From: Flavobacterium tibetense
GTDB taxonomy: Bacteria > Bacteroidota > Bacteroidia > Flavobacteriales > Flavobacteriaceae
Reading direction: 5' to 3'
NCBI RefSeq assembly: GCF_003293845.1
Contig: NZ_QLST01000003.1
Coordinates: forward strand, 124,001 to 188,000
DNA length: 64,000 bases
Shown here: positions 1 through 64,000 of the stretch, piece by piece
How positions within the stretch are numbered: the first letter of the stretch is position 1
Layout of the letters: each line of letters starts with the position of its first letter
Program-made: the position numbers and the translations under genes
Notes under the pieces: generated by a model
Told to the model about the DNA's origin: nothing
The model's input: the letters and a program-made list of their open reading frames with translations, nothing else
The model's database searches: none

Positions 1-189
1 CAAGAAGATGATACCATTAACTTCTTAGATTTAACCGAATTTGCTCCAGGAAAACCACTAACATTAGAGTTTGTGCATGCTGATGGTTCAAAAGACATTA
101 TCATGGCAAATCATACGTATAATGATAGTCAAATTGGTTGGTTTGTAGCTGGTTCAGCTTTAAACTTAATTGCAGCTGGTAAAGCTTAA
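1..189 (+). CDS. Aconitate hydratase, C-terminal fragment
   Basis: The window opens inside this gene; only the last 62 codons are present, ending at TAA 187-189. The visible tail contains TEFAPGKPLTL and a closing NDSQIGWFVAGSALNL stretch, which I recognise from the swivel domain end of Bacteroidota aconitases (citrate to isocitrate in the TCA cycle, 4Fe-4S enzyme, cytosolic). The iron-sulfur cysteines lie outside the window, so the family call rests on this short tail. It converges on the acetyltransferase gene, and the two stop codons overlap. Confidence 0.7.
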   Translation, partial: QEDDTINFLDLTEFAPGKPLTLEFVHADGSKDIIMANHTYNDSQIGWFVAGSALNLIAAGKA

Positions 190-782
190 TAGCAATAACT
201 AAATAGTAAAAATGCGTTTGTGATAAGCAAACGCATTTTTTTTGAAAATAACTTAACGATATATTTCCAATTGGTTTTAGAAATTACATATTCAAAATTC
301 AGCTTTTCAGTTTCACCATGATAGGCAACATTAATTTCTCTAACTTTTATTGCTCCTAATCGCTCCATTGCAATTTGCGAACGTATATTTTCTGTACCAA
401 CGTGAAAATATACATGATCAATAAATTGAAAAGCATAATCTAACATCATTTTCTTTATCATTGGATTGTACTTTGAGCCCCAATAGTTTCTCCCGTAGAA
501 AGTATAGCCAATTAGAACACTTTTTTCGTCAGGATTCCAATCGTAAAAACGCGTACTTCCAATGATTGCATTGGTTTCTTTATCCACAATAATAAAAGCT
601 CCTTTAGAAAGTAAAGCACCATTAAAAAAGTTTTGAAAAACAGCTTTTTGGTAGCGGTTTTTATTGGGATGTTGTTCCCAAATCAAAGGATCAGACGCCA
701 CATCATACAGCGCTTCAAAATCGGAAGCTTGCAAAGGAATAAGTTGGATGGTATCGTTTTCTAAAAAAGGTTGTAAGTTCAT
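186..782 (-). CDS. GNAT family N-acetyltransferase
   Basis: Predicted acetyl-CoA dependent N-acetyltransferase of the RimJ/RimL-like type, substrate unknown. The 198-residue reading starts at an ATG at 782 (MNLQPFLEND); a longer reading frame upstream adds 12 residues without homology value. The typical GNAT order is visible: an N-terminal LIPLQASDFEALYDVASDP segment, a central beta-strand IIGSTRFYDW, a pyrophosphate-loop region around YGRNYWGSKYNP, and ENIRSQIAMERLGA in the last helix. The last 20 or so codons run through the aconitase terminator hairpin and look like a non-conserved tail. It converges with aconitase, with overlapping stop codons. Confidence 0.8.
   Translation of the reverse strand: MNLQPFLENDTIQLIPLQASDFEALYDVASDPLIWEQHPNKNRYQKAVFQNFFNGALLSKGAFIIVDKETNAIIGSTRFYDWNPDEKSVLIGYTFYGRNYWGSKYNPMIKKMMLDYAFQFIDHVYFHVGTENIRSQIAMERLGAIKVREINVAYHGETEKLNFEYVISKTNWKYIVKLFSKKMRLLITNAFLLFSYCY
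207..243. terminator. Bidirectional rho-independent terminator
   Basis: AAATGCGTTTG and CAAACGCATTT form a perfect stem around a TGATAAG loop, followed by a T-run on the plus strand and preceded by A-rich sequence that gives a T-run on the minus strand. It ends aconitase transcription and lies inside the 3' coding end of the convergent acetyltransferase gene. Confidence 0.85.
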
Positions 783-858
783 GATTGGCTTTTTGTAAAA
801 ATACAAAATCCGTCTCAATTGCTCAAGACGGATTTGTTAAATGCTATTTTTATGACTA

Positions 859-2307
859 CTAGTAGTACATATATCTTCTTACTTTTGCAATGTATTTTGC
901 CAAACGAATTACTTGGTGGCTATAACCATATTCGTTATCATACCAAACATACATAACCACGTTTTTACCATCGGCAGAAACGATTGTTGCATTGCTGTCA
1001 AAAATTGCTGGAGCTGATGTTCCAACAATATCTGAAGAAACCAATTCGTTGTTTAAAGAATATTTGATTTGCTCTACTAAATTACCTTCCAATGCATATT
1101 TTTTCATGATTGCATTCAATTCTTCTCTAGTGGTAGTTTTGTTAACTTCTAAATTCAAAACCACTAATGAACCATTTGGAACTGGAACACGAATTGCGTT
1201 AGAAGTTAATTTTCCAGCTAAACTTGGTAAGGCTTTAGCAACGGCACTTCCCGCACCAGTTTCGGTGATTACCATATTCAAAGCAGCTGCTCTACCACGA
1301 CGGTATTTTTTGTGCATGTTATCTACCAAGTTTTGGTCGTTGGTATATGCATGTATTGTTTCTAAATGTCCTTTAACAACACCTAAAGTTTCTTCCATTG
1401 CCGCTAAAACGGGTGTAATAGCATTGGTCGTACATGAAGCTGCCGAGAAAATATTTACATTATCTGGGTTGTAATCGCCGTGATTAACTCCGTAAACGAT
1501 ATTTGGAACTCCTTTCCCAGGTGCTGTTAATAATACTTTCGAAGCTCCTTTTGATGTTAGGTGGCGACTTAAAGCTTCTTCTGTTGTAAATGCTCCTGTG
1601 TTATCAATTACCAAAGCATCTTCAATACCATATTGCGTGTAATCGATTTCTTCTGGACCATTTGCTGTAACAATGTAAACTGTTGTTCCGTTGATAATTA
1701 AAGCATTATTTTCTGGATCTGCATGAACCGAACCTTCAAAATCACCATGAACCGAATCATAACGCAATAGAGACGCTCTTTTTTCTAATAAAACCGCATC
1801 ACTTTTATCTCTAGTTACAATCGCTCTTAAACGTAATTGTTGACCTTTACCAATTTTACTCATCATTTCACGAGCCAATAAACGACCAATTCTACCAAAA
1901 CCATAAAGCACTACATCTTTTGGTTTGATTTCCGAATATTCTTTTGCATGCTTTAATTTGTCGATTACAAAAGCAGTAGCATCATTGTATTTATCGTCTT
2001 CTAAATGGAATTCATAAGTTAATTTTCCAATATCAATTCTTGCTGGCGGCAAATCCAAACTCTGAATAGCTTGTGCAATTTCTACCGAATCGAATACATT
2101 GATTGGTTTTTGAACAAATTCACCAGCATATTCATGTAAATTGATGATATCACTCACACTTCTGTCGATTAATTGATTTCTAAAAAGGATCAATTCGATA
2201 GATTTGTCGTACCATAAATCACTGATGATTTTAATAAATTCCACGCAAGCTTTCCTTCTATCTGCTTGAAAAGCAAGTTCTTTCTCGTATAAAACAGTGT
2301 TACTCAT
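859..2307 (-). CDS. gap: Glyceraldehyde-3-phosphate dehydrogenase, long form
   Basis: NAD(P)-dependent phosphorylating GAPDH of glycolysis/gluconeogenesis, cytosolic. The 482-residue protein has about 130 extra N-terminal residues before the Rossmann motif GFGRIGR (136-142), then the catalytic segment SCTTN with Cys292. The C-terminal catalytic domain ends in WYDNEYGYSHQV. The normal length of the family is about 335 residues, so this is the extended form that I know from flavobacteria. The start was set at ATG 2307 (MSNTVLYEKEL) because the upstream in-frame extension is not conserved-looking. The coenzyme preference and the role of the extension cannot be read from sequence. A terminator separates it from htrA upstream. 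Confidence 0.93.
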   Translation of the reverse strand: MSNTVLYEKELAFQADRRKACVEFIKIISDLWYDKSIELILFRNQLIDRSVSDIINLHEYAGEFVQKPINVFDSVEIAQAIQSLDLPPARIDIGKLTYEFHLEDDKYNDATAFVIDKLKHAKEYSEIKPKDVVLYGFGRIGRLLAREMMSKIGKGQQLRLRAIVTRDKSDAVLLEKRASLLRYDSVHGDFEGSVHADPENNALIINGTTVYIVTANGPEEIDYTQYGIEDALVIDNTGAFTTEEALSRHLTSKGASKVLLTAPGKGVPNIVYGVNHGDYNPDNVNIFSAASCTTNAITPVLAAMEETLGVVKGHLETIHAYTNDQNLVDNMHKKYRRGRAAALNMVITETGAGSAVAKALPSLAGKLTSNAIRVPVPNGSLVVLNLEVNKTTTREELNAIMKKYALEGNLVEQIKYSLNNELVSSDIVGTSAPAIFDSNATIVSADGKNVVMYVWYDNEYGYSHQVIRLAKYIAKVRRYMYY

Positions 2308-2382
2308 GAAGTAGTTTGTATAAAGTGTTGTTTGAAGGTGCAAAAGTAAAGATTTATAATGTTTTAGGGAAATTTTTTGCAT

Positions 2383-2414
2383 AAAAAAACCAGTCGCATC
2401 GGACTGGTTTTTGT
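2383..2414 (-). terminator. Rho-independent terminator after htrA
   Basis: AAACCAGTC and GACTGGTTT pair around a short loop, and the minus strand continues into a run of seven T. The hairpin lies between the htrA stop and the gap start, so the two same-strand genes are separate transcription units. Confidence 0.85.
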
Positions 2415-2427
2415 GGTTTTAACGTTT

Positions 2428-3810
2428 TTACATGATAATACTGTAGCGTTGTCCATTTTGTGTAATAATTTGATAACGCGCTTTCGTATTTTCTTTTCTT
2501 GACAAATAATTGGAAATCGTTTCAACATCTTTAGCCTTTACACCATCTACGCTAAGAATAATAGCTCCTTCCAAAGATTCTGCATATTCAATATAATCCG
2601 GATTATTCAATTTTTTGATTTTAATTCCTTCTTTTAAATTGAATCGCTTTTTATCGTCGGTATCAATGTCTTCAAATTCAATTCCGTTGAATTCGTAATT
2701 CAAAAATTCTTTTTTGGTTAGTTGTACCGAAATGTTTTTGGTTTTTCCTTTTCTTAAAATGGTAACTTCAACAAAATCGTTTGGTCTTTTAGTATTCAAA
2801 TGCATCGTTAAGTCTGAAAAACTAGAAACTTTCTTGTTGTCAACGGCAATAATTACATCACCTTTTTCAATTCCTGCTTTTTCTGCTCCCGAATTTTTAG
2901 TCACATTACCCACATAAAATCCTTGGGTTTCATTGATGCCAATTTCTTTCGAGAAAGCACTGTTCAATTCGCGACCTTCAACACCCAAAACGCCGCGTTG
3001 TACGTTTCCAAATTCCATTAAATCTTCAATAATTTTTCGAGTCACATTGGAAGGGACAGCAAAAGAATAACCAGCATAACTTCCTGTTGGAGAAGAAATC
3101 ATCGTGTTAATTCCAATTAATTCGCCACGAGTGTTGACCAATGCGCCACCACTATTTCCGGGATTCACAGCAGCATCCGTTTGAATAAAAGATTGTAAGC
3201 CTTGATTGCTTAAATCTCTGGCCTTGGCAGAAACAATTCCTGCAGTAACGGTTGAGTTTAAATTGTATGGATTACCAACGGCTAAAACCCATTCCCCAAC
3301 TTTGATGTTATCTGAGTCTCCAAAAATAATATAAGGTAATTTTTCATCAGCATCTACTTTCAATAAGGCAATGTCCATTTTGGAATCTGTACCAATGAGT
3401 TTTGCTTTGTATGATTTGTTGTTGTTCATCGTTATTTCTAACTCTGTTGCATTTTGAATCACATGATTATTAGTTACAATATAACCATCTTCCGAAATGA
3501 TTACTCCCGAACCTGTTCCAATTTGCGTTTGCTCTTGATTGCCTCGGTAACCATAAAAATATTCCAATATTGGATTCGATGGCATTCGAGAAACTGTTAC
3601 GTTTTTAACGTGAACTACCGTGTGAACCGTGTTTTCAGCTGCCGATGTAAAATCGATTGCTTCCGCTCCAAGATTCACATTTCTTGAATAATTAGGAGCA
3701 ACCGTGGTGATGCCATTGGTAGTTTTTGGCTCAAAAAATAACTTATAGGCTCCTAAAGTAATTCCGCCACTTAAAAGCGAAATAAAAAATAAACTTCCTA
3801 ACTTCTTCAT
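2428..3810 (-). CDS. htrA: HtrA/DegP family serine protease with PDZ domains
   Basis: Periplasmic trypsin-like protease/chaperone of the envelope stress response. The 460 residues show an N-terminal signal or membrane anchor (MKKLGSLFFISLLSGGITLG), then the protease domain with catalytic triad His116 (TNNHVI), Asp146 (KMDIALL) and Ser220 (NPGNSGGAL). PDZ1 lies at about residues 265-350 (GVLGVEGRELN, GIEKGDVIIAVD) and a shorter second PDZ-like domain runs at about 375-460. Length and order match DegQ/DegP-type proteins. It is monocistronic: a terminator follows it and dapF diverges upstream with a 124-bp gap. Confidence 0.95.
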   Translation of the reverse strand: MKKLGSLFFISLLSGGITLGAYKLFFEPKTTNGITTVAPNYSRNVNLGAEAIDFTSAAENTVHTVVHVKNVTVSRMPSNPILEYFYGYRGNQEQTQIGTGSGVIISEDGYIVTNNHVIQNATELEITMNNNKSYKAKLIGTDSKMDIALLKVDADEKLPYIIFGDSDNIKVGEWVLAVGNPYNLNSTVTAGIVSAKARDLSNQGLQSFIQTDAAVNPGNSGGALVNTRGELIGINTMISSPTGSYAGYSFAVPSNVTRKIIEDLMEFGNVQRGVLGVEGRELNSAFSKEIGINETQGFYVGNVTKNSGAEKAGIEKGDVIIAVDNKKVSSFSDLTMHLNTKRPNDFVEVTILRKGKTKNISVQLTKKEFLNYEFNGIEFEDIDTDDKKRFNLKEGIKIKKLNNPDYIEYAESLEGAIILSVDGVKAKDVETISNYLSRKENTKARYQIITQNGQRYSIIM

Positions 3811-3909
3811 ATTTTTTCGTTTTTACTAATGATAAAATTACACACTAAAATTTAACAAAAAATCACTTTAACGCTCGATTAACAATGTTTAACATCTTAT
3901 TAATATTCG

Positions 3910-3917
3910 TACTTTTG
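3910..3917 (+). promoter_or_regulatory. Bacteroidota -7 promoter element of dapF
   Basis: TACTTTTG fits the TAnnTTTG element of the Bacteroidota housekeeping sigma factor and lies 18 bp before the dapF start. A TTT rather than TTG triplet is found about 19 bp upstream. Confidence 0.6.
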
Positions 3918-3934
3918 TGCTAGAATTTGCAATT

Positions 3935-4717
3935 ATGAAACTTACCTTTTACAAATACCAAGGCACTGGAAACGATTTTGTTATGATTGATAACCGACAA
4001 AATATTTTCCCCAAAAATAATACCAAACTCATCGCGCAGTTGTGCGACAGAAAATTTGGCATTGGTGCTGACGGTTTAATTTTATTAGAAAACCATCCAC
4101 AATACGATTTTAAAATGGTATATTACAATTCCGATGGTAATGAAAGTTCGATGTGTGGCAATGGCGGTCGTTGTTTGGTAGCTTTCGCAAAGCAATTGGA
4201 TGTAATTTCAGAAAAAGCCAAATTTGAAGCCGTTGACGGTTATCATTTCGCAACCATTGATTCTAAAAATATAGTTTCATTGCAAATGATTACAGTTGAT
4301 AAAATTCAAGTGAATCCTGAGTATTCGTTTTTGAATACGGGTTCTCCGCATCATGTAGCATTGGTAGAAAACCTAAAAACATTTGATGTAAAAACCGAGG
4401 GAGCCAAAATCCGTTATTCCGATTTATACGGAAAAGCGGGAAGTAACGTGAATTTTGTAAACCAATTAACCACTGACAAATTTGCAGTTCGCACTTATGA
4501 AAGAGGCGTTGAAGATGAAACCTTGTCTTGTGGAACTGGAGCAACAGCAGTAGCTATAGCGATGCATAAAACCAATAAAACAGCAGCAAAAACTATCCAA
4601 ATTCAAGTAGAAGGCGGCGAGTTAGCAGTAAGTTTTGATGAAGAAAACGGTGTGTATTCCAATGTGTTTTTGATTGGACCAGCTACTTTTGTGTTTGAAG
4701 GAACAATTGATGTTTAG
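3935..4717 (+). CDS. dapF: Diaminopimelate epimerase
   Basis: Converts LL- to meso-diaminopimelate, the last shared step of the lysine and peptidoglycan branches; cytosolic, cofactor-free. The 260-residue protein has the two-half DapF fold with both catalytic cysteines in MCGNGGRC and LSCGTGATA, plus the N-terminal GTGNDFVMID segment. The ATG at 3935 (MKLTFYKYQGTG) is preferred over an upstream GTG that overlaps the promoter. It is the first gene of the plus-strand group, and a repeat-rich gap separates it from the next gene. Confidence 0.95.
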   Translation: MKLTFYKYQGTGNDFVMIDNRQNIFPKNNTKLIAQLCDRKFGIGADGLILLENHPQYDFKMVYYNSDGNESSMCGNGGRCLVAFAKQLDVISEKAKFEAVDGYHFATIDSKNIVSLQMITVDKIQVNPEYSFLNTGSPHHVALVENLKTFDVKTEGAKIRYSDLYGKAGSNVNFVNQLTTDKFAVRTYERGVEDETLSCGTGATAVAIAMHKTNKTAAKTIQIQVEGGELAVSFDEENGVYSNVFLIGPATFVFEGTIDV

Positions 4718-4744
4718 GATTTTCGGATGTTCTGATTTCGGATG

Positions 4745-5016
4745 TTTGATTTTTTTGCCACGAAGACGCAAAGTCGCAAAGATTTTTTTAATTTTTTAAT
4801 TTCTTAAATCTGTGTTCCAAAAAATGAGATTTTATATTAAGTTGTTGGAATTTGGAATTTAAGATATTGGAATTTATAAATTTGATTTTTTTGCCACGAA
4901 GACGCAAAGGCGCAAAGATTTTTTTAATTTTTTAATTTCTTAAATCTGTGTTCCAAAAAATAAGATTTTATATTAAGTTGTTGGAATTTGGAATTTAAGA
5001 TATTGGAATTTATAAA
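4745..5016. repeat. Tandem 136-bp intergenic duplication of dispersed repeats
   Basis: Two nearly identical 136-bp units lie head to tail (4745-4880 and 4881-5016), and a third copy starts and breaks off at 5017. The only differences I see are single bases, such as GCAAAGTCG versus GCAAAGGCG. Each unit holds GCCACGAAGACGCAAAG, AATCTGTGTTCC and TTGGAATTTGGAATTTAA blocks. Related blocks recur at 5160-5180, 61140-61195 and, inverted, at 61907-61940. No coding potential is visible in the gap 4718-5255. Confidence 0.9.
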
Positions 5017-5104
5017 TTTGATTTTTTTGGAACACAGATTTGTGAAATTTCAGAAATAGTTAAAATCTTATATGAACTTTTAACAGCAATCAAATGTTTC
5101 TTAA

Positions 5105-5133
5105 AAAAAAACTTTTATGCCTTATATGGTTTA
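5105..5133. repeat. Dispersed repeat of the AAACTTATATGACTTATATG family
   Basis: The segment around ACTTTTATGCCTTATATGG resembles the arms of the inverted repeat at 24438-24568 and the copy at 62093-62120. It is a short intergenic element of unknown function, in the gap before the acetyltransferase gene. Confidence 0.5.
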
Positions 5134-5255
5134 ATATTTTGAACTTGAACTTGATTTTTTTGCTCGCAAAGACGCAATCCGAAAATTTTAATCAACTTTT
5201 TGGGACTTTGTGTTAAACTTTGTGATACTTTGTGAAACAATACTTGAACTTGAAA

Positions 5256-5789
5256 ATGAAAACACTAACAGGAAATACCATCTACTTAAGAGCACTCGAA
5301 CCCGAAGATTTGGAGTTTATCTACAACATAGAAAACGACGAATCTATTTGGGAAATCAGTCATACCCAAACACCATATAATCGGTTTTTAATTAAGCAGT
5401 ATTTAGAAAATGCGCATCAAGATATTTACGAGGCCAAGCAATTACGCTTGGTAATTTGTGAAAAAGAAACGCAAAGTACTTTAGGATTGATTGATTTGTT
5501 TGATTTTGATCCTAAAAATCTTCGTGCTGGCATTGGAATTTTACTTCAAAATCCCGAAAGTCGTCAAAAAGGTTTTGGTTCTGAGGCTTTGGATCTTGTA
5601 ATTGCTTATGCCTTCACACATTTGCAGTTGCACCAACTCTTCGCAAATATTAGCACAGAAAATGAAGTTAGTTTGGCACTTTTTGCTAAATTTGGCTTCG
5701 AAACTATTGGAATTAAAAAACAATGGAATAAAGTTGGAAATTCCTATAAAGACGAGTTGCTAGTGCAATTAATTAACCCAAATTCTTAA
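5256..5789 (+). CDS. GNAT family N-acetyltransferase
   Basis: Predicted acetyltransferase, 177 residues from the ATG at 5256 (MKTLTGNTIYLRALEPEDLEF). It has the RimJ/RimL pattern: an IYLRALEPEDLEFIYNIENDESIWE N-terminus split over two helices, a strand around GLIDLFDFD, the acetyl-CoA loop QKGFGSEAL, and the helix NEVSLALFAKFGFE. A GTG at 5232 would add eight residues but lies in repeat-derived DNA. The stop is 3 bp before the TTG start of mltG, so the two genes are probably translated from one message. Substrate unknown. Confidence 0.87.
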   Translation: MKTLTGNTIYLRALEPEDLEFIYNIENDESIWEISHTQTPYNRFLIKQYLENAHQDIYEAKQLRLVICEKETQSTLGLIDLFDFDPKNLRAGIGILLQNPESRQKGFGSEALDLVIAYAFTHLQLHQLFANISTENEVSLALFAKFGFETIGIKKQWNKVGNSYKDELLVQLINPNS

Positions 5790-5792
5790 ATT

Positions 5793-6827
5793 TTGAACGC
5801 AAAAAAAATCTTCACTTTAGTAGCGGTTTCAGGCGTATTTGTTGCCTTGGCTATTTCCGCTTATTTGTATTACATGGCATTTACTGCCAATACCAGCTTC
5901 AGTCAAAATGAAGTCTATGTGTATATTCCAACGGATGCTACTTACGAAATGGTTTTAGAAGAAGTAAAACCGTTTGTGACTGATATTGATAAGTTTGATT
6001 TTGTAGCTCAAAAAAGAAATTACACCCCAAAACCAGGAAAATATTTGCTAAAAAAAGGAAGCAATTCGTTTGCTTTAGTTCGTGCTATGTATGCCAATAT
6101 TCCTGTGAAAGTGGCTTTCAATAATCAAGAAACCATTAATGATTTAGCTGTTCGTCTTTCCGCTCAATTAGAACCAAGTGTTGCAAGTTTTGAAACTGCT
6201 TTTACTGATTCTACGTTTTTAGCAAACAATAATTTGAACAAAGAAGCCGCTTTAGCGCTTTTTATTCCTAATACGTATGAGTTTTATTGGAATACATCTG
6301 CTCAAAAAGTAGCGGATAAATTAGCGAAAGAATACCAAAAATTCTGGAATCACGAACGTTTAGCTAAAGCCGAAGCCAAAGGTTTAACGCCAGTTCAAGT
6401 AGCAATTTTAGCTGCTATCGTTCATAAAGAAACCGCAAAAGTCAGCGAAAGACCAACAGTGGCTGGTGTTTATTTGAACCGTTTAGCTACCGGAATGCCG
6501 TTACAAGCAGATCCAACAGTGATTTTTGCCATCAAAAAAGAATCAGGAAATTTCGACCAAATTATCAAACGTGTTTTTTATAACGACTTGAAAATCAATT
6601 CGCCATACAATACGTATTTGAATACAGGTTTGCCACCAGGATTAATCGCAATGCCTGATATTTCTGCTATTGATGCCGTTTTAAATGCGCCAAAACACGA
6701 TTATTTGTATTTCTGCGCTAGTCCAGAACGCCCGGGTTATCACGAATTTGCAGCAAATTATGCCCAACACCAAATCAACGCTAAAAAATACAGCGAATGG
6801 GTAAATAAATTAGGAATTGAACGCTAA
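5793..6827 (+). CDS. mltG: Endolytic murein transglycosylase MltG
   Basis: YceG-like inner-membrane lytic transglycosylase that cuts nascent glycan strands and sets their length. The 344-residue protein has one N-terminal membrane segment (about residues 7-29) and the C-terminal YceG domain with the catalytic Glu213 in AAIVHKETAK, followed by the conserved LNRL and LPLQADPTV-like segment (MPLQADPTVIFA). The start codon is TTG at 5793; no ATG gives the membrane helix. It overlaps no neighbour but follows the acetyltransferase stop at once. Confidence 0.94.
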   Translation: MNAKKIFTLVAVSGVFVALAISAYLYYMAFTANTSFSQNEVYVYIPTDATYEMVLEEVKPFVTDIDKFDFVAQKRNYTPKPGKYLLKKGSNSFALVRAMYANIPVKVAFNNQETINDLAVRLSAQLEPSVASFETAFTDSTFLANNNLNKEAALALFIPNTYEFYWNTSAQKVADKLAKEYQKFWNHERLAKAEAKGLTPVQVAILAAIVHKETAKVSERPTVAGVYLNRLATGMPLQADPTVIFAIKKESGNFDQIIKRVFYNDLKINSPYNTYLNTGLPPGLIAMPDISAIDAVLNAPKHDYLYFCASPERPGYHEFAANYAQHQINAKKYSEWVNKLGIER

Positions 6828-6862
6828 TTTTTTGAAACGAATCGTCAGTGTGTGTCAGCAAT

Positions 6863-6937
6863 CCCTATTCCTGCTGTCCGTTACAATTTTTTGTAAAATG
6901 GTAACATTTCACAAAAAGATTTCCACTACCATCAGGG
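6863..6937. repeat. Imperfect palindromic dispersed element
   Basis: CCCTATTCCTGCTGTCCG on the left and CCACTACCATCAGGG on the right frame a central complementary pair, ATTTTTTGT and ACAAAAAGAT. The layout matches a REP-like intergenic element that I recall from flavobacterial genomes. It covers the ribosome-binding region and first codons of the DUF2279 gene. Confidence 0.5.
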
Positions 6938-7842
6938 TTATGGGGCTGACTATTGGATTATTGGGAAGCTTTTGGGCTAATGCACAATCCGATAGTCTTT
7001 CTACTTCTTTTTTCAAACCGTCAGATACACTCAATAAACCACGTAGAAATGCAGTGTATATTGGAGAATCAGTAGTTTTGGGAGCTACATTAGTGGGTTT
7101 GCATCAAATTTGGTACAAAGATTATCCCCAATCCAATTTCCATGTCATCAACGACAACAACCAATGGAAACAAATGGATAAAATGGGACATTTTTATTCC
7201 ACGTATCATTTAGGAAGAGCAGGAGCGGAGTTGTTGCAATGGAGCGGTGCCAGTCAAAAAGAGCGATTAGTTTATGGTGCTGGAATAGGATTCACATTTC
7301 TAACTGCCGTAGAAGTCTTCGATGGATTTTCACAAGAATGGGGTTTCTCTTGGGGCGACATGCTAGCTAACGCATCAGGAACCGGATTATATATTGGACA
7401 AGAATTACTTTGGAACGAACAACGCATTATTCCAAAATTCTCTTTTAACCAAACGAAATTTGCAGCACAACGCCCAGAAACATTGGGAAGTTCGTTTCAA
7501 GAACAAATTCTAAAAGACTACAACGGACAAACGTATTGGTTGTCGTTTAATTTGCATGCATTCACTAAAAGTGATTTTTTTCCTAAGTGGTTAAATCTAG
7601 CCATTGGTCACAGCGCTAATGGAATGCTTTACGGAAATACCACCGAAGCCAATTTGAATGGCTACAAGCAAAAAGCCTATCGTCAATTCTTGTTGAGTTT
7701 GGATGTTGATTTGACGAAAATTGAAACCAACTCCCATTTTTTGAAGACACTTTTTAGTGTTTTTAACACCATTAAGGTACCTGCTCCAGCACTTCAACTC
7801 GATGAGTTTAACGGACTTAGAGGGCACTTTATCTACTTTTAG
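6898..7842 (+). CDS. DUF2279 family exported protein
   Basis: Predicted secreted or envelope protein of 314 residues, function unknown. It has a signal peptide with basic n-region HKK, hydrophobic core VMGLTIGLLGSFW and cleavage near ANA-Q. The mature part holds the DUF2279 hallmarks MDKMGHFYSTYHLGR and EWGFSWGDMLANASG, with His and Asp/Glu residues that could bind metal. ATG 6898 is preferred because it supplies the positive n-region; ATG 6940 would give a signal without basic residues. The first 14 codons are read from the palindromic element at 6863-6937. It follows mltG by 70 bp on the same strand. Confidence 0.72.
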   Translation: MVTFHKKISTTIRVMGLTIGLLGSFWANAQSDSLSTSFFKPSDTLNKPRRNAVYIGESVVLGATLVGLHQIWYKDYPQSNFHVINDNNQWKQMDKMGHFYSTYHLGRAGAELLQWSGASQKERLVYGAGIGFTFLTAVEVFDGFSQEWGFSWGDMLANASGTGLYIGQELLWNEQRIIPKFSFNQTKFAAQRPETLGSSFQEQILKDYNGQTYWLSFNLHAFTKSDFFPKWLNLAIGHSANGMLYGNTTEANLNGYKQKAYRQFLLSLDVDLTKIETNSHFLKTLFSVFNTIKVPAPALQLDEFNGLRGHFIYF

Positions 7843-7884
7843 AAAAAATTAACACACTGTAAATCAATACTATAATATTTTTCG

Positions 7885-7892
7885 TATCTTTG
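7885..7892 (+). promoter_or_regulatory. Bacteroidota -7 promoter element
   Basis: TATCTTTG matches TAnnTTTG and lies 46 bp before the ATG at 7939. It predicts a 5' leader of about 40 nt that contains GGTGACAGACGCTGAG; I see no riboswitch in it. Confidence 0.7.
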
Positions 7893-7938
7893 CCTCGCTA
7901 ATTTCAGATGGGTGACAGACGCTGAGAAAACAAAAAAT

Positions 7939-8592
7939 ATGATAAAAAAAAGTTCTTATTTTTTAGGAATTGGAATTCTTGTTTTAGTAGTTTCATCGGG
8001 TTTTAACTCGTTTAAAATTGAAAAATTAGAAGGATTTCATTTGGAAGATGGAGAGACAATCGTTTACCATGTTCCTTCCGAAGAAGAAGAAGTTGAGGAA
8101 ACAGTTGAAAATACAATTGCTGTTCCTTACGTAGGTAAGACATATGCAGGTTTTAAACAAGCAATGGCTTATAGAGAATCAAGAGGAATTTTACATTTAG
8201 TAAATCCTTATGGTTACATGGGAAAATACCAATTTGGAAGAAGTACATTACGAACCATTGGTATTTATGATTTTCAGGAGTTCTTAAGAAATGCCGAGTG
8301 GCAAGATAAAGCGTTCAGAGCTTTATTAGAAAAAAACAAATGGGAGCTTCGTAAAGAAATCGAAAAGTATTCTGGTAAAGTAATCAATGGTGTTCAAATT
8401 ACAGAATCAGGATTATTAGCAGCAGCGCATTTAGCGGGAGCTGGTTCAGTTAAAAAGTACTTAAGAAGTAATGGTTCTAACGGATTTAAAGACGGTTTTG
8501 GAACTAGTTTAAGAAGTTACATTAAATTATTTAAAGGCTATGACGTTTCGCACATAGAAGCGGATGCCAATGCAAAAGTGCTTTTAGACTAA
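7939..8592 (+). CDS. Predicted exported lysozyme-like / peptidoglycan-binding protein
   Basis: 217 residues with an N-terminal membrane or signal segment (KKSSYFLGIGILVLVVSSG), an acidic linker (SEEEEVEETVEN) and a C-terminal domain at about residues 60-200. That domain starts with FKQAMAYRESRGI and has NPYGYMGKYQFGRSTLRTIG and a GLLAAAHLAGAGSVKKYL helix. The Glu in AYRESRG is placed like the catalytic Glu of goose-type/transglycosylase folds. Bacteroidota homologues are usually named peptidoglycan-binding protein. The enzymatic role is inferred. ATG 7939 is chosen over GTG 7912. It is monocistronic with its own promoter and terminator. Confidence 0.7.
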   Translation: MIKKSSYFLGIGILVLVVSSGFNSFKIEKLEGFHLEDGETIVYHVPSEEEEVEETVENTIAVPYVGKTYAGFKQAMAYRESRGILHLVNPYGYMGKYQFGRSTLRTIGIYDFQEFLRNAEWQDKAFRALLEKNKWELRKEIEKYSGKVINGVQITESGLLAAAHLAGAGSVKKYLRSNGSNGFKDGFGTSLRSYIKLFKGYDVSHIEADANAKVLLD

Positions 8593-8610
8593 AAATTACA
8601 CGAGTTGTAA

Positions 8611-9333
8611 TTAAAATTTATGGATAATAAAAATGCAAGGTCGCTTATGTAAGTCGACCTTGTTTTTTTTCCAATCGTTTACCGTTAGCGTTTTTATGAA
8701 TTCTGTGGGTAAGGTGATATCACAAGCCACACAAATATGGGTGTTGGGCTGAAGTGTTGCCAACATATCTTCAAAAATTTTATTGTTTCGATACGGTGTT
8801 TCAATAAACAATTGCGACTGATTTTTTTCAAAAGAAATGCGTTCCAATTGTTTTAAGGTGCTTTTCTTTTCGCTAGCATCAATGGGTAAATAACCGTTAA
8901 AAGTAAAACTTTGACCATTCATACCGCTAGCCATTATGGCTAATAAAATAGAACTTGGTCCTACTAATGGCACCACTTGAATCCCTTTTTCATGAGCTAA
9001 TTTTACAATAACAGCGCCAGGATCAGCTATACCTGGGCAGCCGGCTTCACTCATTAACCCTATATTTCTTCCTTCTAAAAGAGGTTGAATCATATTTTGA
9101 TAATCGGCAACCTCAGTGTGTTTGTTGAGTAAAGAAAGTCTTAATTCGGCTTGTTTTTTATCGGGAGCAATGCTCTTTATGAATTTTCTTGCGGTTTTGT
9201 CGTTTTCCACAATGTAATCATCAATGAAATCGATACTTCTTTTAATAGTTTGCGGCATTACATCTTCAGGATTCATTTCGCCTAAAGTGGTTGGAATAAG
9301 ATATAATTTGCCTAAAAAAGTGATGGGTTTCAT
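8611..9333 (-). CDS. SAM-dependent methyltransferase, RsmI-like
   Basis: Tetrapyrrole-methylase fold protein of 240 residues related to RsmI, the 16S rRNA C1402 2'-O-methyltransferase. Visible motifs are LYLIPTTLGE at the N-terminus, GLMSEAGCPGIADPGA (SAM-binding loop, about residues 92-107), VPLVGPSSILLAIMASG and LFIETPYRNN. It lacks the C-terminal extension of canonical RsmI (about 280 residues), so it is probably the second, shorter paralogue common in Bacteroidota; the exact target is uncertain. The stop region overlaps the terminator of the convergent gene. Confidence 0.82.
   Translation of the reverse strand: MKPITFLGKLYLIPTTLGEMNPEDVMPQTIKRSIDFIDDYIVENDKTARKFIKSIAPDKKQAELRLSLLNKHTEVADYQNMIQPLLEGRNIGLMSEAGCPGIADPGAVIVKLAHEKGIQVVPLVGPSSILLAIMASGMNGQSFTFNGYLPIDASEKKSTLKQLERISFEKNQSQLFIETPYRNNKIFEDMLATLQPNTHICVACDITLPTEFIKTLTVNDWKKNKVDLHKRPCIFIIHKF
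8636..8670 (+). terminator. Rho-independent terminator inside the convergent gene
   Basis: CAAGGTCG and CGACCTTG pair, with an inner CTTA/TAAG extension, followed by eight T. It ends the lysozyme-like transcript and lies within the last codons of the opposite-strand methyltransferase gene. Confidence 0.85.
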
Positions 9334-9361
9334 GGGATTTTATTTATTGCAAAAATACAAA

Positions 9362-9452
9362 TAAAAAAAGTCCCACCGAAGCAGGACTAAAGATTTTCAT
9401 CTACGGCATATAGCCTTATTGTGATAAGATTAAAGATTTGAAAGTTTAATCT
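9362..9452 (-). ncRNA. tracrRNA of the type II-C CRISPR-Cas system
   Basis: Read on the minus strand, a stretch at 9428-9443 is perfectly complementary over 16 nt to the CRISPR repeat (TTTCAAATCTTTAATC against GATTAAAGATTTGAAA). After a small bulge, CACAAT pairs with the repeat start GTTGTG. A nexus-like hairpin follows (AAGGC-tatat-GCCG), and then a terminator stem AGTCC/GGACT with a CTTCGG-type loop and a T-run at 9363-9369. This is the order anti-repeat, nexus, terminator known from II-C tracrRNAs such as that of Neisseria. Predicted length is about 88-91 nt. The RNA guides crRNA maturation by RNase III and loads Cas9. It points away from cas9. Confidence 0.92.
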
Positions 9453-9456
9453 GTTG

Positions 9457-9488
9457 CAAATTAAATACATTTATTGTTAATTTGCAAA
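9457..9488 (-). promoter_or_regulatory. Promoter of the tracrRNA
   Basis: On the minus strand a TTTG at 9488-9485 is followed after 20 nt by TTAATTTG (9464-9457), 7 of 8 matches to TAnnTTTG. The start site would fall near 9451, at the base of the anti-repeat hairpin. The -33 box lies inside a perfect 16-bp palindrome, TTAATTTGCAAATTAA (9477-9492). Confidence 0.65.
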
Positions 9489-9556
9489 TTAAGATAAACA
9501 ATTCGAGAGTGTTTGGACTTTTGTTAATGATACAAAATCTAATTACTTTTCAACTA

Positions 9557-9622
9557 GGATATTTTTTCTAGTCATTTTAATCAAATTATTTATAAAACAC
9601 CTTTGCAGAGGTGTTTTTATTT
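9557..9622 (+). ncRNA. Candidate short RNA between tracrRNA and cas9
   Basis: A promoter-like pair, TTTG (9520-9523) then 20 nt then TACTTTTC (9544-9551), precedes an ACTAG/CTAGT hairpin. A strong terminator follows: AAAACACCT and AGGTGTTTT around TTGCAG, then TTTTTATTTTT. The implied product is about 60 nt. There is no open reading frame. It could equally be an attenuator for transcription heading to cas9. Confidence 0.35.
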
Positions 9623-9713
9623 TTCAAATCACAATTTTATACAAATAATACATAAATTAGGATTCTTTATACAAATAAATACATTATTATATAGCAAAGA
9701 TATTTTTTTTATT

Positions 9714-9721
9714 TATATTTG
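9714..9721 (+). promoter_or_regulatory. -7 promoter element of cas9
   Basis: TATATTTG matches TAnnTTTG exactly, 49 bp before the cas9 ATG. No clear TTG is seen at -33. The region is extremely AT-rich, so the match is suggestive. Confidence 0.55.
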
Positions 9722-9769
9722 GACTATAAAAAGAGGAAAAAATATCAATTATTTTGTAAAATATTCATT

Positions 9770-12700
9770 ATGAGCGGTTTAAAACTTGGATTAGATTTAG
9801 GAACGAATAGTATTGGATGGGCAATTCGAGACACAAATAAAAAAGGTAATCAAATTATTGGTGCTAATGTGATTGTGTTTCCACAAGGAGTTGGAGAAGA
9901 AAAAGGAGTGGAATTTTCTTTGGCTTCTGAAAGAACAAAACATAGAGCTTTAAGAAAATTATATAAAAGAAGGAAAAAGAGAAAAACTGATTTATTAAAA
10001 CTTTTAATAGAAAATGGCTTTTGTCCTTTAACCAATGATGAGTTATTGCTTTGGTCTGTTTATAAAAAAGGACAGGAAATGAGATATCCAACAGGGAATT
10101 ATGATTTTTCAGAATGGATAAAAATTAATCCTTATGAAGTAAGAGCAAAAGCAGTTAATTCTATTGTTTCAAAGTTAGAGTTAGGACGTGCTTTGTATCA
10201 TATGTGTCAAAGAAGAGGCTTTAAAAGCGGGCGAAAAGATGCTGATGCTGGAAAAGACTTAATTCAATTTCAAAAAGAAAGAGAGTTATTAGAAAAAAAT
10301 GGTTTCAAAACTTTAGGCGAATATTACTTTGATTTACTTGTAAAGGGTGAAAAAGTAAGAAAAACAAAATTTAGTGCCGACGATCAAGAGGTGAATTCGT
10401 CACGAATTAGTTATGTTGAAGAATTTAACTTTTTAATGAAGAGCCAGAACATTGAGAAAGAATTAGCAGATAAGTTTTTTGATACTATCTTTTTTCAAAG
10501 ACCATTAAAATCTCAAAAAGGGTCGGTTGGTAAATGTACTTTAGAGAAAACAAAGTCACGCTGCGCTATAAGTCATCCATTGTTTGAAGAGTTTAGAATG
10601 TTTCAGTATTTGAATTCTATTAAAATTAAAGAGAGAAACAGCGAAAAGTTTATTTTTCTGTCAGAATATCCAGAATATTATAAAATAGCCGAAGATAAGT
10701 TCTATAGACTTAGTGCCAAAAATTTCAAATTTGTTGATATTTCAAAAGGTATTAATAATCAAGCAAAAAAAGAAAGTCTGTTTTTTGAGTTTAATTATAA
10801 TGATAAATACCCAGTTGTAGGAAGCCCAACGGTTAGTAAGTTGATTGAGGTTTTTGATGCGGAAAATTGGAAGGATTGTAAAAGAATAATTCAATCAAAA
10901 TATAAAAAACAAGACAATAAAAGTGTTGATGAATTGATTGATGAACTTTGGCATACACTTTTTTTTTCGGGAGATTTTGTTAATGATGTTACTTCGGATA
11001 AAATAAAAAGTTTTATTAGAAACCGTTTTTCGATTTCTGAAGAAAAAGTAAATTACTATGAAAGTATAAATTTAAAACAAGGCTATTCTTCGTTGAGTAA
11101 AAAAGCAATTGTAAAGATTTTACCTTATTTAGAAGAAAAAATAATTTATCCGTATGCTGTTTTCTTCGCAAATATTGATGTTATTATTGGAAAAGAAAAA
11201 TGGAATGAAAACAAGCAATTTATTCAGGATACTATTATTGATATTATTTCGAGATATAAAGATGAAATATTAAAAATTGATATTGTTAATGGTTTGGTTG
11301 GTGATTTTATTAAAGAATACGACAATTCCAATTATGATTATTTTCTGGACGAAACAGATAGAAAGAATGTTTTAGAAAAAATCAAAGTTTTTTATGGAAA
11401 ATATCTTTGGGATAAAATGTCTGAACTTGAAAAAGAAGCACTTCAGAATGAAATTGAAATCACTTTTCAAAACCAGTTACAGAAAAGAAGAGTTGGAGGA
11501 TATTATTTATCTAAACCAAGAATAGATGAAATCATCAAAGACTTTTTAATTCAAGAATATAAAGTTTCAAGAGAACAAGCTGATAAATTGTATCATCCAT
11601 CAGCAATGGATGCTTATCCGCAAAGTCAAGATGGTTTTTTAGGGTTGCCTTTTACTAATTCGATTAAAAATCCAATGGCAATGCGAACACTGTTTTATTT
11701 GCGTAAATTGGTAAATACATTATTAAAAGAAAAGAAAATTGCTCCAGATACAGAAATTATTATAGAATTAGCTAGAGAATTGAATGACAAAAATAAAAGG
11801 TTGGCAATTGAGAGATGGCAACGCGAAAGAGAAAGTGAAAATAAGAAGTTTAGAGAAAAATTAGAAGAATTAGCAAAAGATACCAATTCAATTGTCACCG
11901 AAACAGATGTAATTAAATACAGATTATGTCAGGAACAGAATAATAAGTGTTTATACACTAATGAAACTATTAATTGCGAAAAATTATTAGGGTCTAATCC
12001 TCAATTTGATATAGAACATACTTTTCCTAGAAGTAAATCATTTGATAATTCATTAGTTAACAAAACATTGGCTGATAAAAAATTCAATCAAATAAAAGGA
12101 AATCAAATTCCACAAGAATTGCCAGATAGATACAAGCAAAATTTCATAAATAATACAAGCCATTGGAAAGAAACAATTGAAAATTTAGAAGAGAGAATTG
12201 AGCAGCAAAAATATTTTTCCAAAGTTGCCAGTACTGTTGAGCAAAAAAATAGGGCTATCCAGCAACGACATTATTTGAAATTGGAATTGGATTATTGGAA
12301 ACAAAAATTATATAGATTTACTGCGACTGAAATAAAACCTAATTTCAAAAACAGCCAGTTGGTTGATACAGGAATTATTACAAAATATTCTGAATTGTTT
12401 TTAAAATCGTTATTCCAAAGAGTCTTTCCTGCGAAAGGAACAATGGTTGCAGATGTCAGAAAATCTTGGGGTATAGAAGCAAAAGACAGAAACTATCATT
12501 ATCATCACGCTATTGATGCGATTGTGCTTTCGTGTATGGATAAAAGTATTCGTGATGGATTGGCAGAAGCATTCAAAGAATCGGAGGAGAATAGATATAA
12601 TGATAAGTTTAAAATCAAAAAACCTTGGAATACTTTTACAGAAGATGTTAATCAATTAAAAAATAATATAATTGTAGTTCATAATCATAAAAATACGATT

Positions 12701-13651
12701 GATAAACAAACGGTAAAGAAATTAAGAAAGAGAAATAAAATTCAATATGATAAATTAGGAAATATTATCTATGAGAAAGGTCAAGGCATAAGAGCATCAT
12801 TACATAAAGATACTTTCTATGGCGCAATTGAAAGAGAAAATGAAAATAGTGAAAAGGAAATATGGTTTGTTATTCGAAAACCTGTTACAAATGCGTTTTC
12901 TGATGCTGAAGTAAATGCTATTGTTGACGAAGGAATTAAAAGTAGAATTATAAAACATGGACTTAAAAATGTAAAAACTGAAGAAGGATGGATTTTATTG
13001 CCAAGCGAAAAGGATAAACAAGGAAAGGAAATCAAGGAAATGTTGATAAAAAAAATCCGGGTAAAAACGGCTAATAAAAATCTTCCAAAAATAAAAGCGC
13101 AAAGTCATGTTGCTCAGGGGAAAAGAAAAGAGTATAAAGAAAGTTATTATGCTACTTTAGAAAATATTTTCGCAATGGCAATTTATGAAACGGTGAATGA
13201 TAAAGGTAAAAAAGAACAAGCTTTTAATACTATTTCGGCTTTTGATTTGGCAAAACATAATCAAGGAAATGTTAAATTAGAAATGCCAGTAGAAGAAAAT
13301 GTTTTTAAAAATAAAGGAAAAAAAAGTGAAATTTTAATTCCGTTATCTAAGGTTTTAAAAGTGAATCAAATGGCTCTTTTTTATGAAAATAATCCAGAAG
13401 AATTAAAAACTATTTCTAACGAAAGTTTGAGTAAGCGATTGTTTAAAATAACACAATTTGAAAGTGATGGCAGAATTCAATTTCGTCATCATGCTCAAGG
13501 TGGAGCCGATAAAGATTTAAAAAAGGAATCTTCTTTGGATTTTGAAAAATCAGCTCAAAAATTGAGGATTAGTTTAAGTAATATAAAGGCAATTTATGAG
13601 GGAAAAGATTTTATAATACATCCTTCAGGAAAAATTGATTTTTTGATTTAG
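9770..13651 (+). CDS. cas9: CRISPR-associated endonuclease Cas9 (type II-C)
   Basis: RNA-guided double-strand DNA endonuclease, the interference effector of the locus. It has 1293 residues from ATG 9770 (MSGLKLGLDLGTNSIGW); the longer frame from a TTG overlaps the promoter. RuvC-I has Asp9, and an arginine-rich bridge helix follows at about 55-80 (HRALRKLYKRRKKRK). RuvC-II is EIIIELARE with Glu666, the HNH domain is FDIEHTFPRSKSFDNS with His750, and RuvC-III is HHAIDAIVLSC with His913 and Asp916. All catalytic residues are present, so both nickase centres should be active. No csn2 or cas4 is nearby, hence II-C. Cas1 and cas2 are not downstream but 4 kb away on the other strand. The PAM cannot be read from this sequence. 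Confidence 0.98.
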   Translation: MSGLKLGLDLGTNSIGWAIRDTNKKGNQIIGANVIVFPQGVGEEKGVEFSLASERTKHRALRKLYKRRKKRKTDLLKLLIENGFCPLTNDELLLWSVYKKGQEMRYPTGNYDFSEWIKINPYEVRAKAVNSIVSKLELGRALYHMCQRRGFKSGRKDADAGKDLIQFQKERELLEKNGFKTLGEYYFDLLVKGEKVRKTKFSADDQEVNSSRISYVEEFNFLMKSQNIEKELADKFFDTIFFQRPLKSQKGSVGKCTLEKTKSRCAISHPLFEEFRMFQYLNSIKIKERNSEKFIFLSEYPEYYKIAEDKFYRLSAKNFKFVDISKGINNQAKKESLFFEFNYNDKYPVVGSPTVSKLIEVFDAENWKDCKRIIQSKYKKQDNKSVDELIDELWHTLFFSGDFVNDVTSDKIKSFIRNRFSISEEKVNYYESINLKQGYSSLSKKAIVKILPYLEEKIIYPYAVFFANIDVIIGKEKWNENKQFIQDTIIDIISRYKDEILKIDIVNGLVGDFIKEYDNSNYDYFLDETDRKNVLEKIKVFYGKYLWDKMSELEKEALQNEIEITFQNQLQKRRVGGYYLSKPRIDEIIKDFLIQEYKVSREQADKLYHPSAMDAYPQSQDGFLGLPFTNSIKNPMAMRTLFYLRKLVNTLLKEKKIAPDTEIIIELARELNDKNKRLAIERWQRERESENKKFREKLEELAKDTNSIVTETDVIKYRLCQEQNNKCLYTNETINCEKLLGSNPQFDIEHTFPRSKSFDNSLVNKTLADKKFNQIKGNQIPQELPDRYKQNFINNTSHWKETIENLEERIEQQKYFSKVASTVEQKNRAIQQRHYLKLELDYWKQKLYRFTATEIKPNFKNSQLVDTGIITKYSELFLKSLFQRVFPAKGTMVADVRKSWGIEAKDRNYHYHHAIDAIVLSCMDKSIRDGLAEAFKESEENRYNDKFKIKKPWNTFTEDVNQLKNNIIVVHNHKNTIDKQTVKKLRKRNKIQYDKLGNIIYEKGQGIRASLHKDTFYGAIERENENSEKEIWFVIRKPVTNAFSDAEVNAIVDEGIKSRIIKHGLKNVKTEEGWILLPSEKDKQGKEIKEMLIKKIRVKTANKNLPKIKAQSHVAQGKRKEYKESYYATLENIFAMAIYETVNDKGKKEQAFNTISAFDLAKHNQGNVKLEMPVEENVFKNKGKKSEILIPLSKVLKVNQMALFYENNPEELKTISNESLSKRLFKITQFESDGRIQFRHHAQGGADKDLKKESSLDFEKSAQKLRISLSNIKAIYEGKDFIIHPSGKIDFLI

Positions 13652-13657
13652 CAATAT

Positions 13658-13675
13658 TGGTGTATATTTACACCA
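13658..13675. promoter_or_regulatory. Palindromic operator upstream of parDE
   Basis: TGGTGTATATTTACACCA is an inverted repeat (TGGTGTA / TACACCA with a 4-bp centre) lying 7 bp after the cas9 stop and 16 bp before the parD ATG. Its place is right for autorepression by the ribbon-helix-helix antitoxin. Confidence 0.65.
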
Positions 13676-13690
13676 CTAAATAAAAATAGT

Positions 13691-13930
13691 ATGGCACGTC
13701 AAAGTATCACTTTAGCCAATCAAAACGATGAATGGTTAAAACAACAAGTAGCAAATGAAGAATTTACCAGCAAAAGTGAAGCTGTAAATTATTTGATTAA
13801 ACAAGCACGTGAACAAGATGCTTATGTAGAGTTTGTTCGAATGAAATTAGAGAAAGCAGAAAAAAGTGGTTTTAGCACAAAGACTAAAGAAGAATTATTA
13901 GCAGAAATTAAGAAAAAATTGAATGTATAG
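13691..13930 (+). CDS. parD: ParD family ribbon-helix-helix antitoxin
   Basis: 79-residue antitoxin. The N-terminal half (MARQSITLANQNDEWLKQQV, then FTSKSEAVNYLIKQAR) is a ribbon-helix-helix DNA-binding domain with the SxSEAVNxLI pattern of ParD/CopG proteins. The charged C-terminal half (EFVRMKLEKAEKSGF) should bind and neutralise ParE. The stop overlaps the parE start by 8 bp, which indicates translational coupling. It lies between cas9 and the CRISPR array, preceded by a palindromic operator that it probably binds. An unrelated function is unlikely given the partner gene. Confidence 0.92.
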   Translation: MARQSITLANQNDEWLKQQVANEEFTSKSEAVNYLIKQAREQDAYVEFVRMKLEKAEKSGFSTKTKEELLAEIKKKLNV

Positions 13931-14198
13931 TTATAAACTTAATGTTCAAGCTGAAGAAGATTTGACTCGGATTTTTGAATATGGTGTTGGTAAATTTGGA
14001 TTGGAACAAGCGGAGAAGTATTATGAGATGTTTTTTGAATCTTTTTCCTCGATAGCATTAAATCCTTTTCTTTTTCCCAATGCAAATCATTATAAAAAAG
14101 GATATCGCTACTGTGTTTGTGGTGTAGATACCATTTTTTATAAAGTAAATGGCGATGAAATCGAAATCATGGCGATAATAGGAAGGCAAAATTTTTAA
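13923..14198 (+). CDS. parE: ParE/RelE family toxin
   Basis: 91-residue toxin of the RelE/ParE fold. Visible features are the N-terminal strand YSKYKL-like (MYSYKLNVQAEEDLTRIFEYG), the central helix pair ending SSIALNPFLFP, the GYRYCVCGVDTIFYKV strands and the C-terminal IMAIIGRQNF. By family, ParE proteins poison DNA gyrase; RelE relatives cleave mRNA. Which applies here is not determinable. It is translationally coupled to parD. The CRISPR array begins 74 bp after the stop with no recognisable terminator between, so transcripts from the parDE promoter could run into the array. Confidence 0.9.
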   Translation: MYSYKLNVQAEEDLTRIFEYGVGKFGLEQAEKYYEMFFESFSSIALNPFLFPNANHYKKGYRYCVCGVDTIFYKVNGDEIEIMAIIGRQNF

Positions 14199-14214
14199 AG
14201 TTCATTGACATAAA

Positions 14215-14248
14215 GTTTTTCAAAAGCTTAAACAACTAAAACCACAAC
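14215..14248 (+). repeat. Degenerate inverted copy of the CRISPR repeat, left flank
   Basis: On the plus strand this resembles the reverse complement of the repeat: TTTTCAAA (14217-14224), CTT (14227-14229) and AAACCACAAC (14239-14248) match in order. The last block pairs perfectly over 10 bp with the first repeat (14273-14282), and TTTTCAAA pairs with its TTTGAAAA. A CAGA-GTT-TCTG mini-hairpin follows at 14248-14258. Confidence 0.6.
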
Positions 14249-14272
14249 AGAGTTTCTGCGATAGCGCACTCA

Positions 14273-16547
14273 GTTGTGGTTTGATTAAAGATTTGAAAAC
14301 ACGATATTCATTGTAATTGACTTGATGCCACCAGAACCGTTGTGGTTTGATTAAAGATTTGAAAACACGATATTGCCCTTTAAAAATTGTGGATGGCGAA
14401 CTTGGTTGTGGTTTGATTAAAGATTTGAAAACACGATATTTTAAAAAAAGTCAACAATGCAGTTAATCAAGTTGTGGTTTGATTAAAGATTTGAAAACAC
14501 GATATTTACTCCGTATTTTTCAACATAATCCAACCAGTTGTGGTTTGATTAAAGATTTGAAAACACGATATTAAGTTACAGGATCATAAGCCTTAACTCT
14601 ATGTTGTGGTTTGATTAAAGATTTGAAAACACGATATTTTGGAGTTGAAATTATTAAGCAAACCACCCGTTGTGGTTTGATTAAAGATTTGAAAACACGA
14701 TATTGATTTAGAATTGAAAGTTCAGCAGATTTACGTTGTGGTTTGATTAAAGATTTGAAAACACGATATTTAAAGCCGCCTTAATTTGTGGAAGCTCTGC
14801 GTTGTGGTTTGATTAAAGATTTGAAAACACGATATTAACGTAAACGAATACGGAATCGTGCAAGTAGTTGTGGTTTGATTAAAGATTTGAAAACACGATA
14901 TTGAACGTAACCAGTTACAGGACCATATTCATGTTGTGGTTTGATTAAAGATTTGAAAACACGATATTAAGATTAAAGAGGACTACATCAGACATGATGT
15001 TGTGGTTTGATTAAAGATTTGAAAACACGATATTCGTGAATTAGGAATGGCAACAGGCGACAACGTTGTGGTTTGATTAAAGATTTGAAAACACGATATT
15101 TTGTTTCGGCTTCCATTAATGCTAGTTCAGTTGTGGTTTGATTAAAGATTTGAAAACACGATATTAACGATACATACAATGTGTGGCGGAAAACAGTTGT
15201 GGTTTGATTAAAGATTTGAAAACACGATATTTTACCGATTAAAAATATTATTGACATCGTTGTTGTGGTTTGATTAAAGATTTGAAAACACGATATTTCA
15301 AACGCAAACTAGAATCAGGCGGTTATGGTTGTGGTTTGATTAAAGATTTGAAAACACGATATTCCCGAAAGAAATCACTGATGGCTTTTATGGTTGTGGT
15401 TTGATTAAAGATTTGAAAACACGATATTTACCAGTTCCAACATTGTTTTCGTCCTCTAGTTGTGGTTTGATTAAAGATTTGAAAACACGATATTCAAGTT
15501 CTACAGCTACACGAGTTTTACCAGTTGTGGTTTGATTAAAGATTTGAAAACACGATATTATTCTGCTTTTTTTAGAGTGGCCATAGCTGTTGTGGTTTGA
15601 TTAAAGATTTGAAAACACGATATTAAACTCACCATCAGCAGTAAGTACATCATAGTTGTGGTTTGATTAAAGATTTGAAAACACGATATTTTGTACGGCA
15701 AACTGCCAACATAACCGAAAGTTGTGGTTTGATTAAAGATTTGAAAACACGATATTGAAGTTTATCAGAGTAAATTCCTAGATCAGTTGTGGTTTGATTA
15801 AAGATTTGAAAACACGATATTCTTTGTTTATTCCAAATCCACCGCCAGCTAGTTGTGGTTTGATTAAAGATTTGAAAACACGATATTATGTTGAAGGAAC
15901 TATCTTTAAAAACGATGGTTGTGGTTTGATTAAAGATTTGAAAACACGATATTGAAATATTATCAAACCAAACATTCTCGACAGTTGTGGTTTGATTAAA
16001 GATTTGAAAACACGATATTAATAACTGATTTTCATCTGCTAAAGGCAAAGTTGTGGTTTGATTAAAGATTTGAAAACACGATATTAAAAATTATTCAATC
16101 AAGAGGTTGGGATAAGTTGTGGTTTGATTAAAGATTTGAAAACACGATATTCCCTAACTCCTTTACCTCATGGATTTGATAGTTGTGGTTTGATTAAAGA
16201 TTTGAAAACACGATATTTACAGATAGTTTTATTAACCCATATTCATGGTTGTGGTTTGATTAAAGATTTGAAAACACGATATTATGTGTTATAATAAGGC
16301 AACAAAAAAGGTAGTTGTGGTTTGATTAAAGATTTGAAAACACGATATTTGCCGACATACGATTAGTAAAAGACGAAAGGTTGTGGTTTGATTAAAGATT
16401 TGAAAACACGATATTCTAAAAATGTTTGTATTCTGCCATGTTATGGTTGTGGTTTGATTAAAGATTTGAAAACACGATATTGGACAACTCAATTTGCGAC
16501 ATTAATAGGTAGTTGTGGTTTGATTAAAGATTTGAAAACACGATATT
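14273..16547 (+). CRISPR. Type II-C CRISPR array, 35 repeats and 34 spacers
   Basis: The 36-bp repeat starts GTTGTGGTTTGATTAAAG and ends AAAACACGATATT; all 35 copies look identical. Period is 66 bp, with 65 bp at five units (spacers 13, 17, 19, 20 and 23 are 29 nt); all other spacers are 30 nt. Plus-strand transcription follows from the tracrRNA, whose anti-repeat and terminator only fit repeats read on this strand, and from the GTTGTG 5' end usual in II-C. No TAnnTTTG promoter is seen in the 74-bp left flank. Spacers 5 and 10 share a 15-nt core. Neither terminal repeat is degenerate. Reading frames seen across the array are artefacts of the periodic repeat. Confidence 0.99.
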
Positions 16548-16577
16548 GGCGACGCCTTTATCGATTGACTATCAATA

Positions 16578-16648
16578 AATTATCGTGTAATTTGCAAATA
16601 AAAAATGCTTCTTTTTTGTGGTGATAAGGCAAAATTGACGCATTTTTT
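16578..16648 (+). repeat. Degenerate inverted repeat copy plus hairpin, right flank
   Basis: AATTATCGTGTAATTTGCAAAT (16578-16599) resembles the reverse complement of the repeat's 3' half, with small insertions. It lies exactly 30 nt after the last repeat. It is followed by a stem AAAAAATGC/GCATTTTTT (16600-16608, 16640-16648) that ends in a T-run and encloses GTGATAAGGC, similar to the CACAATAAGGC of the tracrRNA. The stem could terminate the pre-crRNA. Confidence 0.5.
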
Positions 16649-16681
16649 GTTTTCTGTAATAGTAGCTTTGCTATTTTAACT

Positions 16682-16780
16682 AAAAAAAGCGACTTATAAA
16701 GCCGCTAATTGTAGAAGCTAGGTAATACCATGCTTCGTTTTTGTAATGTATTTTCTTGGAACAACCCGCGAACGTAATTA
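16682..16780 (-). ncRNA. Candidate structured small RNA downstream of the array
   Basis: On the minus strand a perfect -7 element TATATTTG (16793-16786) is followed by a GC-richer stretch (TTCGCGGGTTGTTCC) and a hairpin GAAGC...GGT-AAT-ACC...GCTTC. A terminator stem AGCGGCTT/AAGTCGCT with seven T follows at about 16682-16705. The predicted size is about 100 nt, with no reading frame. TTGTAAT/ATTACAA at the 5' side can add a stem. It may belong to a known flavobacterial family such as Flavo-1; I could not confirm this. Everything else in the gap 16548-16926 appears non-coding. Confidence 0.6.
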
Positions 16781-16785
16781 CAATA

Positions 16786-16793
16786 CAAATATA
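16786..16793 (-). promoter_or_regulatory. -7 element of the candidate small RNA
   Basis: TATATTTG on the minus strand, exact match to TAnnTTTG, with the predicted start site near 16780. No well-spaced TTG box is seen. Confidence 0.5.
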
Positions 16794-16902
16794 CAAAACT
16801 AGTTGCAAATTGACCTTTTTTATATTATTGATTTTATGTACTAAAGTAACGAGCATATTTCTGCTATTTTTAAAATAAATAAATATCGTTTTTTCTTTTT
16901 TG

Positions 16903-16910
16903 TATCTTTG
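16903..16910 (+). promoter_or_regulatory. -7 promoter element of the second toxin-antitoxin pair
   Basis: TATCTTTG matches TAnnTTTG and lies 16 bp before the antitoxin ATG, giving a very short leader. Confidence 0.65.
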
Positions 16911-16926
16911 TAAAAATACCTTGATT

Positions 16927-17151
16927 ATGAGAGTAGTAATAGAAGCAGATAGTCAATTTAAAAAAATGTTAGAAGAAATTGCTATTGCTATAAAAGCTAA
17001 AATAACTTTTGAAGAAAATGAAACTGATTTTTGGGATGAGTTGCCGGCTCATGTTCAAAAAGGAATTTTAGATGCTAAATCTCAAGTAGCACAAGGCAAT
17101 TACAAAGTACATGAAGATGTAATGGAGGAATACAAAAAGCGTTACAAATAA
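16927..17151 (+). CDS. Antitoxin of a RelE/ParE-type toxin-antitoxin pair
   Basis: 74-residue antitoxin from ATG 16927 (MRVVIEADSQFKKML); an upstream TTG would place the start inside the promoter. The C-terminal part ELPAHVQKGILDAKSQVAQGNYKVHEDVMEEYKKRY has the layout of many RelE/ParE antitoxins, where a helix and a basic tail wrap the toxin. No clear ribbon-helix-helix is visible. The stop TAA and the toxin ATG share a base (TAATG), showing translational coupling. It is not close in sequence to the ParD on the other side of the array, so the two modules did not arise by a simple recent duplication. Confidence 0.82.
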   Translation: MRVVIEADSQFKKMLEEIAIAIKAKITFEENETDFWDELPAHVQKGILDAKSQVAQGNYKVHEDVMEEYKKRYK

Positions 17152-17435
17152 TGCAAATTATTTGGTCTAAAAATGCTCAAATTACTTTTGATGCTATTGT
17201 AGTTTATCTTGAAAATAATTTTGGCAATACTGTTGCAAAGAAATTTATTGCCAAAGCCAATTCAAACATTCAAGTTATTGCTAAATTTCCAAATCTTTAC
17301 AAAGCCATTTCATTAAAACAAAGCGTAAGAAAAGCAACCATAAGTAAAGTTTGTTCTTTTTACTATGAAGTAAATGAAGATACAATTGTTGTTTTATACT
17401 TTTGGGATAACCGACAAGAACCCATTGATTTTTAA
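17151..17435 (+). CDS. RelE/ParE family toxin
   Basis: 94-residue toxin of the RelE/ParE fold: the opening strand MQIIWSKNAQITFDAIVVYLENNFG, helices with KFIAKANSNIQVIAKFPNLY, strands SVRKATISKVCSFYYEV and the closing IVVLYFWDNRQEP. The WDNRQ(D/E)P ending is typical of this family. The mRNA or gyrase target is not decidable. It follows the antitoxin with a one-base overlap. Its stop overlaps the cas2 stop on the opposite strand by 4 bp (17432-17435), so neither gene has a private 3' untranslated region and their transcripts must be complementary at the ends. Confidence 0.88.
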   Translation: MQIIWSKNAQITFDAIVVYLENNFGNTVAKKFIAKANSNIQVIAKFPNLYKAISLKQSVRKATISKVCSFYYEVNEDTIVVLYFWDNRQEPIDF

Positions 17436-17761
17436 AATAATTCTAATTGGGTAGGTTGTGGTGCTTTTGGTACTTCGGCTTTGCCCCAAAAATTTAAAAT
17501 ATTACCAAATTGTTTATCGGTTATTCGTAAGATGCTCACTTTGCCTAATGGTGGAAGTAATTGGTGAATTCTTTTTTCGTGAACATCTGCACTTTCGCTA
17601 CTGGCACAATGCCTAACATAAACCGAATATTGCATCATAGAAAAGCCATCTTTTAAAAGATTATTTCTAAAACCAGAAGCATTTCTTCGGTCTTTTTTAG
17701 TTTCGGTTGGTAAGTCAAAAAATACAAATAGCCACATAATTCGGTATCCATTTAGTTCCAT
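17432..17761 (-). CDS. cas2: CRISPR-associated protein Cas2
   Basis: Small ferredoxin-fold subunit of the Cas1-Cas2 spacer integrase; structural, bridging two Cas1 dimers. 109 residues with the N-terminal strand MWLFVFFDLPTETKKDRR carrying Asp16, the FRNNLLKDGFSMMQYSVYVRHC segment typical of type II Cas2, and a C-terminal proline-rich tail. Its start overlaps the end of cas1 by 10 bp, so the two are translated together. Both lie on the strand opposite to cas9, the array and the toxin genes. Confidence 0.96.
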   Translation of the reverse strand: MELNGYRIMWLFVFFDLPTETKKDRRNASGFRNNLLKDGFSMMQYSVYVRHCASSESADVHEKRIHQLLPPLGKVSILRITDKQFGNILNFWGKAEVPKAPQPTQLELF

Positions 17762-18636
17762 AATTTGGGATATTTAATTTTCTTTCTATCGCCCGTGTAA
17801 CATTGTTGTAAAGAACTTGCCGTTTTTTGTAATGCTACCATCAACGGACTTTTTTCTTCTTTAAAATACACCGTTCGGGTTAGAATTTGCAATAATTCAG
17901 CTTTTATTGCTGTGTTTAATTCTTGTTCAGTATAGTTTTGCATTATTTCAGCAACTTTTTCATCAACAATTGGTCGGAAAGGTTCCATGATATCATCTGC
18001 CAATGCGAATGCGTTGTATTTACTTTTATGGTGAATGCCTAAAGTGTTTAATAAGCCACTTCCCGAAAGTGCTCTAGCGGTTGCAGCTCTTAAAATAGCA
18101 TAACCATAATTTAAGAAATTGTTGGGATAATCGCCAAATCGTTCTCTTTTGAAATTGTGTTCAAAAAATGATTTCCAATAAAAGTTGGCTGCAACACCTT
18201 CCATATTTGAAGTATCACCGCTCAATACTTTTGAAGCAAGAAAATCAAAATTATTGGTTTTGGAAGTTATGTTTTGAAGTAATATACCTTGATTGGTAAT
18301 TTTTTCCATTACGGTTTGTTGCCAAAGTTGTTTTTTTAGTGGAACACTTGCATTGATTTGATTTTTAAAAATCTCTTGTTGGATGTGATGGCTGTTGAGG
18401 TTCAAAAACATGCCATTAGGTAAATGATTGGTGTTGCAAATGATAACCGCAGTATTGTTATCAACAAGTAAATTTAATGCTGGAACACTCAAATAGATTT
18501 CTGGATGATCAATAACAATATAGCCAATATCTTCTATCGGAATATTGGTTTCACGCGTATCGGTTTTAATTACAAGTTGTAAATTTTTGGTAGTAAGAGA
18601 GGCTTTGTTTTCGAGTAAAATTGATTTTTTTAGCAT
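17752..18636 (-). CDS. cas1: CRISPR-associated endonuclease/integrase Cas1 (type II)
   Basis: Catalytic subunit of spacer integration at the array. 294 residues, normal for type II. The N-terminal beta domain runs to about residue 85. The alpha domain carries the metal ligands Glu146 (NMEGVAANFYW), His203 (GIHHKSKYNAF) and Glu218 (DIMEPFRP). All are intact, so the enzyme should be active. It starts 69 bp after the stop of the phosphatase gene on the same strand, with only a weak stem (AAAATCA/TGATTTT) between. Read-through from the dnaA-phosphatase transcript is therefore possible. Separation from cas9 is unusual for a II-C operon. Confidence 0.97.
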   Translation of the reverse strand: MLKKSILLENKASLTTKNLQLVIKTDTRETNIPIEDIGYIVIDHPEIYLSVPALNLLVDNNTAVIICNTNHLPNGMFLNLNSHHIQQEIFKNQINASVPLKKQLWQQTVMEKITNQGILLQNITSKTNNFDFLASKVLSGDTSNMEGVAANFYWKSFFEHNFKRERFGDYPNNFLNYGYAILRAATARALSGSGLLNTLGIHHKSKYNAFALADDIMEPFRPIVDEKVAEIMQNYTEQELNTAIKAELLQILTRTVYFKEEKSPLMVALQKTASSLQQCYTGDRKKIKYPKLWN

Positions 18637-18705
18637 GAAAAAAGAGTTAAAATTTACTCTAATTTACTAAAAATCAATTTAATGGTTATTTTTTTTTTGA
18701 TTTTC

Positions 18706-19164
18706 TTACTTGATTAATCGCTTTGCTATTTGTTCACAAACTTCATCTAATAATTGAAAAACATGTTCAAATCCGTCTTCACCTCCAAAGTAAGGATCTG
18801 GAACTTCTGCTTTTTTATTGGGTGTAATTTCGTCTAAAATTAGCTTCACTTTTGATTTTACGATTTCATTAGGTGCTAATTGCAATACATTTTGATAATT
18901 GGATTGGTCCATTACATAAATGTAGTCAAAAGTATGAAAATCTTGAACTTGAAATTGGCGTGCACGTTGGTTCGAGATATCAATTCCATATTTTGAAGCG
19001 ATTTTCATAGAACGACTATCGGGCAATTCGTCTGCATGCCAACCACCAGTTCCAGCAGAATCTACGTGGAATTTATCTTTGGGTAATTTGGATTGTAAAA
19101 TGCCTTCTGCCAATGGCGAGCGACATATGTTTCCCAAACAAACCATTAAGATTTTAGTAGCCAT
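18706..19164 (-). CDS. Low-molecular-weight protein-tyrosine phosphatase
   Basis: Cytosolic LMW-PTP fold phosphatase (or arsenate-reductase-like relative), 152 residues. The P-loop CLGNICRS gives the nucleophile Cys9 and Arg15, and the general acid Asp is in VPDPYFGG (about residue 122). The phosphotyrosine specificity is by family; in bacteria these often act on exopolysaccharide tyrosine kinases, none of which is nearby. Its ATG overlaps the dnaA stop (TAATG), so it is translationally coupled to dnaA. Cas1 follows on the same strand. Confidence 0.92.
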   Translation of the reverse strand: MATKILMVCLGNICRSPLAEGILQSKLPKDKFHVDSAGTGGWHADELPDSRSMKIASKYGIDISNQRARQFQVQDFHTFDYIYVMDQSNYQNVLQLAPNEIVKSKVKLILDEITPNKKAEVPDPYFGGEDGFEHVFQLLDEVCEQIAKRLIK

Positions 19165-20591
19165 TACAACGACAATTTCTTGTTGATATCGTCAACGAAT
19201 TTTTTAAATTGTTTATCGGTAGTCACCAAGTTGTCTACAGTTTTACAAGCATGCAATACAGTAGCGTGATCGCGATCTCCTATTTGTGATCCAATATTAG
19301 CTAATGAAGCTTTGGTAAATTTCTTAGCAAAAAACATGGCTAATTGTCTAGCTTGCACAACGTGACGTTTTCTAGTTTTAGATTTCAATGTTTCTAAATC
19401 CAATTGAAAATAATCCGATACTACTTTTTGAATATAGTCAATAGAAACTTCTCGTTTTACATTTTTAACGAATTTTTCTACTACTTGTTTCGCCAATTCA
19501 ATTGTAACTTCTTTCTTGTTGAACGAAGATTGGGCTATTAAAGAGATTATAGCACCTTCTAGTTCACGAACGTTGGATTTGATATGTTTGGCTACATATT
19601 CAATAATATCTTCTGGTATTTCAACGCCATCTCTGTAAAGAATGTTTTTTAAGATAGAAATACGGGTTTCAAAATCAGGTTGGTTCAATTCAGCAGACAA
19701 TCCCCATTTGAAACGTGATAATAAGCGTTGCTCAATATCTTGCATGTCAACAGGTGCTTTATCAGAAGTTAGGATAACTTGCTTGCCATTTTGGTGCAAA
19801 TGATTGAAAATGTGAAAAAACACATCTTGTGTTCCCGATTTACCTGATAAAAATTGGACGTCGTCTATAATTAAAACATCGATTAATTGGTAAAAATGAA
19901 TAAAATCATTTCTAGTATTTTTCTTAACCGAATCAATGTACTGTTGGGTGAAAATTTCAGCAGAAATATACAAAACCGTTTTTTCTGGAAATTTATCTTT
20001 GATTTCCACACCAATAGCGTGTGCTAAATGCGTTTTTCCAAGTCCAACTCCTCCAAAAATCAACAAAGGATTGAAAGAAGTTCCGCCTGGTTTATTGGCA
20101 ACAGCCATGCCAGCACTTCTTGCTAAACGGTTGGAATCTCCTTCTAAGAAATTATCAAAGCTATAATTGGCATTCAATTGCGAATCAATGTTGATATTTC
20201 TTATTCCAGGTATTATGAACGGGTTTTTAAGTTCTGGGTTTTTTTGAACAATTGGTACATCAACCTCTTGCATTTTTACAGCTTGTCTGTTGTTGCTAGG
20301 AATTTGTTCAGTAAATGGAAGTTTATTGCCATAAGTGTTTTCCATCTTAATTTTATACAATAACTTTGCATTTGGTCCTAGTTCTTTGGTTAATGCAACT
20401 TTTAAAAGTTTTACATAGTGTTCTTCTAGCCATTCGTAGAAAAACTTACTAGGCACTTGAATAGATAATGCGTTATCGTTAAGGTCAACTGATTGGATAG
20501 GTTCAAACCATGTTTTATAGGCTTGCTCCTGAATATTATCTTTTATAAAAGACAGACAGTTTTCCCATACTGATTGCGCAGTTTTATTCAT
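19164..20591 (-). CDS. dnaA: Chromosomal replication initiator protein DnaA
   Basis: AAA+ ATPase that binds DnaA boxes and opens oriC. 475 residues in the usual four domains: N-terminal oligomerisation domain (WENCLSFIKDNIQEQAYKTWF), a short linker, and the ATPase core with Walker A GGVGLGKTHLAHA (180-187 for GGVGLGKT) and Walker B LIIDDVQFL. The C-terminal DNA-binding domain has the signature GDRDHATVLHACKTV. Length and motifs are complete. It starts the unit dnaA-phosphatase and possibly cas1-cas2. Upstream is a 281-bp AT-rich gap toward a divergent thioesterase gene. Confidence 0.98.
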   Translation of the reverse strand: MNKTAQSVWENCLSFIKDNIQEQAYKTWFEPIQSVDLNDNALSIQVPSKFFYEWLEEHYVKLLKVALTKELGPNAKLLYKIKMENTYGNKLPFTEQIPSNNRQAVKMQEVDVPIVQKNPELKNPFIIPGIRNINIDSQLNANYSFDNFLEGDSNRLARSAGMAVANKPGGTSFNPLLIFGGVGLGKTHLAHAIGVEIKDKFPEKTVLYISAEIFTQQYIDSVKKNTRNDFIHFYQLIDVLIIDDVQFLSGKSGTQDVFFHIFNHLHQNGKQVILTSDKAPVDMQDIEQRLLSRFKWGLSAELNQPDFETRISILKNILYRDGVEIPEDIIEYVAKHIKSNVRELEGAIISLIAQSSFNKKEVTIELAKQVVEKFVKNVKREVSIDYIQKVVSDYFQLDLETLKSKTRKRHVVQARQLAMFFAKKFTKASLANIGSQIGDRDHATVLHACKTVDNLVTTDKQFKKFVDDINKKLSL

Positions 20592-20872
20592 AGATGTAAT
20601 TTTTATAGTTGTTTTTTTGTTCGATTAACCAAGGAAGTCTTACAGAGTAGGGTAGACTATCCTCGTAAAGTTTGGGATGACAAATATGTGAACAAAATAT
20701 TGTAAAAAAAAACTAAATGCCTATTGATTTTTTAAAAAAATTATTGTAAGCCTATAGACTCTTTTTTTAAGAAATTTTTAAGAATAGTTTTTTTGTTGAT
20801 AAATATCTTACAATTGTGTTTTTTGTCGATTATTGTTTTAAATAGTTATTGTAAAAAGTATAAATAAAAAGA
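20592..20872. other. AT-rich gap between dnaA and a thioesterase gene
   Basis: 281 bp without a gene. It holds one DnaA-box-like site, TGTTGATAA (20794-20802), three TATTGTAA motifs plus the inverse TTACAATT, and long A and T runs. It must contain the divergent promoters. One box is too little to call oriC, although autoregulation of dnaA is plausible. Confidence 0.35.
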
Positions 20873-21274
20873 ATGAAAGAATATCAATTTACCGTAAGAG
20901 TGCGTTATGCAGAAACGGATCAAATGGGAGTGGTTTACCACGGAAATTATGCGCAATATTTTGAAATGGGACGCGTGGAGTGGCTACGAAATATGGGGGT
21001 TTCTTATAAATGGATGGAAGAAAATGGGGTGATGCTTCCAGTAGTTTCTTTGCAAATGAATTATAAGAAACCTGCTCGTTATGACGACCTTTTAACGGTT
21101 AAAACTATTTTTAAAAGTCAAACTTCGGTTAAGATTGAGTTTGATTATGAAATATATAGTGAAGCAGGTGAGTTATTAACAACAGGCTACTCGATGTTGG
21201 TTTTTGTTGATATGAAAACAGGACGTCCAATGTTACCTCCAACGTATGTATCGGAAAAGTTAATTGGTTTATAA
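20873..21274 (+). CDS. Acyl-CoA thioesterase, YbgC/4HBT hotdog family
   Basis: Hydrolyses acyl-CoA thioesters. Short hotdog-fold enzyme of 133 residues with the catalytic YAETDQMGVVYHGNYAQYFE segment (Asp in the ETDQMG loop, about residue 16), then the long hotdog helix EMGRVEWLRNMG and a five-stranded sheet ending LVFVDMKTGRP. The substrate is unknown; YbgC relatives act on short acyl-CoAs or acyl groups linked to phospholipid synthesis. It is divergent from dnaA and its end overlaps the convergent yigZ by 6 bp. Confidence 0.93.
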   Translation: MKEYQFTVRVRYAETDQMGVVYHGNYAQYFEMGRVEWLRNMGVSYKWMEENGVMLPVVSLQMNYKKPARYDDLLTVKTIFKSQTSVKIEFDYEIYSEAGELLTTGYSMLVFVDMKTGRPMLPPTYVSEKLIGL

Positions 21275-21892
21275 CTCTTCTTTTTCTTGAATGGTTATTT
21301 CGAATAAATTTTCAAAAATGTCGGCAATAGTGTCGGCATTTTTTTTTCTAGTCTTGATTTCGATTTCGCAACTCAATTCCATTTTTTGATTGACAATGTC
21401 TAAGTTTTTTTCTTTGATGATGCGCATTACTTTGTTCATGTTTTTATAATCAAAATGAATCAGAAAATGTTTGTCGATTGTTTTTTCAATGATAGTAGCA
21501 TTTTCCAAAGCCATTTGAGCAGCCGTTTTGTATGCGGAAATCAATCCCCCAACTCCCAATTTCACGCCGCCAAAATAACGAACCACTACCACTAAAACAT
21601 TGGTAACATCAAACGATTGAATTTGTCCGTAAATAGGCATTCCGGCGCTGTTGTTAGGTTCGCCATCGTCATTTGCCCGATATTGTATTTTTTCTGTTCC
21701 AATTTGATACGCATAACACCAATGACGTGCTGAAAAATGTGCTTTTTTAATTTCAGTAAGTATATTTTTTACTTCTTCTTCATTGGTTACAGGAAATGCC
21801 AAACCAAAGAATTTGCTATTTTTTTCTTTGAATAAAACTTCTTCTGAAGGCGCAGCAAGTGTTTTGTAAGTATCTTTTTCGTTAGGATTCAT
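21269..21892 (-). CDS. yigZ: YigZ/IMPACT family protein
   Basis: UPF0029 family protein, 207 residues. The N-terminal domain carries the conserved KNSKFFGLAFPV, FSARHWCYAYQIG, RANDDGEPNNSAGMPI and VVVVRYFGGVKLGVGGLISAYKTAA blocks. The C-terminal ferredoxin-like domain is at about 140-200. The biochemical role in bacteria is unsettled, with nucleic acid binding proposed for the family. It stands 1 bp from the DMT transporter gene on the same strand and probably shares its transcript. Confidence 0.92.
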   Translation of the reverse strand: MNPNEKDTYKTLAAPSEEVLFKEKNSKFFGLAFPVTNEEEVKNILTEIKKAHFSARHWCYAYQIGTEKIQYRANDDGEPNNSAGMPIYGQIQSFDVTNVLVVVVRYFGGVKLGVGGLISAYKTAAQMALENATIIEKTIDKHFLIHFDYKNMNKVMRIIKEKNLDIVNQKMELSCEIEIKTRKKNADTIADIFENLFEITIQEKEEL

Positions 21893-21893
21893 G

Positions 21894-22754
21894 CTAATAA
21901 GTTACTAGGAAAATAGCCAACAAAGCTAATAAAATTCCAAAAATATTTCGTTTGTTGAGATTTTCTTTAAAAAAAAGCATGCCTACTAAGGATGTTAATA
22001 TAACAATGGAAATATTGTTAATCGTGAATAAAGTAGCACTTTGAAAAGCCTTGGCTTCAAGCATTTTAATTAAATAAAACAACGAAAAGTAATTGGGAAT
22101 TCCTAAAATAATTCCTCCTAAAACATTTCGTCCTTTGATTTTTGTTTGTTGGAAAATAATTTTATAACCAATTAAAAAAATCCCCACAATGAAGGCAAAT
22201 AAAAACGTTACTGTGGAAAAAATTCCTACTTGATTTTCTGGTAAATAATGACTTTGCAAGTATTTTAAACTAGCATCAATTGTTCCTGCTCCAACGAATA
22301 CCAATGTTGGAAAAAGTAAATTACCAAAGGATTGAACTTCTCCTTTTTCTTTTTTAGATGTAAAATAAACAGCAATTAAAGCTAAAATTATTCCACCAAT
22401 TTTTATACTATTCAATACTTCTTGAAATAGTAAAACCCCAGAGAGAATAGGAATAACTACAGACATTTTTGAAGCAACAGAAGCAACCGACAAGCCATTT
22501 TTCTGTGAAGTTATTGCAGTAGCATAAAAAGTTCCAATGAAAAGAAAGCCAAGAAAAACACTTCCAATTATCCATTCTTGATTAAAAATAGATGAAGAAA
22601 AGGTTTGATTGTCAAGAAATAGTACACCAACTAAAAAAGCAACTAAATAATTCACGACTAAAGCCTGAAGTGTATCAATGTTGAATTTTGCAAAGGATTT
22701 AATAATGACAAATAAAATAGCATTAAAAAAAATGCTTAAAAGTAGGTATAGCAC
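21894..22754 (-). CDS. EamA/DMT superfamily transporter
   Basis: Inner-membrane drug/metabolite transporter-like protein of 286 residues with about ten hydrophobic segments in two EamA halves (roughly 1-135 and 150-286). The tail LNKRNIFGILLALLAIFLVTY is typical. The substrate is not predictable. It is 6 bp downstream of the HAD hydrolase gene and 1 bp upstream of yigZ, forming the minus-strand group ribD, HAD, DMT, yigZ. Confidence 0.88.
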   Translation of the reverse strand: MLYLLLSIFFNAILFVIIKSFAKFNIDTLQALVVNYLVAFLVGVLFLDNQTFSSSIFNQEWIIGSVFLGFLFIGTFYATAITSQKNGLSVASVASKMSVVIPILSGVLLFQEVLNSIKIGGIILALIAVYFTSKKEKGEVQSFGNLLFPTLVFVGAGTIDASLKYLQSHYLPENQVGIFSTVTFLFAFIVGIFLIGYKIIFQQTKIKGRNVLGGIILGIPNYFSLFYLIKMLEAKAFQSATLFTINNISIVILTSLVGMLFFKENLNKRNIFGILLALLAIFLVTY

Positions 22755-22760
22755 TGGATT

Positions 22761-23363
22761 TTATAGTAAGTTTTTTTCGAATAATTGGGTTACATCTTCT
22801 TTGCCAACTTGCAAATTCCAGGTGACAAAGCCTAGTTTCTTCGCAGCATTTATATTCTCTTTTTTATCATCAATGAATAGTGTTTTTTTGGGAATTAAAT
22901 TATGATTGTTGATTACAAATTTGAATGCATTTTCGTCGGGTTTTCTTAAATGAATGTCGTAAGAAAAATACACTTTTTCAAAACAGCCATAAAAATCTCT
23001 AGCAAATGATTGACCTACTTTATGTTCAAATTTATCAATATGGGTTTGATCGGTGTTACTCAACAGAAATAATCGGAATTTACCACTTAAAAGTTGTAAA
23101 AACTCCAATCGATACAAGGGGAAATCTAGAAGAATAGCATTCCAAGCTTCTCTAATAGCTAGAATATCACATTTTGCAATATGTTTTTGAATGCCACACA
23201 TAAATTCCAATTCGTCAATCTTTCCGATTTCGTATTGGTAATTTAATTGTTCCAATTCTGGAGTCCATTCTTTTAAACCTAATTTCTTTAATTCACGAAC
23301 GGTGGCTTCCTTGTCTAAATTCAGGAATACATCTCCAAAGTCAAAAATAATTGCCTCAATCAT
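22761..23363 (-). CDS. HAD family hydrolase
   Basis: Haloacid dehalogenase-like phosphatase of 200 residues. Motif I is DFGDVFLN with the nucleophile Asp near residue 8 and the general acid two positions later. Motif II is LLSNTD, and motif III/IV are seen in LRKPDENAF and LFIDDKKENINAAK. The helical cap lies between motifs I and II, subclass I. The gene start overlaps the ribD end by 8 bp. In flavobacteria such a gene beside ribD could be the missing riboflavin-pathway phosphatase that dephosphorylates the RibD product; this link is inferred from the overlap only. Confidence 0.9.
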   Translation of the reverse strand: MIEAIIFDFGDVFLNLDKEATVRELKKLGLKEWTPELEQLNYQYEIGKIDELEFMCGIQKHIAKCDILAIREAWNAILLDFPLYRLEFLQLLSGKFRLFLLSNTDQTHIDKFEHKVGQSFARDFYGCFEKVYFSYDIHLRKPDENAFKFVINNHNLIPKKTLFIDDKKENINAAKKLGFVTWNLQVGKEDVTQLFEKNLL

Positions 23364-24402
23364 AATTTCTGAATAGTTTAAGTTGGTCTTTCTCCAATAA
23401 AAGACTAGTTAGAATTCTGCTTTTTGGTAATTTTGGGGAAATTACACCTTCATTAAAACTGTTTTCGGAAACAAAAACTCTAGCTTCATCCCATAAATTT
23501 GCATCAATAAAGGTTTGTAAAGTTTGACTTCCGCCTTCTACAATCACGGATTGGATATTTTCTTTATATAAAATATCTAATGTTCTTTTTGCAAGAAGGG
23601 TATCAAATATAGTATTTTTATAATAAATATTTTGTTTTTCTGTTAAATTTTTACTTTCTGTTAAGAAAAAAGTTGAAATTATTCCGTTTTTTATATGAAA
23701 TTCCTCCGTTATTTTGTTCGACTTATCCCAAACAATACGAATAGGATTATTTCCTTTGAAATCGCGAGCATCTAATTTGGGGTTATCTTCTAAAACGGTA
23801 CTGGTTCCCACTAAAATTGCTTGTTCTTCTGTTCGCCATTTGTGAGCCAATTGTCTGGAATAGGAATTGGTAATCCAAACGGGACTTTTTTCTGTTTTCG
23901 AAATTGGTGCAATAAAGCCATCGGCTGTTTCCGCCCATTTCAAAATAATATAAGGTCTTTTCTTTTGATGAAAAGTAAAAAAACGTTTGTTGAGTTCGTT
24001 GCATTCGTCTTCCAAAATGCCAATGGTTACATTTTTGCCGCTTTCAACTAGTTTTTTTATTCCATTTCCAGCCACTTTTGCAAATGGATCAATAGTTCCA
24101 ATAACCACATTTGGAATTTTATTGGCAATAATTAAATCACAACAAGGTGGCGTTTTTCCAAAATGACTACACGGTTCTAAACTCACATAAATAGTAGCTT
24201 CTTTCAATAACGACTTATCTTTTACTGAATTCACCGCATTGACTTCTGCATGAGGTTCGCCTGCTTTTTTGTGCCAACCTTCGCCAATAATTTTACCGTT
24301 ATGCACAATTACACTTCCCACCAATGGATTAGGATAAGTTGTTCCCAAGCCATTTTTGGCGAGTTCGATGCAGCGTTTCATGTAAAATTCGTGCGTTTTC
24401 AT
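23356..24402 (-). CDS. ribD: Bifunctional riboflavin biosynthesis protein RibD
   Basis: Catalyses deamination and then side-chain reduction of the pyrimidine intermediate in riboflavin synthesis. 348 residues. The N-terminal CDA-like deaminase has the zinc ligands His51 (HAEVNAV), Cys78 and Cys87 (EPCSHFGKTPPCC). The C-terminal reductase domain (about 150-348) has the KWAETADGFIAP start, the WRTEEQAILVGTSTVLEDNP segment and VIVEGGSQTLQTFI. Length is normal. It is the first gene of a minus-strand group followed by the overlapping HAD gene. Confidence 0.96.
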   Translation of the reverse strand: MKTHEFYMKRCIELAKNGLGTTYPNPLVGSVIVHNGKIIGEGWHKKAGEPHAEVNAVNSVKDKSLLKEATIYVSLEPCSHFGKTPPCCDLIIANKIPNVVIGTIDPFAKVAGNGIKKLVESGKNVTIGILEDECNELNKRFFTFHQKKRPYIILKWAETADGFIAPISKTEKSPVWITNSYSRQLAHKWRTEEQAILVGTSTVLEDNPKLDARDFKGNNPIRIVWDKSNKITEEFHIKNGIISTFFLTESKNLTEKQNIYYKNTIFDTLLAKRTLDILYKENIQSVIVEGGSQTLQTFIDANLWDEARVFVSENSFNEGVISPKLPKSRILTSLLLEKDQLKLFRNYD

Positions 24403-24437
24403 AATACAAAAGTAGTATTTTTAAGATTAAAATAATG

Positions 24438-24568
24438 AACATATAAGTCATATAAGTTTGAAAACGATTAAGAAGTTAATTTATAAGCTTGTATAAGTTT
24501 TTTATTTTCTTTTATGTGCTTTTTAAATCTTTCGAAAAGGTAAAAAAAACTTAAATGACTTATATGTT
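24438..24568. repeat. Long inverted repeat element
   Basis: Two 22-bp arms (24438-24459 and 24547-24568; ATATAAGTCATATAAGTTT versus AAACTTAAATGACTTATAT) are complementary with one mismatch, about 87 bp apart. Related sequence occurs at 5105-5133 and 62093-62120. It fills most of the 218-bp gap between ribD and the acetyltransferase gene. Confidence 0.75.
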
Positions 24569-24620
24569 TAAAACAATCTCAAGTTAATTTATGTATTTTT
24601 ACCCAACAATAAAAAACACC

Positions 24621-25109
24621 ATGTTAATTAGAGAAATCCAACAAAAAGATAATGCCTCGATTGCCCAAGTAATTCGTGCTGTTTTTCATGAATTGGACGC
24701 GCCAAAAGTGGGTACTGCTTATGCTGATCCAATTTTAGATACTTTATACGAAGTTTATCAGGAACCACGTTCTATATATTATATCGTAGAAAACGAGGGA
24801 AAAGTAGTTGGTGGTTGTGGAATTGCTTCTTTAGAAAACAGTGATGCTTCCGTATGTGAATTGCAAAAAATGTATTTCGCTCCTGAGATTAGAGGAACCG
24901 GTTATGCGGAGAAAATCATTGAAAAGTGTTTGGATTTTGCCCAGAAACAAGGTTTTGAAATTTGTTATTTGGAAACCTTATCATTCATGACTGCCGCTCA
25001 AAAACTCTACAAACGAATAGGTTTTGAAAATATCGATGGTCCAATGGGAAATACTGGACATAACAGTTGTGAAGTTTGGATGACAAAAAGCTTGAATTCA
25101 AAAAAATAA
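24621..25109 (+). CDS. GNAT family N-acetyltransferase
   Basis: Predicted acetyltransferase of 162 residues from ATG 24621 (MLIREIQQKDNASIAQV); the longer frame reads upstream DNA. It shows GKVVGGCGIASL (strand 4), LQKMYFAPEIRGTGYAEKIIEKCLDFA (acetyl-CoA pyrophosphate loop RGTGYA) and the final YKRIGFENIDGPMGNTGHNSCEVWM. The last motif is like that of the family sometimes named acyltransferase PhnO/ArsN-like; the substrate is unknown. The stop lies 6 bp before prmC, so the two are probably cotranscribed. Confidence 0.88.
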   Translation: MLIREIQQKDNASIAQVIRAVFHELDAPKVGTAYADPILDTLYEVYQEPRSIYYIVENEGKVVGGCGIASLENSDASVCELQKMYFAPEIRGTGYAEKIIEKCLDFAQKQGFEICYLETLSFMTAAQKLYKRIGFENIDGPMGNTGHNSCEVWMTKSLNSKK

Positions 25110-25115
25110 ATTCCA

Positions 25116-25976
25116 ATGTTATTAAAACAATATAAAATCCACTTTTTCGATGCATTAAAAAATATCCAAGACGAGCGAGAAATCGAAAGTTTTTTCTTCA
25201 TCCTGACGGAATATTTGCATAATTTAAAGCGAGTAGATGTAGCTTTGAATCCCGATTTTGAACTTTCAGAAGAAGCAATTGAAAAGTGGAACGCTATTTT
25301 AGCGGAATTACAACAAGAAAAACCTATTCAATACATAACAGGAGAAGCTTGGTTTTACGGTTTGCGATTTGAAGTCAATGAAAACACTTTAATTCCAAGA
25401 CCTGAAACCGAAGAACTTGTGGAATGGATTTTGAATTCACCCATCACCCATCACCCATCACCCATCACCATTTTAGATATTGGAACAGGTTCTGGTTGTA
25501 TTCCTATTTCGTTAAAAGTGAATTTGCTGCAAGCAAATGTTTCAGCGATTGATATTTCCGAAAAAGCATTGGAAGTAGCGAAAAGAAATGCTGCAATAAA
25601 CAAGGTTGATATAAATTTCATTCAAGCCAATATTTTAGAAGTGGAAGATTTGTTTCAATTTCCATCACCCATCAACATCATCGTCTCCAATCCACCGTAT
25701 GTTCGTGTTTTAGAGAAACAAGAAATCAAGAAAAATGTTTTGGATTATGAACCGCATTTGGCACTTTTTGTAGAAGATAATGATGCTTTACTTTTCTATA
25801 GAAAAATTGCACAATTGGCTTTGAAAAATTTGGCTCCAAACGGTTTGTTGTTTTTCGAAATTAATCAATACTTAGGTAAAGAAACAGTTGCATTATTAGA
25901 AAATCTAGGTTTCAAAAATATCGAATTGAGAAAGGATATTTATGGTAATGATAGAATGATTAGATGTTCGGTTTAG
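25116..25976 (+). CDS. prmC: Peptide chain release factor N5-glutamine methyltransferase
   Basis: Methylates the GGQ glutamine of release factors RF1/RF2. 286 residues, with an N-terminal helical bundle (about 1-95), the ETEELVEWIL link, SAM motif I ILDIGTGSGCIPI, and the catalytic NPPYVR motif. The C-terminal ENLGFKNIELRKDIYGNDRMI closes the Rossmann fold. The linker before motif I is encoded by a heptanucleotide repeat (25437-25469) giving Ser-Pro-Ile-Thr-His-His-Pro runs. Otherwise complete. It follows an acetyltransferase gene by 6 bp. Confidence 0.96.
   Translation: MLLKQYKIHFFDALKNIQDEREIESFFFILTEYLHNLKRVDVALNPDFELSEEAIEKWNAILAELQQEKPIQYITGEAWFYGLRFEVNENTLIPRPETEELVEWILNSPITHHPSPITILDIGTGSGCIPISLKVNLLQANVSAIDISEKALEVAKRNAAINKVDINFIQANILEVEDLFQFPSPINIIVSNPPYVRVLEKQEIKKNVLDYEPHLALFVEDNDALLFYRKIAQLALKNLAPNGLLFFEINQYLGKETVALLENLGFKNIELRKDIYGNDRMIRCSV
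25437..25469 (+). repeat. Heptanucleotide microsatellite within prmC
   Basis: Four full TCACCCA units and a partial fifth, in frame in the present sequence. Because seven is not a multiple of three, gain or loss of one unit would shift the prmC frame before SAM motif I. A related CATCACCCATCAACATC stretch occurs further on in the gene (about 25664-25683). Confidence 0.9.
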
Positions 25977-26142
25977 GTTTGTAGCACAACGTTTCTCAAA
26001 TTTACACAGAGATTCACAGAGTTTTTTTGAATTTCATTCTGTTGAAAAGAGATACACAGAGCGTTTTACTCATTTTTATTTGAAACATATATTGAAATAA
26101 CAGAATAATCTTAAGAATTTCTTAGCGCCTTTGCGTTTAAAT

Positions 26143-27384
26143 TTATTCATATCTTAATGCCTCCACAGGATCCAATTTCGCCGCTTTAATCGCCGGAAAT
26201 AATCCAGAAACAATAGTTACTACAAACGTCGTTATAAAAGCAGCAATAATAGCTATCCAAGGAATAATAAACTGAAAACCAATCGCTTTGGCAATTATAA
26301 AACCAATAGTAATTCCAAATAAAATTCCAACGATTCCTCCTAATTGACCAATAACAAGTGTTTCGGTGAAAAACTGCCAAGCAATCGTACTTCTTTTAGC
26401 GCCTAATGCTTTTCGAATACCAATTTCTCGTGTACGTTCCGAAACGGAAACTAGCATGATATTCATTAATGCAATCGAGGAGCCAAAAACAGTGATTACA
26501 CCAATAATCCAAGCAATCCAACTCAAAGTTTTTGTATTGGAAAGTAAGCGCTGAATTAAGTCATCACTACGTTCAATTCCAAAGTTGTTTTTTTCTATTG
26601 GGTTTAGTTTTCGAACCATTCGCATGGTTACAATAGCATCTTCAACCGCTTCATTTAGAAGGGATTCATTGTTGACTTTTACGTTTAATTCGTAATTAAT
26701 TAGCGGAGCAGAAAAAATAGAACGCGCTACTTGAGTTGGAATTAAAACTCGTAAATCTTGACTGTTGCCAAATGTAGAACCTTTTTCTTTTAAAACGCCA
26801 ATGACTTTAAATTTGGCACCACGAATGGAAATGATTTTATCAATTGGGTTTTTGTCTTTGAACAAACCTTTCTCAAAATCGGAACCCAAAATACATACGT
26901 AATTGTTGTTAGTAACATCAAAAGTGTTGAAATTTCTTCCTTTTACAACATCCAAACCTTTATTGGGACAAAAATTTTCGTCTACACCAATGATGTTAAT
27001 TTCAGGATCGGTTTTTTCGCCTTGGTATTTTACTTCCACTCCAGATGCGGCTGTAAATGATAGGGAAGTGGTTGTAAATGGATAGGTATATTTGTCTTGA
27101 AAAGCTCTAGCTTCTGGATACGAAATAATTGGATTAACCTTTTGTTCCACATCATTTTGGTTAATTTCTGCTGAAAAATCATAGCGACTAATAGAAAACG
27201 TATTGGCTCCCATAGAAGCAAAATCACTTAAAATGGTATTCTGTAAAGCCGAAACCACTGTAAGAATTCCTACCAATGCCGTAATTCCAAGCGCAATAAT
27301 AAAAACCGTCAAAGAGGTACGCAACACCTGACTTTTTATAGAATCAAGTGCAATTTTCGTGTTTTCTTTAAATAATCCAATCAT
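26143..27384 (-). CDS. MacB/FtsX-type ABC transporter permease
   Basis: Inner-membrane ABC permease of 413 residues. A first transmembrane helix (about 20-45, TSLTVFIIALGITALVGILTVV) is followed by a large periplasmic MacB_PCD domain. Three C-terminal helices then form the FtsX domain (from about 290), with SERTREIGIRKALGAKR and the final PAIKAAKLDPVEALRYE. The family exports macrolides, lipoproteins or signals, or transmits force. No ATPase gene is adjacent in this window. ATG 27384 (MIGLFKEN) is preferred over 27390. The gap 25977-26142 holds only dispersed repeats of the ACACAGAG type. Confidence 0.9.
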   Translation of the reverse strand: MIGLFKENTKIALDSIKSQVLRTSLTVFIIALGITALVGILTVVSALQNTILSDFASMGANTFSISRYDFSAEINQNDVEQKVNPIISYPEARAFQDKYTYPFTTTSLSFTAASGVEVKYQGEKTDPEINIIGVDENFCPNKGLDVVKGRNFNTFDVTNNNYVCILGSDFEKGLFKDKNPIDKIISIRGAKFKVIGVLKEKGSTFGNSQDLRVLIPTQVARSIFSAPLINYELNVKVNNESLLNEAVEDAIVTMRMVRKLNPIEKNNFGIERSDDLIQRLLSNTKTLSWIAWIIGVITVFGSSIALMNIMLVSVSERTREIGIRKALGAKRSTIAWQFFTETLVIGQLGGIVGILFGITIGFIIAKAIGFQFIIPWIAIIAAFITTFVVTIVSGLFPAIKAAKLDPVEALRYE

Positions 27385-27430
27385 GACCATTAGACTAAAG
27401 AATGAGTTAAATGTTACATATTAAAAGTAA

Positions 27431-27956
27431 GAATTTAGAATTTAGAATTTAGAAAGTGAAAATCCTGAAATTTTAAATCTCTGAATTGATTTTTAATACT
27501 GCTAAATATATTCGATATTTGCAATGGAAATAACTGGCTAATGAAAGAATTTGACTTAAAGAAGCGAACAAAATCATTTACAATTTCAATATTGAATTTG
27601 GTTGATAATTTACCAATGAAAAATTCTACAAGAATTATTGCAAATCAGTTGGGGAAATCAGGAAGTTCTGTTGGAGCAAATTACAGAGCTTCTTTGCGAG
27701 CTAGAAGTGATAATGAATATTTATCAAAGATGAATATTGTTTTAGAAGAAACAGATGAATCTCATTTTTGGTTAGAAGTTCTTCAAGAATTAAAGGTTGT
27801 TGATCATAATGTATTAAATGAACTTCTAAATGAAGCAAATGAATTAACTGCTATTTTTGTAACGACTTTAAAAAATACAAAAAGCAGAATTAATAATAAA
27901 TAAATTATTTTTTAGATTTCTCATTTTCAGAATTCTAAATTCTAAATTCTAAATTT
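27431..27956. repeat. Inverted TTTAGAA repeats bracketing a four-helix-bundle gene
   Basis: The left arm 27431-27454 (GAATTTAGAATTTAGAA and on) and the right arm 27931-27956 (its reverse complement, AATTCTAAATTCTAAA and on) share about 22 bp. Between them lies one small gene, making a cassette-like unit of about 530 bp between the permease gene and hisS. Confidence 0.7.
27541..27903 (+). CDS. Four helix bundle protein (23S rRNA IVS-like)
   Basis: 120-residue all-helical protein of the four-helix-bundle family first seen in 23S rRNA intervening sequences. The pattern DLKKRTKSFTISILNLVDNLP, NQLGKSGSSVGANYRASLRARSDNEYLSKM, LEETDESHFWLEVL and LLNEANELTAIF is clear. Function is unknown; the crystal relatives form pentamers and may bind nucleic acid. 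Inverted TTTAGAA repeats enclose the gene, and no 23S gene is present here, so this is a free-standing copy. Confidence 0.9.
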   Translation: MKEFDLKKRTKSFTISILNLVDNLPMKNSTRIIANQLGKSGSSVGANYRASLRARSDNEYLSKMNIVLEETDESHFWLEVLQELKVVDHNVLNELLNEANELTAIFVTTLKNTKSRINNK

Positions 27957-27960
27957 AAAA

Positions 27961-29331
27961 ATGGCACAAAAACCAAGTATACCAAAAGGAACTCGAGATT
28001 TTTCACCAGCAGAAGTGGCGAAACGCAATTATATTTTCAGTACGATAAAAACCAATTTTGAGAAATTTGGTTTTCAACCGATTGAAACGCCATCGTTTGA
28101 AAACTCAGAAACGTTAATGGGAAAATATGGGGAAGAAGGCGATCGTTTGATTTTTAAAATTTTGAATTCGGGAGATTATTTGGATAAAGTTCCAATGGAA
28201 GAACTACAAACCATAAACTACAAACAATTAACAGGTAAAATTTCCGAAAAAGCGCTTCGCTACGATTTAACTGTTCCATTTGCGCGTTACGTAGTGCAAC
28301 ATCAAAACGAAATTGAGTTTCCGTTCAAGCGTTACCAAATTCAACCGGTTTGGCGTGCGGATCGACCTCAAAAAGGCCGTTTTAGAGAGTTTTATCAATG
28401 TGATGCTGATGTGGTGGGTTCGAATTCACTTTGGCAAGAAGTAGAGTTGGTGCAATTGTATGACTCGGTTTTTAGTCAGTTAGGTTTAGGTGGCGTTACG
28501 ATTAAAATTAACAATCGTAAAATCTTATCAGGAATTGCTGAAGTAATTGGCGCTTCGGATAAATTGATTGATTTTACGGTAGCTTTAGATAAATTAGACA
28601 AGATTGGAGAAGACGGTGTAAAAAAAGAAATGTTAGAAAAAGGCATTTCGGAAACGGCGATTGAAAAAGTACAACCATTGTTCAATTTTACAGGAAGCAT
28701 CAACGAGAAAATAGAAAAATTAGCGCAATTATTAGCCAATTCTGAAGAAGGAATGAAAGGGGTTAATGAGTTGCAATTCATTTGTGATAATGTTACGACT
28801 TTAGGTTTGCAAACCGCTTTCTTGGATCTAGATGTTACGTTAGCGCGTGGTTTAAATTATTACACAGGTGCCATTTTTGAAGTCGCAGCGCCAAAAGGTG
28901 TGGCTATGGGTTCGATTGGTGGCGGTGGTCGTTATGATGATTTGACGGGAATTTTCGGATTGAAAAATATGTCGGGTGTTGGAATTTCCTTTGGTTTAGA
29001 CCGAATTGCATTGGTAATGGAAGAAGTTGGTTTGTTTCCAGAAACCGTTTTAGCAACATCAAAAGCGTTATTTTTGAACTTTGGCGATAAAGAAGCGTTG
29101 TATGCAATGAAAGCCATCGGGAAATTACGTCAAAAAGGAATCAAAGTGGAATTATACCCCGATAAATCAAAAATTGACAAACAATTCAAACATGCGGATA
29201 GAAGAGGAATTCCATTTGCTGTAATTGTAGGTGAATCGGAAATGCAGCGCGAAGAATTTGGGTTGAAAAATTTAGCTACTGGCGAACAACAAAAAGTAGA
29301 CTTTGCAACATTAGTTACGTTATTACAATAA
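27961..29331 (+). CDS. hisS: Histidyl-tRNA synthetase
   Basis: Class II aminoacyl-tRNA synthetase charging tRNA-His. 456 residues. Motif 1 is in the N-terminal [15 protein letters not shown] region, the histidine-A loop is seen as [15 protein letters not shown], motif 2 as [26 protein letters not shown], and motif 3 as [13 protein letters not shown]. The C-terminal anticodon-binding domain follows (about 360-456). Complete and of normal length. The start is ATG 27961, directly after the right arm of the inverted repeat. Confidence 0.97.
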
Positions 29332-29430
29332 TTAAAAGCCGAACTTTGTCACACGCAAACTTGTCACGTTGAAAAACGTCTCTTTTTTACACAGAGATTA
29401 GACCTTAAATAATCTTAAAAATAATTTGAT

Positions 29431-29778
29431 ATGGATGTAGACGACGAAGCTAAAAAAGTAATTTGGTCCCTTCAGAACAATAAACGTACTGAAGCGGAAC
29501 GCAATGTGTTTGAACCAACAGGCAAAAAACCGATGAATAGAAACGTGGTTTATGTTCTGTCGGCTTTGGGAATTACTTTTTTATTGAGTTTTGCTTTGTC
29601 TTTATTTTCTAAAGAAACTACGCATTTTTGTTTTCTGATTGATAGTTATTGCTTCAATTCCACAGAAAATCCAATCGCTTACACGTTTTATATTTTCATG
29701 AATCTTTGGATTCTAATTTTAGGAATTGGAATTGCTTATTTGATTGGAAAAAAGTTAGGAGATCGATTCAAAATTTAG
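29431..29778 (+). CDS. Hypothetical membrane protein
   Basis: 115 residues, not recognised. An N-terminal polar part (1-37) is followed by two hydrophobic helices (about 39-60 and 82-105) with a Cys-containing loop (HFCFLIDSYCFN) between. The end GKKLGDRFKI is basic and likely cytoplasmic. It lies 15 bp before the mepB-like gene on the same strand. The gap after hisS holds dispersed-repeat debris. Confidence 0.65.
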   Translation: MDVDDEAKKVIWSLQNNKRTEAERNVFEPTGKKPMNRNVVYVLSALGITFLLSFALSLFSKETTHFCFLIDSYCFNSTENPIAYTFYIFMNLWILILGIGIAYLIGKKLGDRFKI

Positions 29779-29793
29779 AAAATCATACCATTT

Positions 29794-30306
29794 ATGACAC
29801 CAGAAAGTTTTCAAAACGATTTACAAATTGCTGAAAAATCACTTTATAATGAATGTGGTTTTCAACTTCAAAATCTTGTTTGGAATTCCGAGAGTACCAA
29901 TTATGGCGCTTGTTCTTTTGAACTGAATAACTATAAAATTCAATATCGAGTAGCCAATATTACACCCACAAAAATTGGTCAGTTTGTAGCTATTTGGAAG
30001 CGAAATAACAACGGTATAACCGCTCCTTTTGATGTTGCTGATTCCTTGGATTTTATGATTATCTCAGTACGAGATTCTGGAAATTTTGGTCAATTTATCT
30101 TTCCAAAATCGGTTTTGGTTTCTAAAGGAATTATTTCTAAAAATGAAAAAGGTGGAAAGCGAGGCATTAGAGTTTATGCTCCATGGGATATTACTACAAA
30201 TAAACAAGCGATACAAACTCAGGCTTGGCAAGCGAATTATTTTGTTGAAATTAAAGAAAATTTTCCAATAGACTTAGAAAAAGTAAAACGGATACTTTCG
30301 GTTTAA
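29794..30306 (+). CDS. MepB family protein
   Basis: 170-residue cytosolic protein of the MepB family, named after the third gene of the staphylococcal mepRAB operon; its molecular role is not established. The family blocks YGACSFELNNYKIQYRVANITPTKIGQFVAIWKRN, GNFGQFIFPKSVLVSKGI and GKRGIRVYAPWD are present. There is no MepR regulator or MepA efflux pump nearby, so a link to drug export is not supported. It is convergent with the T9SS cargo gene. Confidence 0.87.
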   Translation: MTPESFQNDLQIAEKSLYNECGFQLQNLVWNSESTNYGACSFELNNYKIQYRVANITPTKIGQFVAIWKRNNNGITAPFDVADSLDFMIISVRDSGNFGQFIFPKSVLVSKGIISKNEKGGKRGIRVYAPWDITTNKQAIQTQAWQANYFVEIKENFPIDLEKVKRILSV

Positions 30307-30350
30307 AAATATCCGTTTTTAGATTCTTTGATGTTTTTGTTTTCTGAATA

Positions 30351-33300
30351 TTATTTGATGATGATTTTTTCGCTAAAAGAGTTGCCATCATTAGTTTTTA
30401 CTTTTACTATGTAAACTCCAGTTTCAACATTTTTAACGGGTAATTTAATGCTGTTTTCGGAACTATTTACTTTCCAATAATCAACTTTTTGTCCCAATAT
30501 CGAAAATAAAGTAATTGTTTCTATTGTTCTATTTTGTGGATTAACTAATTCAATTTTTTCTTCATTACTATTGTAGAAAACTAGTGCAGCATTACTTTCA
30601 AACTCATTAGTAGAAAGTGTTTGATTTGTGAATCGCAATGAAAATCTATTCGTAATATCTCCAGCAGGAATCACAATACTTAAATTAGATATTCTGATGT
30701 TGTGATAGCTGTCGTTAGTATTATCATGAATATAAATAGGTTGATTGGCATCAAAGTTTTCTAAATCATCAATCATGAAATGCACCATTCCCGTTTGACT
30801 CGATTTTACGGTTAACGGATAAATTGCATTTGGATTAAAAAAACCAACTCCTTGGATTACTAATTTGTAATTGTCTAATTGGAAGAAAATATCGTTAGGT
30901 TGAATGTCTATGATTTCGCCATCGTAACCCAAATTAAAATTATCATCAGCATTTTCATTCATAAAACCAATTAAGAGTTGGCGGTGAAAATTGGTGCTTC
31001 CAGTGTATCCCAATCGTATTCTTGCAAATGAATCAGGCGCTTCTTCGTCATCACTATTGTTATTTGAACTCACGAAATTATTTTCGGTTCTAAACATTTC
31101 GTTGGAGTTGGTATTGGTTTCTTTAATGAATTTACGTTGGCTATTTTGATAGATTATTTGTCCTCCATTTGAATTTCCTTTTACAAAATAACCTTGTGCT
31201 ACAGTAATGTATCTTCCTGGAATTCTTGAACTTGAGCCTAATCCGCTAATTAACGCAGGAGCAACAGGAGGAACGCCACCTACTAAATTTCGAGCCGCAT
31301 AACCCCCTTGGTAACCAGCTAATACATGTGTATTGTTTGATGCATAATGTTCCCAAAAATATAAAGTTCCAGTAATGGCATTTAAATTATCATTGATGAA
31401 TTCATTGGCATCAAGTGCAGAAGGATAAGGATTCCCCGTTAAGTTGATATTGTTTATTCCAATTTGAATTCCTGTATTGTTAATTAAACCATTATTAGGT
31501 TTTCCTGTGAAAACATAGTTTTGTAGCTGAATATTTGGTGCAGTAACAATTCCACTTCCTTTCATAGTATAAGCTTGACCAGTTTGAAGCACAGTGTTTT
31601 CATTAATTTGTTGCCAATTGGCATATTCAGATGTTGTGTTAGTGAATTTATATAACCAATATCTAGCCAAACGCATTGGATTTGGTAAGCCATTAAACCC
31701 TGAAATCCAAATTATTGACTGTGGATTCGCTGAATTTGTGCCGTCTCGTAAAACACTTCCAACAGTAAATCCAGTGTTGTTATTTGTGGTACTAGTAACT
31801 GAACTAACTGGTGATGACCAATAATTGTAATTGAATAAATTTCCAGTTCCTTTTTGATCTTTTTCAATGGTTCCAATGCTACTTGGGTCTAAATCACTTT
31901 CGGTTGTTTGAAGCAATTGAGAATAATCATGTAAATCGATTTTTCCATCTAATTTTAAATACCAATCGTTTTGCAACTTCGTATCATTTATAACGTCAAT
32001 TTGCGCATTGGAAGCAACAAACATTCCCAAATCAACATGATTAGCATCGGATAAAATGTTATGATTCACTTGAATTATGGACCAATCGTAATCATTCACA
32101 TCTAAACCTCGAATTTCTTTTGCAATTGAATGTACAGCTGTTGGGAAATCTCCTGTTTGTTCTGTTACAAATGGCATTGGTGCTTCTTGTGGTTCAATTG
32201 TTTTTACGTTGAAAATTCTTGCTCCTGGCGATGTGTCGATTGCTACAGTTGTATGATTGTCTATCACATCATCTTTGTAATTATCCATTTTAAAATAGCG
32301 TACTAGATTGCCCCACGGTAAATTTGGAATGTCTTTTGGTATAACCGCACCGCGAATTTGACCGCCATTATCTTCAATTTCTTGGTATACCATTTTTTGG
32401 AATTGCGAATCCGTTAGCGCAACATTGAACAGTCGCACTTCATCTATTTTTCCTTTAAAGAATTGCGTGTTAGCAATTGGGTTTTTACCAATGGTAAATA
32501 GCGATGCATCAGTAGCAATACTGCCAGAAATAGCGACACTGTTTACCAATTCACCATTAACAAATAATTTTAGTATTTCATTTGCGCCATCGTAAACTGC
32601 TCCAATATGAATCCATTGTGAGGTGTTTAAAGTAGTGTTGTTGCTTAGACTAATCCCATTTGCAACTGTTTCAACGTGTCTTGAATTATTGATTTTTAGG
32701 TGAAATTTATCTTGTCCAACAACAATTCCTTCGGAAGAAAATGCTGTGTTAATGTTAATCCAAGCCATCATAGAAACTTGAGACCAATTATTTATTATGT
32801 TATAGTCGGTAGCGTAATCGTTTCTTCCATCGAAGGAAAGAAATAGTTTTCGTTCTAAGTTTCTTGGTGATCCAAAAACAGTATTGTCGGTATCAAAAGC
32901 ATCTAAAATTCCGTCGCCATCACTATCTATGTTACCATCAATTATACCATCATTATCAGCGTCTAAATGTGCATATAGCGTATGTGAAATATCAAAAGTT
33001 ACACCATCCGACATCACATCCAAATAATCGGGAATGCCGTCGCCATCTGTATCTTTTACATAATAAGCAAATGGTGCTACATTAGTTCCTTGTTCGTTGT
33101 TCCCATAAACATTAAAAGCATAGTCATAAATGTCCAAAATACCGTCTCCAAAACCTTCTAAAATTCCGTCTCCATTTGTGTCTTTGTTTCTAAATGTTTC
33201 TGATTCTGGTCCGTCGCCAACGCCGTCGCCGTTAATATCACCATCACCATTTTCATAGCCTGGATAGGCATTTGGGTTTCCTGCCCAAGATTCATCTACA

Positions 33301-35270
33301 TCAAAAATACTGTCGTTATCACTATCTAAATCTAAATAATCAGGAACACCATCGCCGTCTGTATCTGGTATTTGATGTCCTTCTGCTAAATCATGCATGC
33401 CATTTTGGTTCACATCTACCCAATTGTATAGATAGGCTTTTCCTTCTGATAAATAACCTAATCCTGCTTCCACAACATCTGGTATTCCATCATTGTCTGA
33501 ATCTAAATCAAAAACATCAGCAATTCCGTCGCCATCTAAATCACACAACGTTTGAGAAATTAAAATATCATCAAGTGCTAAATCATTACCTGTTCCACCT
33601 GTTTCATTATTGATGAATATTACTTGAAAAGCACTCACGTTTAAATTTAAGTCAGCCGTAAAATGATGCCAATCTCCAGCTAGATTTCCAGCAGTTGTTG
33701 GAGGAATATCTCCAGTTTCTACAACTGTAAGCAAATTGTTACTCATATCTCTAAATTCAACTCTAACATTTGGTCGTAAACGAGTAGCAATTCCAGGAGC
33801 ATCGGTTCTGTCTAAATTTAGTACCCAAAAACTGTATGTAATTGGAATATTGGGTAAAGCACCAGTTATTTTTGCTGTGTAGAAAATTCCAGGAGTATAG
33901 GAAGCATTGAAAATTGCCATTCTACCATTAGGATTCCCTGTGTGATCTCCTCCCATGTGCCAATAAGATGGAGCCCATGAAGCAATTTGTGCCGATGGAC
34001 CAACGGTGTATTTTCCGTCATTTAAATCGATTAAGTTTAGATTAGGACAATCAGGAGTGTTTACACCAACGGTTCCATCTTCATAACAATAAGTTGTTAA
34101 GGCATCATAAGTTGTATTAATTGTTGTTCTTGTTCCAGCACCAAAAGTTTCGTGTAGAAATTTATAATTTACTTTATTTCCATTTAAGGAATTACAGTTA
34201 GCTTCTTCCACCTCATCTGGTATTCCATCGTTGTCATCATCAATATCTACATTGTCAAAAATCCCATCTCCATCACTGTCAAAAAAGGTTTGAATGCCTT
34301 TTCCAACGATTTCAAATACATAAGGATTGGCATTTTCATTATTACTTGCAATTGAAATTTGGGCCGTTTTATCTCCTATTGAACTTGGGTTGAATTGTAT
34401 TTGAAAAGTTGAAGAGTTATTGAAATTGATTGTGTTATTTGGGTTTTGAACAACTGTAAAATCGGAACTTCCGCTAATTTCAATTAATGGATTTCCTGTT
34501 AGGTTGATGGTATTGGTACCAATGTTTTTTATGGTAAATGTTCTCGTAACAGGATCGGTTACAATTTGTGTCTCTCCAAAGTTAGTGCCATTAGTAGGTG
34601 TAGCCGATGCATTATGAGGAATTTTTACATTATTAATACCAATGACTTCAAGATGATTACCAACTGGAGTTCCGTAAAGACTTACATTATCAATAAAGTA
34701 ATAATCTGCCGTGTTGTTTTGACCATTAAGTTCGTCAAATCGGATTCTAACGCTTATTTGAGTATTCCCATTTGGAACGGAAAATGTATACGGAGAACCT
34801 ACGGTATTTCCAGCACTTGCGTTGTGATTAAACGCATAAACATCAGAAGTGGTACTGTTTTTTCCGTCTATCAATTTTATTGAGGTTGGATATGTAGCCC
34901 CATTATTATAAGAAATATCTAAGTATAAATCATCATTGTCGTCTGGAGTACCATTGGAAGAAAAGAAAACGTTTACATAAACATTGGTATAAGCACTTAT
35001 TGAAATATTGTCGAACGTAATAAATGGGTCATCTGGAGAACTGCTATTTGAACCACCTAGTCGAAGTCCATTTGGAGCAGAAACATAAGTTGAGGTAACC
35101 GTTTGAATAGTACCCGTGTTTAGTGTAGCGGTATAATTCCAAACGTCTTCAGTTTTGTTGTCAAATCCTTGATAAGTAATTAGAGTTTGTGAATAAACTA
35201 AAGAAAAATTGAAAAGTAAAAGAACAATCAGTACGATTTTATTTACTTTTAAAGTGTATTTTTTTTTCAT
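30351..35270 (-). CDS. Large T9SS-secreted protein with calcium-binding repeats and LamG domain
   Basis: 1639-residue cell-surface or secreted protein. A signal peptide (about 1-28, ending VYSQ) is followed by a beta-sandwich with GSNSSSPDDPF and choice-of-anchor type repeats. Thrombospondin type-3 like calcium repeats occur at about 325-350 and 575-800 (DSDGDGIFDNVDIDDDNDG, DLDGDGIADVFDLDSDNDG). A LamG/concanavalin-like domain follows at about 815-990 (FSDGRNDYATDYN-like, then WIHIGAVYDGA). The C-terminal type A sorting domain (about 1565-1639) holds LFSILGQKV, VETGVYIVKVKT and ends KIIIK. It is exported by the type IX system, whose genes are not in this window. Adhesion or matrix function is inferred. 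Confidence 0.92.
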   Translation of the reverse strand: MKKKYTLKVNKIVLIVLLLFNFSLVYSQTLITYQGFDNKTEDVWNYTATLNTGTIQTVTSTYVSAPNGLRLGGSNSSSPDDPFITFDNISISAYTNVYVNVFFSSNGTPDDNDDLYLDISYNNGATYPTSIKLIDGKNSTTSDVYAFNHNASAGNTVGSPYTFSVPNGNTQISVRIRFDELNGQNNTADYYFIDNVSLYGTPVGNHLEVIGINNVKIPHNASATPTNGTNFGETQIVTDPVTRTFTIKNIGTNTINLTGNPLIEISGSSDFTVVQNPNNTINFNNSSTFQIQFNPSSIGDKTAQISIASNNENANPYVFEIVGKGIQTFFDSDGDGIFDNVDIDDDNDGIPDEVEEANCNSLNGNKVNYKFLHETFGAGTRTTINTTYDALTTYCYEDGTVGVNTPDCPNLNLIDLNDGKYTVGPSAQIASWAPSYWHMGGDHTGNPNGRMAIFNASYTPGIFYTAKITGALPNIPITYSFWVLNLDRTDAPGIATRLRPNVRVEFRDMSNNLLTVVETGDIPPTTAGNLAGDWHHFTADLNLNVSAFQVIFINNETGGTGNDLALDDILISQTLCDLDGDGIADVFDLDSDNDGIPDVVEAGLGYLSEGKAYLYNWVDVNQNGMHDLAEGHQIPDTDGDGVPDYLDLDSDNDSIFDVDESWAGNPNAYPGYENGDGDINGDGVGDGPESETFRNKDTNGDGILEGFGDGILDIYDYAFNVYGNNEQGTNVAPFAYYVKDTDGDGIPDYLDVMSDGVTFDISHTLYAHLDADNDGIIDGNIDSDGDGILDAFDTDNTVFGSPRNLERKLFLSFDGRNDYATDYNIINNWSQVSMMAWININTAFSSEGIVVGQDKFHLKINNSRHVETVANGISLSNNTTLNTSQWIHIGAVYDGANEILKLFVNGELVNSVAISGSIATDASLFTIGKNPIANTQFFKGKIDEVRLFNVALTDSQFQKMVYQEIEDNGGQIRGAVIPKDIPNLPWGNLVRYFKMDNYKDDVIDNHTTVAIDTSPGARIFNVKTIEPQEAPMPFVTEQTGDFPTAVHSIAKEIRGLDVNDYDWSIIQVNHNILSDANHVDLGMFVASNAQIDVINDTKLQNDWYLKLDGKIDLHDYSQLLQTTESDLDPSSIGTIEKDQKGTGNLFNYNYWSSPVSSVTSTTNNNTGFTVGSVLRDGTNSANPQSIIWISGFNGLPNPMRLARYWLYKFTNTTSEYANWQQINENTVLQTGQAYTMKGSGIVTAPNIQLQNYVFTGKPNNGLINNTGIQIGINNINLTGNPYPSALDANEFINDNLNAITGTLYFWEHYASNNTHVLAGYQGGYAARNLVGGVPPVAPALISGLGSSSRIPGRYITVAQGYFVKGNSNGGQIIYQNSQRKFIKETNTNSNEMFRTENNFVSSNNNSDDEEAPDSFARIRLGYTGSTNFHRQLLIGFMNENADDNFNLGYDGEIIDIQPNDIFFQLDNYKLVIQGVGFFNPNAIYPLTVKSSQTGMVHFMIDDLENFDANQPIYIHDNTNDSYHNIRISNLSIVIPAGDITNRFSLRFTNQTLSTNEFESNAALVFYNSNEEKIELVNPQNRTIETITLFSILGQKVDYWKVNSSENSIKLPVKNVETGVYIVKVKTNDGNSFSEKIIIK

Positions 35271-35542
35271 AGTTAGCTTTTTTAAAAATATTGACTCAAT
35301 AGATTTAAAACGTTTTGTGATTTATCTAAATATTATTTTATTGATAATCAGTGTTTTAAATTTTTAAATACAAGCAAATATTTGTAAAAAATCTAAGAAA
35401 ATGAATGGCAAAGTAATAAGTGTGTGGATTCGTTTAATAACTGCTTAGTTATGAATGAATTTCAAAATAATTAATTGATTTTCAGTTAATTACTGTACTT
35501 TTATTCAGAGAGAAAGTTATGTTTAAAAAGCTCTTTAACGAA
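35271..35542. other. AT-rich gap before the T9SS cargo gene
   Basis: 272 bp without a gene or clear hairpin. It should contain the promoter of the T9SS cargo gene reading leftward. I see no well-matched -7/-33 pair and no repeat. Confidence 0.3.
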
Positions 35543-36487
35543 TTACCCGTTTCTAAAAATCTCTTTCACAGCAGCTTCATAATTCTTACTATTTCCTGCC
35601 TTTTTAATCTTTTTAAAAGTTTTTTGCGGATTGGAAAAGGATTCTGAAAAGTATTCCCAAAAACCCAACATTTTCATACGAATAGGTGTTGGACCTGACA
35701 AATAAGCATCATATTCTTTATAAATTTCATCATGAAAAGCTTCGAAAATTTCATAACGATTTTCAGGATACTCAGTTGTATTGTTTTTAATCATAGAAGG
35801 CAAAAACGGATCAGCAATTAATCCTCTTCCTATCATCCAATGGTCAATGGTTGGGAAGCGTTCTTGCATGGTTCTGAATTTTTCAACAGAAGTAATATCG
35901 CCATTGTAGTAAATCTTTTGTTTGGAAGTAGCTAAACATTTTTGGAAGGAATCCAAATCAACGCCACCTTTGTATAATTGTTTTCCAATTCGCGCATGAA
36001 TGGCGATATTTTTAATTGGATATTGTTCCAAAATTGGGAAAACATCTAAAATTTCGGTTGGATTTTCGTAACCCATTCGCATTTTCATGGAAACGATAAT
36101 GTCGGTTTCGTTGTGCACGCGCTTTAAAATATGTTCTATTTGTGATGTGTTGCTAATTAATCCCGAACCCATGCCGCATTTAGCAACCATTGGATACGGA
36201 CAACCCAAATTCCAGTTCAATTCTTTATAACCAAATTGCTGCACATATTTGGCAACGAATAAAAATTCTTCTGCATCATTGGTAATAATCTGTGGAATGA
36301 CTTCCAAAGTACTGTTGTTTTCGGGAAGAATATCACGTTCATACGAACCTTTCACTACCAATTTACCATTCAACTTGATATATGGTGAGTAGAAAGTATC
36401 AATTCCGCCAAAATATTTATGAAAAGCATTTCGAAACCTGAAATCGGTAAAACCTTGTAATGGGGAAGAAAGTAACGTTGGCATCAT
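35543..36487 (-). CDS. tRNA-dihydrouridine synthase family protein
   Basis: FMN- and NADPH-dependent reduction of uridine in tRNA D-loops. 314 residues in a TIM barrel: LLSSPLQGFTDFRFRNAF at the flavin-binding start, ELNWNLGCPYPMVAKCGMGSGLI with the catalytic Cys in AKCGMG, IVSMKMRMGYENP, IAIHARIGKQLYKGGVD and YYNGDITS, then WMIGRGLIADPFL. The C-terminal helical tail is short. Which tRNA position it serves (DusA, B or C type) is unclear. Start could be either of two adjacent ATGs. Confidence 0.92.
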   Translation of the reverse strand: MMPTLLSSPLQGFTDFRFRNAFHKYFGGIDTFYSPYIKLNGKLVVKGSYERDILPENNSTLEVIPQIITNDAEEFLFVAKYVQQFGYKELNWNLGCPYPMVAKCGMGSGLISNTSQIEHILKRVHNETDIIVSMKMRMGYENPTEILDVFPILEQYPIKNIAIHARIGKQLYKGGVDLDSFQKCLATSKQKIYYNGDITSVEKFRTMQERFPTIDHWMIGRGLIADPFLPSMIKNNTTEYPENRYEIFEAFHDEIYKEYDAYLSGPTPIRMKMLGFWEYFSESFSNPQKTFKKIKKAGNSKNYEAAVKEIFRNG

Positions 36488-36523
36488 GCCGCAAAGATAG
36501 TAGATATTTTTATTGGAATTGCG

Positions 36524-37057
36524 TTATTTTACCAATTCGATTTTATCTAAGACCAATTCAAACGACTCATTTTTCTTATTGCCAATTAAAAACACAATTT
36601 CTTCTAGAAAATCACCTTTAAAATTTGGAAAATTTAAGGTTTGACCTCTGAATGAAGGATACAAATCATTTAAGTTGATAGTTACAGTTTCCCATTCACC
36701 AGAAGTTTTGAAAGTAGTGATATAAGAATAATAGGAGTTCACATTGTCTTTAATTCGGAATTGGTACTCTTTTCCATCGCCTTTTAATCGAATGGCAACT
36801 TTTGTGTAATTACCAATAGCTTTTCTATTCATTTGGTAACGAACCGATGAAAATCCACCATTATTTGCAATGGAAACATCTCCATAAAAAACACCATTTC
36901 CTGCATCATCCATTTTGAATTTTCCATACGAACGACCACCCATTACGGTGTCATCAATGATTCGCCATTCTTTTGCGTTCGTATTTTTATTAAAATCAAA
37001 AAGTAGTGCTTCATTCATAAGTATTGGAAAAAGAAAAATAAAAAGTGCCAGTTTCAT
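36524..37057 (-). CDS. CIA30 family protein
   Basis: 177-residue protein of the complex I intermediate-associated protein 30 family, a jelly-roll galactose-binding-like fold. It has a signal-like N-terminus (MKLALFIFLFPILMNEALL), the WRIIDDTVMGGRSYGKF hallmark, NNGGFSSVRYQMNR, and closing FLIGNKKNESFELVLDKIELVK. The bacterial role is unknown, and the name comes from mitochondrial homologues; here it is probably a periplasmic or exported sugar-binding-like protein. It lies 36 bp before the dus gene start on the same strand. Confidence 0.88.
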   Translation of the reverse strand: MKLALFIFLFPILMNEALLFDFNKNTNAKEWRIIDDTVMGGRSYGKFKMDDAGNGVFYGDVSIANNGGFSSVRYQMNRKAIGNYTKVAIRLKGDGKEYQFRIKDNVNSYYSYITTFKTSGEWETVTINLNDLYPSFRGQTLNFPNFKGDFLEEIVFLIGNKKNESFELVLDKIELVK

Positions 37058-37220
37058 AGTATTTTTTATTAAATGTAATAAATAACTTAATTGCTATGAA
37101 AATTTTAACCAAAGGTTGGGAAGTGTTTGATGGAGATTAAAGTAAACATTTAATCTAATTTTAATTAAAATCGTTTACGGTTTTGTTTACGGTTTGTAAA
37201 ACTAAGAAATATTTAGACAT

Positions 37221-37250
37221 AAAAAAACGGATTAGAAACACTAATCCGTT
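37221..37250 (-). terminator. Terminator of the tRNA-Met gene
   Basis: AACGGATTAG and CTAATCCGTT pair perfectly around a 5-nt loop, with seven T following on the minus strand, 23 bp beyond the tRNA 3' end. Confidence 0.9.
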
Positions 37251-37273
37251 GATTTTTAAAAACTTACTTTTCG

Positions 37274-37347
37274 TAGCGAAGACGGGAGTTGAACCCGTGA
37301 CCTCAGGGTTATGAATCCTGCGCTCTAACCAACTGAGCTACCTCGCC
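37274..37347 (-). tRNA. tRNA-Met (CAT)
   Basis: 74-nt cloverleaf on the minus strand: acceptor GGCGAGG paired with CTTCGCT, D-arm GCTC/GAGC, anticodon loop TTCATAA with anticodon CAT, variable AGGTC, and T-arm ACGGG-TTCAACT-CCCGT. CCA is not encoded. The GGATTCATAACCC anticodon arm fits elongator methionine. The first acceptor pair is G-U. A perfect promoter and terminator frame the gene. Confidence 0.96.
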
Positions 37348-37383
37348 AAAATGTTGGTCTCACATCCTTGCTGAATGCGGGTG

Positions 37384-37414
37384 CAAATATAAAACTATTT
37401 ATTTTTAGTGCAAA
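37384..37414 (-). promoter_or_regulatory. Promoter of tRNA-Met
   Basis: On the minus strand TTTG (37414-37411), 19 nt, then TATATTTG (37391-37384): an exact match to the Bacteroidota consensus at consensus spacing, 36 bp before the tRNA. Confidence 0.9.
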
Positions 37415-37496
37415 TAAAATTTCAGAAATTATTTATTCTTTTTTCTTTTTGCATTTTCAAATTATTCTCTATATATTTCCGAAAAATTCAAAATCT

Positions 37497-37889
37497 ATGG
37501 AAGTTAAAGTTAAATACGAATTAGAATTCCCCATTCATGCCTCACCATCGCTACTATATCAATATATTTCAACACCTTCTGGCTTGTCGGAATGGTTTGC
37601 CGATAACGTAAATTCTCGTGGAGAAATCTTTACCTTTATTTGGGAAGATTCTGAAGAACGTGCCAAACTAGCAGCCAAAAAATCAGGAGAACGTGTAAAA
37701 TTTAGATGGATGAACGAAGATGATTCTGATAGTGAGTACTTTTTTGAGTTACGAATCATGGAAGATGAAATTACAAAAGACGTTTCTATTGTAGTGATTG
37801 ACTTTGCCGAAGAAGATGAATTGGACGAAGCAGCCTTGCTTTGGGAAAATCAAATTTCCGATTTAAAACATGTGATTGGCTCTGTTTAA
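37497..37889 (+). CDS. START-like (SRPBCC superfamily) domain protein
   Basis: 130-residue cytosolic protein of the START/Bet v1-like helix-grip fold, near the AHSA1 group. ELEFPIHASPSLLYQYISTPSGLSEWFADNV is the opening strand-helix, GERVKFRWM and YFFELRIME are core strands, and LWENQISDLKHVIG is the long C-terminal helix. Ligand unknown. ATG 37497 is used; the upstream frame overlaps the tRNA promoter. A terminator follows that overlaps the next gene's promoter. Confidence 0.88.
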   Translation: MEVKVKYELEFPIHASPSLLYQYISTPSGLSEWFADNVNSRGEIFTFIWEDSEERAKLAAKKSGERVKFRWMNEDDSDSEYFFELRIMEDEITKDVSIVVIDFAEEDELDEAALLWENQISDLKHVIGSV

Positions 37890-37905
37890 ACTCAATTATA
37901 AAGGT

Positions 37906-37936
37906 TATATTTGTCCCGATTTTTAAATCGGGATTT
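37906..37936 (+). promoter_or_regulatory. Overlapping promoter and terminator
   Basis: TATATTTG (37906-37913) is an exact -7 element. It is followed at once by the stem CCCGATTT/AAATCGGG (37914-37931) and a T-run, which end the upstream START-like gene. The new transcript should begin within the hairpin, so it inherits only its 3' arm. The next ATG is at 37940. Confidence 0.75.
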
Positions 37937-37939
37937 TTT

Positions 37940-38776
37940 ATGGTAAATAGTAACGGAACTATTGAGCAAGAAGCTACATTTTCAGTAGCAACAAATAGAG
38001 GATTTTTATTCGGAGATAGTGTTTTTGAAACAATAAGAACTTTAAATAACAAGGTTTTGTTTTTAGAAGATCACTATTTTCGCTTAATGGCATCTATGCG
38101 AATTTGTAGAATGGAAATTCCAATGCAGTTTACCATGGAATATTTTGAATCACAGATTTTAAGTTTAATCCAACATTCCAATGCTGCTGCTAACCGAGTA
38201 CGTTTCTCTGTTTTTAGAATTGGCGATGGGTTTTATTTGCCCTCTACCAATGAAGTTGAATTTTTAGTTACATTTCAACCTTTGGAAAATGAACTATACA
38301 TTTTCAACGAAACCGATTATGAAGTGGAATTATTTAAAGATTCGTATGTGACCAAACAATTGCTTTCTACTTTGAAAACCAACAATAAAATGGTGCAAAT
38401 TACAGGAAGCGTTTTTGCACATGAAAATGGCTACCAAAATTGTTTATTACTCAATGATGATAAAAATGTAGTGGAAGCTTTACAAGGGAATTTGTTTATG
38501 AAAATGAATAACCAATTAATCACACCACCAATAGCAGACGGTTGTTTAAATGGTATTATGCGAAAGCAGATTTTAACTCTTGCAAAAAAAGTGGAAGGTT
38601 TAGAAGTAATTGAGAAATCAATTTCACCATTTGATTTGCAAAAGGCGGATGAATTGTTTGTTACCAATGTAATTCAAGGTGTTCAATCTATAACGAAATA
38701 CCGAAAAAAGACTTACGAAAATTCATTAGCTAAAGAATTACATGTGAAATTAAATGCTTTGGTGCGTCTTAGTTAA
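37940..38776 (+). CDS. Class IV aminotransferase
   Basis: PLP-dependent enzyme of fold type IV (branched-chain aminotransferase, D-amino-acid aminotransferase or 4-amino-4-deoxychorismate lyase). 278 residues from ATG 37940. RGFLFGDSVFETIRT is the N-terminal hallmark, LLSTLKTNNK holds the probable PLP Lys146, and EALQGNLFM and CLNGIMRKQIL are the phosphate-cup segments. The exact activity is not decidable; a chorismate lyase role (pabC) is a common assignment for this size. The end overlaps convergent yqgE by 8 bp. Confidence 0.88.
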   Translation: MVNSNGTIEQEATFSVATNRGFLFGDSVFETIRTLNNKVLFLEDHYFRLMASMRICRMEIPMQFTMEYFESQILSLIQHSNAAANRVRFSVFRIGDGFYLPSTNEVEFLVTFQPLENELYIFNETDYEVELFKDSYVTKQLLSTLKTNNKMVQITGSVFAHENGYQNCLLLNDDKNVVEALQGNLFMKMNNQLITPPIADGCLNGIMRKQILTLAKKVEGLEVIEKSISPFDLQKADELFVTNVIQGVQSITKYRKKTYENSLAKELHVKLNALVRLS

Positions 38777-39329
38777 GCATAGGATCGGATGGTGCATTGG
38801 AAAATAAAACATAATCACCACCTTGTTCCATAATTTTTTCTTTCCAAAAATGTTGAGCCGACTTGGAAAGTATCTTGCTTTTCAGTCCATTTTCAACTAC
38901 TAACCAAGCATTTTCTTTTAATTCTTGTTCTAATTGATTGGCGTTCCAGCCACTATAGCCAAGAAAAAAACGGATGTTGTTTTTGGTTAATTTTCCTTCG
39001 TTAATTAGGTTTTTTGTAATTTCAAAATCGCCTCCCCAAAAAATACCATCAGCAATTTCTACGCTGTTAGGTATTAATTTAGGTGTGTTGTGAATAAAAT
39101 ATAAATTGTCTTGTTCTACTGGTCCTCCATTGTAAACAATAAAAGAAGCTTCAATCTCTGGAACCAAATCTTCGATGGTATAGCTCAAAGGTTTGTTCAT
39201 AATAAAACCAACCGAACCTTCAGTATTGTGTTCAGCTAAAAAAACTACCGAACGATTAAAAGAGACATCTCCTAGTGTTGAAGGTTCTGCAACTAATAAG
39301 TGTCCTTTTTTTGGTAAAACAGCTATCAT
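38769..39329 (-). CDS. YqgE/AlgH family protein (UPF0301)
   Basis: 186-residue protein from ATG 39329 (MIAVLPKKGHLLVAEP). It has the family blocks GHLLVAEPSTLGDVSFNRSVVFL, GSVGFIMNKPL, YNGGPVEQDNLYFIH and FFLGYSGWNANQLEQEL. The role is unknown; AlgH in Pseudomonas was linked to alginate regulation and the fold suggests a nucleotide or redox function. It lies downstream of the HU gene on the same strand but behind a terminator. Confidence 0.92.
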   Translation of the reverse strand: MIAVLPKKGHLLVAEPSTLGDVSFNRSVVFLAEHNTEGSVGFIMNKPLSYTIEDLVPEIEASFIVYNGGPVEQDNLYFIHNTPKLIPNSVEIADGIFWGGDFEITKNLINEGKLTKNNIRFFLGYSGWNANQLEQELKENAWLVVENGLKSKILSKSAQHFWKEKIMEQGGDYVLFSNAPSDPMLN

Positions 39330-39390
39330 AAGTTTCAGATTTGATATAAAGTTATCAAAAAAATGGTACAAAATCAAATTATTTTCAAAA

Positions 39391-39416
39391 AAAAAGTCCC
39401 GACTAATCGGGACTTT
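39391..39416 (-). terminator. Terminator after the HU gene
   Basis: AAAGTCCCGA and TCGGGACTTT pair around CTAA, with a run of T on the minus strand. It separates the HU gene from yqgE. Confidence 0.9.
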
Positions 39417-39433
39417 AATTGTATTCTAGTAAA

Positions 39434-39712
39434 TTATTTTTTGTTTACAGCACCTTCTAATTCAGCACCAGCTTTGAATTTTACTACATTTTTAGCAGCA
39501 ATTTTGATAGTTTTACCAGTTTGAGGGTTTCTTCCATCTCTTGCAGCTCTTTTAGAAACTGACCAAGAACCAAAACCTACTAAAGATACTCTTCCACCTT
39601 TGTTTAAAGTTCCTTCAACATTGCTTAAAAATGATTCTAAAGCTAATTTTGCAGCTGCTTTAGTGATACCAGCAGAAGCTGCCATTGCATCGATTAATTC
39701 TGATTTGTTCAT
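39434..39712 (-). CDS. HU family DNA-binding protein
   Basis: Histone-like dimeric DNA-bending protein, 92 residues, normal for HU/IHF. It shows MNKSELIDAMAASAGITKAAAKLAL, the VSLVGFGSWSVSKRAAR turn, the DNA-binding arm RDGRNPQTGKTIKIAAKN with the intercalating Pro, and FKAGAELEGAVN. A strong consensus promoter lies upstream and a strong terminator downstream, in line with an abundant monocistronic product. Confidence 0.97.
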   Translation of the reverse strand: MNKSELIDAMAASAGITKAAAKLALESFLSNVEGTLNKGGRVSLVGFGSWSVSKRAARDGRNPQTGKTIKIAAKNVVKFKAGAELEGAVNKK

Positions 39713-39755
39713 AATGATTTTTATTATAATTGGTTAAACTTAATTTATTTCCTTA

Positions 39756-39785
39756 CAAATTTAGCGGTATAACTGAATTACACAA
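39756..39785 (-). promoter_or_regulatory. Promoter of the HU gene
   Basis: On the minus strand TTG (39785-39783), 19 nt, then TAAATTTG (39763-39756): exact consensus and spacing, 44 bp before the HU start. Confidence 0.9.
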
Positions 39786-39889
39786 GTGTTTGACTATTTT
39801 TTATTCAAAAATGTTAATAAAACATCAAAAATGTTAATAACATTATTTGTTTTATTCTAAATTCTTGAAAATATCAGTGTTTTAAGGTG

Positions 39890-40837
39890 CTAAAAAGCTA
39901 ATGTGCTATCAGAAAAATGAATTCCATTTAGCAACTCATGGGTTTGCATTTTCTTCTTTCCTGGAAATTGTAGACTATTTACCTTAATAAAACCGTCTTT
40001 GGTAGCCACTTTTAATTCTTTTTTCGTTGTTAGTAATTGTCCAGCAGTAAAATTATGTTGTGCTGCTTCAAATTCGCAATCGTACAGTTTTACATTCCAT
40101 TCATTATCACCATCTTTTATAAATGTCCAAGCTGCTGGATACGGACATAAGCCTCTAATATGATTGAAAATGACACTACCTGATTGGTTCCAGTCAATTT
40201 TGCAATTTTCTTTATTCAATTTGTAAGCGGTTTTTATTTCCCCTTTTTCTTCTTGAAGTGTTGTTTGTACGTTTCCTTTTTCTATGAGCGCTAAGGTTTC
40301 AATAACGGCTTCACTTCCTAAATGCATTAAGCGGTCATGCAATTCACCTGCTGTTTCATTGGAAGCAATTTCCGTTTCCTTACTTAAAATCATTGCGCCA
40401 GTGTCAATTTTATCATCAATGAAGAAAGTGGTAACTCCAGTTTTGCTTTCACCGTTAATTATAGCCCAATTGATAGGTGCCGCACCACGATACTGCGGTA
40501 ATAAAGAAGCGTGTAAGTTAAAAGTTCCCAAATTTGGCATTTTCCAAACAACTTCTGGTAGCATTCGGAAAGCAACTACTACTTGTAAATTGGCATTTAA
40601 ACTTCGTAACTCTTCTAAAAATTCTTCCGATTTTAAATTAGTTGGTTGTAGTAAACGCAAGTTTTTTTCTAAAGCATAGACTTTAACCGCGCTCATACTT
40701 ACTTTCTGACCTCTTCCAGCAGGTTTGTCTGGTGCTGTGATTACGCCTACGATTTCATAGTTATTTCGGTAAATGGTATCGAGAATTCCAACGGCAAAAT
40801 CGGGAGTTCCCATGAATACAATTTTAAGTTTTTCCAT
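39890..40837 (-). CDS. fmt: Methionyl-tRNA formyltransferase
   Basis: Formylates initiator methionyl-tRNA using 10-formyl-THF. 315 residues. The N-terminal hydrolase domain has VFMGTPDFAVGIL, LHASLLPQYRGAAPINWAI (formyl donor site with the HxSLLPxxRG motif) and the GVTTFFIDDKIDTGAMI segment. The C-terminal OB-like domain covers about 205-315. The ATG shares position 40837 with the recQ stop codon, so the genes overlap by one base and are coupled. Confidence 0.97.
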   Translation of the reverse strand: MEKLKIVFMGTPDFAVGILDTIYRNNYEIVGVITAPDKPAGRGQKVSMSAVKVYALEKNLRLLQPTNLKSEEFLEELRSLNANLQVVVAFRMLPEVVWKMPNLGTFNLHASLLPQYRGAAPINWAIINGESKTGVTTFFIDDKIDTGAMILSKETEIASNETAGELHDRLMHLGSEAVIETLALIEKGNVQTTLQEEKGEIKTAYKLNKENCKIDWNQSGSVIFNHIRGLCPYPAAWTFIKDGDNEWNVKLYDCEFEAAQHNFTAGQLLTTKKELKVATKDGFIKVNSLQFPGKKKMQTHELLNGIHFSDSTLAF

Positions 40838-42723
40838 TATAGTAAGTAATATTGGTTGTGATTATTGATGGCTATTTTGTTGTTTTCCAATAAAAGTTGG
40901 ATTCCCAATAAAATTTCATTGGTAGTAAAAGACAATTGACTTTCCAATTCTCTAGAAGTTTGTGGTTGTTTGTTTAAACAGGCTAGAATTTCTTCCAAAA
41001 CTATTTTGGGATTCCTTTTTTCTTTAGATAAGCAATAGGAACAAATACCACAATCATTTATGTTTTTTTCATCGAAATAGGAGAGTAGCAGCTTGCTTTT
41101 ACAAGTGGCTTCGTTATTTGCGTAGTCAATTACACTTGCTAATTGATTGGTTTTTAATTCGTTTTGCTTTTCTAAATATTTAGCAACACGATTAATGGTG
41201 TGTTCGTCTTCTCTAACTTCATTAAACGTAATACTTGCATCATTGTTTTGAATGGTAGCGATTACACAGTTGTTTTTTTCTAGATTTTTGATGGCTTCCA
41301 ATACCTGTTCTGAATGGCAATTGGATTTTTTGGCAACTAAATCAATATTAATGGTACTACCAATGTCAAAAATACCACTGTAAGTTCTTAGGATAGTAGT
41401 AATAATTGCTTCATCTTTTGGATGCAAACTGATATAACGAATAATCTCTTTACTAGGTAGAATAAACTGTAAATTTACTTTTTCTGAAAACTCATTAGAT
41501 AGCGTAATGATTCCTTGTCGGTCCAAAAATTGCATAGCATTTACCGTTTTGATAATTGGGAATTTGTACTGCTGAGCAAAATGATTGACATTGAACGAGA
41601 AATTTTCTCCAAAACCTTCACCATAAGCAATTCGGAAGTAATTATTCAGTTTGATGTAAACTTCTTTTAGGAATTTTTTATCGGGTAAATTCGCAATAAA
41701 TTGTTTTTTAGCAGTTTCCACATCGCCCGAACTCACTAATAAAATTCCAAAAGCTTTTTCTCCATCTCTTCCTGCTCTTCCTGCTTCTTGGTAATAATTT
41801 TCTAAATTTTCAGGAAGTTGAATGTGAATGACGGTTTTTACATCGGGTTTGTCAATTCCCATTCCAAAAGCATTTGTTGCCACAATAATTTGCACTTCGT
41901 TTTCCATCCAAAGTTGCATGTTTTTTTCCTTTTCTTTTAAAGGTAAACCGCCATGGAAATATGTGCTTGTGTGACCTAAACTATTCAACTGCTGCGAAAC
42001 TTCTAAACAAGATCTTCGGTTTCTCACATAAATAATGCTCGATTGCTTGTTTTTGGAAACTATTTGCTGAATTTTATGCAGTTTGTCATCAGTTTTTATA
42101 ACATGGTAACCCAAGTTTTCTCGCGCAAATGATTTTTTAAAAACAACCGGATTTTTTAATGCCAAATGTTCAATAATATCTTGTTGCACACGAAACGTAG
42201 CAGAAGCTGTTAATGCAATAAAAGGAATCGCTGGAAAATGCGTTTTTAAGTCTTTAATTTTAAGATAAGCAGGTCTAAAATCATGTCCCCACTGACTCAC
42301 GCAATGCGCTTCATCAATAGCAATTAAAGAAATAGGTAAAAGTTTTAAGCGTTCCACAATCCATTCTTGTTGCAAACGTTCTGGAGATAAATACAAAAAC
42401 TTGTAATTACCAAACTGACAATTGTCTAATAAATCACTGATTTCATTTTGATTTATTCCGCCAATTAATGCTACGGATTTAATATCTTTTTGTTGGAGAT
42501 TATTTACTTGGTCTTTAATCAAAGCAATTAAGGGAGAAATCACTAAAGTAATTCCGCTCGAAATCATACCCGGAACTTGGTAACAAACCGATTTTCCACC
42601 ACCAGTTGGGAGTAATGCAAAAGTATCATTTCCATCTAAGACCGATTGGATAATCTCGTCTTGAGGCTTTCTAAATGCACTATGTTTCCAATATTTCTGA
42701 AGGATTTGTAAAGCTTCAACCAT
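40837..42723 (-). CDS. recQ: ATP-dependent DNA helicase RecQ
   Basis: 3'-5' superfamily 2 DNA helicase for recombination and repair. 628 residues. Walker A is PTGGGKSVCYQVP, motif II is IAIDEAHCVSQWGHDFRPAY (DEAH box plus the aromatic-rich loop), and the second RecA fold holds IIYVRNRRSCLEVS and QEAGRAGRDG. The zinc domain has the four cysteines around CKSKLLLSYFDEKNINDCGICSYC, and a winged helix follows. No HRDC domain is visible. It is the upstream partner of fmt; a 31-bp gap separates it from the AAA ATPase gene. Confidence 0.95.
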   Translation of the reverse strand: MVEALQILQKYWKHSAFRKPQDEIIQSVLDGNDTFALLPTGGGKSVCYQVPGMISSGITLVISPLIALIKDQVNNLQQKDIKSVALIGGINQNEISDLLDNCQFGNYKFLYLSPERLQQEWIVERLKLLPISLIAIDEAHCVSQWGHDFRPAYLKIKDLKTHFPAIPFIALTASATFRVQQDIIEHLALKNPVVFKKSFARENLGYHVIKTDDKLHKIQQIVSKNKQSSIIYVRNRRSCLEVSQQLNSLGHTSTYFHGGLPLKEKEKNMQLWMENEVQIIVATNAFGMGIDKPDVKTVIHIQLPENLENYYQEAGRAGRDGEKAFGILLVSSGDVETAKKQFIANLPDKKFLKEVYIKLNNYFRIAYGEGFGENFSFNVNHFAQQYKFPIIKTVNAMQFLDRQGIITLSNEFSEKVNLQFILPSKEIIRYISLHPKDEAIITTILRTYSGIFDIGSTINIDLVAKKSNCHSEQVLEAIKNLEKNNCVIATIQNNDASITFNEVREDEHTINRVAKYLEKQNELKTNQLASVIDYANNEATCKSKLLLSYFDEKNINDCGICSYCLSKEKRNPKIVLEEILACLNKQPQTSRELESQLSFTTNEILLGIQLLLENNKIAINNHNQYYLL

Positions 42724-42754
42724 TGTGTATCACAAAATTGATGTAAATATAGGA

Positions 42755-43294
42755 TTATTTACCAATTTGTTCCAATACAAAGGCCACTCGATTTTCAACA
42801 GTATCTTTTGGAATTTCAATTAAATCATATCCATAATTGCGATAGGTTTCTTCCAAATGTTCGTGAATCAAAACAGCTTGGTCGTAGGTTTCGTAGCGTT
42901 CGGCATCACTTATGTAAATTTCTTTCCATGGCGGTAACATGAAAATTTTAGTGTAAGAATGCGTTTTGCAAGCTTCATCAAAAAAAGCAGGATAACTGTC
43001 GCCAATGTAATGCATGTAAGCTAAAATATCAGGAATTCCGCGGTCTAGAAAAACAATTTCACTTGGCTCAAGTAATGCTTTTTGGTGTTGTTTTTTTCTT
43101 CCTTCCAATAAAAGTTCGCTAAACAAAAGTGGTTTTTCTAAAAACAACTGTTCAATGCCTTGTTCCTGAGCTTCTCTAATTACTTCACGAGAAATTTCAG
43201 GATAACAAATGAATCCTTTGTTTTTTAACGCTTCAATCAGAGTGGTTTTTCCTGAACTGGGTCCGCCAACTAAAACTATAATTTCCTTGTTCAT
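42755..43294 (-). CDS. AAA_28-type P-loop ATPase/kinase
   Basis: 179-residue nucleotide-binding protein, with Walker A VGGPSSGKTTL (about 7-17), LDRGIPDILAYMHYIG with a DR(G/S) motif as in nucleoside/NadR-like kinases, and a C-terminal LIEIPKDTVENRVAFVLEQI helix. The AAA_28 family contains predicted kinases; no substrate can be given. It starts the minus-strand group with recQ and fmt. Confidence 0.82.
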   Translation of the reverse strand: MNKEIIVLVGGPSSGKTTLIEALKNKGFICYPEISREVIREAQEQGIEQLFLEKPLLFSELLLEGRKKQHQKALLEPSEIVFLDRGIPDILAYMHYIGDSYPAFFDEACKTHSYTKIFMLPPWKEIYISDAERYETYDQAVLIHEHLEETYRNYGYDLIEIPKDTVENRVAFVLEQIGK

Positions 43295-43390
43295 GCTTTT
43301 TTTGTAAAGCGCAAAAGTAAACTATTTTAAAAATCTATTCAAGTTTGAAAATTTTATAGTTTTGAAAAACGGTTTTCTGAAGTTAAAAAA

Positions 43391-43398
43391 GTATATTT
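43391..43398 (+). promoter_or_regulatory. -7 promoter element of the DUF493-murA group
   Basis: TATATTTG, an exact TAnnTTTG match, 22 bp before the DUF493 ATG. No consensus-spaced TTG is seen. Confidence 0.55.
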
Positions 43399-43419
43399 GC
43401 TTTTAAAATGAAATGAACA

Positions 43420-43704
43420 ATGGATAAGAAAACGGAAGATTTTTACAATCGATTAAGAGAAGAATTAGCCAATACTTCTATGTGGCCAACGTCATATTTA
43501 TATAAGTTTATAGTTCCTTCAGATACGAATAAAATTAATAAAGTAGAAGCAGCATTTGATAATATGGGGGCCGTTATTAGTACCCAACAATCAAAAACAG
43601 GAAAATATACGAGTATCTCCATTACCGTTGATATGTTAAATCCTGACGCTGTTATCCAAAAATACCAAGAATTAGCCACTATTGAAGGCATAATATCGTT
43701 GTAA
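43420..43704 (+). CDS. DUF493 family protein
   Basis: 94-residue protein of the DUF493 (YbeD-like) family, a small ferredoxin-like fold without known biochemical role; in other bacteria it is a putative regulatory protein. LREELANTSMWPTSYLYKFIVPSDTNK, SKTGKYTSISITVDMLNPDAVIQKYQEL and EGIISL fit. First gene of a plus-strand group with DUF4290 and murA; the gap to the next gene is 1 bp. Confidence 0.9.
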   Translation: MDKKTEDFYNRLREELANTSMWPTSYLYKFIVPSDTNKINKVEAAFDNMGAVISTQQSKTGKYTSISITVDMLNPDAVIQKYQELATIEGIISL

Positions 43705-43705
43705 T

Positions 43706-44407
43706 ATGAGTTACTTAGAAGAAAGTTTAGCTAGTTTAGAATACAATTCCCAGCGCTCCTCTTTAATTATTCCAGAATATGGAAGACACTTGCAAAAGAT
43801 GATTGACCAAGTTAAAACTATTGAAGATAGAGAAAAACGAAATAAAGCTGCGAAATATGTGATTTCAGTAATGGGAACTTTGAATCCACATTTACGTGAT
43901 GTGCCTGATTTTCAACATAAATTGTGGGATCAATTGTTTATTATGTCCAACTTTGAATTGGATGTAGATTCTCCCTATCCCATTCCTTCTCGTGAAGTGT
44001 TGAGTTTGAAACCGGAGCGATTGAAATATCCGCAAAACTTTCCAAAATATCGTTTTTATGGAAACAATATCAAATACATGATTGATGTGGCTATCAAGTG
44101 GGAAGCAGGTGATATGAAAGATGCTTTGGTCTTGGTTATTGCCAATCACATGAAGAAAAGTTACTTAAGTTGGAATAAAGAAACAGTAGAAGATGAAGTG
44201 ATTTTCCAACATTTATTAGAGCTTTCAGACGGAAAAATTAATTTATTTTCTTCCAATGAAGAACTTTCTAATTCACAAAATTTAATGAAAGTGAACAAGA
44301 AAGTATCTAATAAATCCCAATTTGGAAATCCTGCCAATAAAAATCTTGGTGGAAAAGTCAACTTTAAGAAAAAAATAAACAATCCAAAAAACAACAATCG
44401 AAAATAA
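43706..44407 (+). CDS. DUF4290 domain-containing protein
   Basis: 233-residue protein found in Bacteroidota, function unknown. The conserved part covers about 1-175 (LEYNSQRSSLIIPEYGRHLQKMID, YPIPSREVLSLKPERLKYP, YRFYGNNIKYMIDVAIKWEAGDMKDALV). The C-terminal 45 residues are low-complexity and strongly basic (rich in Asn and Lys), which could bind nucleic acid. It lies between DUF493 and murA with gaps of 1 and 6 bp, a stable Bacteroidota neighbourhood that hints at a link to murein synthesis. Confidence 0.88.
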   Translation: MSYLEESLASLEYNSQRSSLIIPEYGRHLQKMIDQVKTIEDREKRNKAAKYVISVMGTLNPHLRDVPDFQHKLWDQLFIMSNFELDVDSPYPIPSREVLSLKPERLKYPQNFPKYRFYGNNIKYMIDVAIKWEAGDMKDALVLVIANHMKKSYLSWNKETVEDEVIFQHLLELSDGKINLFSSNEELSNSQNLMKVNKKVSNKSQFGNPANKNLGGKVNFKKKINNPKNNNRK

Positions 44408-44413
44408 GACCAA

Positions 44414-45724
44414 ATGGGAACATTTAAAATTGAAGGTGGAAAAGCATTAAAAGGAGAAATCACACCACAAGGCGCAAAAAATGAAGCCTTACAAGTGTTG
44501 TGTCCAGTGTTGTTAACGGCTGAAAAAGTTAGAATCACCAATATTCCAGATATTATTGATGTTAATAAGCTAATAACACTTTTAGGTAATTTAGGGGTTA
44601 AAATTCAAAAAAATGGTCCTGGTGATTATACGTTTCAAGCCGATGAGGTAAATGTAAACTACTTAAAAACGGAAGCATTCAAAAAAGAAGGCGGAAGTTT
44701 ACGTGGTTCTATTATGATTGTGGGTCCTTTATTGGCTCGTTTTGGTTGTGGTTATATTCCAAAACCAGGTGGTGATAAAATTGGACGTCGTCGTTTGGAT
44801 ACGCATTTTGAAGGCTTTATCAACTTAGGAGCTAAATTCAGATATGAAAGAGAAGACCATTTCTACGGAGTGGAAATCGACGGTAGATTACAAGGAAATT
44901 ACATGCTTTTAGATGAAGCTTCTGTAACTGGAACTGCCAATATTGTTATGGCAGCCGTTTTAGCTGAAGGAACAACAACAATTTATAACGCTGCTTGCGA
45001 ACCATACTTACAACAATTGTGTAAAATGTTAAACTCAATGGGAGCTAAAATCACTGGCGTTGGGTCTAATTTACTTACAATTGAAGGCGTGGAAAGTTTA
45101 GGAGGTTGCGAGCACCGCATTTTACCCGATATGGTAGAAATCGGTTCGTGGATTGGTCTTGCTGCGATGACTAGAAGTGAAATTACCATTAAAAATGTGA
45201 GTTGGGATAACTTAGGACAAATTCCAAATGTATTTAGAAAATTAGGAATTACTTTAGAAAGAAGAGGCGAAGATATTTACATTCCAGCACATACCGAAGG
45301 ATACGAAATTAAAACTGACATTGATGGCTCTATCTTAACCATTGCCGATGCGCCATGGCCAGGATTTACGCCAGATTTATTGAGTATCGTTTTAGTGGTG
45401 GCAACGCAAGCTAAAGGCGATGTTTTAATTCACCAAAAAATGTTTGAAAGTCGTTTGTTCTTCGTAGATAAATTAATTGATATGGGAGCCAAAATTATGC
45501 TATGTGATCCACACCGAGCCGTAGTTATGGGGCATAATTTCCAATCGCAATTAAAAGCTACAACTATGAGTTCGCCAGATATTAGAGCTGGAATCTCATT
45601 GTTAATTGCCGCTTTAACCGCAAAAGGAACGTCAACTATTCAAAATATAGAACAAATCGACAGAGGTTACGAACGCATCGATGAAAGACTTCGCGCAATT
45701 GGAGCTAATATTGTAAGAGTTTAA
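44414..45724 (+). CDS. murA: UDP-N-acetylglucosamine 1-carboxyvinyltransferase MurA
   Basis: First committed step of peptidoglycan synthesis: transfer of enolpyruvate from PEP to UDP-GlcNAc, cytosolic. 436 residues in two inverse alpha/beta barrels. GAKNEALQVL near residues 20-28 carries the catalytic Lys-Asn pair. The active-site loop reads PKPGGDKIGRRRLDTH, so Asp121 stands where the Cys of the fosfomycin-binding loop (Cys115 in E. coli) lies. Other segments, such as SVTGTANIVMAAVLAEG and SSPDIRAGISLL, are typical. The enzyme should be active but fosfomycin-insensitive. It is the last gene of the DUF493-DUF4290-murA group. Confidence 0.97.
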   Translation: MGTFKIEGGKALKGEITPQGAKNEALQVLCPVLLTAEKVRITNIPDIIDVNKLITLLGNLGVKIQKNGPGDYTFQADEVNVNYLKTEAFKKEGGSLRGSIMIVGPLLARFGCGYIPKPGGDKIGRRRLDTHFEGFINLGAKFRYEREDHFYGVEIDGRLQGNYMLLDEASVTGTANIVMAAVLAEGTTTIYNAACEPYLQQLCKMLNSMGAKITGVGSNLLTIEGVESLGGCEHRILPDMVEIGSWIGLAAMTRSEITIKNVSWDNLGQIPNVFRKLGITLERRGEDIYIPAHTEGYEIKTDIDGSILTIADAPWPGFTPDLLSIVLVVATQAKGDVLIHQKMFESRLFFVDKLIDMGAKIMLCDPHRAVVMGHNFQSQLKATTMSSPDIRAGISLLIAALTAKGTSTIQNIEQIDRGYERIDERLRAIGANIVRV

Positions 45725-45727
45725 TCT

Positions 45728-45790
45728 AGTTTTCAGTACTCAGTCGCAGTAAGCGGTTTTACTGTGACTGAAAACTGTGACTGAAAACTA
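45728..45790. repeat. Dispersed CAGTCGCAGT/GTGACTGAAAAC repeat
   Basis: GTTTTCAGTACTCAGTCGCAG and two GTGACTGAAAAC blocks form an imperfect inverted repeat between murA and the TSUP gene. Related copies occur at 52793-52815, 52897-52925 (partly inverted) and 61945-61975. Confidence 0.7.
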
Positions 45791-45794
45791 TAAT

Positions 45795-46562
45795 ATGGAA
45801 ACCTACATCATCATTTTTCTCTGCATAGCATCCTTCGTAGCCGGTTTTATTGATGCTATTGTAGGTGGCGGTGGTTTAATTCAAACACCAGCAGCTTTAA
45901 TTTTGTTGCCTAATGTACCTGTTGCGTCCATTATAGGAACATTAAAAATTCCGGGTTTTAGTGGAACGAGTATGGCAACCTATCATTATTTAAAATCGGC
46001 AAAAGTCAATTGGAAGCTGTTTTTGGTAATGGCAATTATTTCTTTCGGATTTGCTTATTTAGGTTCTAGTTTGCTCAATGTCATGCAAAACGATTTCATG
46101 AAACCCTTACTTTTTGTGGTTTTAATTTTGTTGTTGCTTTATACGTATTTCAAAAAAGATTTTGGTCAATTTCAGATTGATAAATTAACAAAAAAACAAA
46201 CCTACATTTACGGAAGTATAATTTGTGTGTTCTTAGGTTTTTACGATGGATTCATTGGGCCAGGAACTGGAAGTCTATTAATCATGGCGTTTATTGCGAT
46301 TCTCGGTTTTGACTTTTTAAAAGCTAATATTTATGCGAAATTAGTCAATTTATCAACAAATATTGGTTCTATCACTTTATTTGTATTAAAAGGAAAAATC
46401 ATTTGGACAATTGCTATTCCAATGGCAATTTGTAATGTAACAGGTGCTTGGTTAGGAGCGCGGCTAGCGATCTCAAAAGGCAATCAGTTTATTCGAGTGT
46501 TCTTTTTAGTTGTGGTTGGGTTGATGCTGTTAAGGTTTGCTTATGATGTAATTTTGAAGTAA
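45795..46562 (+). CDS. TSUP/TauE-SafE family membrane transporter
   Basis: Predicted inner-membrane permease of the TSUP family (sulfite, sulfoacetate or other small anions). 255 residues from ATG 45795, with about eight hydrophobic helices. The duplicated signature is visible as FIDAIVGGGGLIQTPAALIL near the N-terminus and FYDGFIGPGTGSLLIMAF in the middle. The substrate is unknown. It follows murA by 70 bp of repeat DNA and converges with the DUF5686 gene. Confidence 0.92.
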   Translation: METYIIIFLCIASFVAGFIDAIVGGGGLIQTPAALILLPNVPVASIIGTLKIPGFSGTSMATYHYLKSAKVNWKLFLVMAIISFGFAYLGSSLLNVMQNDFMKPLLFVVLILLLLYTYFKKDFGQFQIDKLTKKQTYIYGSIICVFLGFYDGFIGPGTGSLLIMAFIAILGFDFLKANIYAKLVNLSTNIGSITLFVLKGKIIWTIAIPMAICNVTGAWLGARLAISKGNQFIRVFFLVVVGLMLLRFAYDVILK

Positions 46563-46596
46563 AAATTAGTTTAATAACAAAATCTTACTTTCTAAT

Positions 46597-46659
46597 AAAC
46601 CATTAAGAAATTAATTTTCATTTAGAAAAACCTAAATTTCCTTAATTTCTTAATGGTTT
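46597..46659. terminator. Long bidirectional hairpin between convergent genes
   Basis: A perfect 18-bp stem (46597-46614 and 46642-46659, AAACCATTAAGAAATTAA and its complement) encloses a second stem TTTAG/CTAAA. It lies between the convergent TSUP and DUF5686 genes and can end both transcripts. The sequence also looks like a dispersed flavobacterial repeat. Confidence 0.75.
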
Positions 46660-46677
46660 AAAAATAAATTTTAATCC

Positions 46678-49143
46678 CTAAAACTTCAATCCAAACATCA
46701 CGCCATCACCTTGATAGCCGTTTTGATACGCTCTAACATAATCAATTCGTAAGAAACGGAATTTTCCAAAACCAATATTATCAAAACCAACAGTAAACTC
46801 TTGATACGGTTTGATATCGGGAACATTAATTTGGTGGAAACTCGTAACTAAATTCCATTGTAATTTGTTTAACAACGGAATTTTATTCATAATGTAGCCT
46901 TTAAAATTATGCTCCATGTGTGTTTCTACGTAAGCATCATTGGTAGAATTAGAATAATAAGGCAACAAATTGAAACTATTCAAATATTCGCCGCGGAAAT
47001 TCACATGTGTTTGGTTACCATTGAAATGTTTGTAATCCATAAATGCTATGTTTTCTGCATTAAAGAACTTTCCACCGCGAATTCTTATACCAAATTCTCC
47101 TTTATTTCCAAAAACTTTATCATAGTCTAATCTGGCTGCTACAAAATCAAAATGGTAGTTGCTATTGGTAGCTCCGAAGGCTTTTTGGTACGATAAACTT
47201 AAAACCGGATAAGCATCATTCTGGATGTTTAATTTTCCATCAGGACGCGAAATGTATTTTTGTCCAAATCGAATGCGTGTTCCAATGGTAGCCTTCATAA
47301 TATCATGATTCTCAAAAGGCGCTGAGGTGAAATTATTCGGTTGTAGCGGATCATTGGAAGTGTAACTATCGCTGTTTTTAATAATGGTATAATCGGTATT
47401 GTTGAATAAAGCACGACGATTTTCGTAATTCCAATTGGCATACCCAAAAATACCATTCACCACTTCTTGTCCGTAGGTTAAAGTAGCAAATTCTTTATTG
47501 TATAATTTCATGAAATTATTTTTGAAGAATAATGTACTTATACTATTGATAAAAGGAGAAATAGGTTCGTTATTGTTAAATTGACTTACCGCACTTCCTC
47601 CAGCGGCACTAAAGTAAGCTCTATTTTTATTATTGAATCGATGGTAAAAATTACCTTGTACACGCAAACGATCTTCGGCTAAACCATAATTGAAATTGGA
47701 AGAAATGGAAGTGAATTTTCCTTTTTCTTCATTCGTTTTTCTATAGGAAAATCCAGTATTCAAACTCCAACCTTGCACTGTATTGAAACTTGTTGCACCT
47801 AGACCAGCAATTCCTTGGTAGTTGAAACTCCATTTTTCATAGCTGTTTTTATAGGTATAACCCGTTAGAATCTTACCCAAATGAAAACGATTGCCTTTAG
47901 CATCAATAGAATCCAAATACGTTTGCGATTTTCTTAAGGTTTGAATGCTGTCTTTCTTAATGTAGTTAGTAGCTTCTTCTTCGGTTAAAGGAACTGGTCG
48001 GAAAGTAGTCCAATAGCTGTCCTCTTTTTTGTTAGAATCTTCTGCAAATGAAACAATTTCTTTGCCAAAAGTTTTTTTGTCGAAAGCGTCTTTAAATTGG
48101 TAATTACTAAAAACATAAGTAAATTTTCCAGTGAATTTCATCCCAAAAATACCTGCATCAAATTCTAACGATTGAATGTTTTTAATCCAAAGTTGGTTAT
48201 TGGTATTGAAGCTGAAATTTTGTACCAAAGTCATGGTTTCCAAAATAGGTTGTTGCATGCGATACCCTTTCATGTCCAAATCAATACCGTAAATAGCCCA
48301 ACTATCTTCTACGATATAAATATGTCCTTCAAAAACAGGTTCTTTATCGCGTTTTGGCGTGACTTTGATTTTATTGATGAGTTGGTTGTTTTCATCGTAA
48401 AACGTACTTTCTAATTGGTATTTGTAGTAATTAAATGCATTATTGGCAATAGGAGAAACCATATTAATGCCAAAATCTACATAGTTTTCGTAGAAATCAT
48501 AATTGGTATTTAAAGCCGTATTGTAGCTAAAGCCGTTGTCGTTTCCAGCAACTTTTGAAGCGATGATTTCTTCTTTTAAGTTGTTTGGTTTTTCAAATTT
48601 GATTTTAGAAACGGTTTCAGAAAGATAAATTACGCCACTTCTTGTAGAATCTAAATTACCTTCTAAGTCACCAATTTCAACACCAAGAAATTTCTTTGGA
48701 ATGTCTTTCGCTCTAAAAATACCTCTCGAATAAAAATCGGCTTCAAATTTATCGGTTTTTTCCGTGTTTTTCTTTTTGGAAGCAATAGCTTTTCGGATAA
48801 TTTCATTGGCTGGATTTTCCCCGTTTTGTAATGTGATTTCATTTAAAATAAAATTTTCTTCTTGTAAAGTTACATCTAATTGGTATGGGAAATTGGTAAT
48901 TTCAATTACTTGCTTTAAAGTTTTGTAGCCCAAGGATTGAAACAATATTGTTACGGTTTTAGTAGTGGTGTAATTCAGTTCGTATTTTCCGTGTTCATTG
49001 GAAGCTGTTCCTATGTAAGTTCCTTCAATATAAATATTGGCATAAGGAATCGGTTGGTTATTGGAATCAGTTACGATTCCTTTAATTTGAGCTAATGCAA
49101 AAGAAGAAAAGAATAAAATTATATACAAGTAGAAGTTTTTCAT
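46678..49143 (-). CDS. DUF5686 and carboxypeptidase-regulatory-like outer membrane protein
   Basis: 821-residue envelope protein. A signal peptide (MKNFYLYIILFFSSFALAQ) precedes a carboxypeptidase-regulatory-like beta sandwich (about 20-105, IKGIVTDSNNQPIPYANIYIEGT). The DUF5686 region then runs to the C-terminus, ending GDGVMFGLKF with a terminal Phe as in beta-barrels. Family members are predicted outer-membrane barrels with an N-terminal plug-like domain. Ligand unknown. It is convergent with the TSUP gene and follows aroQ by 51 bp. Confidence 0.9.
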   Translation of the reverse strand: MKNFYLYIILFFSSFALAQIKGIVTDSNNQPIPYANIYIEGTYIGTASNEHGKYELNYTTTKTVTILFQSLGYKTLKQVIEITNFPYQLDVTLQEENFILNEITLQNGENPANEIIRKAIASKKKNTEKTDKFEADFYSRGIFRAKDIPKKFLGVEIGDLEGNLDSTRSGVIYLSETVSKIKFEKPNNLKEEIIASKVAGNDNGFSYNTALNTNYDFYENYVDFGINMVSPIANNAFNYYKYQLESTFYDENNQLINKIKVTPKRDKEPVFEGHIYIVEDSWAIYGIDLDMKGYRMQQPILETMTLVQNFSFNTNNQLWIKNIQSLEFDAGIFGMKFTGKFTYVFSNYQFKDAFDKKTFGKEIVSFAEDSNKKEDSYWTTFRPVPLTEEEATNYIKKDSIQTLRKSQTYLDSIDAKGNRFHLGKILTGYTYKNSYEKWSFNYQGIAGLGATSFNTVQGWSLNTGFSYRKTNEEKGKFTSISSNFNYGLAEDRLRVQGNFYHRFNNKNRAYFSAAGGSAVSQFNNNEPISPFINSISTLFFKNNFMKLYNKEFATLTYGQEVVNGIFGYANWNYENRRALFNNTDYTIIKNSDSYTSNDPLQPNNFTSAPFENHDIMKATIGTRIRFGQKYISRPDGKLNIQNDAYPVLSLSYQKAFGATNSNYHFDFVAARLDYDKVFGNKGEFGIRIRGGKFFNAENIAFMDYKHFNGNQTHVNFRGEYLNSFNLLPYYSNSTNDAYVETHMEHNFKGYIMNKIPLLNKLQWNLVTSFHQINVPDIKPYQEFTVGFDNIGFGKFRFLRIDYVRAYQNGYQGDGVMFGLKF

Positions 49144-49194
49144 AGAAGTTGAATGTTGTTGACTGTTTATTGTTGTGTAGTAAATTCGATATAA

Positions 49195-49608
49195 TTATAA
49201 AAACGAATACAAAGCCAATTTGTAACTATCCAATCCAAATCCAATAATTACTCCTTTGGCATTAGGTCCAATATACGATTGATGACGGAATAATTCTCGT
49301 GCATAGGTATTGGTAATATGAACTTCTATAACAGGTGTTGGAATAGCTTTTACGGCATCTCCAATTCCTATGGAAGTATGTGTGTAAGCTCCAGCATTTA
49401 GAATGATACCGTCGTAATGAAAACCAACTTCGTGCATTTTAGAAATAATTTCCCCTTCAATATTGCTTTGGAAATAACTCAATTCGATAGTTGAAAATTG
49501 TTCTTTTAATTTATTGAAACAATATTCAAAAGTTTCTGTGCCGTAGATTTCGGTTTCGCGTTTGCCTAGCAAGTTTAAATTAGGGCCGTTGATAATGATA
49601 ATTTTCAT
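49195..49608 (-). CDS. aroQ: Type II 3-dehydroquinate dehydratase
   Basis: Third step of the shikimate pathway, trans-dehydration of 3-dehydroquinate. 137 residues from ATG 49608. INGPNLNLLGKRETEIYG carries the catalytic Arg/Tyr lid loop, IILNAGAYTHTSIGIGDAV the Asn/His segment, and VIEVHITNTYARELFRHQSYIGP the second catalytic His and Arg. Length matches the dodecameric type II enzyme. The longer upstream frame is rejected because it overlaps the terminator of the porin-like gene. Confidence 0.97.
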   Translation of the reverse strand: MKIIIINGPNLNLLGKRETEIYGTETFEYCFNKLKEQFSTIELSYFQSNIEGEIISKMHEVGFHYDGIILNAGAYTHTSIGIGDAVKAIPTPVIEVHITNTYARELFRHQSYIGPNAKGVIIGFGLDSYKLALYSFL

Positions 49609-49633
49609 ACGAATTACTTTATGTAAAAATAAA

Positions 49634-49661
49634 AAAACCATTCGTTATTTCGAATGGTTTT
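49634..49661 (-). terminator. Terminator of the PorT-like barrel gene
   Basis: AAAACCATTCG and CGAATGGTTTT pair around TTATTT, with a T-run on the minus strand. It separates the barrel gene from aroQ. Confidence 0.88.
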
Positions 49662-49684
49662 GACAAAATATTGTGATTCTTTTT

Positions 49685-50236
49685 TTAGAATAGGTAACCA
49701 ACGCTCAACTGAACTAATGAGTTTTTTACATCAGCTTCTTTTTTGGGTTCAGTTAAACCTGCAGCATAACGAGCGGAAACAAATAAGCCTTTTGTGATTT
49801 TATAGCTCAATCCACCTGCAATAGCGAAGTCAAAAGTATTGCTGTCTCCAGTATCCACATTATTTCGTTCACTTACCAAAACAGAAGCTTGTGGGCCTAA
49901 TTCTAAACTCAATCCATTACTAGTTAGATAAAATTTTGCTAAAACAGGTAATGAAAGGTAACCTAATTCGTTTTTAATTTGCTGACTGAAACCATCTAGT
50001 TCAGAACCTTGAGTAGAGTATAACAACTCAGGTTGAATAGCGAAGTTTTCAAAGATTTTCACTTCCATAACGGCGCCAAAATGATAGCTAGTTATGGTTT
50101 TAAAATCAAAACCTTCCACATCGCCACCTGTGTAATTAGCGAAGTTTAAACCTCCTTTAACCCCAAATTGTAACATTTGTGCTTGTGTAGTGCTAATTCC
50201 TAGAACTAGAACAGAAAGTAATAATAGCTTCTTCAT
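49685..50236 (-). CDS. Porin family outer-membrane beta-barrel protein
   Basis: 183 residues with a signal peptide cleaved near TQAQ. The mature part is an eight-stranded beta-barrel like PorT/OmpX (LQFGVKGGLNFANYTGG, FAIQPELLYSTQG, LGYLSLPVLAKFYL, LSLELGPQASVLV, GLFVSARYAAGL), and ends with the aromatic VGYLF. Its pattern is shared with the plus-strand gene at 51269, so both belong to one family. The ligand or pore role is unknown. It is divergent from the tandem barrel genes. Confidence 0.9.
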   Translation of the reverse strand: MKKLLLLSVLVLGISTTQAQMLQFGVKGGLNFANYTGGDVEGFDFKTITSYHFGAVMEVKIFENFAIQPELLYSTQGSELDGFSQQIKNELGYLSLPVLAKFYLTSNGLSLELGPQASVLVSERNNVDTGDSNTFDFAIAGGLSYKITKGLFVSARYAAGLTEPKKEADVKNSLVQLSVGYLF

Positions 50237-50515
50237 ATTGTTTTTTGTTTATGTTATAACGAATGAATACTTAATTTTATTGGCTAAGTTAATAAAAAAT
50301 GGCAAAATTAGACATTTTTAATACTTACTTTTACTACAAATGATTTTTATAAATTGTTAATAACTTTAAGTTAGTATTATTTGTTAAAGCCTTTTGTTTA
50401 CTAGAGTTATTCTAATTCATTGACTGTCAATAAGTGTGAAAAATATGCTTAAAAAAAGTGTTAATAAGTTCACTTTTTTTGAGAGTTATTTTAAAAAAAA
50501 CATATAAATTTGCCT

Positions 50516-50604
50516 CGATAACTTTAAATTAAATTAAACATGAAAAAAGTTTTATTATCTGCTTTAGCAGTATTCGCTTTCACTTTCGCTAATGCGCAAG
50601 AGGA
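50516..50604 (+). repeat. Shared leader and signal-peptide duplication, copy 1
   Basis: 89 bp that recur at 51245-51333 with one difference (C/T at 50586 versus 51315). The block starts just after the -7 element (TAAATTTG, 50505-50512) and covers the 5' untranslated region and the whole signal peptide coding part. Confidence 0.95.
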
Positions 50605-51151
50605 AGAAAAAGGAAACGGTGGTTTCTCTAAAGGTGATGTTTTTGTATCAGGTTCTTTCGGATTTGGTTCTGAAAAATTTGGTGATTTTTATGATGCAAG
50701 TTCATTCAACTTCTCTCCAGCTGTTGGATATTTTGTTTCTGAAAACATTGCAATTGGTGCTATGTTGAAAATTTCTTCTGCTGAAAATGTAGAAGTTGAT
50801 TTAGGTCCTTTAGGTTCAGGTTTTGTTGAGAAATTTTCTAGCTTCGGAGCTGATATTTTTGGACGTTACTACTTTACACCAGCTGATAAATTTTCTGTAT
50901 TTGCTCAGGCTGCAGTAGGTTTTGGATCAGACAAGTATGAGGATGGTGGAGAAATTAAAGCTACTTCTTTCGGAATCAATGCTGGTTTAGGTCTTAGCTA
51001 CTTTGTATCTAGTAAATTTGCTATTGAAGCTTCATGGGCAGGTTTAGGATACAATTCATACAAATTTGAAGATGCTGATGATTCTTTGAATTCTTTCGGT
51101 GTGAACGGTAACTTATCAAATATTAATTTAGGTTTAGTTTACAAATTCTAA
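50540..51151 (+). CDS. Outer-membrane beta-barrel protein
   Basis: 203 residues with a signal peptide ending FANAQ. The mature barrel shows Gly- and aromatic-rich alternation (DVFVSGSFGFGSEKFGDFY, FSPAVGYFVSENIAIGAMLK, FAQAAVGFGSDKYED, INAGLGLSYFVSSKFAIEAS) and ends with IN LGLVYKF. Function unknown. The first 30 or so codons are shared with the next gene, yet the mature parts belong to different barrel sub-types. It has its own -7 element (50505-50512) and its own terminator (51173-51201). Confidence 0.9.
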   Translation: MKKVLLSALAVFAFTFANAQEEEKGNGGFSKGDVFVSGSFGFGSEKFGDFYDASSFNFSPAVGYFVSENIAIGAMLKISSAENVEVDLGPLGSGFVEKFSSFGADIFGRYYFTPADKFSVFAQAAVGFGSDKYEDGGEIKATSFGINAGLGLSYFVSSKFAIEASWAGLGYNSYKFEDADDSLNSFGVNGNLSNINLGLVYKF

Positions 51152-51172
51152 TTTGTAAAACAAATAAGATGA

Positions 51173-51201
51173 AATCTCGAGCTTGCCTCGGGATTTTTTT
51201 T
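51173..51201 (+). terminator. Terminator after the first tandem barrel gene
   Basis: AATCTCGAG and CTCGGGATT pair around CTTGC, then a T-run. Nearly identical to the terminator at 51836-51864. Confidence 0.85.
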
Positions 51202-51244
51202 AGTAAAAAATTATTTATTATTATTAATTTAATTATATTTGTGG

Positions 51245-51333
51245 CGATAACTTTAAATTAAATTAAACATGAAAAAAGTTTTATTATCTGCTTTAGCAGT
51301 ATTCGCTTTCACTTTTGCTAATGCGCAAGAGGA
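51245..51333 (+). repeat. Shared leader and signal-peptide duplication, copy 2
   Basis: Second copy of the 89-bp block, directly after its own -7 element TATATTTG (51234-51241). Confidence 0.95.
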
Positions 51334-51814
51334 TTCAAAAGGTTCTTCTTCTGATATTAAATTTGGTGTTAAAGCTGGTTTTAGCTCTACTAACTTTACA
51401 GGTGATGCTGATGGTGGTGATGCTAGAGGTGGTTTTTATATTGGAGGTTTAGCAGATATTGCCATATCTGAGAAATTCCATTTTCAACCTGAATTAATGT
51501 ATTCTACTGAAGGTGCAGATGAAGCAGGTGTGGATTATTTAAGATTACCTTTAATGGCTAAATATTATGTAATTGAAGGATTGTCTTTACAAGCTGGACC
51601 ACAAATTGCTTTTAAAATTGGAGCTGAAAATGATTTCGTAGATGAAGCTGTTAAGTCAATTGATTTTGGTGTAGGTTTTGGAGCTGGTTATGAATTATCA
51701 AATGGTTTAATGTTTGATGTTCGTTATAACTTAGGTTTATCTAATATTTCTGAAATTGATGGTGCTGATTTTGGTAATACTGGTTTACAAATTGGTTTAG
51801 GTTACAGATTCTAA
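51269..51814 (+). CDS. Porin family outer-membrane beta-barrel protein
   Basis: 181 residues with the same signal peptide as the upstream gene. The mature barrel follows the PorT-like pattern (IKFGVKAGFSSTNFTGD, FHFQPELMYSTEGAD, DYLRLPLMAKYYV, LSLQAGPQIAFKI, LMFDVRYNLGLSNI) and ends LQIGLGYRF. It resembles the minus-strand gene at 49685 more than its tandem neighbour outside the signal peptide. The pore or ligand function is unknown. The independent promoter and terminator make it monocistronic. Confidence 0.9.
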   Translation: MKKVLLSALAVFAFTFANAQEDSKGSSSDIKFGVKAGFSSTNFTGDADGGDARGGFYIGGLADIAISEKFHFQPELMYSTEGADEAGVDYLRLPLMAKYYVIEGLSLQAGPQIAFKIGAENDFVDEAVKSIDFGVGFGAGYELSNGLMFDVRYNLGLSNISEIDGADFGNTGLQIGLGYRF

Positions 51815-51835
51815 TCTGAACAATAAATAATAAGA

Positions 51836-51864
51836 AATCCCGAGCTTGTCTCGGGATTTTTTTT
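51836..51864 (+). terminator. Terminator after the second tandem barrel gene
   Basis: AATCCCGAG and CTCGGGATT pair perfectly around CTTGT, followed by eight T. Confidence 0.9.
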
Positions 51865-51877
51865 GTTCCAATTTTGT

Positions 51878-51885
51878 TATCTTTG
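51878..51885 (+). promoter_or_regulatory. -7 element of xerD
   Basis: TATCTTTG, an exact TAnnTTTG match, only 4 bp before the xerD ATG at 51890. This would put the start site at or near the start codon. Confidence 0.55.
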
Positions 51886-51889
51886 AATC

Positions 51890-52792
51890 ATGAGTGCATC
51901 GTGGTTGTCTTATTTGAAAGAATATCAAAATTATTTGCGTTTGGAAAGAGGGCTTTCCGAAAATACCATTGCTAATTATAGTTTTGATATTGAAAAATTA
52001 GTTGCTTTTTTAGTAACAAATAGTATTCAAGAATCACCACTAACTATTTCTGAAGTAACCGTTCAACAGTTTATTTATGAAATTGCTTCCCAAGTCAATG
52101 CTAGAAGTCAAGCAAGAATTATTTCTGGTTTAAAAAGTTTTTTCACCTTTCTTGTTTTTGAAGATTACCGCAAAGATTTCCCAATGGAGTTAATTGAAGT
52201 GCCCAAAGTAGGTAGAAAATTACCAGATACTTTAGCAACTTCCGAGATTGATGCGCTTATTGCTGTCATTGACTTGTCTACTCCAGAAGGAGAACGCAAT
52301 AGAGCCATGCTGGAAACACTTTACAGTTGTGGTTTACGTGTCTCTGAATTGATAAGTTTAAAGATTTCTGATTTATTTTTTGAAGAAGGTTTTATCAAAG
52401 TAACTGGAAAAGGAAATAAAGAACGTTTTGTTCCTATAGGTTCTAATACGGTTAAGTATATTTCTTTATATCAAAATACCATCAGAAACCATCTTAAAAT
52501 TCAAAAAGGGTTTGAAGACACCTTGTTTTTAAACCGAAGAGGGAAACAACTCACTCGCGCTATGGTTTTTACCATAATTAAAGATTTAGCCGAAAAAATA
52601 GGCTTACAAAAAGTAATTTCTCCTCATACCTTCCGACATTCGTTTGCAACACATCTTTTAGAGAATGGTGCTGATTTGCGTTCCATTCAATTAATGTTAG
52701 GTCATGAATCCATAACAACAACTGAGGTTTACATGCATTTGGATAGGAAGTTTTTGGCTGAAGTTTTGAATAGTTTTCATCCGCGTAAGTAG
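51890..52792 (+). CDS. xerD: Site-specific tyrosine recombinase XerD
   Basis: Tyrosine recombinase that resolves chromosome dimers at dif with XerC. 300 residues. The N-terminal SAM-like core-binding domain covers about 1-105 (LRLERGLSENTIANYSFDIEKL). The catalytic domain has Arg in SCGLRVSELISL, Lys in GKGNKERFVPIG, HTFRHSFATHLLENGADLRSIQLMLGH with the His-x-x-Arg and His, and the nucleophile Tyr in TEVYMH. All residues are intact. No mobile element surrounds it, so a housekeeping role is likely. Confidence 0.96.
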   Translation: MSASWLSYLKEYQNYLRLERGLSENTIANYSFDIEKLVAFLVTNSIQESPLTISEVTVQQFIYEIASQVNARSQARIISGLKSFFTFLVFEDYRKDFPMELIEVPKVGRKLPDTLATSEIDALIAVIDLSTPEGERNRAMLETLYSCGLRVSELISLKISDLFFEEGFIKVTGKGNKERFVPIGSNTVKYISLYQNTIRNHLKIQKGFEDTLFLNRRGKQLTRAMVFTIIKDLAEKIGLQKVISPHTFRHSFATHLLENGADLRSIQLMLGHESITTTEVYMHLDRKFLAEVLNSFHPRK

Positions 52793-52852
52793 TTTTCAGT
52801 CGCAGTATTCAGTCTCAGTATTTTTTGTGGTAAATAGTTTTTTTCAAAAAAA

Positions 52853-52885
52853 AAAAGGAACTTTCAAATTTTGAAAATTCCCTTT
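52853..52885. terminator. Terminator between xerD and rny
   Basis: AAAGGAACTTTCAAA and its imperfect complement TTTGAAAATTCCCTTT form a stem, with a T-run of eleven on the minus strand. It mainly ends rny and may also end xerD. CAGTCGCAG-type repeats flank it. Confidence 0.75.
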
Positions 52886-52929
52886 TATATTATGTGCTGT
52901 CAACTGCGACTGTCAATTGTGACTAAAAA

Positions 52930-54492
52930 TTACTTCGCAATATTTACTGCTCTAGTTTCTCTAATAACTGTAATTTTCACTTGTCCTGGATACGTCATTT
53001 CAGTTTGGATTTTTTGAGAAATTTCGAAAGATAAATTAGAAGCCATATCATCGCTCACTTTTTCACTTTCAACAATTACACGCAATTCTCTACCTGCTTG
53101 AATAGCATAAGCATTTTTAACTCCGTTAAATCCGAAAGCGATATCTTCTAAGTCTTTCAAACGTTGGATATAAGAATCTAATACTTGACGTCTTGCGCCT
53201 GGTCTTGCACCTGAAATAGCATCACAAACTTGAATAATTGGCGAAATCAAAGATTTCATTTCAATTTCGTCGTGGTGTGCTCCAATAGCATTACAAACTT
53301 CTTCTTTTTCTCCGTATTTCTCCGCCCATTGCATCCCTAAAATAGCGTGCGGTAATTCACTTTCAGTATCTGGTACTTTACCGATATCATGTAATAATCC
53401 AGCACGTTTGGCTAGTTTTACATTTAATCCAAGTTCCGCTGCCATGATTCCACATAAATTAGCAACTTCTCTAGAGTGTTGCAATAAGTTTTGTCCGTAA
53501 GACGAACGGTATTTCATACGACCCACGATTTTAATTAATTCAGGATGTAATCCATGAATTCCTAAATCGATTACGGTACGTTTACCTACTTCAATAATTT
53601 CTTCTTCAATTTGTTTCGCTGTTTTACCTACAACTTCTTCAATACGTGCTGGGTGAATTCTACCATCAGTCACTAATTTATGTAAGGCCAAACGAGCAAT
53701 TTCTCTTCTAACTGGATCAAAACAAGAAAGAATAATAGCTTCTGGTGTGTCATCTACAATGATTTCTACTCCGGTTGCTGCTTCTAAAGCTCTAATGTTT
53801 CTTCCTTCTCTACCAATAATTCTACCTTTTACATCATCCGATTCAATGTTGAATACAGAAACGCAATTCTCAACCGCTTCCTCAGTTCCAACACGTTGAA
53901 TAGTGTTGATGATGATTTTCTTCGCTTCTTGTTGAGCAGTCATTTTTGCTTCTTCCATTGCATTTTGAATGAAAGACATCGCGTTAGTTTTAGCTTCTGC
54001 TTTTAAACTTTCTACTAATTGTTCTTTAGCTTCATCGGCAGACAATCCAGAAATAACTTCTAGTTGTTCTACTTGGCTACGGTGTAAACGATCAATTTCT
54101 TGTTGTTTTTTATCTAGTAACTCTAAACGATTGTTGTAATCGGTGATTTTAGCTTCTGCATCATCAGCGGCTTTTTTCGCCTTAGCTAGCTCACTAGAAA
54201 CTTGAGATTCTTTGTCGCGTGTTCTTTTTTCAGCTTCAGCTATTTTTTTATCACGAGATAAAATAACTTGTTCGTGTTCTGTTTTTAATTCTAAGAATTT
54301 TTCTTTTGCTTGAAGAATTTTATCTTTTTTAATTGCTTCTGCTTCTGTTTTAGCGTCTTTTAAAATAGAACTTGCCTCTTTTTTTGCGTTCTTAATTAAG
54401 TTAGAAACATTGCTTTTTTCTAAAAATTTAGCAATTCCAAACCCAAGACCTAAACCAACAATAATTCCAATTATAATGCTTACTATTTCCAT
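52930..54492 (-). CDS. rny: Ribonuclease Y
   Basis: Membrane-anchored endoribonuclease that starts mRNA decay. 520 residues. N-terminal transmembrane helix ([20 protein letters not shown]), a long coiled coil (about 25-195), the KH domain with [15 protein letters not shown], and the HD domain with [14 protein letters not shown] and [12 protein letters not shown]. The C-terminal domain ends [13 protein letters not shown]. Complete. The 6S RNA and zapA genes lie upstream on the same strand. Confidence 0.97.
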
Positions 54493-54513
54493 GTTTTGTT
54501 AAAGTGTTTATAT

Positions 54514-54672
54514 AAAAAAAGCCTACATTAGATTGTTGTATAAACTCGTGATGACAAGTTTTGAGTTAACTCACATTTCAAGCTTCCCACTTAAGGGCTT
54601 GCTATAGCTGCGAAGATTCACTCATTTTAATTTGTTAGTGTTGAGTTTATCAAATATATACTAATGTAGGCA
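54514..54672 (-). ncRNA. ssrS: 6S RNA (6S-Flavo type)
   Basis: On the minus strand the 5' GCCTACATTAG (54671-54661) pairs perfectly with CTAATGTAGGC (54531-54521). The closing stem continues with GATAAACTC against GAGTTTAT, leaves a large bulged centre, and is followed by a T-run. A long rod with a central bubble, about 150-160 nt, downstream of zapA, is the 6S RNA arrangement. By family it binds RNA polymerase holoenzyme and represses transcription in stationary phase. No -7 element is seen on this strand, so it may be cut from the zapA transcript. Confidence 0.85.
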
Positions 54673-54700
54673 GTATCTTTGTTTTTGTGTAAGAACGTAT

Positions 54701-54994
54701 TTATTTTGAGAGTAACTCACTCAATTTTTTATCCAAACTTTGCAAACGAGTCATCGCATTTTGTATTTCTTGCGAATTGTCAATTTGTTTTTGTTCAGCT
54801 TGAGAAGCAAATTGTAAAGCACACATGGCTAAAACATCTTGTTTATCTCTTACAGCATAGTTTTGCTCAAATTGCGCAATCATAGTATCTATCTTTTTAG
54901 AGGCTGTTCGAAGCGCTTCTTCTTGTGTTCCTTCAACGGTTAAAGGATAAACACGGTCTGCAATAGATATTTTAATTTTCAATTTATCACTCAT
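54701..54994 (-). CDS. zapA: Cell division protein ZapA
   Basis: Cytosolic FtsZ-ring-associated protein that bundles FtsZ filaments. 97 residues: N-terminal KLKIKISIADRVYPLTVEGTQEEALRTASKKID followed by two helices, with the coiled-coil helix (about 48-95). Length and pattern are normal. It is 8 bp downstream of a small coiled-coil gene and directly upstream of the 6S RNA, which is the usual neighbourhood of 6S RNA in many bacteria. Confidence 0.92.
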   Translation of the reverse strand: MSDKLKIKISIADRVYPLTVEGTQEEALRTASKKIDTMIAQFEQNYAVRDKQDVLAMCALQFASQAEQKQIDNSQEIQNAMTRLQSLDKKLSELLSK

Positions 54995-55002
54995 AAGCTT
55001 TC

Positions 55003-55293
55003 TTAATCAGAAAGTTGGGCTATGCAATAATCGATTTCTCGAATTAATGAATTTATTTTGAGTTTTGTTTCTCGTTTATTTTCGTCACTGCCTAATAGCG
55101 AATTGACCATTTTTAGATTGTCTAATTGACTTTGCAGTTGGGCAATTTCTTTGTTTTGCTTGGCTGCTACAACCGCCGATTTATCTAGCAATTGCTGCAA
55201 TTCTTGATTCTTTTTTTCTAACTGAACCAATTTTTGGTTGAGCTTGAAAAATTTAACTTCAAGAGAATCAATTAATTCAGACAATCCGTTCAT
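55003..55293 (-). CDS. Small coiled-coil protein, possible ZapB-like partner of ZapA
   Basis: 96 residues, no family recognised with certainty. Heptad pattern over residues 8-65 (LEVKFFKLNQKLVQLEKKNQELQQLLDK), then a short linker GSDENKRE and an amphipathic helix. Its place 8 bp upstream of zapA and its coiled-coil character suggest a divisome role like ZapB; this is inference from context. Confidence 0.75.
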   Translation of the reverse strand: MNGLSELIDSLEVKFFKLNQKLVQLEKKNQELQQLLDKSAVVAAKQNKEIAQLQSQLDNLKMVNSLLGSDENKRETKLKINSLIREIDYCIAQLSD

Positions 55294-55482
55294 TAAGGAT
55301 ACAATTCAATTCTATTTCTACAAATTTAGCATTAGTATTCAATTAACACAATACTTTTTGGTTTTTTTTAATGAAAACTTTTATTTTTTTGTAATATTTT
55401 GGTTTTAAGTTAGTTATAAAATGGTGTGATTCTTGTTGTATAACTCTAATAAATTTTAGTATTTTAGCCTAAATGCACAATT

Positions 55483-57168
55483 ATGAAGTTAGTATTTTTT
55501 ATCGCCTTATTTTCTTGTTTGAGTTTTGGACAGCAATATCCAAAAGATTTTATTTCTCCGTTAGACATTCCGTTGGATGTTTCGGGTTCGTTTGGTGAAT
55601 TAAGAAGCAATCATTTTCATTCGGGTTTGGATTTAAAAACCCAACAAAAAGAAGGTTTGCCAGTTTATGCTGTTGGTGATGGCTATATTTCTCGAATTAA
55701 AATTTCTACATACGGTTATGGAAAAGCAATTTATATTACGCATCCAAACGGTTATACCACGGTTTATGGACATTTGCAAAAAGCGAATGGTGCTATTGAA
55801 AACTATATCAAAAAAACACATTACGCCCAAAAATCATTTGAAATTGAACTGTTTTTAAAACCTGATGAATTGCCAGTAAAACAAGGTGAAGTAATCGCTT
55901 TTTCTGGAAATTCGGGTGGAAGTGGTGGCCCTCATTTGCATTTTGAATTCCGTGAAACTACTTCTGAAAAAACTGTAAATCCTTTGTTTTTTGGTTTTAA
56001 TAAATTGGTAGAAGATAAACATGCTCCAGTAGTACAAAGTGTTATGGTGTATCCAATGGATTCTACTATCGTAAATAAATCACAAAGACCTATTCCTGTT
56101 TCTATTAACAAACAATCTGACGGTTCTTTTTTGGCAGCAAAAGTCATTGCTAATGGGAAAATTGGTTTTGGAATCAATGCATTCGATTATTGCACCAATT
56201 TGTACAATAAAAACGGTTTGTATAAAATCAATGCATATTTAAATGGTATTTTGTATTACCAGTTTGAAATCGAAAAATTCGCTTTTGATGAATCACGTTA
56301 TATTAACAATTTCATTGATTACGAACATTTTAAAAGCAGCAATCAAAGAATTCAAAAATTGTTTCATCATTCGCCTTATCCGTTGTCGGTTTTAAAAGCT
56401 AATAAGAACAACGGAATCATCTATACGCAACCGAATACCAATTACAATTTTCGAATTGAACTATTTGATTTTCATGAAAATAAGACGGTTATCAATATTC
56501 CAATTGAATTTGGTGTACAACCAGTTTCTTTAACCAAAAAGGAGCAAAAAACACCGTATTTTTTAAAAGCAAAAAACGAACATAATTATTCCAAAGACAA
56601 CATTTCGGTTTACATTCCCGAAAATACGTTTTACGATGATTTTTATTTGGATTTTGATGTAAAAGACAATGTGTTAACCTTGCATAACTCATCGGTTCCT
56701 GTTCATAAAAATATGACGATTACATTTGATAATGTACAAGGATTAACCGAAGAGCAATTGCAAAAATCGTTTATTGCTTCCGTTTCTGGACCTAGTTTGA
56801 GTTACAATAAATCCACAAGAAAAGGAACAATTTTTAAAGCGTATACCAAAAATTTAGGCAAATTTAAAATTGCCCAAGATTCGATACCGCCACGAATTTA
56901 TAATGTGAATTTTGTAGAAGGTAAAAACCTGAAAAACCAATCCACATTGAGCGTTTTTATTTCGGATAATCTTTCTGGAATTAATTCATACAACGCTTAT
57001 TTGAATGGTGAATGGATTTTAATGGAATACGATTACAAAACGAAAAAACTGGTACACCAACTTTCCGATGGAAAATTTAAAGAAGGAAGAAATGATTTTA
57101 AAGTAATTGTGGTAGATAATATGCAAAATTCTACTACCTTTGAATCTCATTTTTTTATGAATAATTAA
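55483..57168 (+). CDS. M23 family metallopeptidase
   Basis: Predicted periplasmic or exported peptidoglycan hydrolase with a LytM/M23 domain. 561 residues, signal peptide to about residue 16. The zinc ligands are in RSNHFHSGLDLKT (about residues 42-49) and GPHLHFEFRE (about 147-156), so the domain is catalytically complete. The remaining 400 residues are beta-rich (Ig-like) modules with unknown binding role. It is 10 bp upstream of a TonB-dependent receptor gene and likely cotranscribed with it. Confidence 0.92.
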   Translation: MKLVFFIALFSCLSFGQQYPKDFISPLDIPLDVSGSFGELRSNHFHSGLDLKTQQKEGLPVYAVGDGYISRIKISTYGYGKAIYITHPNGYTTVYGHLQKANGAIENYIKKTHYAQKSFEIELFLKPDELPVKQGEVIAFSGNSGGSGGPHLHFEFRETTSEKTVNPLFFGFNKLVEDKHAPVVQSVMVYPMDSTIVNKSQRPIPVSINKQSDGSFLAAKVIANGKIGFGINAFDYCTNLYNKNGLYKINAYLNGILYYQFEIEKFAFDESRYINNFIDYEHFKSSNQRIQKLFHHSPYPLSVLKANKNNGIIYTQPNTNYNFRIELFDFHENKTVINIPIEFGVQPVSLTKKEQKTPYFLKAKNEHNYSKDNISVYIPENTFYDDFYLDFDVKDNVLTLHNSSVPVHKNMTITFDNVQGLTEEQLQKSFIASVSGPSLSYNKSTRKGTIFKAYTKNLGKFKIAQDSIPPRIYNVNFVEGKNLKNQSTLSVFISDNLSGINSYNAYLNGEWILMEYDYKTKKLVHQLSDGKFKEGRNDFKVIVVDNMQNSTTFESHFFMNN

Positions 57169-57178
57169 AATTCAACGT

Positions 57179-59638
57179 TTGAAACAGCTATTTTTATTGT
57201 GGTTTTTTGCTGCATTTGGTTTTTCTTCACTGGCGCAAACCGCTCGAGTGAAAGGAGTAATTTTAGATGAATTTAATTTACCAATTGAAAATGTAACCGT
57301 AAAAGTAGGTGATAAGGGAACTGTTACCAATGCCAATGGTTTTTATTTTTTAGAAATTTCTGCGAATACAAAAGTAACCCTTACTTTTTCGCACGTTTCA
57401 TTTAAGAAAACAACTGTTGAAATTACATTAAAACCCAATGAAGACTACGAATTGAACCCTGTTTTAAGTTCGAAAGTAGAGCAAATTGGCGAAGTGACCG
57501 TAACGGGAGCCAATAAAAAACGAGTAGAAGGAATAACTACAATTGATCCAGTAATAATAAGAAGAATTCCCGGTGCTAATGCTGGAATTGAAAATATCAT
57601 CAAAACATTACCGGGAGTTTATTCTAATAATGAATTAAGTACTTCATACGCCGTTCGTGGTGGAAATTACGATGATAATTTGGTCTACGTGAACGAAATT
57701 GAAGTCTATCGTCCGTTTTTAATTCGTTCGGGGCAACAAGAAGGGTTGAGTTTTACCAATACCGATATGGTTGAAGCGGTTGATTTCTCAGCTGGAGGTT
57801 TTCAATCTAAGTATGGCGATAAAATGGCATCCGTGTTAGATATCACGTATCGTAATCCAACCAAATTTAAAGCGGGATTAGAAGCCAGTTTATTGGGCGG
57901 AAGTTTAACCGTTGAAGGCGTTTCTAAAAATCAAAAATGGAATAATATTACTGGTGTTCGTTACCGCGATAACAGTTTGTTAGTAAATAGTCAAGAAACC
58001 GAAACTAATTTCAGACCCACGTTTTTTGATGTACAATCCATGGTGAATTTCAATGCTTCGGCGAAATGGCAATTTAGTTTTTTGGGAAATATTTCGCAAA
58101 ATCGCTACAATTATCAGCCTTTAACCAGACAAACGAATTTTGGAACTATCGATGAGCCCATTGCTTTATTGGTTTTTTACGAAGGACAAGAAAATGATGA
58201 ATATTTAACGATGTTTGGTGCTGGAAAAGCGGTTTATCAATACAACGAAAAAAACAAATTGAAGTTTATTGCTTCAGGGTATCATACGCAAGAACAAGAA
58301 CATTACGACATTTTAGCCCAATATCGTTTGGGAGAAGTAGATTCAAATATTGGTTCAGAGACTTTTGGAGATGTTTTTTTTACGCGTGGTGTTGGTTCGC
58401 AATTGAATCATGCTAGAAACAATTTAGATGCGCTAATTTTCAATGCTGAAGTGAAAGGTTTTCATGAAGTAAGCGAAAAATCGCAAGTAGAATGGGGAAT
58501 CAAATATACCAGAGAAGATATTAGAGATAGAATAGTGGAGTGGGAAGTTATTGACTCTGCTGGATTTTCCTTACCAAATCCTGAATTAGACTATATTAAT
58601 GACCAACCATACAATCCATACACAGGACCACTGGCTCCTTTTCAAAGTGTTCGTGCTACAAATTTTACGGTGATTAATCGTTTTTCGGGTTATGCACAAT
58701 GGAATTACAGAGGAAAAATTGGTTCGCATCAATATTGGTTAAATGCTGGAATTCGCGGTCATCAATGGCAAGTTTTAGATCGAAATGAGAATGGAAAAAG
58801 TCAGGTTGTTTTTTCACCAAGAACCCAATTTGCATTAAAACCGAATTGGCAAAAAGATATGGTGTTTCGATTTTCGCTTGGAATGTATCACCAACCGCCA
58901 TTTTACAGAGAATTACGTGGTAACGACGGAATTGTAAATCCGAATGTGAAAGCACAGCAATCGGTACATTTGGTATTGAGTAATGATTACAGTTTCAAAT
59001 TGTGGGATAGACCGTTTAAGTTGATTTCGGAAGCGTATTACAAACATTTTACCGATGTGAATAAGTATACGATTGATAATGTTAGAATTCGATACCAAGC
59101 CAATAACGATGCAGAAGCTTACGCTTATGGTTTCGATGCTAGATTAAACGGTGAATTTGTTCCTGGAACAGAATCATGGTTTAGTTTTGGGTATTTAAAA
59201 ACAGAAGAAAATCAAGATGGTAAAGGTTTTATCGCTCGTCCAACAGACCAACGATTGAAATTTGGTATCCTATTTCAAGATTATATGCCGAATATTCCAA
59301 ACGTGAAATTGTATTTGAATTTGGTTTACAATACCGGACTTCCTGGTGGTTCGCCAGCTTATGCTGATCCTTATGAGTATCAATTGCGTTTGAACGATTA
59401 CCGTAGAGCCGATGCTGGTTTTTCGTATATTTTCAAAGACGAATCGTTAACTTCTTCCAAAAAATGGTTGCAACCGTTTAGCGAATTTTCATTGGGATTT
59501 GAAATTTTTAACTTGTTCAACAATCAAAATGCGATTACCAATACTTGGGTTAGAGATGTGTATACCAAAACCCAATACGGCATTCCCAATTATATGACCA
59601 CGCGAGTTTTTAACTTGAAATTAATTGCACGATTATAA
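57179..59638 (+). CDS. TonB-dependent receptor
   Basis: Outer-membrane, energy-coupled transporter; substrate unknown. 819 residues. The signal peptide ends SSLAQ, followed by a carboxypeptidase-regulatory-like domain (about 20-105, RVKGVILDEFNLPIENVTVKVG), a plug (about 115-235, with PGVYSNNELSTSYAVRGGNYDDNLVYVNEIEVYRP split across strands), and a 22-strand barrel ending FNLKLIARL. The start codon is TTG. No SusD-like partner is adjacent, so it is not a classical polysaccharide utilisation locus. Confidence 0.93.
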   Translation: MKQLFLLWFFAAFGFSSLAQTARVKGVILDEFNLPIENVTVKVGDKGTVTNANGFYFLEISANTKVTLTFSHVSFKKTTVEITLKPNEDYELNPVLSSKVEQIGEVTVTGANKKRVEGITTIDPVIIRRIPGANAGIENIIKTLPGVYSNNELSTSYAVRGGNYDDNLVYVNEIEVYRPFLIRSGQQEGLSFTNTDMVEAVDFSAGGFQSKYGDKMASVLDITYRNPTKFKAGLEASLLGGSLTVEGVSKNQKWNNITGVRYRDNSLLVNSQETETNFRPTFFDVQSMVNFNASAKWQFSFLGNISQNRYNYQPLTRQTNFGTIDEPIALLVFYEGQENDEYLTMFGAGKAVYQYNEKNKLKFIASGYHTQEQEHYDILAQYRLGEVDSNIGSETFGDVFFTRGVGSQLNHARNNLDALIFNAEVKGFHEVSEKSQVEWGIKYTREDIRDRIVEWEVIDSAGFSLPNPELDYINDQPYNPYTGPLAPFQSVRATNFTVINRFSGYAQWNYRGKIGSHQYWLNAGIRGHQWQVLDRNENGKSQVVFSPRTQFALKPNWQKDMVFRFSLGMYHQPPFYRELRGNDGIVNPNVKAQQSVHLVLSNDYSFKLWDRPFKLISEAYYKHFTDVNKYTIDNVRIRYQANNDAEAYAYGFDARLNGEFVPGTESWFSFGYLKTEENQDGKGFIARPTDQRLKFGILFQDYMPNIPNVKLYLNLVYNTGLPGGSPAYADPYEYQLRLNDYRRADAGFSYIFKDESLTSSKKWLQPFSEFSLGFEIFNLFNNQNAITNTWVRDVYTKTQYGIPNYMTTRVFNLKLIARL

Positions 59639-59665
59639 ATCAAAGGAAGTTTTTTAAAAATTTAG

Positions 59666-59673
59666 TATATTTG
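59666..59673 (+). promoter_or_regulatory. -7 element of the lipoprotein gene
   Basis: TATATTTG, an exact TAnnTTTG match, 18 bp before the ATG at 59692. Confidence 0.6.
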
Positions 59674-59691
59674 ACTATAAATTCACTCGGT

Positions 59692-60411
59692 ATGAAAATA
59701 TTTGCACGATATATAGGTTTAGTTGCTTTTGTAGTTTTGGTAGCTTGTAAACAAGAAAAAGAGACACCAAAAGTGATTTACGAAGAGCCAAAAACCAATA
59801 ATAGTTCGCGAGCAATTGATACAACATCTATAAAAATTGCGGATTTGCCTATCCACATGGAAGGAACCAAATATTTGATTCATCCTGTTGGTGATGTTCG
59901 TGTGTATGACGACTTTAGTAAAGTTTACGGTTCAAGTAAAACGAATACAGTAAGTTATGCTATTTCCAATTACAACCGATTTGAAATTACAGGTTATTTT
60001 GAAAATTTGAAATTTCAACATCTAGATTCTACTAATGTAAAATCTTTAACTGATGAGAAAATTCAAATTCAAACCGTAACGTATTTGGATAGAATTGCAG
60101 CCAATACCAAAAGACAAATTTTAGTTTACAGCGTGGTTGATAAAGACACCAATAAGGATAATAAAATTGATCAAAAAGACATCAAATCCTTGTATATAAG
60201 CAATATTGATGGCTCAAATTTCACTAAATTAACCGAAGATTACTTAGAATTTATCGATTGGAATATCATTGAAGCTAAAAATAGATTGTATTTTCGTTGT
60301 ATTGAAGATATCAACAAAAACGGCGCTTTTGATAAAAACGATAAAGTGCATTACCATTATGTGAATTTATTAGACGCAGAATGGAAAGTAGAAACTTATA
60401 TGCCGATTTAG
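59692..60411 (+). CDS. Putative lipoprotein, unknown function
   Basis: 239 residues, not recognised. A lipobox LVAC follows a short hydrophobic segment, so Cys at about residue 19 should be lipidated. The body contains two EF-hand-like stretches (DKDTNKDNKIDQKD and DINKNGAFDKND), which could bind calcium. The start ATG at 59692 gives the signal. It is followed by another lipoprotein gene after 15 bp. Confidence 0.7.
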   Translation: MKIFARYIGLVAFVVLVACKQEKETPKVIYEEPKTNNSSRAIDTTSIKIADLPIHMEGTKYLIHPVGDVRVYDDFSKVYGSSKTNTVSYAISNYNRFEITGYFENLKFQHLDSTNVKSLTDEKIQIQTVTYLDRIAANTKRQILVYSVVDKDTNKDNKIDQKDIKSLYISNIDGSNFTKLTEDYLEFIDWNIIEAKNRLYFRCIEDINKNGAFDKNDKVHYHYVNLLDAEWKVETYMPI

Positions 60412-60426
60412 TTTAGTTTCATTGAT

Positions 60427-61101
60427 ATGAAAATCTTTTTAATGAAAATTTTATACTTTTTGCTGTTTTTGATTATTATATCTTGTAAAGGTGAAGATAG
60501 AATTGAAAGTGAAACTTATGATAGATTAAGTAATGAAGGTTTGTATAGGAGAGAATATTTAAAATTACACTATACTGATTCTTCTGTAGATTATGAGATT
60601 TATGTTTCAAAAGATAATGATACAATTTCGAATCAATACAGAAAATATAAAAATGGGGTTTTAGATTCTTTAAATAGCGTATTTTACAATTTAAAAATAA
60701 CTAAAACAAACAAACCTAACATCTATAAAGGGACTATAACGCTTTATTCAAAATACAAGAATTTAAAATTAGATGAAAATAATCAAAGAGAGTTTGAATT
60801 TGGATATTGTATTCAAACTAAAGACAGTATTGATATTGTTTATTTGAATTCTAAATCAGAAACTACTTTTGAGTTTGAGTTTGAAAACTATTATAATAAC
60901 AAACTTCAAGGTGTTTTATACCAATTAGTCCAAAGAGATACCATAGTAAACAATGAAGAAATGGTTAACATAAACACAATTAATATCCTAGTCGATAATG
61001 ATACTATAACTGATAATTTGTTTTTGAAATCTTATGATCTTATTAAAGAAAAAAAGTTTTCATTTGATAAGAAAGCTTTTAAAAAAATTAATTCAAATTA
61101 A
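60427..61101 (+). CDS. Putative lipoprotein, unknown function
   Basis: 224 residues. Signal MKIFLMKILYFLLFLIIISC with lipobox IISC; Cys at about residue 20 is the predicted lipid site. The body is rich in charged and Asn residues, with no domain recognised. Codon use is more AT-rich than in its neighbours, which may point to recent acquisition or low expression. A second Met (MKILYF) at residue 6 is a possible start. Confidence 0.65.
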   Translation: MKIFLMKILYFLLFLIIISCKGEDRIESETYDRLSNEGLYRREYLKLHYTDSSVDYEIYVSKDNDTISNQYRKYKNGVLDSLNSVFYNLKITKTNKPNIYKGTITLYSKYKNLKLDENNQREFEFGYCIQTKDSIDIVYLNSKSETTFEFEFENYYNNKLQGVLYQLVQRDTIVNNEEMVNINTINILVDNDTITDNLFLKSYDLIKEKKFSFDKKAFKKINSN

Positions 61102-61195
61102 AGTAAATCATTTTTCAACATAAATAAGTTTTAGAATAAATTTGCGACTTGGCGTCTTTGCGAGCAAAAAAATCCGTTTAATCTGTGTTCCAACT

Positions 61196-61897
61196 CTAAA
61201 TCAAAATATCACTCTCTAAATCCGATTTTTCAATCGTAATGTCATAGCCTAATTTCTTCACCAATTCAATAACCAAGTTTTTATACCAGTTTTCACTTTT
61301 GGGGTGAATGTAGATTTTTTCAATTAGTAAACTTAAATCCACGTCAATTTTTAGTCCGTTATCAATTTTTAAGTTATTGGAAGTAACATCGGAAATGATA
61401 CGAACTTCTCTTTCATACTGAAAACTTTTACGCTTAAACAAAAACGGGAAAAATGTATCATCAAACGGAATGTATTCTTTTTTGTAATCAATGTATTTCA
61501 CTTCGCCAATATATTGTTCCACTTTTTTCTCGGGATACAAGGCTTCTTTTAGTTTGCCAATCGTGGTTTGAATAGCCAAACCTTCCGTGTTTTGAGTAAA
61601 AATCTGCCACATGGCAAACGATTCGTATTCGTTTATATGCCAACTACTTATCACCACTTTCTCCCGATGTGATTTGTAATAGTCCAAAAATTTCGGATTA
61701 TTAGCAGCAATCTTCTTGATTTCTTCGAATGTTGGTTCCGAAAACGTACCTTCGTATTGGTCTTCAAACTTATCCGAGCGCGACATAAACAATTGCCTCG
61801 ATAAAAGCATATCAAGAAATTTAGACAAATCCAAATACTTCCAAACAATAGTGTTAGGATCTTCAGGAAGTGTGATATTTGAGTTGTTTATGTACAT
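61196..61897 (-). CDS. DUF2971 domain-containing protein
   Basis: 233 residues of the DUF2971 family, function unknown; the family is often found with mobile or defence islands. Family blocks are WKYLDLSKFLDMLLSRQLFMSRSDKFEDQYEG, SSWHINEYESFAMWQIFTQNTEGLAIQTT, and FQYEREVRIISD. The conserved W...S...E positions suggest an enzymatic pocket. No other defence gene is near. Repeat-rich DNA lies on both sides (61102-61195 and 61898-62204). Confidence 0.87.
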   Translation of the reverse strand: MYINNSNITLPEDPNTIVWKYLDLSKFLDMLLSRQLFMSRSDKFEDQYEGTFSEPTFEEIKKIAANNPKFLDYYKSHREKVVISSWHINEYESFAMWQIFTQNTEGLAIQTTIGKLKEALYPEKKVEQYIGEVKYIDYKKEYIPFDDTFFPFLFKRKSFQYEREVRIISDVTSNNLKIDNGLKIDVDLSLLIEKIYIHPKSENWYKNLVIELVKKLGYDITIEKSDLESDILI

Positions 61898-62204
61898 TTA
61901 TAAAATTCCAATATTTTAAATTCCAAATTCCAAATTCCAAAATTAGTCGCAGTCGCAGTTTTCAGTCGCAGTAAAAATCAGTAAAAATCCGCTTTTCGTT
62001 AAAGCGAATCAGTTTCATACGCGTGCCAAAAAAAATCTTAATTTCAAGTTTTAAATCTTAGATGAACTCATTCTATAAAGATAATCAACTTCAAAAAACT
62101 TATCTGACTTTTATGTTTAAAAAATTAAAAATATTAGGTCTTAGCGAGTAAAAAATATCCGTTTAAATCAGCGCTGCGAAGCATCAGTTTCATCCGCGTG
62201 CTAA
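61898..62204. repeat. Gap made largely of dispersed repeats
   Basis: No gene. It contains TTCCAAATTCCAAATTCC (inverse of the 4852 and 4988 blocks), AGTCGCAGTTTTCAGTCGCAG, two CAGTTTCATNCGCGTGC-type copies (about 62010-62028 and 62187-62204), and TTATCTGACTTTTATG of the 24438 family (62099-62114). Confidence 0.75.
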
Positions 62205-64000
62205 TTACTCGAAACTCTGCATCATCACCAATTTTGAATACGTTCCGTTTTTAGCTAGTAATTCGTCATGGGTTCCTTGTTCTACGATTTCGCCTTTTTG
62301 CATGACTACAATTTTATCTGCTTTTTGAATCGTTGACAAACGGTGAGCAATTACGATAGATGTTCTATTTTGCATCATGTTTTCTAAAGCCACTTGAACG
62401 AATTTTTCACTTTCCGTATCCAAGGCAGAAGTTGCTTCATCCAAAATCATTATTGGTGGATTTTTCAAAACGGCTCTCGCAATTGATAAACGTTGTTTTT
62501 GTCCACCCGAAAGTTTTCCGCCGGCATCACCAATATTGGTTTCAATTCCGTTAGGTAAATCTTTTACGAATTCGTAAGCATTGGCTACTTTTAAAGCTGC
62601 GATTATTTCTTCATCAGTTGCATTTTGTTTTCCTAAAAGTATATTGTTTTTTATTGTATCATTGAATAAAATCGAATCTTGAGTAACTAACCCCATTAAG
62701 TTTCTTAATGAATGCATGTCCCAATCACGAACATCAACACCGTCAATTTTGATGCTTCCTTCGTTAACATCATAAAAACGCGTCAATAGATTGGCTATCG
62801 TACTTTTTCCTGATCCTGATTGACCTACCAAAGCTATTGTTTTTCCTTTTGGAACTTCTAATGAGAAATTCTTCAAAACATTTTCGTTTCCGTATCTGAA
62901 ATTGATGTTTTCAATAGTAATTTTGTTTTCAAATGTTTCTTTTTGGAATGGATTTTCTTTATTGACGATAGCGTTTTCCACTTCCAAAATTTCAAAAACA
63001 CGCTCAGCAGCTGCTAAACCATTTTTTACTGCATAAGAAGCTTTGGAAATAGCTTTTGCTGGAGTTAAAATGTTATAAGCCAAACCTAAATAAACAATAA
63101 ATAACGCACCATTTAAGGTTTTGTCTACTAAAACCAAGTTTCCACCGTACCAAAGTAAAACAGCAATAGTGACAATTCCCATAAATTCACTCATAGGTGA
63201 AGCTAAATTGTTTTTCTTTCCAATACTGTTGTTTAGTCGTAAAAGTCTGTCGATGGAAGCATTAAAAGTCTTTTTGAAGTAACTTTCTGCGTTATAACTT
63301 TTTACCACTTTTAAACCGCTCAAACTTTCTTCTACTATGGAGATAAGTTGCCCGTTTTCTTTTTGAGCATTTCTTGATTTTGCTTTTAAACTTTTGCCAA
63401 TTTTAGAAATGATAAATCCAGATATTGGAATAAAAATAAAAACAAAAACGGTCAACTCTAAACTAATTTTCATCATGGCAACAATTGCAAAAACAATAGT
63501 TAATGGTTCTTTTACAATAAGTTCCAAAACCATGAAGAATGAATTCTGTACTTCATTAACATCGCCAAGCATTCTAGCCATTACATCACCTTTTCTTTTT
63601 TCTGAATAATAAGAAATGGGTAAATCAACAATTTTAGCATACATTTTTTCACGTAAATCACGAAGTACTCCGTTTTTAACTTTGGTTAAATGTTGGGATG
63701 CCAAATAATTGAAAAGGTTTTTAAACAAGAAAGTTGAAATTACTAAAGCAACTGTAAGTAGTAATGCATATTGCGTACCATTTTCTTCCGATAATTTAGT
63801 AATGTAATATTGTAAGTAATTTTTTCCGTACGAAGCTATTTCCCAAATACCATTGTATTTTGGTAATTCAGTTACTTTTTCATTCATTTTGAAAAGTACT
63901 TCCATCAAAGGGAATAATGCCACAAATGAAAGTGTGCTAAATAATGCATAAAGAACATTAAAAGTGATATTCCAAAAGATATGACCTTTAAACTTTTTTG
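62205..64000 (-). CDS. ABC transporter, fused permease-ATPase (MsbA-like), 5' end outside window
   Basis: Inner-membrane half-transporter exporter. The reading frame stays open to 64000, so the true start is beyond the window; a GTG at 63923 is not the natural start. At least 598 residues are visible. The transmembrane domain is followed by the ATPase domain with Walker A ALVGQSGSGKST, signature LSGGQKQRLSIARA, Walker B IMILDEATSALD and H-loop IVIAHRLST. It resembles lipid A/lipid flippase or multidrug exporters; the substrate is not known. Confidence 0.92.
   Translation of the reverse strand, partial: KKFKGHIFWNITFNVLYALFSTLSFVALFPLMEVLFKMNEKVTELPKYNGIWEIASYGKNYLQYYITKLSEENGTQYALLLTVALVISTFLFKNLFNYLASQHLTKVKNGVLRDLREKMYAKIVDLPISYYSEKRKGDVMARMLGDVNEVQNSFFMVLELIVKEPLTIVFAIVAMMKISLELTVFVFIFIPISGFIISKIGKSLKAKSRNAQKENGQLISIVEESLSGLKVVKSYNAESYFKKTFNASIDRLLRLNNSIGKKNNLASPMSEFMGIVTIAVLLWYGGNLVLVDKTLNGALFIVYLGLAYNILTPAKAISKASYAVKNGLAAAERVFEILEVENAIVNKENPFQKETFENKITIENINFRYGNENVLKNFSLEVPKGKTIALVGQSGSGKSTIANLLTRFYDVNEGSIKIDGVDVRDWDMHSLRNLMGLVTQDSILFNDTIKNNILLGKQNATDEEIIAALKVANAYEFVKDLPNGIETNIGDAGGKLSGGQKQRLSIARAVLKNPPIMILDEATSALDTESEKFVQVALENMMQNRTSIVIAHRLSTIQKADKIVVMQKGEIVEQGTHDELLAKNGTYSKLVMMQSFE

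What the first reader, a model, noticed from the sequence alone, without database searches (positions are those of the whole stretch)
13923..14308. CRISPR array starts 74 bp after a toxin stop with no visible promoter between
Seen: no TAnnTTTG element in 14199-14272 and no terminator after parE. Inference: pre-crRNA may be transcribed from the parDE promoter, which carries a palindromic operator (13658-13675). Antitoxin autoregulation would then couple crRNA supply to toxin-antitoxin state.
Basis: inference. Interest (0 to 1): 0.7.

Follow-up and report, generated by a model that had tools for sequence, protein, structure and literature searches.

The report
Antiterminator and hairpin before CRISPR array
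Between a toxin gene and a bacterial CRISPR memory array lies a conserved signal, otherwise found in ribosomal RNA operons, followed by a hairpin that covers the first CRISPR repeat, which suggests that the memory array is read as the tail end of the genes before it.

Summary
In detail: repeat 1 starts 74 nt after the parE stop, with no TAnnTTTG box and no intrinsic terminator found between. The gap is not a CRISPR leader. In this II-C system the first repeat is the leader-distal, oldest one. The gap carries a conserved two-part module. (1) A boxA-like element, GTTCATTGACATA (14200-14212), starts 1 nt after the parE stop. In the whole genome this 13-mer occurs four times: behind each of three 16S genes, and here. 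(2) A partial anti-repeat (14238-14248) folds back on repeat 1. In Cas9-selected Flavobacterium loci with this repeat family, boxA is found in 20 of 23 and the anti-repeat motif in 19 of 23; downstream controls give 0 of 23. Most likely the array is the 3' end of a cas9(-parDE) transcript: boxA keeps polymerase going once translation stops, and the hairpin hides the spacer-less 'extra' repeat. Transcription from upstream is thus supported. The specific toxin-antitoxin coupling is not: the same module follows cas9 directly in many species. boxA upstream of arrays and hairpins over the extra repeat are known elsewhere; a 2025 II-C study says no such hairpin was seen in II-C. No RNA data were available.

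The parts
9719..13651 (+). cas9 (II-C type; in-frame ATG at 9770 is the likelier start)
   Evidence: TIGR01865 412 bits, HNH_4, RuvC_III; ATG seen
9364..9470 (-). putative tracrRNA gene: anti-repeat, tail, terminator hairpin with T run
   Evidence: predicted repeat:tracrRNA duplex -29.1 kcal/mol; sequence; no Rfam match above its cut-off
13643..13675 (+). candidate parDE promoter (TTG-N17-TATATTTA, 13643-13670) overlapped by palindromic operator TGGTGTATATTTACACCA (13658-13675)
   Evidence: operator core conserved in 7 of 7 parDE loci
13691..13930 (+). parD-like antitoxin gene
   Evidence: PF03693 22.5 bits (cut-off 21); TIGR02606 31.7 bits, below its cut-off 46.2
13923..14198 (+). parE-like toxin gene
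   Evidence: PF05016 40.6 bits
14200..14212 (+). boxA-like antiterminator element GTTCATTGACATA, 1 nt after the parE stop
   Evidence: 4 copies genome-wide: 3 behind 16S genes, 1 here; conserved in relatives
14214..14237 (+). imperfect extension of the anti-repeat (TTTTTC..CTTAAAC), predicted to pair with the 3' half of repeat 1
   Evidence: fold of 14200-14308 (z -2.9, 1 of 200 shuffles as low); sequences of relatives
14238..14248 (+). anti-repeat AAAACCACAAC, complementary to the first 10 nt of repeat 1
14249..14272 (+). inner stem-loop of the hairpin
   Evidence: hairpin 14238-14283 folds at -21.0 kcal/mol, z -5.4; compensatory changes in relatives
14273..14308 (+). repeat 1: extra, leader-distal repeat, sequence intact
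   Evidence: identical to the other 34 repeats
14273..16547 (+). CRISPR array, 35 identical 36-nt repeats; the only copies of this repeat in the genome at up to 3 mismatches
17432..17761 (-). cas2
   Evidence: TIGR01573
17752..18636 (-). cas1, type II (NMENI)
   Evidence: TIGR03639 298 bits

Best explanation
The array is the untranslated 3' part of a cas9(-parDE)-CRISPR transcription unit. Polymerase entering from cas9 or parDE is shielded from Rho by ribosomes until the last stop codon. There the boxA-like element in the nascent RNA is bound by NusB/NusE (S10), and the antiterminated polymerase reads through the 2.3-kb array. Just after boxA the transcript carries a cis anti-repeat that folds back on repeat 1. 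This hides the one repeat without its own spacer from tracrRNA and Cas9, so no 'extraneous' crRNA is made from the mRNA tail. Shown here: sequence, position, conservation and predicted structure. Inferred: Nus binding, antitermination, read-through, and suppression of the extraneous crRNA.
For: The 13-mer GTTCWTTGACATA occurs 4 times in the 2.74-Mb genome: 337 nt after each of three 16S genes, and here. Over this genome plus the seven relatives with at most two contigs there are 49 hits: 40 after 16S, 6 at the CRISPR locus, 3 elsewhere; two of those 3 lie antisense in open frames of 138 and 341 codons, the third is non-coding. The rRNA operons of this genome also carry GTTCATAGACATA in front of 16S; boxA upstream of 16S and 23S is the classical arrangement (passages of PMC5725501). 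Of 23 Cas9-selected arrays with this repeat family, 19 have boxA with at most 1 mismatch within 300 nt upstream (0 of 200 shuffles as good, 1 of 200 for L055), and L074 has one just after its cas9 stop; the downstream control is 0 of 23. boxA starts 1-3 nt after a parE stop (7 of 7 loci) or 8-21 nt after a cas9 stop (12 loci). An anti-repeat of at least 10 bp against the actual repeat 1 is present in 17 of 23, with 0 of 500 shuffles reaching it in each of the 17; downstream 0 of 23. Hairpin pairs 12-54, 15-51 and 17-49 change on both sides in 8, 6 and 7 of 25 distinct sequences. In the family, 8 of 397 genomes, from 7 of 237 genera (the window's own included), match boxA + anti-repeat + repeat exactly, reversed pattern 0; the seven other loci all hold a Cas9 end and an array of this repeat family. 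Rho and NusB genes are present. Adding a boxA raised pre-crRNA about tenfold in a published synthetic array (passages of PMC7862264).
Against: No RNA or binding data exist here. boxA is absent from 3 of 23 arrays (L062, L066, L067) and the anti-repeat motif from 4 of 23 (L052, L066, L067, L074). Published work on F. columnare and F. psychrophilum infers repeat-embedded promoters and reports transcripts within the array, also in both parts of an array split by an IS (passages). [quoted passage not shown] The window's own hairpin is among the weaker ones, with an A-A mismatch at the first inner pair, and the predicted tracrRNA:repeat duplex (-29.1) is stronger than the cis fold (-24.9). Two of five covariation measures did not exceed the shuffles (91/500 and 333/500), the sequences are related, and the aligned set was chosen for having the hairpin.
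Confidence: 0.58

Rival explanations
1. Each repeat carries its own promoter (the published view for Flavobacterium II-C). Upstream read-through is then minor noise, and the hairpin only blunts it.
For: Hoikkala 2021 and the F. psychrophilum Cas9 paper infer a TTG element in each repeat and report in-array transcripts (passages). Promoter-like matches of 8 of 9 occur at several places in the array.
Against: In the F. columnare paper the support is a 3-nt TTG motif and eight reads on the array. In this array no match reaches 9 of 9 and the second element depends on the spacer. It does not explain a conserved boxA 1-21 nt after the stop codon of parE or cas9 in 19 loci.
Confidence: 0.3
2. The hairpin is an RNase III processing site that frees the cas9/parE mRNA from the pre-crRNA, like the processing stems after boxA in rRNA operons (that comparison is recalled).
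For: A long stem with variable sequence but kept pairing lies directly after an rRNA-type boxA.
Against: The stem uses the repeat itself, which a plain processing site would not need. It is compatible with the best explanation and not separable here.
Confidence: 0.2
3. One reading: the autoregulated parDE promoter drives the array, so toxin-antitoxin state sets crRNA supply.
For: 74 nt, no terminator found, a parDE promoter candidate with conserved operator, boxA directly after parE.
Against: The module is the same where cas9 is directly upstream; only partial ParD matches remain in L059 and L069. Read-through from cas9 is not excluded, and no regulatory data exist.
Confidence: 0.15
4. GTTCWTTGACATA is not boxA but the -33 part of a promoter (TTG) with TAAACA as its -7 part.
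For: The distance from TTG to TAA is 19-20 nt in 14 of 22 loci, and CTTAAAC is conserved.
Against: The second element lacks TTTG (5-6 of 9 consensus letters, counted by eye). The spacing ranges from 15 to 22. The same 13-mer sits behind each 16S gene listed in eight genomes (two partial rows of G239 taken as one gene).
Confidence: 0.06
5. The inverted repeat acts at DNA level (array boundary, cruciform) or is a relic of an inverted repeat copy.
For: Both strands fold (z -5.4 and -4.4), and the anti-repeat extends imperfectly over most of a repeat.
Against: In 22 of the 23 aligned genus hairpins it is combined with a boxA in fixed orientation behind a same-strand gene (L062 is the exception). 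Inner pairs are compensated.
Confidence: 0.08

Closest known systems
boxA antiterminators upstream of CRISPR arrays (Stringer et al., seen only as cited in PMC7862264; the paper itself was not held)
   Same: boxA-like element upstream of the array; likely use of Nus factors against termination in a long untranslated RNA
   Different: Here it sits 1-21 nt after the stop codon of parE or cas9 in 19 loci, at the leader-distal end of a type II-C array. Whether Stringer et al. covered Bacteroidota or II-C I could not check.
Leader-repeat hairpins that block the extraneous crRNA (type II-A as cited in PMC12080349; Cas13 systems, PMC13187072, passages)
   Same: Upstream sequence pairs with the first, spacer-less repeat of the transcript
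   Different: Type II-C; at the oldest, leader-distal repeat; combined with boxA. PMC12080349 states, citing Liao et al. 2022, that no hairpin with the extra repeat was found in II-C.
II-C ecrRNA countermeasures (PMC12080349): mutated extra repeat, Rho-independent terminator, hairpin in the ecrRNA guide
   Same: Same problem, same end of the array; the inner stem also covers the ecrRNA guide region
   Different: Repeat 1 is intact, no terminator was found, and the repeat itself is paired
F. columnare II-C locus with ParDE between cas9 and array (PMC8092290, passages)
   Same: Gene order and ParDE position; direction of transcription toward the leader
   Different: boxA and hairpin do not appear in the passages read; repeat promoters are proposed there
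Ribosomal RNA operon boxA of the same genome
   Same: Identical 13 letters, same strand sense
   Different: Followed by a CRISPR array instead of rRNA

Membership tests
Type II-C CRISPR-Cas | Cas9, type II Cas1 and Cas2 | tested here: met
   TIGR01865, TIGR03639, TIGR01573
Type II-C CRISPR-Cas | no csn2 or cas4 | tested here: inconclusive
   none among the nine proteins scanned; other ORFs were not scanned
Type II-C CRISPR-Cas | tracrRNA pairing with the repeat | tested here: met
   predicted duplex -29.1 kcal/mol at 9364-9470 (-); not shown as RNA
Type II-C CRISPR-Cas | first transcribed repeat is the oldest | tested here: met
   among 23 arrays the first repeat differs from consensus in 8, the last in 0; the window's own repeats are all identical
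boxA antiterminator | same sequence as the rRNA boxA of the same genome | tested here: met
boxA antiterminator | NusB and Rho encoded in the genome | tested here: met
boxA antiterminator | binds NusB/NusE and prevents termination | not testable with these tools
   needs RNA-protein and reporter assays
Leader-repeat hairpin blocking ecrRNA | upstream sequence pairs with the extra repeat more than chance | tested here: met
   10 bp, 0 of 500 shuffles; z -5.4; at least 10 bp in 17 of 23 arrays, window included
Leader-repeat hairpin blocking ecrRNA | formed by the leader (spacer-acquiring end) | tested here: not met
   it lies at the leader-distal end; therefore 'works like', not a member
Leader-repeat hairpin blocking ecrRNA | suppresses an ecrRNA | not testable with these tools
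   needs small-RNA data
Intrinsic terminator upstream of a II-C array | hairpin followed by a U tract | tested here: not met
   none on the + strand of 13400-16900
ParDE type II toxin-antitoxin | ParD antitoxin gene overlapping a ParE toxin gene, palindromic operator | tested here: met
   PF03693, PF05016; 8-nt overlap; operator core conserved 7 of 7; TIGR02606 below its cut-off

The most novel reading that the evidence does not exclude
In Flavobacteriaceae II-C systems the CRISPR array is the antiterminated 3' untranslated tail of the cas9 operon. boxA placed at the stop codon takes polymerase over from the ribosome, and a cis anti-repeat hides the oldest repeat. This links crRNA output to translation of the upstream gene (cas9 or the toxin) instead of to repeat promoters.
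Probability: 0.4. Interest if true: 0.78.

Novelty: new variant of a known kind. Interest (0 to 1): 0.62.

Why it matters
Two published statements about II-C arrays become directly testable in one clade: that the arrays are expressed from promoters inside the repeats, and that II-C lacks a hairpin over the extra repeat. If the module works as proposed, it shows how a non-coding array can be appended to a coding operon: a handover from ribosome to Nus factors at the stop codon, then a structure that keeps the mRNA tail from becoming a guide RNA. It would also offer a short, portable element for expressing Cas9 arrays behind genes.

Tried and rejected
Rejected: 14199-14272 as a CRISPR leader (polarity); an intrinsic terminator; the hairpin as a tracrRNA gene, because a better tracrRNA candidate lies at 9364-9470 (-); the absence of TAnnTTTG as evidence (background too high for 74 nt). 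An Rfam scan at E up to 5 over 8500-19500 gave nothing relevant. A pattern scan of viral contigs for the module gave 0. The search for related loci with Cas9 returned a single named relative.

Not used as proof: arrays without pairing of 10 bp or more to repeat 1 all have a mutated repeat 1 (6 of 6, versus 2 of 17), but this is largely circular. Counting the anti-repeat motif regardless of repeat 1 gives repeat 1 intact in 15 of 19 versus 0 of 4, p 0.008: suggestive only. The CTTAAAC stretch after boxA is conserved and not fully explained. Literature on boxA in Flavobacterium CRISPR loci: one search (boxA, CRISPR, Flavobacteri) listed 5 papers that by title and abstract start are unrelated and were not opened; searches listed 3 and 2 papers, of which only PMC7862264 was opened (passages).

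Full report
Setting. The window lies in a 2.74-Mb, 56-contig genome. Its nearest named relative is a Flavobacterium sp. MAG with 91% identical Cas9. The locus reads: putative tracrRNA (-), cas9 (+), parD, parE (+), a CRISPR array of 35 identical 36-nt repeats (+), a second ParE-like pair (+), cas2 and cas1 (-). Cas9 and Cas1 match the type II models.

Observation. The gap between the parE stop and repeat 1 is 74 nt, without TAnnTTTG and without a terminator-like site on that strand. The missing box says little, since promoter-like matches of 8 of 9 letters occur about 4 times per kb on the + strand.

Which end it is. In F. columnare new spacers enter at the 3' end of the II-C array and transcription is inferred to run toward that leader (PMC8092290, passages). 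In the 23 arrays compared here the first repeat departs from consensus in 8 and the last in 0. The gap is therefore the leader-distal flank, and repeat 1 is the extra repeat that would give an extraneous crRNA (PMC12080349; abstract, introduction, part of the methods, results and discussion read).

boxA. GTTCATTGACATA starts 1 nt after the parE stop. A whole-genome search for GTTCWTTGACATA gives four hits, three of them 337 nt behind the three 16S genes. In front of 16S the genome reads GTTCATAGACATA. Across this genome and the seven relatives with at most two contigs, 40 of 49 hits follow 16S, 6 are at the CRISPR locus and 3 are elsewhere (coordinates). Of the two relatives without an exact CRISPR copy, G285 has one with one mismatch (L050) and G057 has none (L062). 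In the full set of 27 relatives, 24 have at least one exact hit. Six hits from these listings that were neither assigned to 16S nor to the CRISPR locus were looked at: five lie antisense to open frames of 121-366 codons, one (L106) is non-coding; in the draft genomes not every hit was assigned. The identification as boxA rests on this identity, on the two rRNA positions, and on resemblance to the Legionella CRISPR boxA GTTCTTTAAAA quoted in PMC7862264 (passages).

Relatives. A Cas9 search found 31 of 299 genus genomes; stretches of the 30 others were fetched. Of the 31, 23 have an array of this repeat family (L066 and L067 with variant or short repeats), 2 (L072, L076) have a different 46-nt repeat, and 6 (L058, L068, L071, L073, L075, L077) showed no array of three or more repeats in the stretch. 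In the 23, boxA with at most one mismatch lies within 300 nt upstream in 19; L074 has one just behind its cas9 stop, making 20. L062, L066 and L067 have none. An anti-repeat of at least 10 perfect bp against the actual repeat 1 is present in 17. The motif is also there in L056, whose repeat 1 is mutated, and L060, whose first unit is degenerate, making 19; L052, L066, L067 and L074 lack it. Downstream of the arrays neither feature occurs (0 of 23 each). Five further genomes chosen by the hairpin pattern all have boxA (5 of 5).

What is upstream. boxA starts 1-3 nt after a parE stop in all seven loci where parE is directly upstream, and 8-21 nt after a cas9 stop in 12 loci, and 14 nt in L074. 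In L053 and L082 a GIY-YIG-like gene (recognised by eye) intervenes, in L059 and L069 a partial ParD match, in L063 186 nt that I did not examine. parDE thus looks like an insertion between cas9 and the module.

Hairpin. In the window 14238-14283 folds at -21.0 kcal/mol, z -5.4, 0 of 200 shuffles as low; the longer stretch 14200-14308 is less striking (z -2.9, 1 of 200). On 30 sequences (25 distinct, all chosen for having the hairpin: 23 of the genus, 7 of the family search) 96.4% of pair cells are standard, against 38-50% when slid by 1-3 columns. Four pairs show changes on both sides in 23 cells (shuffled mean 7.1, 0 of 500 as high), but the number of such pairs (91 of 500) and of further pair types (333 of 500) is not above shuffles. 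The outer helix hardly varies because the repeat is fixed, so it says little. In the family search 8 of 397 genomes, from 7 of 237 genera, own genome included, hold boxA + anti-repeat + repeat by an exact pattern (reversed control 0); the seven other loci all contain a Cas9 end and an array of this repeat family.

Mechanism. The simplest account is one transcript from cas9 (and from parDE where present) into the array. The NusG-ribosome contact thought to protect translated RNA from Rho (PMC5725501, passages) ends at the stop codon, just where boxA follows. Rho and NusB are encoded. The anti-repeat then covers the 5' part of repeat 1 and, imperfectly, much of the rest, which should keep it from tracrRNA and Cas9. 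Repeat 1 is unmutated and no terminator was found, so two of the three countermeasures listed for II-C in PMC12080349 are not in use here; the third, a hairpin in the ecrRNA guide, overlaps with this one.

Limits. Everything beyond sequence, position, conservation and predicted folding is inference. Published repeat promoters remain a serious rival; boxA can have other roles than antitermination; and an RNase III release site cannot be told apart from a repeat-hiding hairpin here. Toxin-antitoxin control of crRNA supply is possible in this genome but has no support beyond gene order and the promoter candidate.

Novelty. boxA before CRISPR arrays (cited in PMC7862264), hairpins over the extra repeat in II-A and Cas13 systems (PMC12080349; PMC13187072, passages) and ParDE at this place (PMC8092290) are known. 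Their combination at the oldest end of II-C arrays was not found in the passages read or in searches, and PMC12080349 states, citing Liao et al. 2022, that no hairpin with the extra repeat was seen in II-C. The original boxA-CRISPR paper could not be read.

Noticed in passing
window 16900-17435 (+): A second toxin-antitoxin-like pair (ParE-family toxin, unnamed partner) sits between the leader end of the array and cas2; relatives of it are at the same place in L051, L055 and L065.
   Followed up: partly
L052, L060, L074 upstream of or inside arrays; possibly L053: A hairpin-like stretch (ACAAACACC ... GGTGTGTTTGTGAATCTCCCG) replaces the first letters of CRISPR repeats, twice in L074; it looks like a small repeated element that inserts at repeats.
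   Followed up: no
L106 (G239:C1, about 1964912, - strand): A non-coding copy of the boxA 13-mer, not behind a listed 16S gene.
   Followed up: no
boxA copies in the relatives: The copies behind 16S genes in the near-complete genomes read GTTCATTGACATA, the CRISPR copies mostly GTTCTTTGACATA.
   Followed up: no
window 14214-14237 and relatives: CTTAAAC about 20 nt after the TTG of boxA is conserved beyond what its weak pairing with the repeat explains.
   Followed up: partly
window 16595-16655 (+): A long A/T-flanked hairpin just after the last repeat could terminate array transcripts (fold; not called by the terminator scan).
   Followed up: no
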